A stretch of DNA of 32,412 nt, taken from Caldifarciminota bacterium. Its GTDB lineage: Bacteria; Hydrothermota; Tepidihabitantia; Tepidihabitantales; Tepidihabitantaceae. The stretch is from positions 1,447,946 through 1,480,357 of the forward strand of contig CP070680.1 of assembly GCA_020352555.1 (NCBI GenBank), given 5' to 3'. A program made the position numbers and the translations under genes. Positions 1 to 32,412 of this stretch are shown in pieces (the first letter of the stretch is position 1; the number at the start of each line of letters is the position of its first letter). A model generated the notes under the pieces. That model was not told where the DNA came from and did no database searches. It saw only the letters and a program-made list of their open reading frames with translations.

Positions 1-155
1 AGACAGCGTCACCGGCCCGGACCGGGCAGGACTCGTCTGCGACATGCATGACCCCGCTGCCCTGGACCAGATAGTAGACTTCGGCCTGGGCAAGTTTGTG
101 AGGCTTTGACTTCGCGCCCGGTTCGAGTCTGGCCAGGGCGAGCGAGTAGCGGATG
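1..155. repeat. Direct repeat, copy 1 (cupin gene segment)
   Basis: Positions 1-155 match 1941-2095 at a constant offset of 1940 with only two visible mismatches (134 C versus 2074 A; 143 C versus 2083 T). Identity stops abruptly after 155/2095. The copy begins at the first base of the window, so its full length cannot be known. Confidence 0.95.
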
Positions 156-200
156 GCAGCAAAGTCTCTTGCCCGGAGCAATGGGAACGCCGAGCCCGTC
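1..200 (-). CDS. Partial second cupin gene copy, C-terminus off the window
   Basis: Read on the minus strand in the cupin frame, 1-155 encodes the same cupin core as 1941-2095. Just upstream the DNA diverges but the protein stays related: LRARDFAAIRYSL here against LHPARDSADIRYSL in the intact gene. So this is a paralogous cupin reading frame, not only a copied fragment. The 3' end lies beyond position 1. Upstream of about 200 the frame stays open but I cannot recognise the sequence or find a start codon, so the N-terminus is undetermined. Whether the gene is functional cannot be decided from the window. Confidence 0.45.
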
Positions 201-494
201 CAGAAACTCCACTCGCACGCTGGCAGACCACGACCGTTGGGCCTGACACATCTGAACGACGCTGTCCTGATAGCGAGTCGCGGCTGGCCAGTTCTCGGAC
301 AAGCCCGGCCAACCGTCTTCTGAGCGATGTCAGAAGAAAGGGGACACATCGCTAAGAGCCAACCGCTGTCAAGACAAGTGTCCAGAGACGCCTTGCGGCC
401 CAGCGGCCTGTCGGTGCAGTGGAAACAGGCAACTGGGATAACGGGTACGCAACAGCTGAGACGCTTGCCGCCATTCAACCGTGGCACAGACCGC

Positions 495-522
495 TTGACA
501 CCCTAGCCAGGCACAATATCTT
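495..522 (+). promoter_or_regulatory. Sigma-70-like promoter, leaderless
   Basis: A perfect TTGACA at 495-500 is followed after 16 nt by TATCTT at 517-522. Only six bases separate the -10 box from the ATG at 529, so transcription would begin at or next to the start codon. The preceding stretch 200-494 has no gene or other structure that I can support. Confidence 0.6.
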
Positions 523-528
523 GGCCGC

Positions 529-759
529 ATGAGCAGGGCTGACGCCAGACCACAGACCATCTTCGCCAAGACGCAGGGGGATTGTCATTTCTGCGGCAAC
601 AGGCTGAGACTCCGGATGCCCGGGAAATACGGTGGAGTGATGCCGAGCGCGTGGGTCATCCAGCGCAAGCGAGGCAGGAAGGACGACATCGCGAAGCATC
701 GAAAGGCACTGAACTGGTGCATGCCCTCGACGCGATGTGAGAGCCCGCAGGCAGAGTAG
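529..759 (+). CDS. Small degenerate HNH/zinc-finger-like protein
   Basis: A 76-residue basic protein. It contains CHFCG near residue 19 and ends in a segment (KRGRKDDIAKHRKALNWC) that resembles the middle and second half of small single-domain HNH nucleases, in which CxxC, then W-x-x-D-H, then a GG-K-D-D segment and C-x-x-C are usual. The expected Asp-His after AWVI and the first Cys of the second pair are missing, so a catalytic nuclease is doubtful. The start is supported by a promoter whose -10 box ends six bases upstream. The stop (TAG, 757-759) is followed immediately and in the same frame by the GTG of the DUF3800 gene. The HNH relationship is inferred from pattern only; the protein could be a remnant. 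Confidence 0.5.
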   Translation: MSRADARPQTIFAKTQGDCHFCGNRLRLRMPGKYGGVMPSAWVIQRKRGRKDDIAKHRKALNWCMPSTRCESPQAE

Positions 760-1542
760 GTGAGACTTCCCTCTGACTCAACCGCGTACTACTTCGTCGA
801 CGAAGCCGGGGATCCGGTCTTCTTCAACAAGCGCGGTGAGTGCATTGTCGGCAGGCCCGGCTGCAGCAAGGTGTTGGTACTGGGCTTCATCTCAGCCCCG
901 CGCCCAGGCGAGATCCGCAAGGCGCTGGCTGAGCTTCGGGGCGTTGTTCTCAAGGACCCGTACTTGATGGGTATTCCGTCCCTGGAGAAAACCGCCAGAG
1001 CCTTCCACTCAAAGGACGACGTTCCCGAGGTCAGGGAGCGGGTCTTCAGGCTGCTGTCCGGGCTTGATTTCTCGTCTGAACTAGTTGTAGCCCGCAAGAT
1101 ACTGCCGTTGTTCCGCAAACGCCACGACAGCAGCGAAGGACACTTCTACGACGACATCGTATCCAAGCTCTTCGAACATCGGCTCCACCTGTGTCAGCGG
1201 AACGTCGTGTACTTCGCCAAGCGGGGTTCAGCGGCAAGACAGCAGCCGCTGGAGCGCGCAATTGCGCGGTCGGTGGCGAGGTTCGAGGCGCGGTGGAAGA
1301 CCAAAGTCGAGACCACCACGCGGGTCTTGGTCCAGCGTCCGATGGAGGAGCCGTGTCTGCAGGTGACTGACTACGTCAACTGGGCGGTGTATCGTGCCTA
1401 CACCAGCAAGGAAATGCGTTTCTTCAATGTGATACGCGACCGAGTGCGGTTGTTGTGCGACGTGTACGATACGGATAGGTACCCTGACAACTACTATTCG
1501 CAACGGAACCCGTTCGACTTGAAAAAGGTGAGCCCTTTGTAG
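760..1542 (+). CDS. DUF3800-family protein, predicted RNase H-fold nuclease
   Basis: 260 residues. The N-terminus has the Y-Y-F-V-D-E-A-G-D-P signature of DUF3800 proteins, and the C-terminal part has the Q-V-T-D-Y-V-N-W-A segment that supplies a second conserved Asp. DUF3800 proteins are predicted RNase H-like nucleases often found in mobile or defence-rich regions; no biochemical role is established for this one. The start is the GTG directly abutting the TAG of the upstream small gene (TAG-GTG), with no good ribosome site, so translational coupling or reinitiation is likely. Both ORFs share a frame, so TAG read-through would give a single fusion of about 337 residues. The length is normal for the family and no frameshift is visible. 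Confidence 0.75.
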   Translation: MRLPSDSTAYYFVDEAGDPVFFNKRGECIVGRPGCSKVLVLGFISAPRPGEIRKALAELRGVVLKDPYLMGIPSLEKTARAFHSKDDVPEVRERVFRLLSGLDFSSELVVARKILPLFRKRHDSSEGHFYDDIVSKLFEHRLHLCQRNVVYFAKRGSAARQQPLERAIARSVARFEARWKTKVETTTRVLVQRPMEEPCLQVTDYVNWAVYRAYTSKEMRFFNVIRDRVRLLCDVYDTDRYPDNYYSQRNPFDLKKVSPL

Positions 1543-1776
1543 CTAGGGGACTGCTCCCGCACGGCATGGAGCCGGCTTTCACCAGCAAAGGGCTACAGTG
1601 CATTGTAGGACCGCCCAACGCGCTGTCAAGCAGAGAAGCGCATCTCGCAGCGGCGTTCCGATAGCTGGGACGACGGCCGCCTTCCACTTGCCGCAACTGA
1701 CGTCTTGGCGCCTCCCCGGAGCCGTTGACATCCGCTGGGTTTTGGGCGTGCCGCATGCAGTAATGCAGGTAGGCGT

Positions 1777-1809
1777 AGTGTCCCGTACCAAAACGGGCGG
1801 GCGGACACT
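1777..1809. terminator. Possible bidirectional hairpin between convergent genes
   Basis: AGTGTCC (1777-1783) and GGACACT (1803-1809) are perfect 7-bp arms, with an alternative inner pairing CCCGT/ACGGG (1782-1786, 1793-1797). It lies between the DUF3800 gene and the oppositely oriented cupin gene. There is no clear T-run. The remaining bases of 1543-1824 show no gene. Confidence 0.35.
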
Positions 1810-1824
1810 CTCGGTTTGATTGAG

Positions 1825-2337
1825 CTAGCCGGAGACCAGGTCCTCGGCCTCAGGGGTCCAGGGAGGGTCGACGATGCAGGCGAACTCAATCGGCTCGGTG
1901 CCGTTGTTGTCGAGCCACTGGACAGCTCCAGGCGGGATGTAGACAGCGTCACCGGCCCGGACCGGGCAGGACTCGTCTGCGACATGCATGACCCCGCTGC
2001 CCTGGACCAGATAGTAGACTTCGGCCTGGGCAAGTTTGTGAGGCTTTGACTTCGCGCCCGGTTCGAGTCTGGCAAGGGCGAGTGAGTAGCGGATGTCGGC
2101 AGAGTCACGGGCCGGGTGAAGCAACTCGCGCAAGCGCGTGTTGTCAGCAGCAGTGATTTCAGGGCAGTCTGCGAGGTGCTTGACCAGCAAAGCGGTGCTA
2201 GTTGGGTCTGCGTCGGCTACGGGCGGCGCCGGACAAGCGGGTACAGTGAGCCGTAGGACTGCACATCGAGCCGCACAACCGGCACCTACCTTCGGTAGCG
2301 CGTCGCACTCATTCCCCTGAGCTGCACAGTGAGCCAT
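1825..2337 (-). CDS. Small cupin-domain protein
   Basis: The C-terminal ~110 residues are a single cupin: a strand with LEPGAKSKPHKLAQAEVYY (His and Glu of motif 1), the VQGSG turn, the D-x-V-x-I-P-P-G segment and a final strand before PPWTPEAEDL. Cupins of this size usually bind one metal and act as sugar or mannose-6-phosphate isomerase-like or regulatory proteins; no specific substrate can be read. The first ~45 residues from the ATG at 2337 are Cys/Ala/Pro-rich and unlike a cupin, and no ribosome site is seen, so the true start may be internal (for example TTG near LLVKHLADC). The central segment is duplicated at the left window edge. Confidence 0.7.
   Translation of the reverse strand: MAHCAAQGNECDALPKVGAGCAARCAVLRLTVPACPAPPVADADPTSTALLVKHLADCPEITAADNTRLRELLHPARDSADIRYSLALARLEPGAKSKPHKLAQAEVYYLVQGSGVMHVADESCPVRAGDAVYIPPGAVQWLDNNGTEPIEFACIVDPPWTPEAEDLVSG
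1941..2095. repeat. Direct repeat, copy 2 (inside the cupin gene)
   Basis: Second copy of the 155-bp repeat found at 1-155, in the same orientation. It covers the central part of the cupin gene on the minus strand, including the metal-site strand and the glycine-rich turn. Confidence 0.95.
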
Positions 2338-2452
2338 CCGATGGCACCCGCGAGGACGCAGAGCCCTGTTTGTACCTCACTGGAACCCTTGGACCCTGGC
2401 TCTGCGCTCCTGGCGCAGGTGCCGTCCGACGGCTCAACCCTGGGACCCTTTC

Positions 2453-3979
2453 CTACGACTCCAGCCGGCCGACTTCCTTCTCGACCGCGTCGAGCAGCTC
2501 GCCGGAGCGGACGACTTCGGTCAGGTTGTTGATGTCGTACTGGACCGGCCGGTCGTCGTCCATCTTCTCGACGTGCTTGCGGATGACGTCGTAGGCGGGC
2601 TGGGTGCCTTTGCCCAGTTTGAGCGGCTTGCGGAACTCGACCGCCTGGGCTCCGGCCATCAGCTCGATGGCGACCACGGCCCAGGCGTTCTCGATAATCT
2701 GGTTGGTCTTGAGCGCAGCGGTGAAGGACATCGAGACGAAGTCTTCCTGGTCTGCAGCAGCAGGTATCGAGCCGACCGAAGCCGGGGCAGAGAGGATGCG
2801 GTTCTCGCACAGCATCATGCCCTGGGTGTACTGGGTCAGCATCAGGCCGGACATCATGCCCGCGCCCTTGGTCAGGAAAGCCGGCAGGCCGCAGGAGAGG
2901 TGGCGGTTCATCAGCCGGTTGGTGCGGCGCTCGGACAGGACGCCGATCATGGTTATCGCCGAGCCGATGGTGTCGAGCGACATGCCGAGCGGCGTGCCCT
3001 GGAAGTTGGCGCCGGTCAGGTAGGCCTTGTCCTCGGGGAAGAAGATGGGGTTGTCGCCGACCCCGTTGAGCTCGATATGGAACATCTGGCGCGCCCATTT
3101 GAGCGAGTCCTTGGCCGCACCGACCACCTGGGGCGTGGAGCGCAGGCTGTAGGCGTCCTGGACCTTTTTGCCCGGCTGCTTGAGCATCTCCGAACCTTCG
3201 ACCAGTCTGCGGACGTTGGCGGCACATGATACCGCGCCCGGGTAGCCGCGGGCTTTGTGGATCCGCTCGTCGTAGGCGGCCATGTTGGCGTTGACCACCT
3301 CGAGGGTGATGCCGACCGCGACCTCTGAGGTCCGGAAGAACCGGTCGGCGTCGTAGAGCAGCAGCGCGCCGTACCCGGCGGTCATGTTCGAGCCGTTGAT
3401 GGTGGCCAGGCCGTCGCGGGCCTCGAACTCGATGGTTTCGATGCCGGCGGCAGCCATCGCCTTGTCGCCGGGCATGCGCTTGCCCTGGTAGAAGGCCTCG
3501 CCTTCGCCCAGCAGCACGATCGCCATCTGGCTCATCGGCGACAAATCGCCGCAGGCACCGACCGAACCCTTGTCGAACACGACCGGGGTCACGCCTTTGT
3601 TGAGCATTTCGACCATGGTCTCGACGACTTTGAGCCTGATGCCGGAGTTGCCCAGGCCCAGGATGTTGATGCGGGAGCAGATCGCGGCGCGGACGACCTC
3701 GTTCGGCAGCGGCTTGCCGCAGCCGGCCGAGTGGCTGTAGACGAGGAAGCGCTGGAACTGCTTGAGCTGGTCGGGCGACAGCACCAACTCGGACAGCTCG
3801 CCGATGCCGGTGGTGATGCCGTACATGACCGCGCGCTCGGCCACTTTCTCCTCGACGAAACTGCGGCAGTTCTCGATCCGCTCCTTCGCCGCCGTTGCGA
3901 GTTCGACCTTCTCGCCGTCGCGCGCGACGCGAAGCAGGTCCTCGATTTGAAGATTCTTGCCGTCCAGTACTACCGCCAT
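2453..3979 (-). CDS. hutH: MIO-type aromatic amino acid ammonia-lyase, histidine ammonia-lyase-like
   Basis: 508 residues, the normal length for HAL. It would catalyse non-oxidative deamination of histidine to urocanate in the cytoplasm. Landmarks align with bacterial HAL numbering: Tyr53 in YGITTGIG, His83 in SHSAG, the MIO-forming tripeptide at 142-144, the NGSNM segment, and QED near residue 410. The tripeptide is Ala-Cys-Gly (Cys codon TGC at 3553-3551) instead of the usual Ala-Ser-Gly. MIO can in principle form from cysteine, and a laboratory Ser-to-Cys variant of the Pseudomonas enzyme is reported to be active. The usual QEDH is QEDF here, so another aromatic substrate or an aminomutase role is possible. 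The start has a good site (GGAGGT, 5 nt before ATG). No other hut gene is nearby; the Mut7-C gene lies 57 bp upstream on the same strand. Confidence 0.88.
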   Translation of the reverse strand: MAVVLDGKNLQIEDLLRVARDGEKVELATAAKERIENCRSFVEEKVAERAVMYGITTGIGELSELVLSPDQLKQFQRFLVYSHSAGCGKPLPNEVVRAAICSRINILGLGNSGIRLKVVETMVEMLNKGVTPVVFDKGSVGACGDLSPMSQMAIVLLGEGEAFYQGKRMPGDKAMAAAGIETIEFEARDGLATINGSNMTAGYGALLLYDADRFFRTSEVAVGITLEVVNANMAAYDERIHKARGYPGAVSCAANVRRLVEGSEMLKQPGKKVQDAYSLRSTPQVVGAAKDSLKWARQMFHIELNGVGDNPIFFPEDKAYLTGANFQGTPLGMSLDTIGSAITMIGVLSERRTNRLMNRHLSCGLPAFLTKGAGMMSGLMLTQYTQGMMLCENRILSAPASVGSIPAAADQEDFVSMSFTAALKTNQIIENAWAVVAIELMAGAQAVEFRKPLKLGKGTQPAYDVIRKHVEKMDDDRPVQYDINNLTEVVRSGELLDAVEKEVGRLES

Positions 3980-4036
3980 TCTCTTACCTCCGTTAGTGGC
4001 AATTCACTGCTGCCGGGCAAAGTTTTCCCGAGGGGT

Positions 4037-4720
4037 TCAGGTCTTTTTCGGGCTGTCAGGCTTCCTGCGGGGCCGGCGCCGCCTGGTTCTGCCTCGACGC
4101 TGTCGAGCAGGCTTGGACCCGCCGGACCCGGGCTTCTTCTCCTGCTCTGGCCCGGGCTTGCCGCTTTCGGTCGCTGCCGGCTTGGGCTGGGGCTTGCGCT
4201 GTGCCTTGGGCTCGGGCTGGCGTTTCGGCTGAACCCGCTGCTGCACCATGTTGTTCTTGTGGCTGCCAGGCCAGTAGACCCTTTTGCACTGCGGGCAGCG
4301 CCGGAAGTCGTGGTGGATCTGGTAGATGAAGAAAGGCACCGACGGTCGCGCCTGGTCCCGCGTAATCTTCTCAAGCTGGCTGTTGCATTTGATGCACCGG
4401 GAGAACGCCTTTCCCTCCTTGGTGCCGGCGTCGATGAGCTCCTGAATCTTCATTTGCCTGCCGACCTCGGCCATCTGCTCGCGGAGATCGGTAGCCTGGA
4501 TGAACAGGACCCCCTGCATGTCCCGCAACCGGGTGTTGCGGGTGACCAGAGTCCGGCCCCGGCCGCGGGCGCGGCGATAGGCGCGCATCCCGCTCATGCC
4601 CCGCGAGTAGTCGACGTCAAGGCCCAGTATCCTGAGTTCGCGGCTCAGCTTGCCCAGCATCGAGTCGCAGGAGAGTCTCGGAGCCGCCGGGGCGCTGTCT
4701 GGGGACGGACTGTCAGGCAC
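4037..4720 (-). CDS. Mut7-C RNase domain protein with basic Pro/Lys/Arg tail
   Basis: 227 residues. Residues ~15-165 match the Mut7-C (DUF82) family, a PIN-like predicted RNase with a C-terminal zinc ribbon: CDSMLGKLSRELRILGLDVDY at the start, TLVTRNTRLRD in the middle, then CIKCN and CPQCKRVYWPGSH as the two metal-binding pairs. After residue ~165 comes a ~60-residue low-complexity tail rich in Lys, Arg, Pro and Gln, ending RRGRTRRRRPRRK, probably disordered and nucleic-acid binding. The GTG start at 4720 is supported by a promoter placed six bases upstream, predicting a leaderless mRNA. hutH follows 57 bp downstream and may be co-transcribed, although it has its own strong ribosome site. 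The biological role of Mut7-C proteins is not established. Confidence 0.82.
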   Translation of the reverse strand: MPDSPSPDSAPAAPRLSCDSMLGKLSRELRILGLDVDYSRGMSGMRAYRRARGRGRTLVTRNTRLRDMQGVLFIQATDLREQMAEVGRQMKIQELIDAGTKEGKAFSRCIKCNSQLEKITRDQARPSVPFFIYQIHHDFRRCPQCKRVYWPGSHKNNMVQQRVQPKRQPEPKAQRKPQPKPAATESGKPGPEQEKKPGSGGSKPARQRRGRTRRRRPRRKPDSPKKT

Positions 4721-4726
4721 GGCAAG

Positions 4727-4754
4727 AATCTAGCGGATTCGGTCCTCAAATCAA
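4727..4754 (-). promoter_or_regulatory. Promoter of the Mut7-C gene, leaderless
   Basis: On the minus strand TTGATT (4754-4749), 16-nt spacer, TAGATT (4732-4727), then six bases to the GTG at 4720. No Shine-Dalgarno sequence can fit between the expected start of transcription and the start codon. Confidence 0.6.
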
Positions 4755-4783
4755 GACGGGCTATCGGACAGGCGTTGCGCTGC

Positions 4784-4812
4784 TTGACGCCGAGCCGGTA
4801 TGGCGGTACTTT
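4784..4812 (+). promoter_or_regulatory. Promoter of the lipoprotein/bactofilin operon
   Basis: TTGACG at 4784-4789, 17-nt spacer, TACTTT at 4807-4812. It leaves a leader of about 50 nt that carries the GGGAGG ribosome site at 4860-4865. It is divergent from the Mut7-C promoter 30 bp away. Confidence 0.5.
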
Positions 4813-4870
4813 GTGTTCGGGAAGCGAGGCGAAGACAAGCCAGGTCGGGAACAGATAACCGGGAGGAACC

Positions 4871-5347
4871 GTGAGGAAGAAGCTTCTGATCGTGCTGCTG
4901 CTCGGAATGGTCGTGCTGGCGCTGTCGTGCGCGCCGGGCAACGAGCGCTGGTCGGTCGACAACCGTGCGAACTTCTGGGCCGGGCTGTGGCACGGCCTGA
5001 TCATCATCGTCACTTTCGTCGTCAGCTGGTTCACCAGCGAAGTCGGGATCTACGAGGCAAACAACGTCGGTTTCGGATACAACATCGGGTTCATTCTGGG
5101 CTGCATGATAGCGCTCGGCGGCGGCGTCAGGTCAGCCACCCGCCGGAAGCGCAAGCGGAAGGTGGTGTGCAAGAGCCCGGACATGGACCGGCTCGGCAGC
5201 CGCATCGAGTCCGGTGTCCGCGAAGGCATCAAGGCTGCGGCGTCCGCTGTCCAGGAATCCGGGGGCTACGACTGGGACGAACTGGGCCGCCGCATCGAGC
5301 AGCGCGTGAAAGAAGCGATGAAGGACCTGGACACCGACAAGGACTGA
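4871..5347 (+). CDS. Small membrane lipoprotein, conserved hypothetical
   Basis: 158 residues from a GTG start with GGGAGG 5-6 nt upstream. The N-terminus is a lipoprotein signal (MRKK, hydrophobic core, lipobox LALSC). Two membrane segments follow (GLIIIVTFVVSWF and YNIGFILGCMIALGGG), separated by an IYEANNVGFGYN loop. I recognise the NRANFWAGLWHGLI to YN-GF-LG pattern from uncharacterised small membrane proteins in several phyla; their function is unknown. The C-terminal half is cytoplasmic-like, basic, then amphipathic with charged heptads (residues ~105-155). The next gene starts 16 bp downstream, so the two form an operon and may act together at the envelope. Confidence 0.75.
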   Translation: MRKKLLIVLLLGMVVLALSCAPGNERWSVDNRANFWAGLWHGLIIIVTFVVSWFTSEVGIYEANNVGFGYNIGFILGCMIALGGGVRSATRRKRKRKVVCKSPDMDRLGSRIESGVREGIKAAASAVQESGGYDWDELGRRIEQRVKEAMKDLDTDKD

Positions 5348-5363
5348 CCAGGAAGGAGGAACG

Positions 5364-6599
5364 ATGAACCGGACAGGACACGGCTGCGCCGCGGCCGGCA
5401 TTCTGCTGCTGGCGGCGGTTTTCCTGCCGGCCGATGCGGCCAGGCTCGAAACCGGCGACAGCTTCAGGCTTCCGGCCGAGGAAGTGCAGGCCGGGGACCT
5501 TTACTACGGCGGCAACGCATTGCATGTCGACGGCATCGTCGAGGGCAGTGTTGTAGCCGGCGGCCAGACTGTGACGGTTGCCGGCACGGTGACCCGCAAC
5601 TTGTTCTTCGGCGCGCAGACGGTAGACGTGACCGGCACGGTACAGGGCGACATCGTCGGCGGCTGCATGAGCTTCTTTGCGACCGGTCCGGTCTGGGGAG
5701 CGGTGCGCGTCGCAGCAGGGTCGGTCACAATCGGCAGCAGGGTGGAGCAGGACGTGCTGGCCGGGTGCCGGACCCTGTCGGTGCGGCGCGAAGCAGAGGT
5801 GAGGGGAGACGTCATCGCCGGATGCGGGACCATGGAGATCGACGGGACGGTCCGGGGCGACATCCGGGCCGGCGCAGAGGAAATAATCGTTTCCGGGACC
5901 GTCGACGGGGACATGGTTGTGACGGTCGGTGAAAAGCTGGTGCTGACCGAAGATGCACGGGTGTTCGGGAGCGTCCGCTACTGGGCGGAGAAGGAACTCG
6001 ACCTCGGCAATCCGGACGCGGTGTTCGGCGACATCAGCTTCACAAAGCTGGAGGAGCGCGGAGAGCTGGCCGAGCTCAGGGACCTGCGACCGCGGCTCAA
6101 CCTGTTCACCATGTTCCTGCTGCCGTTCGCGATATTCTCGGTGCTCGGCGCACTCGCGGTCGGGTTCATACTGGTCGCGTTGTGGAAGCACGCGCTGACC
6201 CGGGCGCTGGACAGCGCGGCCGGGCGTTTCGGCCGCACCGTCGGATTCGGAGCGCTGGGCCTGTTTGCGGTGCCGGTCGCGATTCTGGTGTCCTTCGTGC
6301 TGATTGTGACGATACCGGCAGGGTTGATCATGACCCTGCTGTATCTGATCGCGCTCTACCTGGGCAAGATACTGGCCGGCATGTTCCTGGGACGGTGGCT
6401 GTTCCGGATTCTGGGCGGGAGTACCGCTTCGGTCCTGCCCGACCGCGGTCCGTCGATGTGGCTGACCGCACCGGTCGGCATCGTCCTGGCCTACGCATTG
6501 TGTGCGATTCCGTTCGTCGGCTGGGCGATATGGCTCTTCGGCCTGATGGTGGGCTTCGGCGTGATGCTTGAATTGCTGGCGATATCTCGGCGTCAGTGA
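5364..6599 (+). CDS. Bactofilin-like beta-helix protein with C-terminal membrane domain
   Basis: 411 residues; AAGGAGG lies just upstream of the ATG. Residues 1-25 are a signal peptide (cleavage near LPADA-A). Residues ~35-220 form a repetitive right-handed beta-helix like bactofilins (polymer-forming cytoskeletal domain), with recurring V-x-G-T-V-x-G-D/N-I/L turns, for example IDGTVRGDIRAG and VSGTVDGDMVV. Residues ~245-405 hold about five membrane helices. Bactofilins are normally cytoplasmic and soluble; this export signal plus membrane anchor places the beta-helix outside the inner membrane, as in the group usually annotated polymer-forming cytoskeletal protein with a membrane tail. A role as envelope scaffold is inference. 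The final ~18 codons are duplicated just downstream. Confidence 0.8.
   Translation: MNRTGHGCAAAGILLLAAVFLPADAARLETGDSFRLPAEEVQAGDLYYGGNALHVDGIVEGSVVAGGQTVTVAGTVTRNLFFGAQTVDVTGTVQGDIVGGCMSFFATGPVWGAVRVAAGSVTIGSRVEQDVLAGCRTLSVRREAEVRGDVIAGCGTMEIDGTVRGDIRAGAEEIIVSGTVDGDMVVTVGEKLVLTEDARVFGSVRYWAEKELDLGNPDAVFGDISFTKLEERGELAELRDLRPRLNLFTMFLLPFAIFSVLGALAVGFILVALWKHALTRALDSAAGRFGRTVGFGALGLFAVPVAILVSFVLIVTIPAGLIMTLLYLIALYLGKILAGMFLGRWLFRILGGSTASVLPDRGPSMWLTAPVGIVLAYALCAIPFVGWAIWLFGLMVGFGVMLELLAISRRQ
6538..6592. repeat. Tandem duplication, copy 1 (3' end of bactofilin-like gene)
   Basis: This 55-bp segment recurs at 6633-6687 with two mismatches. The 40 bp preceding each copy are also weakly alike, so the unit may be a 95-bp tandem duplication whose 5' part has decayed. 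Confidence 0.9.
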
Positions 6600-6632
6600 C
6601 CGCTCTTGCCACGACTGGGCCGGGCTCCGCCA

Positions 6633-6687
6633 TCGGCCTGATGGTCGGCTTCGGCGTGATACTTGAATTGCTGGCGATATCTCGGCG
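6633..6687. repeat. Tandem duplication, copy 2 (non-coding remnant)
   Basis: Second copy of the 3' end of the upstream gene, after its stop codon. It would encode GLMVGFGVILELLAISRRP then a stop, so it is a dead tail fragment. The rest of 6600-6815 shows no gene. Confidence 0.9.
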
Positions 6688-6815
6688 CCCATAGTCCTGC
6701 CCCGTTGACTCGGCCGCGCCATGCGGTCGGCATGGAGTCCGGTCGCGGAGCATGCCGGAGTCCGGGGCACGTCGAGGAGGCACAAGACGACCGTCCGGCG
6801 ACGCCCAAAGCGCTA

Positions 6816-6843
6816 TTGCGTTATCAGTCCGGCAGGATAGAAT
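6816..6843 (+). promoter_or_regulatory. Promoter of the TPR gene, leaderless
   Basis: TTGCGT at 6816-6821, 16-nt spacer, TAGAAT at 6838-6843, then six bases to the ATG at 6850. There is no ribosome site in front of the ATG. Confidence 0.55.
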
Positions 6844-6849
6844 TAGTCG

Positions 6850-8085
6850 ATGGCAGACGAGAGTACTCCGGGAGGCACTTTCCACGGCCGGGCAATCCGC
6901 GACCGAAGGGCCGCGGCTGAGCTGCTGCGCCGCGCCCGGCTCAAGTTCCATCGCGAAGACGAGGATGTTGCGTTCGACCTGCTGCAGGGCCTCCTGGCCA
7001 AGGACCCACGGAACCTCAGAGCCGCCTACCTGACCGCGCTCTGCGCTCATCTGCTGACCAACGGCGACGCCATCGACGACGTCTGCGCGCGGGCGCTCAG
7101 GGTCGACAGGCGCCATCCCTACACCAAGGCGTGCGAAGCGGTCCGTTACCTCTACCTCGCAAACTTCTCCCGCGCCGAGGACCTCTTCCTGCAGGCGATC
7201 CAGCAGATGCCGGATGAGCTCGACCTGTATCTCGGTCTCGGGGTGGTGTACGAGTACTCGGACGACATCGGCAAGGGCATCGACATCTACCAGAAGGCGA
7301 TCGACCTGGACCCGGACAACGTCCGGGCCAGGGTAGCTCTGGGCGGGATGTACGCGATGGAAGGCGAGTATGCCAAGGCGATGGCCCAGTACCAGCGCGC
7401 CAAGGCGGTCGAGCCCTTGATCGAAAACCCCCACCAGAAACTGGGCCGGGACTACTACTTCGGCGGAATGATGGGTGAGGCGGCGTCGGAGTTCGGGCTG
7501 GCGGTCGCGGAGGAACCCGAGGAGCCGGCAGCCTGGTTCTACCTGCTGGACTGCATCCGGCGGCTGGGCCGCTGTGACGACGCAATCGACCTTTACCAGG
7601 ACATCCGCGCCAGGTTCGGTGACGACCCGGAACTGATCAGCGGGTACTACGAGCACTTCCAGATGAAGAAGGAGGCGCTTGCCGCCCTGGAGAGACTGGT
7701 CGAGCAGAAGCCGAACGACGTCCGGGCGCTGGTGCGTCTCAGCAACGCCTACACCGATTCGGACCGCGTGCCGGAAGCGATCGACGCTGCCGAGCGCGCG
7801 GCAGCGCTCGCCCCGTCAGACGCGCAGGTGTTCACCCTGCTCGGCCAGCTCTACCTGAAACTGGGAGACAACCGGCTGTCGGTCGAGAGGTGCCGGCGCG
7901 CAATCAGGCTCGACCGCAACGCCCAGGCCGCCTACGTCACGATGGCGGACGCGCTTCTGTACCTGGGCCGGCAGGAGGATTCCCACGCGGCCATCGTCGA
8001 GATGGAGCGGGTGCGCGAACAGGCCTGGCGGCAGTATCAGGCGAAGTTCTCGGGTCAGGACCAGCTGGACGCCGAGCGCCAGTAG
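6850..8085 (+). CDS. Tetratricopeptide repeat protein
   Basis: 411 residues, soluble, no signal peptide or membrane segment. From about residue 18 to 395 it is built of roughly ten TPR units; clear ones read ELDLYLGLGVVYEYSDDIGK, then VRARVALGGMYAMEGEYAKA, later ALVRLSNAYTDSDRVPEAID and QVFTLLGQLYLKLGDNRLS. TPR arrays are protein-binding scaffolds; no catalytic domain is attached and the partner is unknown. The start is set by the promoter that ends six bases before the ATG. It is convergent with the acetyltransferase gene 64 bp away and stands alone. Confidence 0.88.
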   Translation: MADESTPGGTFHGRAIRDRRAAAELLRRARLKFHREDEDVAFDLLQGLLAKDPRNLRAAYLTALCAHLLTNGDAIDDVCARALRVDRRHPYTKACEAVRYLYLANFSRAEDLFLQAIQQMPDELDLYLGLGVVYEYSDDIGKGIDIYQKAIDLDPDNVRARVALGGMYAMEGEYAKAMAQYQRAKAVEPLIENPHQKLGRDYYFGGMMGEAASEFGLAVAEEPEEPAAWFYLLDCIRRLGRCDDAIDLYQDIRARFGDDPELISGYYEHFQMKKEALAALERLVEQKPNDVRALVRLSNAYTDSDRVPEAIDAAERAAALAPSDAQVFTLLGQLYLKLGDNRLSVERCRRAIRLDRNAQAAYVTMADALLYLGRQEDSHAAIVEMERVREQAWRQYQAKFSGQDQLDAERQ

Positions 8086-8149
8086 CCTTTTCAGACCCAG
8101 GCAATCCAGCGGATATCGCCGGCGCGGGCTCGCCCAGTCCGGTTGACGA

Positions 8150-9262
8150 CTACAGCCGCTTCTCGTAGACCCGGTAGCGTTTGTACACCTTGCCGCCCAG
8201 ATCCCGGTCGAAGTCGTTGATCAGGCGGTTGTCCTCCAGGTTCCAGGACAGCTCGCACCATTCGTACCCCTTGGACCGGGCGTACAGCTCGGTCCGGTAG
8301 AAGAGCAGGATCGGCAGGCCAAGGCGCCGGTATTCCTTCTTGAAACCAAAGACCAGCGCCCGGATGCCTGTTATCCGGTTCCGGTACCGGAGCGACTTCA
8401 GCAGCCCGGCAAGGTCGAACCTGCCGTCGAGCCGGCGCAGGACCTGATTGAAGTCGGGCAGCGTTATCGACAGCCCGGCGGGCTTGCCGTCATAGAACGC
8501 CAGCAGCACCATCTCCGGCACCGCGAAGTTCTTGAGGTTGGCGGCGAGCAGGTCCATCTCCCTGCCCGTCATCGGCGAGAATCCCCAGTTCTTCTCCCAC
8601 GCCGCGTTGTAGAGCTCCTTGACAATCTTCATTTCGCTCTCGAGTCGCCTCATGTTCAGGTGCCGGACCGAGATGCGGGGATTGTCCTGCAGCCTGCGGG
8701 CGAGGGTAGTGAACCGCTCGGGCATCGGGGTGCTGGCGTACTTGATGAAGGCGAGCAGGTCCTTGGCCTTGACGAATCCGGAGCCCTCGATCAGGGCGCG
8801 GTAGTAGGGAGGGTTGTAGGGCATCATCAGTACCGGCGGCCGGTCGAACCCTTTCACCAGCAGGCCCCACTCGTCGTTGGACGAGGGGCTCATCGGGCCG
8901 CGGACAACTGTCATGCCCCGGTCCCTGACCCAGGCCGATGCCCGCGCGAGCAGGGCCGAGCCGACATCGGCCCGGTCCTGAGATTCGAAGAACCCGAAGG
9001 AGCCGAGCTTCTCGCTCCACAGTCTGTTGTAGTTGTCGTCGACCTGGGCACTGATCCGGCCGACCGGGCGTCCGTCCTCGACCGCCAGGAAGAGCGTGCC
9101 GCGAGCATGCTCCCAGAACGGGTGACGCCGGTGGTCGAGGAGCTCGCGGACATCCTTCTTGAGCGGGGGTACCCAGTTGCGGTCTTCGGCGTAGATCGAC
9201 CAGGGAAGTTCGACGAACGCTTGCAGCTGCTCCGGGGTGTTCACTTCACGGACTTCGATCAT
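8150..9262 (-). CDS. GNAT-family acetyltransferase, YghO-like
   Basis: 370 residues. The N-terminal part is characteristic of the YghO-like group: WSIYAEDRNWVPPL, then HPFWEHARGTLFLAVEDGRPVGRISA (first GNAT strands), FGFFE, RGPMSPSSNDEWGLLVKGFD and MPYNPPYYRALIEGSGFVKAKD. The second half (~200-365) has a further GNAT-like core with FYDGKPAGLSITLPD and ends in RLINDFDRDLGGKVYKRYRVYEK, a typical final strand. Members are predicted N-acyltransferases; the substrate is unknown. I chose the ATG at 9262 because it overlaps the TGA of an 11-codon upstream ORF in a TGATG arrangement; a GTG one codon earlier (9265) is the alternative. No Shine-Dalgarno site is seen, which fits coupling. Confidence 0.82.
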   Translation of the reverse strand: MIEVREVNTPEQLQAFVELPWSIYAEDRNWVPPLKKDVRELLDHRRHPFWEHARGTLFLAVEDGRPVGRISAQVDDNYNRLWSEKLGSFGFFESQDRADVGSALLARASAWVRDRGMTVVRGPMSPSSNDEWGLLVKGFDRPPVLMMPYNPPYYRALIEGSGFVKAKDLLAFIKYASTPMPERFTTLARRLQDNPRISVRHLNMRRLESEMKIVKELYNAAWEKNWGFSPMTGREMDLLAANLKNFAVPEMVLLAFYDGKPAGLSITLPDFNQVLRRLDGRFDLAGLLKSLRYRNRITGIRALVFGFKKEYRRLGLPILLFYRTELYARSKGYEWCELSWNLEDNRLINDFDRDLGGKVYKRYRVYEKRL

Positions 9263-9297
9263 CACCGGGTTCTGGCCGCGCCTGTGCCTGTCGGCAT
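9262..9297 (-). CDS. Putative 11-residue leader peptide coupled to the GNAT gene
   Basis: An ATG at 9297-9295 begins MPTGTGAARTR and stops at TGA 9264-9262, whose last A is the first base of the GNAT ATG. The -10 box upstream ends seven bases before this ATG, so a leaderless transcript would start with it. Reinitiation at TGATG would explain how the ribosome-site-less GNAT gene is translated. Rests on arrangement only. Confidence 0.35.
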   Translation of the reverse strand: MPTGTGAARTR

Positions 9298-9304
9298 GCC
9301 GGTG

Positions 9305-9332
9305 AGATTCTCCGGCAAGCGCGCCGTGTCAA
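9305..9332 (-). promoter_or_regulatory. Promoter of the GNAT gene
   Basis: Minus strand: perfect TTGACA (9332-9327), 16-nt spacer, GAATCT (9310-9305). Expected transcription start is near 9298, at the ATG of the small upstream ORF. Confidence 0.55.
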
Positions 9333-9399
9333 GCCGGGCGGGCGGGCCGGCGGCCCGGTTTGGGGTCGGTATTCGGGTCTGAGGTCGGCAAAGACCTGG

Positions 9400-9430
9400 C
9401 GCGGCGTACCGTGGGTGGCGGTACGCCGCG
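9400..9430. repeat. Perfect 12-bp inverted repeat
   Basis: CGCGGCGTACCG (9400-9411) and CGGTACGCCGCG (9419-9430) with a 7-nt loop. It lies 70 bp upstream of the GNAT promoter in a gene-free interval. It could be an operator for a dimeric regulator, or an RNA hairpin. Confidence 0.85.
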
Positions 9431-9556
9431 TCATGTCGGTCCCCATCAAGATCTGCCCTTCCGCATCGGAACAGCGAACGGGGACTTTGGAGCGCGATAC
9501 CCCCTGTGTATCTCCGTTCGGCTTGGTCAGACTCACTGCGCCCTATGGCGCTGTTC

Positions 9557-9580
9557 TCGCAGGCGCGCGAACGCCTGCGA
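9557..9580. repeat. Perfect 9-bp inverted repeat
   Basis: TCGCAGGCG (9557-9565) and CGCCTGCGA (9572-9580) with a 6-nt loop, in the same gene-free interval. Apart from the GNAT leader ORF and promoter and three inverted repeats, 9266-9789 holds no reading frame that looks protein-like on either strand. Confidence 0.85.
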
Positions 9581-9687
9581 CCTTGCCCAGTCGCCTTTAT
9601 TACTGCACTGGGCATGCCAGCCCTCGTGGACCGGGTCGTAGGAGTACAAGATGCCAATTTACCGAGGCTTGGAGCGCGGCGGGTGCC

Positions 9688-9716
9688 GGCGGCTGCCAAG
9701 CGGGGATGCAGCCGCC
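9688..9716 (-). terminator. Hairpin downstream of the AAA+ regulator gene
   Basis: GGCGGCTGC (9688-9696) and GCAGCCGCC (9708-9716) are perfect 9-bp arms around an 11-nt loop. It sits 74 bp past the stop codon of the minus-strand regulator and may end its transcript, though no T-run follows. Confidence 0.45.
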
Positions 9717-9789
9717 TGCCGCATTATGCGTGCGAGGTGCCGCAAAAATCCGCAGACCGGACTGGATGGATGAGTCTTGAATGGGGCGA

Positions 9790-11388
9790 CTAGAGCTGGT
9801 GTTCGGATATCTTGCGGCGGAGCGTGTCGCGATGGATGCCCAGAATCCCGGCTGCCTTGGTCTGGTTGTTGCCGCATCGGCTGAGCGCTTCGGTGATGGC
9901 ACGCTTCTCGATCGCCCTCAGGTCAAGACTGCCGACCAGACCCTCGAGCGATGGCCTTCGGTCCGCCTGCTTGTTTCCGTCCATGAAGCTGACGACGCCC
10001 AGGGTCGAAATGAGATGCCCGAGCTTGATTTCGTCACTGCCGTCGTACTGGGCGCGCTCGTACGCGCGTTCGATGATGTTGCGCAGGGTGCGCATGTTGC
10101 CGTTGAAGACCGTGTTGGTGCCGGCGATGTATTCGTCGACGAGCTGCCGGACGAACTTGACCGCGGTCGTCTGGATGCCGAGCCGGCGGGTGTGGCGCGG
10201 CCGGCGGTTCATCTCTTCTACCACGAAATCGAACATCTCCCGCAGGTCCTGCTCGGCAATGCCTGGTGCTTCGCCGCTCCACCGGTCGATGAGCGACGGT
10301 ACGGGCACGCAGTGCTGGACCAGCCGGGAGTAGAAGTCGGCACGGAATCTCTCCTGCAGGTCCTCGACCGAGCGGTTGGTGGCAGCGACGATCCTCATGC
10401 TGACCGGGACTTCCTTCGAGCTGCCCAGCCGCTTGATGAGCCGGTACTCGATCGTGCGCAGGAGCTTGAGCTGGATTTCCTGGGTGATGTCGCCGATTTC
10501 GTCCAGGAACACGGTCGAGTCTCCGGCGGTCTCGAAGATGCCCTTGCGGAAAGAAGTGGCGCCGGTGAAGGCTCCCTTCTCGTGGCCGAACAGCTCGTCC
10601 TCGATGAGGTTCTGGTCGATGACGGCGATGTTGAGATTGAGCGGGTAGCTGCGGTCCGGGTCCTTGTCCGAGTAGCGGTGGCTGAAGCGGTGCAGGGCGT
10701 TGGCCACCAGCTCTTTGCCGACGCCGGGCCGGCCCAGCAGCAGAACGAGCGCGTCGGACGGCCCGATCCTGGCGATTTCGTGCGCGAGGTTGGCCATGCG
10801 CCTCGACCTGCCGATCACCATGTGGTGCTTCTCCCGCCAGGTCCGGCGCTGGTTGTCGGTCAGCGGCCTCAATGCGTGAGTGTCGATCTCGCTGGCGATG
10901 CCGTGGCAGCGTTCCTCGTCGTTGCCCTCGTCAGGAGCGAAGTTGCAGCTTCCCCAGCCGGGATACACCACGTAGTTGGCGTATCTGCGGGCGGCGAGCA
11001 GGCCGTCCTGTTCGGGCACGAACAGGGCCGGGGCGATGCGGTCGAGGTTGTTCTGGCGCAGGTTGGCATAGATGAGGAAGCCCTGCAGGGCGGTGATGTC
11101 GAAGCCCTTCGGCACCGGCGCCTTCAGACCCGAGTGGCCGACGAGCTTTCTCTCGTCCTTGGCTCCGGCAAAGCTGACGTGCTGGACGATGAGCGCGACG
11201 AAGTGCCCCAGGTTCCTGCGGTACCAGTTTCTGAGGGAACCGTAGCAGTCGATATGGATGAAGTCGAATTCCCGGCCGAGGCGTCCGCCGTCGTACCCGC
11301 GTACACAGGCGGTCAGCTTTCTGAACTCGCTACGCGAGCCGCAGACAACGAGTACTTTCGGACGGTCCGACTTGCTGTGTGCTGCCAT
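9790..11388 (-). CDS. Sigma-54-type AAA+ transcriptional regulator with novel N-terminal domain
   Basis: 532 residues from the ATG at 11388 (GGAG site upstream). Residues ~190-430 are a complete enhancer-binding AAA+ domain: Walker A GRPGVGKE (219-226), the sigma-54 contact loop GAFTGA (272-277), Walker B VFLDEI (293-298), sensor ATN (336-338) and the RFRADFYSRL arginine-finger region. Residues ~495-530 are a Fis-type helix-turn-helix (NNQTKAAGILGIHRDTLRRK). It should activate sigma-54 promoters by ATP hydrolysis. Residues ~10-150 have alternating strands (KVLVVCGS, FDFIHID, FVALIVQHV, APALFVPEQD, ANYVVYPG) spaced like a receiver domain, but Gln sits where the phosphorylated Asp is expected. 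Activation by a ligand or partner rather than a kinase is inference. Transcribed alone from its own promoter, next to secreted-protein genes. Confidence 0.88.
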   Translation of the reverse strand: MAAHSKSDRPKVLVVCGSRSEFRKLTACVRGYDGGRLGREFDFIHIDCYGSLRNWYRRNLGHFVALIVQHVSFAGAKDERKLVGHSGLKAPVPKGFDITALQGFLIYANLRQNNLDRIAPALFVPEQDGLLAARRYANYVVYPGWGSCNFAPDEGNDEERCHGIASEIDTHALRPLTDNQRRTWREKHHMVIGRSRRMANLAHEIARIGPSDALVLLLGRPGVGKELVANALHRFSHRYSDKDPDRSYPLNLNIAVIDQNLIEDELFGHEKGAFTGATSFRKGIFETAGDSTVFLDEIGDITQEIQLKLLRTIEYRLIKRLGSSKEVPVSMRIVAATNRSVEDLQERFRADFYSRLVQHCVPVPSLIDRWSGEAPGIAEQDLREMFDFVVEEMNRRPRHTRRLGIQTTAVKFVRQLVDEYIAGTNTVFNGNMRTLRNIIERAYERAQYDGSDEIKLGHLISTLGVVSFMDGNKQADRRPSLEGLVGSLDLRAIEKRAITEALSRCGNNQTKAAGILGIHRDTLRRKISEHQL

Positions 11389-11535
11389 TCGTCTCCGTTG
11401 TCCCAAGGTCGCCTGTTGCCAGCCTCGGCCTGCGGTGCCGCAGAATACCGCCCAGGCCTGCGCCGGAAGACCGGAGAGCGGACTTCTCGACGAACGCCAG
11501 CACCCGCATTCAGGCACTGGCGTCTGCTGTAACCG

Positions 11536-11557
11536 GCAGAAGAGCCTGTTCTTCTGC
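11536..11557 (-). promoter_or_regulatory. 5'-terminal hairpin of the AAA+ regulator transcript
   Basis: GCAGAAGA (11536-11543) and TCTTCTGC (11550-11557) form a perfect 8-bp stem with a 6-nt loop, beginning a few bases after the expected transcription start near 11562. The remaining ~150-nt leader has a second wobble-containing hairpin and no reading frame of note. It may stabilise the mRNA or be regulatory. Confidence 0.5.
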
Positions 11558-11568
11558 GCTGGCAGAGA

Positions 11569-11596
11569 ATTATACCGGTTTCGGGCCCATACGCAA
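11569..11596 (-). promoter_or_regulatory. Promoter of the AAA+ regulator gene
   Basis: Minus strand: TTGCGT (11596-11591), 16-nt spacer, consensus TATAAT (11574-11569). The leader to the ATG at 11388 is about 170 nt. Confidence 0.65.
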
Positions 11597-11666
11597 GGAG
11601 GAGTAGAGTTGCCGAGAAATTCGGCAGCCTGGGGCAACAGTGTTGCAGAATCCGCCAGGAACAGGA

Positions 11667-11694
11667 AGACCCGCCCTGATTCAGAGCGGGTCTG
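11667..11694 (-). terminator. Terminator hairpin of the 11711-12376 gene
   Basis: AGACCCGC (11667-11674) and GCGGGTCT (11687-11694) with an inner CTGA/TCAG pairing, 17 bp past the stop codon of the minus-strand secreted-protein gene. The minus strand continues with a T-rich TCCTGTTCC. Confidence 0.6.
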
Positions 11695-11710
11695 CGGAAA
11701 CGTCTGTCTT

Positions 11711-12376
11711 TCAGTCCAGCAGCACCAGCCGGGTGCTGGCACCGGTCTGGAGCCGGGCAATGTAGATACCGGCGTCGACCCTGAGGCCGCGGCTGTCCCG
11801 ACCGTCCCATGTCGCGGTACCAGGAACATCGGCAGGCGAACCAGGTTCCAGGACCCGGACTTGGCGGCCGAGAGGGTCGAAGACCCGAACCGGGCCGGCC
11901 GGCGCGCCGTCACCCGGGCTCAGCCGGGTAAGTGTGCGGAACGGGTTGGGTACGGCGAACAGGGCGGGTGAAGGCCCTGCATCCCGGGACTGGAGACCGC
12001 TGGTCAGGCTGTCGCGGTACATGAGCTGGGGGGCGACATCCAGCCCGCCGGGCACGGGCAGGTCGAACCAGCGGTCGGCCTCTATCGGGTCAATCAGGAA
12101 CCAGGTGTCCTGGCCGCCGACCGAGTAGTGAAACTCGCCCCACAGTGGCCGGTCCTCCGGAGCCTGGAACCAGAAGGTGTCGGTTTCGGATGGGTCGGCT
12201 TCCCAGCCCGAGGTGGTCTCCCAGACCGGGAACGTGCTGCCCCGCAGTCCCCATCGCACACTGTCGACCACGACCCGGTAGTCGTTGCCGCGGAGGATGC
12301 CGTTCCCGAACACTGCAAGGGCCGGCGTGGCCAGCACGAATACCAGAGCCGTCACGGTCAATACTCTGTACTGCAT
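11711..12376 (-). CDS. Secreted protein with FlgD-like/Por-type C-terminal sorting domain
   Basis: 221 residues. The ATG at 12376 has AAGGAG upstream and begins a clean signal peptide (MQYRVLTVTALVFVLATPALA). Residues ~22-135 are a beta-rich domain of unknown function, with TSGWEADPSETDTFWF and a WFDLP segment shared with the divergent neighbour. Residues ~145-221 form a C-terminal sorting domain: VPNPF, then VRVFDPLGRQVRVL, TATWDGRDSRGLRVDAGIYI and a final RLVLLD. Such domains direct export through a type IX-like system in FCB bacteria; that system itself is not in this window. The function of the mature protein is unknown. It is expressed divergently from the 12557 gene. Confidence 0.8.
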   Translation of the reverse strand: MQYRVLTVTALVFVLATPALAVFGNGILRGNDYRVVVDSVRWGLRGSTFPVWETTSGWEADPSETDTFWFQAPEDRPLWGEFHYSVGGQDTWFLIDPIEADRWFDLPVPGGLDVAPQLMYRDSLTSGLQSRDAGPSPALFAVPNPFRTLTRLSPGDGAPAGPVRVFDPLGRQVRVLEPGSPADVPGTATWDGRDSRGLRVDAGIYIARLQTGASTRLVLLD

Positions 12377-12416
12377 CTTGTGCTCCTTTTGAAGTTCCCG
12401 GGTAACTGCTCTGTCG

Positions 12417-12444
12417 ATGATAAGCAGCACCGGGCCAGCGTCAA
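12417..12444 (-). promoter_or_regulatory. Promoter of the 11711-12376 gene
   Basis: Minus strand: TTGACG (12444-12439), 16-nt spacer, TATCAT (12422-12417), about 35 nt of leader with an AAGGAG site. Confidence 0.6.
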
Positions 12445-12474
12445 GGCGCTGTTCAGGGCGGTCGGACTTCTGGC

Positions 12475-12503
12475 TTGACGAACGGGCAGAGGGGAGTTAG
12501 ATT
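12475..12503 (+). promoter_or_regulatory. Promoter of the 12557-13243 gene
   Basis: TTGACG (12475-12480), 17-nt spacer, TAGATT (12498-12503). It is back to back with the promoter of the divergent paralogue, about 30 bp between the two -35 boxes. Confidence 0.6.
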
Positions 12504-12556
12504 TACAGCGCTCACCGGCTGTCCGGGAGCAGGGGTCCTAGAAAGGAGTTGTGCTT

Positions 12557-13243
12557 ATGAAGAAGATTACCGTGCTGGCAGTCGCGCTGCTGGCAGCGGT
12601 CCTGGTCCGGCAGGCGCAGTCCGAAGAGCTGCTGGCCGTGCTTGAGGCGGGTGACTTTATCACGACCGTCGACACCATCGAACTCAAGGTTTCGGGCCGC
12701 ACCGCGGACAGCATCGTAACCAGCGGGTTCAATGCCGAGCCCGGGATGCAGGATACTTTCAACTTCGGGGACAGGCGGTGGCCGGACGAGTACTTTACGG
12801 TCCGCTACGGCTACGGCATCCCGCCCGAGCGCAAACTGCCGTTCACCTGGCCGAACCCGACCCAGGACTCGTGGTACGAGCTGCCGGGCATGGACAAGGG
12901 CCAGAACAACGGCAGGATCAAGTTCAAGTTCCCGGGCGGCATCGAGGAAGAACGGGTCAGGCCGCGCCAGGCGCTGATGCTCGAAGCAGAGCCCAACCCG
13001 TTCGCCGGCCGCACCGAGATGCGGTTCAGCATCGCCTCAGGTTCAGAAGTCAAGGTCACGGTCTACGACATGACAGGACAGATGGTGGCGACCGTGTACC
13101 GCGACCGGGTAGGGCCTGGCTGGCACTCGTTCGTCTGGGACGGCAGCGACCGCTCTGGCCGGCAGGTCAGCGAGGGCGTGTATCTGGCCAAGCTGGCTGC
13201 GGGCAGCGACAGTTTCCTGACCAAGCTGATCAAGACCGACTAG
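12557..13243 (+). CDS. Secreted protein with C-terminal sorting domain, paralogue of divergent neighbour
   Basis: 228 residues. AAAGGAG lies 8 nt before the ATG at 12557; a GTG six bases earlier is too close to that site. Residues 1-22 are a signal peptide (MKKITVLAVALLAAVLVRQAQS). Residues ~25-130 form a beta-rich domain with TSGFNAEPGMQDTFNF and SWYELPGM, which align with TSGWEADPSETDTFWF and RWFDLPVP of the divergent gene. Residues ~150-228 are the sorting domain: AEPNPFAGRTEMRF, VTVYDMTGQMVATV, SFVWDGSDRSGRQVSEGVYL and terminal LTKLIKTD. Likely exported and surface-attached or released; the role of the N-terminal domain is unknown. Confidence 0.8.
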   Translation: MKKITVLAVALLAAVLVRQAQSEELLAVLEAGDFITTVDTIELKVSGRTADSIVTSGFNAEPGMQDTFNFGDRRWPDEYFTVRYGYGIPPERKLPFTWPNPTQDSWYELPGMDKGQNNGRIKFKFPGGIEEERVRPRQALMLEAEPNPFAGRTEMRFSIASGSEVKVTVYDMTGQMVATVYRDRVGPGWHSFVWDGSDRSGRQVSEGVYLAKLAAGSDSFLTKLIKTD

Positions 13244-13267
13244 ACAGGCCAGAGGATTCCGGACGGT

Positions 13268-13291
13268 TGCCGGGCGGCTGCATGCCCGGCA
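13268..13291 (+). terminator. Hairpin after the 12557-13243 gene
   Basis: TGCCGGGC (13268-13275) and GCCCGGCA (13284-13291), perfect 8-bp arms with an 8-nt loop, 25 bp past the stop codon. No T-run follows. Confidence 0.45.
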
Positions 13292-13323
13292 CCGGCCGGT
13301 CGCAGTGTTCTGACCCAGGTCGC

Positions 13324-13351
13324 TTGACTCCCTGACAGGGGGAGCTACAAT
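13324..13351 (+). promoter_or_regulatory. Promoter of the 13511-17614 gene
   Basis: TTGACT (13324-13329), 16-nt spacer, TACAAT (13346-13351). The leader is about 150 nt; it has a short GGCACA/TGTGCC hairpin but matches no riboswitch I know. Confidence 0.65.
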
Positions 13352-13510
13352 CAGCCATCTCACTCGCTGCACTCTCCAGCCCGGGTGGGTGAGGCGGTCC
13401 GACTCGTGCCGGATTCGTCAGCCGGTCTGTGAGCGGCGATGGGTCTTTCGGAATCAGGCACAGTTTCACCCTTTGTGCCGGAGCAATCTGTCAAACCAAG
13501 GAGGCTAAGG

Positions 13511-16500
13511 ATGAGAAGAGTCGTGCCGGTTCTGCTGGGCGCCTTTGCTCTCCTGACGGCCGGCGGCACGTGGATGGACAGCAAGCCGGCCAAAACCCAG
13601 GTCAGGGACGTATCGGCCTTTCCCAGGACACTGAAACCCAGGACCGTGGAAGTACAGATGCCCAAAGAGGCGCCGCAAGCGTTTCTGGGCGGCATCGAGC
13701 CCGGAATGCTGTCGAACCGGTCCTGTCGGCCGCGGCCGGTGCCGATGAAGCTCGAGCCGACTTTCAACCCGAGCGAAACGCTCAAATGGCACAATGACAC
13801 CCTTGGGGGCGGTGTCGGCCTGACTGCGGGCGGAACCTTCTACGGAGCGGTCAGGTTCACCCCGACTACGGGCTGTACTTTGACCAACGTGTTGTGGTAC
13901 AACTACTACGCGGTGCCCAACTGGGCCTCAATCCTGGTCTACGGCCCGGGCACCATATACGTACCAGGGACTCGGATCGACTCGTTCGGGGCCGCGCCGA
14001 GCGATACGGGGTGGCAGAGCGTAGCATTGTCCACACCGCGCAGGTTTCCGTCTGGCCAGGATTTCTGGATATGCGTGCAGGTCAACCACGACGCCGGGGA
14101 GTGGCCGATCGGGTATGACACCAAGCTCCAGGATACAACGCGGGGCGGCTACGTCAGTGTGGACGGCGGCACCTGGACCGAACTGTACAAGGTCGGAATC
14201 GACCGCAACTGGCTGATGTCTGCAGTAGTCGAGCCTGAGGCCGTGCCTGATTCCGACATGGCGGTGGTCGGGATAACAGTGCCGGAGATGATTCAGCCCA
14301 ACCGCTGGGTGACGATTTCGGCAACGGTGCAGAACCTGGGCCTGGACACGATGGTGCCCGGAATCCCGGTCGGGCTGCACATCACCGGTCCGGGCGGGTA
14401 CAACTACTACGACACCGCGGCTACCACCGACACCCTGCTGTTCGGCGACACCGAGTACATCACTTTCTCGCCCAACTGGTACACGCCGACAACGACCGGA
14501 ATGTACTACGTCAATGTCTGGACCGAGCTTTCCGGGGACCAGAATCCGGACAACGACACGCTTGTCGCGCCGGTCGACGTGACCTGGTGGATAACCTATG
14601 CGAGCTGGACAGCGCAGCAGTTCTACACCAGGCAGCCGCTGGAGCGCGGGACGATGTTCTTCCCGAACGATTTCGCCCTCACCTACCCGATCCAGGTCGA
14701 GTCCCTGAAAGCCGCTTTCAGCTGGTCTCCCAGCCTGCCCTGGGCAGACAGCACCATCATATTCAAGATTTACGGCGGCGACCTGTACACCGTCTTGTAC
14801 GAGGACACGGTCGAAGTGCTGCCCGGTGACAACGTGCTCTACGTAGCGGACAGCGTGGTGCTCGACAGCAGCTTCTTCGGGTTCACCCTCAGGCCGCTCA
14901 GGTTTGATTCAGGCCCGACGAGCTGGGCCGACGCGAACCACGACAGCCGCAGCATATTCGGTGACCCGGACTCGGGCTGGTACTACTGGACACTGGGCGA
15001 GTTCCACACCGCGGCGTTCGTCACTTTCCAGGGCGTGACCGACGACGTCGGGTTCTACGACATCGACGTGCCGCTGGGCCATGTCGAGCCGGGCGACACG
15101 GTGACCCCGACCGGCTGGGTGCGCAACTACGGGGTCGCGTACCAGAGCGCAGTGCCGTGCTCGTGCATCATCGTCGACAACGCGACCGACGCCATCATCT
15201 ACCGGATGGGGACAACGGTTTCGGTGCTGGCCGGAGACACGGCGATGGCCGCGTTCCCGGACTGGGCGGTGCCGGATTCGGCCCAGCCGTTCCAGGTGTA
15301 CATGATCACCTACCTTTCCGGAGACGAGAACCCGTCCAACGACGGGGTGACGACCATCTTCATGGGCTTCCCGGTCGAGGACGAGCTGCTCTGCCCGGCG
15401 CTGCAGCAGGGCGTGACCGTGGACGGTGCGCTGAACTCGATGGAATGGTCTGACGCACCGCGCTACGACGTGTCCAACATCTACGGCTGGCTCGACCCGC
15501 TGTACCGCTGGTACCCGGGCAACGTCTACCTGTCCCTGAAGCACGACGACGACTACGTCTACATGGGCTTTGACATGCCGTACACGACCTCGTACGAGTG
15601 GACCGAGCTCGGGCTGTACCTCGACGAAGACGGCGACGGTGCATGGGCCGGGGACTCGAGCGAAGGCAACTACTGGTACAACACGGAGAGCGATTCGGTC
15701 CGGTACCGGTCCCTGCCTCAGCAATACTACGACCCGCTGGTCGAGACCGCGATGGCTGGCTACAGCATGTCCTCAGGCCACCTGCAGATGGAGCTGGCTT
15801 TGCCGATCGGCACTGCGATCGAGGCGATGGACGTCAACCCGGCCGCAGACACGCTCGGGTTCTGGATGTATGACTACTACCCGGTGTACGACGAGTGGCC
15901 AGGGTACTGGCACACGCTGATGAACGAGAACAACTGGTACGACCCGTCCTACTACGGCGACCTCGTAATCACCGGCCCGCTCGGGAACCCGGACGCCGGG
16001 GTGCTGGAGATTACCGCACCGATCGGGTTCAACGACACCAGCGCCGTCATCACGCCGAGGGTGGTGGTCAGGAACTACGGCGATGTCGAGCTGAGTTTCG
16101 ACGCGTGGTTCATCATCGACGACGGCACCGACGCCGAGGTGTACCGCCAGTCGGCAACGGTCCTGGCGCTGGCTGCCGGTGAGGACCGCGGAGTGACCTT
16201 TGCCGAATGGGCCAAGCCCCATCCTGAGGGCGTGTACACCACCCGCTGTTCACTGGCTCTGAACGACCTCGAGCCGGGCAATGACCAGGCGACAGGCACG
16301 TTTTCTGTCGGGGTCAGGCCGCCCTGGCCTTCGGGCTGGACAGAGGTCATGTCAATGCCGGTGAGCCCGTCCGGCCGTCCGGTCAAGCGCGGCGGCTGGG
16401 CCACGGTGCACGATGCCGACGGCAAGATATACGCTGCCAAGGGCTACAAGACGACCGACTTCTACACCTATGACCCGCGCATCGACCTGTGGGAGGTGCT

Positions 16501-17614
16501 GTCCGGCATGCCGTACCAGACCCACCCGCTCTGGAGCCGCAAGCCGCCCCGCAAGGGCTCGAAGGGAGTTAGCGACGGCGATCGGTACATCTACGTCACC
16601 CAGGGCAACAACACGCTCGGGTTCTGGCGCTACGACGCCCAGACCGACTCCTGGGCGATCCTGCCAGACGTGCCGCTTGGCATCCACCGCAAGAAAGTCA
16701 AGGGTGGGACCGACATGTTCTACGTGCCGGGCCGGCGCGACTCGTCGTACGTGTACCTGCTCAAGGGTTACAAGACCGAGTTCTACCGGTTCCGCATCGC
16801 GGACTCGACCTGGGAGCCCCTTGAACTGGCGCCGTTCGTCCGGCGCAACAAGTGGGACAAGGGCTCCTGGCTCGCGCGCCAACACCGGGGACGCGGGCAC
16901 GGCGAGGGCGATAGGCTGATCTTTGCCCACCAGGCCAAGTACCACGGTTTCTTCACCTTTGACCTGGACAGCATGAAGTGGAACACCACCGCCCTGCCGG
17001 TGATGCCGTACATCGGCATGATGGGCCGGAGTAAGAAGTCCAAGGACGGCGGGTCGGCCGATTTCTTCGACGGCAGGGTCTACGCACTCAAGGGCGGCAA
17101 CACCCAGGAGTTCTGGAGGTACGACCCCCTTGATTCGACCGGCTACCAGTGGACCGAGCTCGAAACCATACCCGCGTTCGGCTCGACCGGGCGCAAGAAA
17201 AGGGTGAAGTACGGGGCCGACCTGGTGCACTGGGGCAACGGCGCGTTCTTCACGCTCAAGGGCAACAAGACGGTCGAGATGTGGCGCTACGTGGTCCCGC
17301 TGGGCTACGGCTCGCGGCCTGCGCGCAGCGGGGTTCTGGCCGAGGCGGTCGACGCCCGCAAGCCGGGTATCGACATCGCGCCCAATCCGCTCGCGCACGG
17401 GCGCGCGACGCTGCGCTACGTCCTGCCCAGGGCAGGACCGGTAGCGGTCAACGTGTTCGACGTTTCCGGCCGGAGCGTCAGCTCGCACGTCCTGGTCGCA
17501 GGAAGGAGCGGGGCGGTCGGCCTCGACCTCAGAGAGCTGAGCGCAGGCATCTACCTGGTCCGGTTCGACACCGAAGGGTTCAGCACGACCGAGAAACTGG
17601 TGGTGCAGCACTAG
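13511..17614 (+). CDS. Large secreted multidomain protein: CARDB, CBM-like, beta-propeller, sorting domain
   Basis: 1367 residues from the ATG at 13511 (AAGGAGG 6 nt upstream), starting with a signal peptide (MRRVVPVLLGAFALLTAGGT). Three CARDB/Ig-like modules begin near residues 249, 513 and 828, each ending in GDQNPDND- or GDENPSND-like motifs. Residues ~628-800 resemble a CBM9/DOMON-type sugar-binding fold (VTVDGALNSMEWSDAP, LGLYLDEDGDGAW). Residues ~955-1270 form a Kelch-like propeller with six blades marked by K-G-x-x-T-x-x-F-W-R-Y-D. Residues ~1284-1367 are a sorting domain (IDIAPNPL, VNVFDVSGRSV, LSAGIYLVRFD, KLVVQH). No enzyme active site is visible; an adhesive or carbohydrate-binding surface role is inference. 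A strong hairpin and a group II intron follow directly. Confidence 0.88.
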   Translation: MRRVVPVLLGAFALLTAGGTWMDSKPAKTQVRDVSAFPRTLKPRTVEVQMPKEAPQAFLGGIEPGMLSNRSCRPRPVPMKLEPTFNPSETLKWHNDTLGGGVGLTAGGTFYGAVRFTPTTGCTLTNVLWYNYYAVPNWASILVYGPGTIYVPGTRIDSFGAAPSDTGWQSVALSTPRRFPSGQDFWICVQVNHDAGEWPIGYDTKLQDTTRGGYVSVDGGTWTELYKVGIDRNWLMSAVVEPEAVPDSDMAVVGITVPEMIQPNRWVTISATVQNLGLDTMVPGIPVGLHITGPGGYNYYDTAATTDTLLFGDTEYITFSPNWYTPTTTGMYYVNVWTELSGDQNPDNDTLVAPVDVTWWITYASWTAQQFYTRQPLERGTMFFPNDFALTYPIQVESLKAAFSWSPSLPWADSTIIFKIYGGDLYTVLYEDTVEVLPGDNVLYVADSVVLDSSFFGFTLRPLRFDSGPTSWADANHDSRSIFGDPDSGWYYWTLGEFHTAAFVTFQGVTDDVGFYDIDVPLGHVEPGDTVTPTGWVRNYGVAYQSAVPCSCIIVDNATDAIIYRMGTTVSVLAGDTAMAAFPDWAVPDSAQPFQVYMITYLSGDENPSNDGVTTIFMGFPVEDELLCPALQQGVTVDGALNSMEWSDAPRYDVSNIYGWLDPLYRWYPGNVYLSLKHDDDYVYMGFDMPYTTSYEWTELGLYLDEDGDGAWAGDSSEGNYWYNTESDSVRYRSLPQQYYDPLVETAMAGYSMSSGHLQMELALPIGTAIEAMDVNPAADTLGFWMYDYYPVYDEWPGYWHTLMNENNWYDPSYYGDLVITGPLGNPDAGVLEITAPIGFNDTSAVITPRVVVRNYGDVELSFDAWFIIDDGTDAEVYRQSATVLALAAGEDRGVTFAEWAKPHPEGVYTTRCSLALNDLEPGNDQATGTFSVGVRPPWPSGWTEVMSMPVSPSGRPVKRGGWATVHDADGKIYAAKGYKTTDFYTYDPRIDLWEVLSGMPYQTHPLWSRKPPRKGSKGVSDGDRYIYVTQGNNTLGFWRYDAQTDSWAILPDVPLGIHRKKVKGGTDMFYVPGRRDSSYVYLLKGYKTEFYRFRIADSTWEPLELAPFVRRNKWDKGSWLARQHRGRGHGEGDRLIFAHQAKYHGFFTFDLDSMKWNTTALPVMPYIGMMGRSKKSKDGGSADFFDGRVYALKGGNTQEFWRYDPLDSTGYQWTELETIPAFGSTGRKKRVKYGADLVHWGNGAFFTLKGNKTVEMWRYVVPLGYGSRPARSGVLAEAVDARKPGIDIAPNPLAHGRATLRYVLPRAGPVAVNVFDVSGRSVSSHVLVAGRSGAVGLDLRELSAGIYLVRFDTEGFSTTEKLVVQH

Positions 17615-17639
17615 CGGTCCAGGCTTCGAGCCTGACCTT

Positions 17640-17667
17640 GGGAGGAGCGGCCTTGGCCGCTCCTCCC
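17640..17667 (+). terminator. Strong terminator-like hairpin, group II intron target
   Basis: GGGAGGAGCGGCC and GGCCGCTCCTCCC are 13-bp complementary arms separated by TT. It lies 26 bp after the stop codon of the large secreted protein. The expected T-run is replaced by TGTC and then the intron 5' end, as expected when a class C intron lands at the base of a terminator. Confidence 0.75.
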
Positions 17668-18051
17668 TGTCGTGCGCCCAGCATGGGCGCTGACTTGAGA
17701 GTGAGAGTCTCTATCACGGAGGTTGATTGCACCAACCGTTAGCCAAAGGCAAGTGCGTCACCGCGAGGTGGGGTGCGAAGGAAGCCGGAGGCAAACCTGC
17801 GCTTTGAGGAACACGAATCCCATACGAGGCCGGGCCAGCCGGGCGAGCTGGCGACTAACAGCGAAGCCCGATGCGATCAAGGGCTGGCAAGGTAGATGGG
17901 GCAAGGTTGCAGGGAAAGTCAGCGTTCTTACCTGGGGAGACCTGCCGTTCTGCTGTCTGCGGACAGCAAGCCCGGCTGCGAGGCCGGGTTGAGGCGGCAG
18001 GAGTCAGCAGAGGCCATAGTATCAGTGCCGTCACACTGAGAAGGGCTGAAC

Positions 18052-19521
18052 GTGGAGCAGGGCACGGACTTGTGCGACTCGCAGGACGAGCGAGGAAGGC
18101 AGACTTTCCCGGATAGGGATACTACTGGTCGGGCGAAGGCGGTGAAGCCGCCGGGATTCGACCAGAGGGCCGAGCCGTCCTCGGCGCCACAGGAGGAAGT
18201 GTCTGGAGCGACAGACGGTACGGGCGTATGGGAGCGGGTGTTCGGTCGGGACAACCTGCTGCGTGCGCTTGAGCGGGTCGAGCGGAACGGCGGAGCACCG
18301 GGCAGTGACGGGATGACGGTGGTAGAACTCCGGCCGTATCTCAAGCGGCACTGGGTAGAAATCAGGGCTGCGCTCGATGCGGAGACCTATCAGCCGAAGC
18401 CGGTGCTCAGGCGGGAGATACCGAAGCCTGGGGGCGGGGTGAGGCTGCTGGGCATACCGACGGTGACAGACCGTTTCATACAACAGGCGCTGGTCCGGGT
18501 GCTTGTGCCGCTGTTTGAGCCGGTATTCTCAGACTCAAGCTACGGGTTTCGGCCTGGGCGGAGAGCCCACGATGCGGTCAGGAAGGCCCAGGAGCATATC
18601 AACGAAGGGTATGGCTGGGTAGTGGACATAGACCTGGAGAAGTTCTTTGACCGGGTGAACCACGACAGACTGATGGCACGGGTGGCGCGAGTAGTGAGAG
18701 ACCGGCGGGTGCTCAAGCTGATCCGGAAGTATCTGGAGTCCGGGGTAATGGTCAACGGGGTGAAGGTCGAGGTGCGTGAGGGTACGCCGCAGGGCGGGCC
18801 GCTGTCGCCACTCTTGGCCAACATCATGTTGGACGACCTGGACAAGGAACTGGAGAAGCGGGGGCATCGGTTTGTGCGCTATGCGGACGACTGCAACATC
18901 TACGTCAGGAGCAAGCGGGCCGGCGAGCGGTTGCTAGCCGGCATCGGGCGATTTCTGGAGCGGAAGCTACGGCTTCGGGTCAACGCGAGGAAGAGCGGTG
19001 TAGATCGGCCGCAGAAGCGGAGGTTTCTGAGTTTCAGCTTCTACTGGCGGCAGGGTCGAGCGCTGATTCGCGTGGCCGACGAGGCGAGAGACCGCTGCCG
19101 GGAGCGACTGCGTCAGCTAACCCGACGCGGCCGGTCTGGTCTGGTGGTCGAAGTCATCCGTGCCGTCAACGAGTATATGACGGGATGGGTGGAGTACTTC
19201 CGACTGGCTGAGACGGACTGGGCGTTTCGGGAGATGGACCGGTGGCTCAGGCGGCGGCTGCGGCAGATGGTCTGGAAGCGCTGGAAGCGAGGGCGGACAC
19301 GCTACCGAAAGCTTGTGGAACTGGGCGTGCCGTCGGAGCTGGCGGCTCTTGGCGCGGGTGGCACGAGTCCATGGCGCATGGCGGCGACACCAGTGGTGAA
19401 CATGGCCTTGAGCAACGCCTACTGGGAACGGGAAGGGTTGATGAATATCGCCGAACGCTATCGTCAGTTGCGCGAGACTCTGCGAACCGCCGGATGCAAT
19501 AAAGCACGTCCGGTGGTGTGA
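18052..19521 (+). CDS. ltrA: Group II intron reverse transcriptase/maturase
   Basis: 489 residues from a GTG preceded by an AGAAGGG site. The RT domain runs from ~60 to ~330: NGGAPGSDGMTV, IPKPGGGVRLLGIPTVTDRF, SSYGFRPGRRAHDAV, the DIDLEKFFDRVNHDRL block with catalytic Asp, GTPQGGPLSPLLANIMLDDLD, and YADD at 277-280. The maturase X domain (~350-470) includes WVEYFRLAE and NAYWEREGL. There is no C-terminal HNH endonuclease. It would assist splicing and perform target-primed reverse transcription. The reading frame does not stop before the catalytic RNA: the last 11 residues (TAGCNKARPVV) are encoded by domain V itself. No frameshift or inactivating change is visible. Confidence 0.95.
   Translation: MEQGTDLCDSQDERGRQTFPDRDTTGRAKAVKPPGFDQRAEPSSAPQEEVSGATDGTGVWERVFGRDNLLRALERVERNGGAPGSDGMTVVELRPYLKRHWVEIRAALDAETYQPKPVLRREIPKPGGGVRLLGIPTVTDRFIQQALVRVLVPLFEPVFSDSSYGFRPGRRAHDAVRKAQEHINEGYGWVVDIDLEKFFDRVNHDRLMARVARVVRDRRVLKLIRKYLESGVMVNGVKVEVREGTPQGGPLSPLLANIMLDDLDKELEKRGHRFVRYADDCNIYVRSKRAGERLLAGIGRFLERKLRLRVNARKSGVDRPQKRRFLSFSFYWRQGRALIRVADEARDRCRERLRQLTRRGRSGLVVEVIRAVNEYMTGWVEYFRLAETDWAFREMDRWLRRRLRQMVWKRWKRGRTRYRKLVELGVPSELAALGAGGTSPWRMAATPVVNMALSNAYWEREGLMNIAERYRQLRETLRTAGCNKARPVV
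19486..19517 (+). ncRNA. Group II intron domain V
   Basis: A 9-bp lower stem (19486-19494 with 19509-19517, including the G-U wobble of the catalytic triad CGC), a two-base CG bulge (19507-19508), a 3-bp upper stem TGC/GCA and a six-base loop. Most domain V hairpins have a 5-bp upper stem and GNRA loop, so the tip is shortened. It lies fully inside the maturase reading frame. Confidence 0.85.
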
Positions 19522-19523
19522 GA

Positions 19524-19555
19524 GGGGGCGGCTGCAAAGTCGCCCCCTACTCGAT
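19524..19555 (+). ncRNA. Group II intron domain VI and 3' splice site
   Basis: GGGGGCG (19524-19530) pairs with CGCCCCC (19541-19547); the trailing TACTCGAT contains the candidate branch-point A at 19549 and ends at the 3' splice site. Confidence 0.8.
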
Positions 19556-19582
19556 TCACGGGTGTGGGTCGGGTCGGCGGGC

Positions 19583-19610
19583 TTGACAGCGCACACCGAC
19601 CGGCTAGCTT
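19583..19610 (+). promoter_or_regulatory. Promoter of the 19633-20400 gene
   Basis: TTGACA (19583-19588), 16-nt spacer, TAGCTT (19605-19610), starting only 28 bp after the intron 3' end. The leader is about 16 nt and carries GGAG at 19621. Confidence 0.6.
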
Positions 19611-19632
19611 GGACAGGCATGGAGCGTCCGGT

Positions 19633-20400
19633 ATGAAGAACAGACCAGCGCAGGCCCTGTCTGCGATTGTCGCCCTGCTGGTCTGGACAGCTTGCGACCA
19701 GGTCTCGGGTCTGGATGTGCCCGGGGTGGGCTACGAGGTCATGAGCACCGGTCGACAGCTGTACCTGTCGTGGGATTCGGTCCCGGGCGCGGAGCGGTAC
19801 CGCATACTGCTCGATGATTCTGCTTTCACCGACACTTCGACTTCACTCGTCGTCGAAGGGCCGGTTGCTTCGATTGCGGTAACCGCCCTGAGCCAGGACA
19901 CGGAGAGCCCTGCCTGGACTCTGAGCACTTCGGCAACCACAACCGACGAAGTCGAGGTCTGGGGCACCAGCGCCACGGACCGACCCAACGCGTTCGGGTT
20001 CTCTTCAGCAGGGGTGTGCTGGACGTATTCGCTGGCCGACACCCTTCAGTGGTCGAGTGTCGACTTCGTGCTCGACGACGAGATGGACTCGGTCGTCGTC
20101 CTTTTCCGAAGCCCGGACGGGCTGTCGCCTCCGCTCAACAGCCGGGACAACCGTATCGCCGAGGCCGGGCCTGTGGAATTCGATGCCGTGGTGTCGGCAC
20201 CCGACACCCTGTACGACGAGCCGCATCGCTGTGAGCCTGGCAGGCTCTACTTTCTGTGGGTGGACCCGAGCGGCGACGGCTGGGATGATGACGAGGACCT
20301 GTTCGCCAAGGCGCTGGTCGAATCGGTCGAAGGCGGCAGGGTCGTGCTGAAGGTCGCCTGTCAGTCGATACCCGGACTGCTCTGGCTCAAGACCGACTGA
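19633..20400 (+). CDS. Putative lipoprotein with FnIII-like domain
   Basis: 255 residues. The ATG at 19633 starts a signal peptide ending in a lipobox-like LVWTAC; GGAG lies 8 nt upstream. In-frame sequence further upstream overlaps the promoter and is not coding. Residues ~30-105 look like a fibronectin type III-type beta-sandwich (RQLYLSWDSVPGAERYRILLDD). The rest is a beta-rich, Asp-rich domain ending DPSGDGWDDDEDLF and a C-terminal strand, with no known family. It is most likely anchored to a membrane facing the periplasm or the outside. It resembles the next two genes in having Cys followed by a W-containing FnIII-like module, but is more distant. Confidence 0.7.
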   Translation: MKNRPAQALSAIVALLVWTACDQVSGLDVPGVGYEVMSTGRQLYLSWDSVPGAERYRILLDDSAFTDTSTSLVVEGPVASIAVTALSQDTESPAWTLSTSATTTDEVEVWGTSATDRPNAFGFSSAGVCWTYSLADTLQWSSVDFVLDDEMDSVVVLFRSPDGLSPPLNSRDNRIAEAGPVEFDAVVSAPDTLYDEPHRCEPGRLYFLWVDPSGDGWDDDEDLFAKALVESVEGGRVVLKVACQSIPGLLWLKTD

Positions 20401-20431
20401 CGTTCTCCCGAGACACCGTAGCGGCAGCACG

Positions 20432-20459
20432 TTGACACATGCCGCAGGTCGGATAGTCT
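20432..20459 (+). promoter_or_regulatory. Promoter of the tandem lipoprotein pair
   Basis: TTGACA (20432-20437), 16-nt spacer, TAGTCT (20454-20459), then about 60 nt to the ATG at 20521, with GGAGG at 20511. Confidence 0.6.
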
Positions 20460-20520
20460 CTCTCCAGTCGGTACCGCCCGCTTGCGGCAGACCGACCCTG
20501 AGAAACCCTGGAGGAATCTG

Positions 20521-21369
20521 ATGAAGTACGTTCTGTGGTTCTCACTACTCGGCTTGTGCTTTGTCTGCCTGATCGTCGCGCCCTCCTGCAGCATCCTGGG
20601 AGGTCCGCCGCGCGGTGTCCAGCTCGGTGCCGACGAGACCGGGATCGGAGTCCTGCTGGTCTGGGAGACACCTGTTGAAGGGACGCCGGACGAGTATCTC
20701 GTCTTCTTCCGTCCGAGGGGTGATACCGTCTACGAGCAGATCGACAAGACGACCGGCAGCAGCAGCCGGCACGACCCGCAGGGCCAGACCGGTGACTACA
20801 GGGTCGACGCCAGGTTCGGCGTTGACACATACCAGTCGGCCGAGATGACGACGATTCCGGTTCACACGCCGACCACCGTGCTCTACGAGCGTGACGCTGT
20901 GGGCCTTTTCGCATTCGGTTGGGACAGTGCCGGGGATGGGAAAGCCTACGACATGCTCGATACGGCGAATGTCGACTCGGTCGACTTCTACATCACCGAT
21001 TTCTCTTCGGGGTCCGAGAGGATTCCCTATGCTATCGCCAGCCCGGACATGGCGCCCGGCGACTCGGGTGAAACGGTTGTGGCAGCGGGCTGGCGCGTTG
21101 TGGGTTTCAGTGACCCGATACCCCACAGCCTCGAGAACGACCCGCTGCCGGGAGCGAACACACCGACGGATACCAACTACTTCAACTACACGATGATCGA
21201 TTCGGCCCCGATGCTGGTGGCGGTGCACCCGCTTGTCGACGAGCAGTTCGCGCTGGTGCGGGTCGAGAAGGTGGACCCGTCGATCGGCGAGGTCAGAGTC
21301 GAGACCTGGTTCCAGCCGGTGAAGCGGCTGCGGCTTATCAGCCACGAGATCGACCGCGTTGGGTTCTGA
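20521..21369 (+). CDS. Putative lipoprotein, tandem paralogue A
   Basis: 282 residues, ATG at 20521 with GGAGGAA 5 nt upstream. Signal peptide MKYVLWFSLLGLCFVCLIVA with candidate lipobox Cys in APSC. Residues ~28-120 are an FnIII-like module (LLVWETPVEGTPDEYLVFF, HDPQGQTGDYRVDARFG). Residues ~130-282 form a second beta-rich domain with FAFGWDSAG, IASPDMAPGDSGE and FALVRVEKVDPSIGEVRVETWF. The next gene repeats this whole plan 17 bp downstream, so they are co-transcribed duplicates. No catalytic residues or known family are recognised; the secretion signal suggests an envelope or surface role. Confidence 0.72.
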   Translation: MKYVLWFSLLGLCFVCLIVAPSCSILGGPPRGVQLGADETGIGVLLVWETPVEGTPDEYLVFFRPRGDTVYEQIDKTTGSSSRHDPQGQTGDYRVDARFGVDTYQSAEMTTIPVHTPTTVLYERDAVGLFAFGWDSAGDGKAYDMLDTANVDSVDFYITDFSSGSERIPYAIASPDMAPGDSGETVVAAGWRVVGFSDPIPHSLENDPLPGANTPTDTNYFNYTMIDSAPMLVAVHPLVDEQFALVRVEKVDPSIGEVRVETWFQPVKRLRLISHEIDRVGF

Positions 21370-21386
21370 CATTCAGGAGGACGACG

Positions 21387-22196
21387 ATGAGGACAATTCT
21401 CGCTTTCGCCATCTGCGGTGCTGCCGCGGTTTCGGTGGTGACCAACTGCGATCGGATTGTCGGCGGTCCGCCGCGCGAAATCGCGGTAGCGGCCGACACC
21501 AGCGGCACCAAGGTTCAGATAACGTGGTCGCCGCCGTCAGAGGGAACGCCGGACAGGTACCTGGTCTACTTCAGCTCGGCGCGCGACTCCGGCTACGTGA
21601 TGCTGGACGCGACCGGTGACACGACCTATCTCCACGACCCCGAGGGCGAGACCGGCACGTACCGGGTGGAGGCGCAGTTCGGAGGTGAAACATACCGACC
21701 GGCCGGCGAGCCGTCGACGGTCCCGGTCTTCACCGATACCGTCACGGTATCGATACTGGGCGGTTCGGGCAATCCCGGTTTCGGCTGGAACCGTGCCGGC
21801 GGGGCGGGCGCTACTTCGCCGATGCTGGACTTGGGGGATACGGTCCTGGTCGACCTTTACGTCACCCGCTACGAGAACGATTCGATCCACATCGCCAGCC
21901 CGGACATGGCGCCGGGCGACACGGCCGGCAACGTACCGCCGGGCGAATGGCGTGAGAACTCGTTCACCAGGGCGCTGCCGACCGGGCATGACCCGCTGCC
22001 GAAGTACAACTCGGTGGAGTACGTGGGTTTCCGGCCAGTTGCCGACACCAGTATGCTGCCGATGACCGTCGGCTGCTGGCTGGAAGACGGACGGTTTGCG
22101 CTGGTCAGAATCACCGGCGTCAACCGGTTCGTGGGTGAAGTCCGGATGCAGTCCTGGTACCAGCGCGTGACAGGCCTGCGCCTGCTCTACCACTAG
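21387..22196 (+). CDS. Putative lipoprotein, tandem paralogue B
   Basis: 269 residues, ATG preceded by AGGAGGACGACG. Signal peptide MRTILAFAICGAAAVSVVTN with Cys next (a poor lipobox, VTNC). It aligns along its length with the preceding gene: GGPPR after the Cys, EGTPDRYLVYF, HDPEGETGTYRVEAQFG, GFGWNRAG, IASPDMAPGDTAG and FALVRITGVNRFVGEVRMQSW. The strict conservation of the IASPDMAPGD motif in both suggests that loop matters, perhaps for binding a metal or ligand; that is inference. Function unknown. Confidence 0.72.
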   Translation: MRTILAFAICGAAAVSVVTNCDRIVGGPPREIAVAADTSGTKVQITWSPPSEGTPDRYLVYFSSARDSGYVMLDATGDTTYLHDPEGETGTYRVEAQFGGETYRPAGEPSTVPVFTDTVTVSILGGSGNPGFGWNRAGGAGATSPMLDLGDTVLVDLYVTRYENDSIHIASPDMAPGDTAGNVPPGEWRENSFTRALPTGHDPLPKYNSVEYVGFRPVADTSMLPMTVGCWLEDGRFALVRITGVNRFVGEVRMQSWYQRVTGLRLLYH

Positions 22197-22247
22197 CCGG
22201 GGCGGCCGGGCTCAGCCGGTCACGGATGCGGCCGGGCCAGCAGCATG

Positions 22248-22275
22248 TTGACAGTTCAGACGCGCGGGATACCAT
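22248..22275 (+). promoter_or_regulatory. Promoter of the coiled-coil/zapA operon, leaderless
   Basis: TTGACA (22248-22253), 16-nt spacer, TACCAT (22270-22275), five bases to the ATG at 22281. An in-frame ATG at 22245 overlaps the -35 box and can be excluded as the start. Confidence 0.6.
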
Positions 22276-22280
22276 TGGAT

Positions 22281-22481
22281 ATGAGCGTGGTTCCGGACAA
22301 GGAACTTGTCCTCGAATTCGGCCGGCTTGAGGCGAAGGTCAATGAGTTCCTGGAAAAGATGGCCCGTCTCAAGCAGGAGAACCGCAGGCTGCGTGAGCGA
22401 CTGACCGAGATGTCGGAACGCAACGAGCAGGCGGCCCGCCGAATCGATGCCGTTCTTGACAGAATCGACGCGCTGAAATAG
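22281..22481 (+). CDS. Small coiled-coil protein, ZapB-like position
   Basis: 66 residues, almost wholly one charged heptad-repeat helix (LVLEFGRLEAKVNEFLEKM to RRIDAVLDRIDALK). The start at 22281 is set by the promoter, giving a leaderless mRNA. It lies 20 bp before zapA and is certainly co-transcribed. Small coiled-coil genes in front of zapA occur in several phyla and are often called ZapB-like; a role in Z-ring organisation is inferred from position and structure, not from residue-level similarity. Confidence 0.7.
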   Translation: MSVVPDKELVLEFGRLEAKVNEFLEKMARLKQENRRLRERLTEMSERNEQAARRIDAVLDRIDALK

Positions 22482-22501
22482 AGTGACCGTACTGGGAGTC
22501 T

Positions 22502-22768
22502 ATGGATACGTTTGCAGTTAAGGTCTTTGGAAGCGAATACAGCATAAGAGCCGACAGTGACGGCGACCATGTTTCCAGAGTTGCGAAGATAGTGGACCAG
22601 AAGATGCGCGAGATTGACCGCCAGGTTTCTCAGTCATCGACCGGACGGACGGCCGTGCTGGCTTGCATGAGCCTGGTGGACGAGCATCTCGCGCAGGCGC
22701 GTGGCAATGTCGACTGGTTGAAGCGTCGTGTCGGCCTGCTCATTCAAAAACTGGACAGAGAACTATAG
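22502..22768 (+). CDS. zapA: Cell division protein ZapA
   Basis: 88 residues with the short ZapA plan: an N-terminal beta-hairpin (FAVKVFGSEYSIRADSD) and the V-x-x-x-A-x-x-V-D-x-K-M-R-E-I motif, then a long helix (TAVLACMSLVDEHLAQAR to LLIQKLDREL) that forms the coiled-coil tetramer. ZapA bundles FtsZ filaments at midcell. GGGAG sits 3 nt before the ATG. The gene is followed immediately by 6S RNA, the same order as in many proteobacteria, then rny. Confidence 0.88.
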   Translation: MDTFAVKVFGSEYSIRADSDGDHVSRVAKIVDQKMREIDRQVSQSSTGRTAVLACMSLVDEHLAQARGNVDWLKRRVGLLIQKLDREL

Positions 22769-22953
22769 GCTCCCTGCGCTGCTCGTGATAGCGGGCTGAG
22801 TCTTGAGCCAACGCCCTTCGGTGGGGCGCTGCCATGGACCGGTGGAACGCAGCTCGGCGGTTTCCGTCCAGAGCATACGCGAAGCCGCTCTGAAGCGCCC
22901 ACCTTGTTCTTGGGTTCAGAGACTCAACTCCACACGACAGCTGCGGGGCCTTT
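22768..22953 (+). ncRNA. ssrS: 6S RNA
   Basis: A ~186-nt RNA whose 5' end (GGCTCCCTGCGCTGCTCGTG) pairs with its 3' end (CACGACAGCTGCGGGGCC) to form the closing stem. Inside are segments that line up with Escherichia coli 6S RNA: AGCGGGC, GAGCCAA, GGCGCT, GGTGGAACGCAGCTCGG, GTCC-GAG and GAAGCC, and on the return strand CACCTTG. It has the open central bubble that mimics promoter DNA and sequesters sigma-70 RNA polymerase. Its position directly after zapA is the classical one. Whether it has its own promoter or is processed from the zapA transcript is unclear (a weak TATAGG lies at 22764). Ends are accurate to a few bases. Confidence 0.92.
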
Positions 22954-22968
22954 GTTTGCGGAGGCAAT

Positions 22969-24540
22969 ATGGAACTGTGGCAATGGATTGTGGTCATCGG
23001 TGTCCCGGTGGCCCTGGGTTTTGCAGGATTTCTATTCGGGCAGCGGCTGAGTCGGCTGGCGGCCGGCAGGCAGGTGGAGGAGAAGAAGCAGCAGGCCGAC
23101 GAGCTGGTGTCGAAAGCGAGGGCCGAGGCCGAAGACGTACTCAGCAAGGCCGCAGCCGAGCGCCGCGAGACACTGGACAAGGAGCGCCTGAAGTTCGACT
23201 CCGAGACCGCTGCGACCCGGCGCGAGCTCGAACGAACCGAGCAGAAGCTCGCCGAGCGTGAAGGATTCCTGTCGCGCCGGGACAGCGTCCTGACCCAGAA
23301 GGAAGCCGACCTCATCCGCAAGGACCGGGAGCTGACATCGCGGGACAAGATCCTCAAGGCGAAGGTGGAGCGTATGGACCAGCTCATCAGCCTCGAGAAC
23401 TCCAAGCTTGAACGTCTGGGCGGGCTGTCTGCGGACGAGGCACGCAAGACACTGCTGAAGAACCTGGAGAACCAGGCGCGGCTTGAAGCGGCCCAGATGA
23501 CCCGAGAGATACATGAGGAGGCCAAGGCCAAGGCCGAGGATGCGGCACGCAACATCATCGTCAACGCCATCCAGCGCTGCGCGGTGTCGCACTCGGCCGA
23601 GACGACGGTTTCGGTCGTCAACCTGCCTTCGGATGAGCTCAAGGGACGGATCATCGGCCGCGAGGGAAGGAACATCCGGACTTTCGAGACCCTGACCGGT
23701 GTCGAGGTGATGATCGATGACACGCCCGGTGCGATAATCATATCCGGCTTCGACCCGGTACGGCGCGAAATCGCCAAACTGGCGATGGAGAAGCTGGTGA
23801 CCGACGGCCGGATCCACCCGGCCCGCATCGAGGAAGTGGTCGCACAGACGAGCGAGGAGATGAACGTCATCGTCAAGCAGGCGGGCGAGTCGATCGTGCT
23901 CGAACTCGGCATCGTCGGGCTCAACGAAGAGCTTCTCAAGATGCTGGGCCGACTGAAGTTCCGCACCAGCTACGGCCAGAACGTGCTGTTGCACTGCAAG
24001 GAGGTCGCGTACCTGGCTTCGTTGATGGCCCAGGAACTGGACCTGGACCCGGTGATCGCCAAGCGCGCGGGTCTGTTGCACGACATCGGCAAGGCGGCGG
24101 ATCAGTCGGTAGAGGGCCCGCACGCCAAGATCGGGGCGGACACGGCAAGCCGGTACGGAGAGGCCGATGTGGTTGTCAATGCCATCGCGGCCCACCACGA
24201 GGAGACACCGATGGAGTCGCCCTACGCCTTCCTCGTTGCCTCGGGCGACAGCATTTCGGGTTCGCGGCCCGGCGCGAGGCGGGAGAGCTTCGAGGCCTAT
24301 ATCAAGCGGGTCGAGAACCTGGAGGTAATCGCCTCCTCCTATTCCGGCGTGGACAAGGCCTACGCAATCCAGGCCGGCCGTGAGATCAGGGTCCTGGTCG
24401 AGCCGGACAAGGTTTCGGACGCGGCGATACCCGAACTCGCTTCGGGCGTGGCCAAGCAGATCCAGGAAGAACTCAAGTACCCGGGCCAGATCAAGGTGAT
24501 GGTCATCCGCGAGACCCGGGCTGTCGACTATGCCCATTAG
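22969..24540 (+). CDS. rny: Ribonuclease Y
   Basis: 523 residues, the normal length. An N-terminal membrane helix (WIVVIGVPVALGFAGFLFG) anchors it to the inner membrane. Residues ~30-205 are a long charged coiled coil, followed by the KH domain with GRIIGREGRNIR (from 226) and the HD domain with LLHDIGKA (His371-Asp372) and AAHHEE. It is an endonuclease that starts mRNA decay. GGAGG is 5 nt before the ATG. It overlaps the downstream phosphodiesterase gene by 11 bp, a linkage seen in many bacteria. Confidence 0.96.
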   Translation: MELWQWIVVIGVPVALGFAGFLFGQRLSRLAAGRQVEEKKQQADELVSKARAEAEDVLSKAAAERRETLDKERLKFDSETAATRRELERTEQKLAEREGFLSRRDSVLTQKEADLIRKDRELTSRDKILKAKVERMDQLISLENSKLERLGGLSADEARKTLLKNLENQARLEAAQMTREIHEEAKAKAEDAARNIIVNAIQRCAVSHSAETTVSVVNLPSDELKGRIIGREGRNIRTFETLTGVEVMIDDTPGAIIISGFDPVRREIAKLAMEKLVTDGRIHPARIEEVVAQTSEEMNVIVKQAGESIVLELGIVGLNEELLKMLGRLKFRTSYGQNVLLHCKEVAYLASLMAQELDLDPVIAKRAGLLHDIGKAADQSVEGPHAKIGADTASRYGEADVVVNAIAAHHEETPMESPYAFLVASGDSISGSRPGARRESFEAYIKRVENLEVIASSYSGVDKAYAIQAGREIRVLVEPDKVSDAAIPELASGVAKQIQEELKYPGQIKVMVIRETRAVDYAH

Positions 24541-25368
24541 GAGGGTCCTTTTCCTCGGAGACGTCTGCTCCGAGGCCGGACGCAAAGCGGTGCGGAACGC
24601 GCTGCCCAAGCTGCGCGAGGAGAAGGGCGCAACGGTCGCCATCGTCAACGTCGAGAACGCGGCCGGCGGCTACGGCATAACTCCGAGGCTGGCTGAGGAG
24701 ATCATCCGGGCGGGCGCTGACTGCATGACGACCGGTGACCACGCGTTTGACCGCAAGGAAGCCTGGGTCTATTTTCGGGAGCAACCCAAGTTGCTCCGGC
24801 CAGTCAACTACCCGCCCGAAGTACCTGGCAGCGGCCAGATCGTCATCGGCGGCGACGGCTTCAGGCTCAGGGTCATCAGCCTGCTCGGACGGGTTTTTCT
24901 CAAGACGGTTGACTGTCCTTTCCGGACCGTGACCCGCCTGCTGGAAGAGAAAGCCGGTGACGTGGAGGCCACCCTGGTCGACTTCCATGCCGAGGCGACT
25001 GCCGAGAAGAAGGCGATGGGTTGGTTCCTGGACGGCAGAGTCGCGGCAATGCTGGGAACTCACACCCATGTCCAGACCGCGGATGAGAGAATACTCCCGC
25101 GGGGGACCGCCTACATCACCGATGTCGGAATGTGCGGTGCGTTCGATTCCGTCCTGGGGATGAAGCAGGAGCACTCGCTGCGCAGGTTGCTTGAGCAGGT
25201 GCCGGTAAGGCTCCATCCCGCGACTGAGAACGTCCGGCTCAACGGTGTGGTCGTTGAGATCGACGACCGGACTGGTATGGCGGTTGGGATTGAGCGGTTC
25301 GATATCGAGGCGCCCAGAGAGCCGCCCGCTGCCGAACCGGAGCCGGAGGAAGAGAAGGCGGAAGCGGA

Positions 25369-25372
<4 letters not shown>
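24530..25372 (+). CDS. ymdB: YmdB-like metallophosphoesterase (TIGR00282 family)
   Basis: 280 residues. Di-metal phosphodiesterase motifs are present: FLGD (Asp11), ENAAGG (Glu42, Asn43), His71, FHAEAT (His153) and [10 protein letters not shown] (His178, His180). The family hydrolyses 2',3'-cyclic nucleotides and cAMP in Bacillus subtilis and influences biofilm formation. The GNH motif reads GDH here (Asp70), an Asn-to-Asp change in a metal/phosphate-contact position. The last ~20 residues form an acidic, Pro/Glu-rich tail. The start overlaps rny by 11 bp, implying coupled translation; the stop overlaps the stop of convergent uvrA by two bases. Confidence 0.92.
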
Positions 25373-28194
<2,822 letters not shown>

Positions 28195-28204
28195 GGGAAA
28201 TGTC

Positions 28205-28232
28205 AGTATAGAATCGGGCTCCGGACGGTCAA
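28205..28232 (-). promoter_or_regulatory. Promoter of uvrA, nearly leaderless
   Basis: Minus strand: TTGACC (28232-28227), 16-nt spacer, TATACT (28210-28205), ten bases to the ATG at 28194. Expected leader is only three or four bases. No LexA-type operator was recognised. Confidence 0.65.
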
Positions 28233-28280
28233 GCAGACTGGTGCCCGAGACCTCAGGAAGCCAGGCAGATTCCGGCGAAA

Positions 28281-28304
28281 GGGCCGGGTGCAAGCACCCG
28301 GCCC
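28281..28304. repeat. Perfect 10-bp hairpin
   Basis: GGGCCGGGTG (28281-28290) and CACCCGGCCC (28295-28304) with a CAAG loop. It lies 6 bp before the AAGGAGG of a possible small gene and upstream of the uvrA promoter. It could regulate the small ORF or be a transcription stop. Confidence 0.85.
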
Positions 28305-28322
28305 AGGAGCAAGGAGGCGGAG

Positions 28323-28460
28323 ATGCCTTCGCAGCTTCTCCGTTGGCAGTTGTTTAGATGGGCGGTTGGGGAAGACGGTTCGCAGGTCGGCGGACGTCCA
28401 TCCGGAAGCCAAGTGTTTCAGGGTTGGCATCTTGGATGGTGCCAGCCGAAGCAGTTCTAG
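28323..28460 (+). CDS. Possible 45-residue Trp-rich small protein
   Basis: An ATG at 28323 has a perfect AAGGAGG five bases upstream. The product starts [19 protein letters not shown] and has four tryptophans. No family is recognised and no convincing promoter was found; the strong ribosome site and the hairpin just ahead are the only support. Together with the uvrA promoter it fills the 311-bp interval 28195-28505. Confidence 0.35.
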
Positions 28461-28471
28461 CCGAAACCGAC

Positions 28472-28500
28472 TTGACAGACGGCGGGGACGGAGCTATAAA
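28472..28500 (+). promoter_or_regulatory. Promoter of the 28506 gene, leaderless
   Basis: TTGACA (28472-28477), 17-nt spacer, TATAAA (28495-28500), five bases to the ATG at 28506. Confidence 0.65.
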
Positions 28501-28505
28501 CTTGC

Positions 28506-29126
28506 ATGAAAACTACAGGGTTGGCCTCAAGTCACGCAGGCAGGCTGATTGCACTTGTGCTCTGCATGCTCATGGTCGAAGTGCCTGTCTTGGCGCTGGA
28601 ACAGCCCGGAGTGTCTGATTCGGGGCAGGCCGGTGACTCTGGCAAGGAGGAAGGTGCAGCAGCTGGAGCCAGTGCCGGCAACAGGGCGGGCTCCATTGCT
28701 CTCTGGGTAAGTCTCGGTTTCTTCCTCAACCTCATCGGCGTCGGGCTTGGGCTGGCTGTGGTCCCTTCGCCCGAGGTTTCGCACCTGCTCGGGCGTCCGG
28801 GGAGCTACGTTGCCGGATACGTCAACGCCTACAGGTCGGCTCGGCGCTGGGCGCAATTCCGCTGGGCAGCAATCGGGTGCGCAGCGGCGGTGCTGTTGGT
28901 CACCGTGGTCGGCCTCGTTGCCGCTGCGGAGGACGGGCAGGTGTGCAACTGCTCGAACCCACTGCATGACCTGACTGACTGTGCCGATAGCTGGAGCGAC
29001 TGCTTCACAGCTGCCGACAACTGCCTCTCCTTCGGCACACGCCTGTCCAGCCAGGACACGCGGCGCGAGGCGCTGGCTCTGCACCGGCTCGGGCTGCTGC
29101 CGGGCAGCGAACCTGTCCGGCGCTAG
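28506..29126 (+). CDS. Membrane protein with cysteine cluster, unknown function
   Basis: 206 residues. Residues ~12-31 are a signal sequence or first helix (RLIALVLCMLMVEVPVLALE), followed by a Gly/Ala/Ser-rich linker. Two further membrane segments follow (SIALWVSLGFFLNLIGVGLGLAVV and WAAIGCAAAVLLVTVVGLVAAA) separated by a basic loop. After the last helix, residues ~145-170 hold five cysteines (CNCSN, DCADSWSDC, DNC), suggesting disulfides or a metal site. No family is recognised. The start is set by a leaderless promoter. It is convergent with the C25 protease gene. Confidence 0.65.
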   Translation: MKTTGLASSHAGRLIALVLCMLMVEVPVLALEQPGVSDSGQAGDSGKEEGAAAGASAGNRAGSIALWVSLGFFLNLIGVGLGLAVVPSPEVSHLLGRPGSYVAGYVNAYRSARRWAQFRWAAIGCAAAVLLVTVVGLVAAAEDGQVCNCSNPLHDLTDCADSWSDCFTAADNCLSFGTRLSSQDTRREALALHRLGLLPGSEPVRR

Positions 29127-29314
29127 GTCCCGGCCCGGCAGAGGGAGGCGGTCGACACGCTGGGCACAGAGTGTGTTGAGGATGCCGGGAACCGATGGGT
29201 GCGCGGCCTGCCGTCCGGCATCTACTCCGCCGCGCAGCGGTCGCCGAGTCGTGATCCTGTGGTGAGGCCACCCCTACCCTAGTCCTTTCCTGTCAAGCGA
29301 GAGGGGAACAAGAA

Positions 29315-29339
29315 GGGGCGGAGGTGAAACCTCCGCCCC
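29315..29339. terminator. Bidirectional terminator between convergent genes
   Basis: GGGGCGGAGGT (29315-29325) and ACCTCCGCCCC (29329-29339), 11-bp perfect stem with GAA loop. On the minus strand it follows the C25 protease stop by 17 bp and is trailed by TTCTTGTT. Bases 29127-29314 hold nothing recognisable. Confidence 0.75.
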
Positions 29340-29356
29340 GGTGCTATCTGTCCTAG

Positions 29357-32300
29357 TTACCGCGCGAGGATGGCCTTGGTCTTGGCCATCTCGGCCGGGG
29401 TCTTGAGCTGCACGAAGTAGATGCCGCGCGCGAGCTCGCGGCCGTTGTCGTCTTTGCCGTTCCAGACCGAGGTGTAGGTCCCGGCTGCGATCCGTCCGGA
29501 GAACAGGTTGCGCACCGCGCGGCCCGAGGCGTCAAACACCTGCAGGCTGGCGTTGGCATCTCGCTCCAGGCCCCAGTGCACCAAAGCGGTCCTGTGGAAC
29601 GGGTTCGGAGCTACAACAATCCGGCGACCGCGCAGCAGCGCGGCGGGCTCGACCGGCCCTTCGATTCCGGTGAGCTCGGGCGGGTCGGTCGTGAACCTGA
29701 CGGCGCGTTCGGGCTCGAGCGGGGCCGCGCCACGGTGGTAGGCGTTGTTGAACAGGCAACTGATGCCGATGGTGTCCGGCGAGCTCCAGTACGGCTGCTC
29801 ACCGATCGTGGCGCTCACGTAGTTGTTGGCGGTCTTGTACTGGAATTCAAACACCGAGTGGCCGTCTTCAGCCGCCTTGGTCGTGTCGTAGATTACGACC
29901 TGGAACTCGTCCCAGTCGTCACGCGCCCAGGAGTAGTGGACCGAGTCCCACTCGATGACGAACCGGTTATTGTCCGCATCGTGCCAGTACAGCACGTTGC
30001 CGCCGTACGGAGGCAGGAGGTCGTCCCAGAGCGGGGCGATCAGGGCTCGGTTCCGCGGTGTGGGAAGGTCGCGGTTCTGCCAGGACCGGTCAGTGGTCAC
30101 GCCCGGCGCTATCCAGCCGTTCGAGCACACGCTGATGGTGTCAAAACTCTCGCCGTAGAACTTGAACGGGCCGAACGCGTCGGGCAGGGCCAGTTGCTTG
30201 GTCTCCTGGTCTTCGAGCTCGAGCGATGTTCCGACACCGCGCAGCTCGATCCAGCCGTAGGTCGGGTACTGGGTGTAGAACCGGTCGCAGTCGTCATAGG
30301 CGAAGTAGAGCGGCGGTACGCGCGGGCCGTCTGGTATCGGGTCGGTGGCCACCATGCCGCCGGAGAAGAGCTCGAACTGGACCGTGGTGTCGTTGCCGTG
30401 GTCCCAGATGATGTCGAACTCGAACATGAGCTGGCTTTCGGGCGGGAGGTTGGGATGAGCCCTGATGCCGAACCGGTCGGTGCACACCTTCGTGCTGCCG
30501 GAAAGCACCGTACCGAACAGCGCGTGGGTGTCGATGACCACACTGAGCGAGTCCAGTGCCGTGAGCTTGCCCCTCACCTCGAAGCTGTTGCCCATACCCA
30601 TGTTGCCGACCGAGACTTCGAGCTCGATCTCTTCGCCCGGGTCAAGCCGGCCGTTGGGCCAGGTCGCACCCGAGTCCTTGATAGCAGCTTCGACGAAGTA
30701 GAGCGAGGCGGCGTAGGACTTGAGCGAGAAGTAGGATACCCAGGCAGAGTCGTTGCTGTCTTTGATGCGCAGCGAGCACGGTATCAGGTAGTCGTCGGGC
30801 AGGCCGGGGTCGAGGCGTACACCGAATCCCTTCGGGCTGCGCACGCTGTCCTCGGCTGCGATGTTGCCGTAGCTGACCAAAGTGTCGAATACGCTGACAC
30901 CAGGTGCAGCGGTGAACAGCCGGCCGTCGACGTCATTGGCCTGGACGCCGCCGTAGTTCTTGACCCAGGTATAGAGCCGGATGTCTTCGCCCGGGTTGAT
31001 CATGCCGTCTGCGTTGCCGCCCGGCATGCTGTCAAACTGCTCGCCGCCGATGAACATGACGTAGGGCACGTTGCCCGCCTGGGCCAGGCACCTGCCTTCA
31101 TAGGGCAGGATCGGGGTGTGGGCAACACCGGGGACCGAGTGCCGGGCATGACCTTCGCTCACCGTGACCGGGAAGTGGCCCGGGGTCACCGCGTTGACGC
31201 GCAGGGTCGCAACACCGGAGGGGTCGCTGCGCTCCGCGACGTAGAACTCGGTGTCTTTCCAGGCGCAGACCAGCGCGTCCTCGACCGGCTGGCCGCCGAC
31301 CGTGACCGTGACACGCAGGTCATAGGGTGCAAGCGGGACGACCGCAGGATAGGACACATTGGCTGCCTGGGGGATGCCGCCTGACCAAGCCGGGGTCGAG
31401 GGGTCGCCCAGGGTCAGGTACATGTAGATGTTGTTGGGATAGGAACTGCCCGGCCAGTACTTGGCGATGTAGGCGTCCATGTAGCCCATGATCCCGCCCA
31501 CGTCGAATATCGGACCCGCGTAGTCGCGTACGCCCGGCACGGTTATCGTCCAGGTGTCACAGACCGCCCGGACCACGGTCGAACACTGGCCGTGGTTGGG
31601 ATAGGTGTAGCTCGCCTGTGTCGCGGCCAGGGCGCTGACCGCACCGCCCGGGTACTTCCGCATCCAGGCTTCGGCCAGGCAGGTATCGGCATAGATGTCG
31701 CCGCAGTAGCAGGCGAAATGATGTGTCACAGGCGTGTAGTCTTCGTTAGACAGATCCCAGACGTGCGAGTTGTACCACGAGCCCTGGGTGCCCCATTCCC
31801 ACCACTCGGTCACATCACCATGGCCCCGGTAGATGACATAGCCCCGGCCGTCGTTGACCACGTCGGTCACCGAGTCGTTGCCGGTGAACTCGCCCATGAT
31901 GGTTTCTTCCTCAGGCTCCCAGTAGGGCTTGGGCATGTCGTAGCAGCCCCGCACGCAGCCCGAGTACTTGGCCGGGTACTGCTCGTTGTGCGCGACGTAG
32001 GTCAGCTTGTTGAGCCAGTCGCCGGTCGCCGGGTCCTTCTGGTATTTGAGGATCTTCTTGATCTGGTTGGTGAGACACTCTGCCGACTCAGGAGACAGCC
32101 GGCCGAGTGAGATTTCAGGGTAGTTGTCGCCACCCGGCTCGGGCAGGAAGTCCGAGTAGTAGTAGTCGCTCCGTCCCACTCCGGAGTAGGAACCCATCGG
32201 TATCTCGGCGTGCTCGCCCACCAGCAGCACGAACTGAAGCAAGGGCGGGTCGTGCCGCTCGTGCTCCAGCCGGATCGAGTCACGGATTTCGGTCGCCGTG

Positions 32301-32412
32301 AAGCTCGACTTGGTGATGACCCGCAGGTCATAGCCCCTCTTCTTGACCCAGCCCAGGAGCGAGTCGTGGAGCCAGGTGTGGGTCGCCCAGTTCTGATGGC
32401 AGAACACCAGGT
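29357..32412 (-). CDS. Gingipain-family (C25) cysteine protease with sorting domain, 5' partial
   Basis: At least 1017 residues; the frame is open to the window edge and the N-terminus, with signal and propeptide, is missing. The C25 catalytic region lies in the first third: VLLVGEHAEIPMG, GRLS, then YRGHGD (catalytic His codon 31821-31819) and FACYCGD (nucleophile Cys most likely at 31711-31709), followed by CLAEAWMRKYPGGAVSALAA. Next come Ig/CARDB-like modules, and a domain with WIAPGVTTDRSWQNRDLPTP and LIAPLWDDLLP as seen in many secreted FCB proteins. The last ~85 residues are a sorting domain: VVAPNPFHRTALVHW, LQVFDASGRAVRNL, SVWNGKDDNGRELARGIYFVQL. It is likely an exported Arg/Lys-type or related endopeptidase; the specificity cannot be read. 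Confidence 0.88.
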   Translation of the reverse strand, partial: LVFCHQNWATHTWLHDSLLGWVKKRGYDLRVITKSSFTATEIRDSIRLEHERHDPPLLQFVLLVGEHAEIPMGSYSGVGRSDYYYSDFLPEPGGDNYPEISLGRLSPESAECLTNQIKKILKYQKDPATGDWLNKLTYVAHNEQYPAKYSGCVRGCYDMPKPYWEPEEETIMGEFTGNDSVTDVVNDGRGYVIYRGHGDVTEWWEWGTQGSWYNSHVWDLSNEDYTPVTHHFACYCGDIYADTCLAEAWMRKYPGGAVSALAATQASYTYPNHGQCSTVVRAVCDTWTITVPGVRDYAGPIFDVGGIMGYMDAYIAKYWPGSSYPNNIYMYLTLGDPSTPAWSGGIPQAANVSYPAVVPLAPYDLRVTVTVGGQPVEDALVCAWKDTEFYVAERSDPSGVATLRVNAVTPGHFPVTVSEGHARHSVPGVAHTPILPYEGRCLAQAGNVPYVMFIGGEQFDSMPGGNADGMINPGEDIRLYTWVKNYGGVQANDVDGRLFTAAPGVSVFDTLVSYGNIAAEDSVRSPKGFGVRLDPGLPDDYLIPCSLRIKDSNDSAWVSYFSLKSYAASLYFVEAAIKDSGATWPNGRLDPGEEIELEVSVGNMGMGNSFEVRGKLTALDSLSVVIDTHALFGTVLSGSTKVCTDRFGIRAHPNLPPESQLMFEFDIIWDHGNDTTVQFELFSGGMVATDPIPDGPRVPPLYFAYDDCDRFYTQYPTYGWIELRGVGTSLELEDQETKQLALPDAFGPFKFYGESFDTISVCSNGWIAPGVTTDRSWQNRDLPTPRNRALIAPLWDDLLPPYGGNVLYWHDADNNRFVIEWDSVHYSWARDDWDEFQVVIYDTTKAAEDGHSVFEFQYKTANNYVSATIGEQPYWSSPDTIGISCLFNNAYHRGAAPLEPERAVRFTTDPPELTGIEGPVEPAALLRGRRIVVAPNPFHRTALVHWGLERDANASLQVFDASGRAVRNLFSGRIAAGTYTSVWNGKDDNGRELARGIYFVQLKTPAEMAKTKAILAR

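Follow-up and report, generated by a model that had tools for sequence, protein, structure and literature searches.

Does an ammonia-lyase gene that encodes Ala-Cys-Gly where the precursor of the MIO cofactor should read Ala-Ser-Gly carry an error, encode a dead protein, or specify a working enzyme that makes its cofactor from Cys? The triad has been called strictly conserved (PMC3903478), or open to variation at its first position alone (PMC9002059). The gene lies in the window, by which we mean the whole stretch of 32,412 nucleotides that was analysed. Its features are listed below, with PpHAL standing for the histidine ammonia-lyase (HAL) of P. putida.

2453..3979, minus strand: hutH-like gene of the Cys-type subfamily, 508 aa (open reading frame, PF00221, TIGR01225, AlphaFold2 model)
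3866..3868, minus strand: Cys38, a subfamily-specific cysteine (alignment)
3821..3823, minus strand: Tyr53, catalytic Tyr, in register with PpHAL Y53; kept in all subfamily rows but one, which has masked letters
3731..3733, minus strand: His83, HAL active site, in register with PpHAL H83; 100% conserved
3548..3556, minus strand: Ala142-Cys143-Gly144, putative MIO-precursor tripeptide (DNA read; Cys143 opposite S143 of PpHAL)
3395..3397, minus strand: Asn195, in register with PpHAL N195; 100% conserved
3140..3160, minus strand: Gln274-Tyr277-Arg280 (PpHAL Q277, Y280, R283); 100% conserved
2996..3004, minus strand: Phe326-Gln327-Gly328 in the ANFQG signature (F is PpHAL F329; Q replaces His330)
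2738..2749, minus strand: Gln411-Glu412-Asp413-Phe414, QEDF (PpHAL 413-416; Glu is E414); E412 100% conserved

The tripeptide reported in the initial annotation, with its TGC codon at 3551-3553, is real. The minus strand from 3571 to 3536 reads AAG GGT TCG GTC GGT GCC TGC GGC GAT TTG TCG CCG, that is K-G-S-V-G-A-C-G-D-L-S-P, with Ala142 at 3556-3554, Cys143 (TGC) at 3553-3551 and Gly144 at 3550-3548. The interval 3549-3556 first given for it was correct at its end and one base short at its start, which is 3548. In a phmmer alignment with 1gkm (PpHAL), C143 is paired with S143, Y53 with Y53 and H83 with H83 at zero offset, in agreement with the earlier placing of Tyr53 and His83 at the standard positions. 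As Ala-Cys-Gly replaces Ala-Ser-Gly, the window protein is a variant and not a plain member of the MIO enzymes.

Because the window's genome is represented by an assembly and not by reads, the Cys codon might be thought a sequencing or assembly error, or a mutation private to this genome. However, among 60 relatives searched, a gene 70-83% identical is carried by 17 further genomes of this family, and Cys occupies the site in 17/17 of them, encoded by TGC in some and TGT in others; in one (G005) the gene is divided between two contigs, and the piece bearing the motif has TGC. Moreover, Cys is common to more than 80 named loci across many phyla among the matches of the scan described below. Independent assemblies with Cys at the same site rule out a sequencing error at 3551-3553, which the initial annotation had wanted checked, and leave the error or private-mutation reading as a whole vanishingly improbable.

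The protein matches PF00221 with E=1e-166, and its AlphaFold2 model (pLDDT 90.1, pTM 0.92) aligns in Foldseek with PpHAL (1b8f) at a TM of 0.93, which places it in the MIO-family fold. It scores 548.2 bits against the TIGR01225 hutH model, above the NCBIfam cut-off of 539.15, and below the cut-off of every other MIO equivalog (TAM 369/501, PAM 344/800, TAL 342/700, PAL 244/519). TIGR01225 is also matched by 37/37 subfamily members scanned. With P. putida HutH (1b8f, 1gkm) the window protein shares length, register, fold and all catalytic residues, and the numbering of the two is the same through residue 195. In contrast to P. putida HutH, to which it is about 38% identical, it has Ala-Cys-Gly instead of Ala-Ser-Gly, and FQG and DQEDF instead of FHA and NQEDH. 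Treponema denticola ergothionase (6s7j), whose substrate differs, has the same MIO-family fold at 26-27% identity to the model.

All of the HAL catalytic residues (Y53, H83, N195, Q277, Y280, R283, F329 and E414 in PpHAL numbering) are present in the window protein. These residues and M382 are invariant in the Cys members except in one row, which has R at residue 53 in a sequence with masked letters there. In the Geobacillus enzyme (GkHAL), mutation of Y52, H82, N194 or E411 abolishes activity (PMC11432326), and every subfamily member has the counterparts of these four, with that residue 53 as the one exception. As the Cys members retain the catalytic residues, the reading of the protein as a pseudoenzyme is disfavoured. 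The earlier description of a native, predicted Cys precursor in a HAL that is otherwise intact is upheld by the same alignment.

How far the Cys variant extends was seen in a scan of the public genome set for GxVGxCGDLxP, which returned at least 114 stretches, the matches listed being mostly intact MIO genes with a few chance matches or fragments. The pattern is Cys-only, so the Cys members beyond the window's phylum allow no global Ser:Cys ratio to be derived. Most of the matches listed carry a signature unlike that of canonical HALs in alignment with PpHAL: TGIG, Asp189, Ser281 (PpHAL 284), ANFQG and ADQEDF. About 30 positions divide the subfamily from canonical HALs, including the change of FHG to FQG beside the active-site Phe; PpHAL position 330 is Q in 100% of the subfamily and His in 97% of canonical HALs. 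Cys38 is found in 96% of the subfamily's Cys members, 100% of its Ser members and 8% of canonical HALs.

In a site-masked tree, a single branch separates the subfamily from the sampled canonical HALs (SH-aLRT 100); the tree was built quickly, its outgroup branches are long, and its inner placements are soft. The window protein is a member of this monophyletic, Cys-dominated HAL subfamily. Among the matches listed, the subfamily spans about 20 named phyla, including Bacteroidota, Acidobacteriota, Ignavibacteriota, Myxococcota, Elusimicrobiota and Cloacimonadota, and occurs in archaeal genomes recorded as Methanobacteriota or Thermoplasmatota, mostly in uncultured lineages; single metagenome bins behind a phylum assignment may be contaminated. 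A sequence search of solved structures returned none within the subfamily. The best profile match, Thermoplasma acidophilum HAL (7tqr, 452 bits), turned out to be canonical, with NFHGEP and NQEDH signatures, and its chain letters lack the tripeptide, as expected for a modified residue. A divergent Ser-type HAL (L189, in genome G072), 47% identical to the window protein, lies outside the subfamily on the tree and is possibly an intermediate.

The relative frequency of Ser and Cys was taken from a neutral census of 147 genomes of the window's phylum, in which the codon pattern admitted either residue and classes were assigned by similarity and signature. The subfamily had 35 Cys to 16 Ser, and canonical HALs 0 Cys to 66 Ser (Fisher's p = 9e-18, a purely descriptive value that takes no account of relatedness). 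The Ser members of the subfamily lie in three places, namely families f13/f16/f32, genus g17 of f8 and part of f6, and at least five Ser/Cys changes occurred inside the subfamily on the site-masked tree, four of which are required by starred branches. Both f6 and the f13/f16/f32 group have serine codons of the two sets, AGY and TCN, beside TGY, and seven changes suffice for the three codon classes on the subfamily tree. It takes two steps to get from AGY to TCN (PMC6872785). Since TGY can be one step from either, Cys would be a natural bridge between the two, and passage through a viable Cys would be a parsimonious account of the codons. It is not proven, because the canonical sister groups f25 (AGT) and f26 (TCN) switched serine codons with no surviving Cys seen.

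No column tracked the Ser/Cys swap in a comparison of three Ser/Cys sister sets or in a mutual-information scan. Position 346, considered as a compensating residue, seemed linked to the swap in two clades, and the link was gone over the whole set. Such an absence of covariation with position 143 would be expected if Ser and Cys enter the same maturation.

Canonical HALs can carry Cys as well. There were 13 such proteins among the matches listed, for which a 90-row tree requires a minimum of five changes. Four of them adjoin hutU: L052, from the named strain Aliidiomarina taiwanensis, and L093, L094 and L134, the other genomes being those of a Woeseiaceae, an Oligoflexia and a Bacteriovoracaceae. 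Apart from the Cys, the active sites of these four are the same as those of canonical HALs. The suggestion that Cys143 marks a clade holds only in part: Cys dominates one HAL subfamily, but Ser members are nested within it and Cys is scattered in canonical HALs. A separate all-Cys group of canonical type (L046, L079 and L119), from Desulfobacteraceae and Bacillota including Maledivibacter halophilus M1, has further cysteines at two positions near active-site residues.

If Cys143 serves as the precursor, the amide nitrogen of Gly144 would attack the carbonyl of Ala142 and the ring would then dehydrate, the Cys side chain leaving as H2S where that of Ser would leave as water. The reaction would be autocatalytic and the mature MIO identical from either residue. 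Cys and Ser would accordingly be nearly interchangeable at the site, with lineages drifting between them by single-base changes (TGY to AGY or TCN). P. putida HAL with the engineered S143C change, made in the Retey laboratory in 1994, reportedly matured by this route to an active enzyme, with Cys at the MIO serine. It is an engineered single mutant, in contrast to the natural and widespread Cys of the subfamily.

Alternatively, Cys143 could remain unconverted, leaving the protein inactive or a plain thiol in the place of MIO. We regard this as very unlikely: the catalytic site is conserved across phyla, Ser and Cys are swapped without compensation, the Cys protein is the sole HAL candidate in genomes that encode Hut enzymes, and Retey's group is said to have obtained a converted, active S143C enzyme. 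It is also quite unlikely that Cys is more than a neutral substitute for Ser, with a thiol precursor whose maturation would depend on metals, sulfide or redox state and act as a post-translational switch of HAL, in which Cys38 would perhaps be involved.

What the enzyme acts on is suggested by its genomic context. The hutH-like gene product is the only PF00221 protein in the window's 3.26-Mb genome (G000), which also encodes a urocanase, a HutI (439 bits, cut-off 298) and a protein with a moderate FTCD-domain match (90 bits). The FTCD domain is also known outside histidine breakdown. The four genes are scattered and not in an operon (urocanase at 1.08, HutI at 2.18, FTCD at 1.43 and HAL at 1.45 Mb). 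Since the window gene is the sole MIO gene beside these matches, no other candidate is visible for the opening step of histidine breakdown. The same pairing of one MIO gene with urocanase was found in 17/17 same-family genomes searched; of 61 genomes, 59 had urocanase, 55 a HutI-type match scoring above the cut-off and 56 an FTCD-domain match. Three genomes (G049, G054 and G059) had urocanase and HutI matches and no MIO gene that we could find; they may be incomplete assemblies or use another route to urocanate.

In support of a role in the Hut pathway, the subfamily gene adjoins hutU in six loci from Myxococcota, Elusimicrobiota, Planctomycetota and archaea (L032, L033, L070, L076, L123 and L138; four of the neighbours Pfam-confirmed), and lies about 6-8 kb from hutU in class-mates of the window's genome. 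Because the active site is conserved, Hut partners are encoded and hutU is a neighbour elsewhere, histidine ammonia-lyase, which would convert histidine to trans-urocanate and ammonia, is the best-supported predicted function. Overall, the window protein is very probably a functional HAL of a distinct and widespread subfamily, with MIO predicted to arise from Cys and histidine predicted as the substrate.

A protein that forms MIO from Cys could instead act on another aryl amino acid or be an aminomutase, with FQG and QEDF as marks of a new specificity. The roughly 30 diagnostic positions, one of them beside the active-site Phe, would fit this, as would the pairing of canonical and subfamily genes in loci of Delongbacteria, Cloacimonadota and Melioribacteraceae, which fits two functions. 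We nevertheless consider it unlikely, as H83 and E414, which are His-lyase residues, never vary, the score exceeds the hutH cut-off and falls far below those of aminomutases, TAL and PAL, and no second MIO gene accompanies this one in genomes that also encode urocanase and HutI. Moreover, in G053, which has HAL genes of both kinds, the one near hutU belongs to the subfamily and the canonical one is distant. QEDF, in which the initial annotation had seen a hint of another substrate, was rejected as a marker, because canonical HALs often have Phe there too: the residue (414 here, PpHAL 416) is Phe in 100% of the subfamily, and among canonical HALs 54% have His and 18% have Phe. For the predicted histidine ammonia-lyase, kinetics or side substrates could still differ from those of canonical HALs, because of the diagnostic positions that include FHG to FQG.

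In the paired loci of these three groups, a canonical Ser-HAL gene and a Cys-type gene stand in tandem on one strand (L061:758-3849, L099:849-3912, L114:120-3209 and L037:1-3079); L049 and L145 likewise contain both Ser and Cys motifs. Such an arrangement allows a division of labour between the two. Since the subunits of a MIO-enzyme tetramer share active sites, mixed oligomers of the paired Ser-type and Cys-type HALs are conceivable.

We found no natural X-Cys-Gly precursor of MIO described, and no biochemistry of any subfamily member, in the literature searched, which covered a minority of subscription journals, and the novelty of the Cys precursor is accordingly provisional. The Cys change may have gone unremarked because subfamily members match the hutH model and are probably annotated as plain HALs. 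It is a real, conserved, phylogenetically structured and chemically plausible change in a famous active-site motif, in an enzyme whose metabolic role is probably ordinary. If the prediction holds, MIO has a second natural precursor, and the natural Cys clade offers ready-made enzymes for testing the loss of H2S in maturation, with Ser and Cys sister proteins allowing maturation to be compared. The subfamily would also be a concrete example of a possible passage between the two serine codon sets by way of Cys. Annotation by motifs in which Ser is obligatory may overlook enzymes of the Cys type.

Several further observations concern gene neighbourhoods. The subfamily gene is found near a histidyl-tRNA synthetase gene in eight loci, including Bacteroidota and one Coatesbacteria (L051, L087, L101, L106, L108, L120, L121 and L122; 2/8 synthetases Pfam-checked). 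Elsewhere in the window, on the plus strand, a 1391-aa Kelch-repeat protein with a C-terminal Por_Secre_tail sorting domain is encoded at 13439-17614, and a group II intron reverse transcriptase/maturase (RVT_1, GIIM) at 18052-19521.
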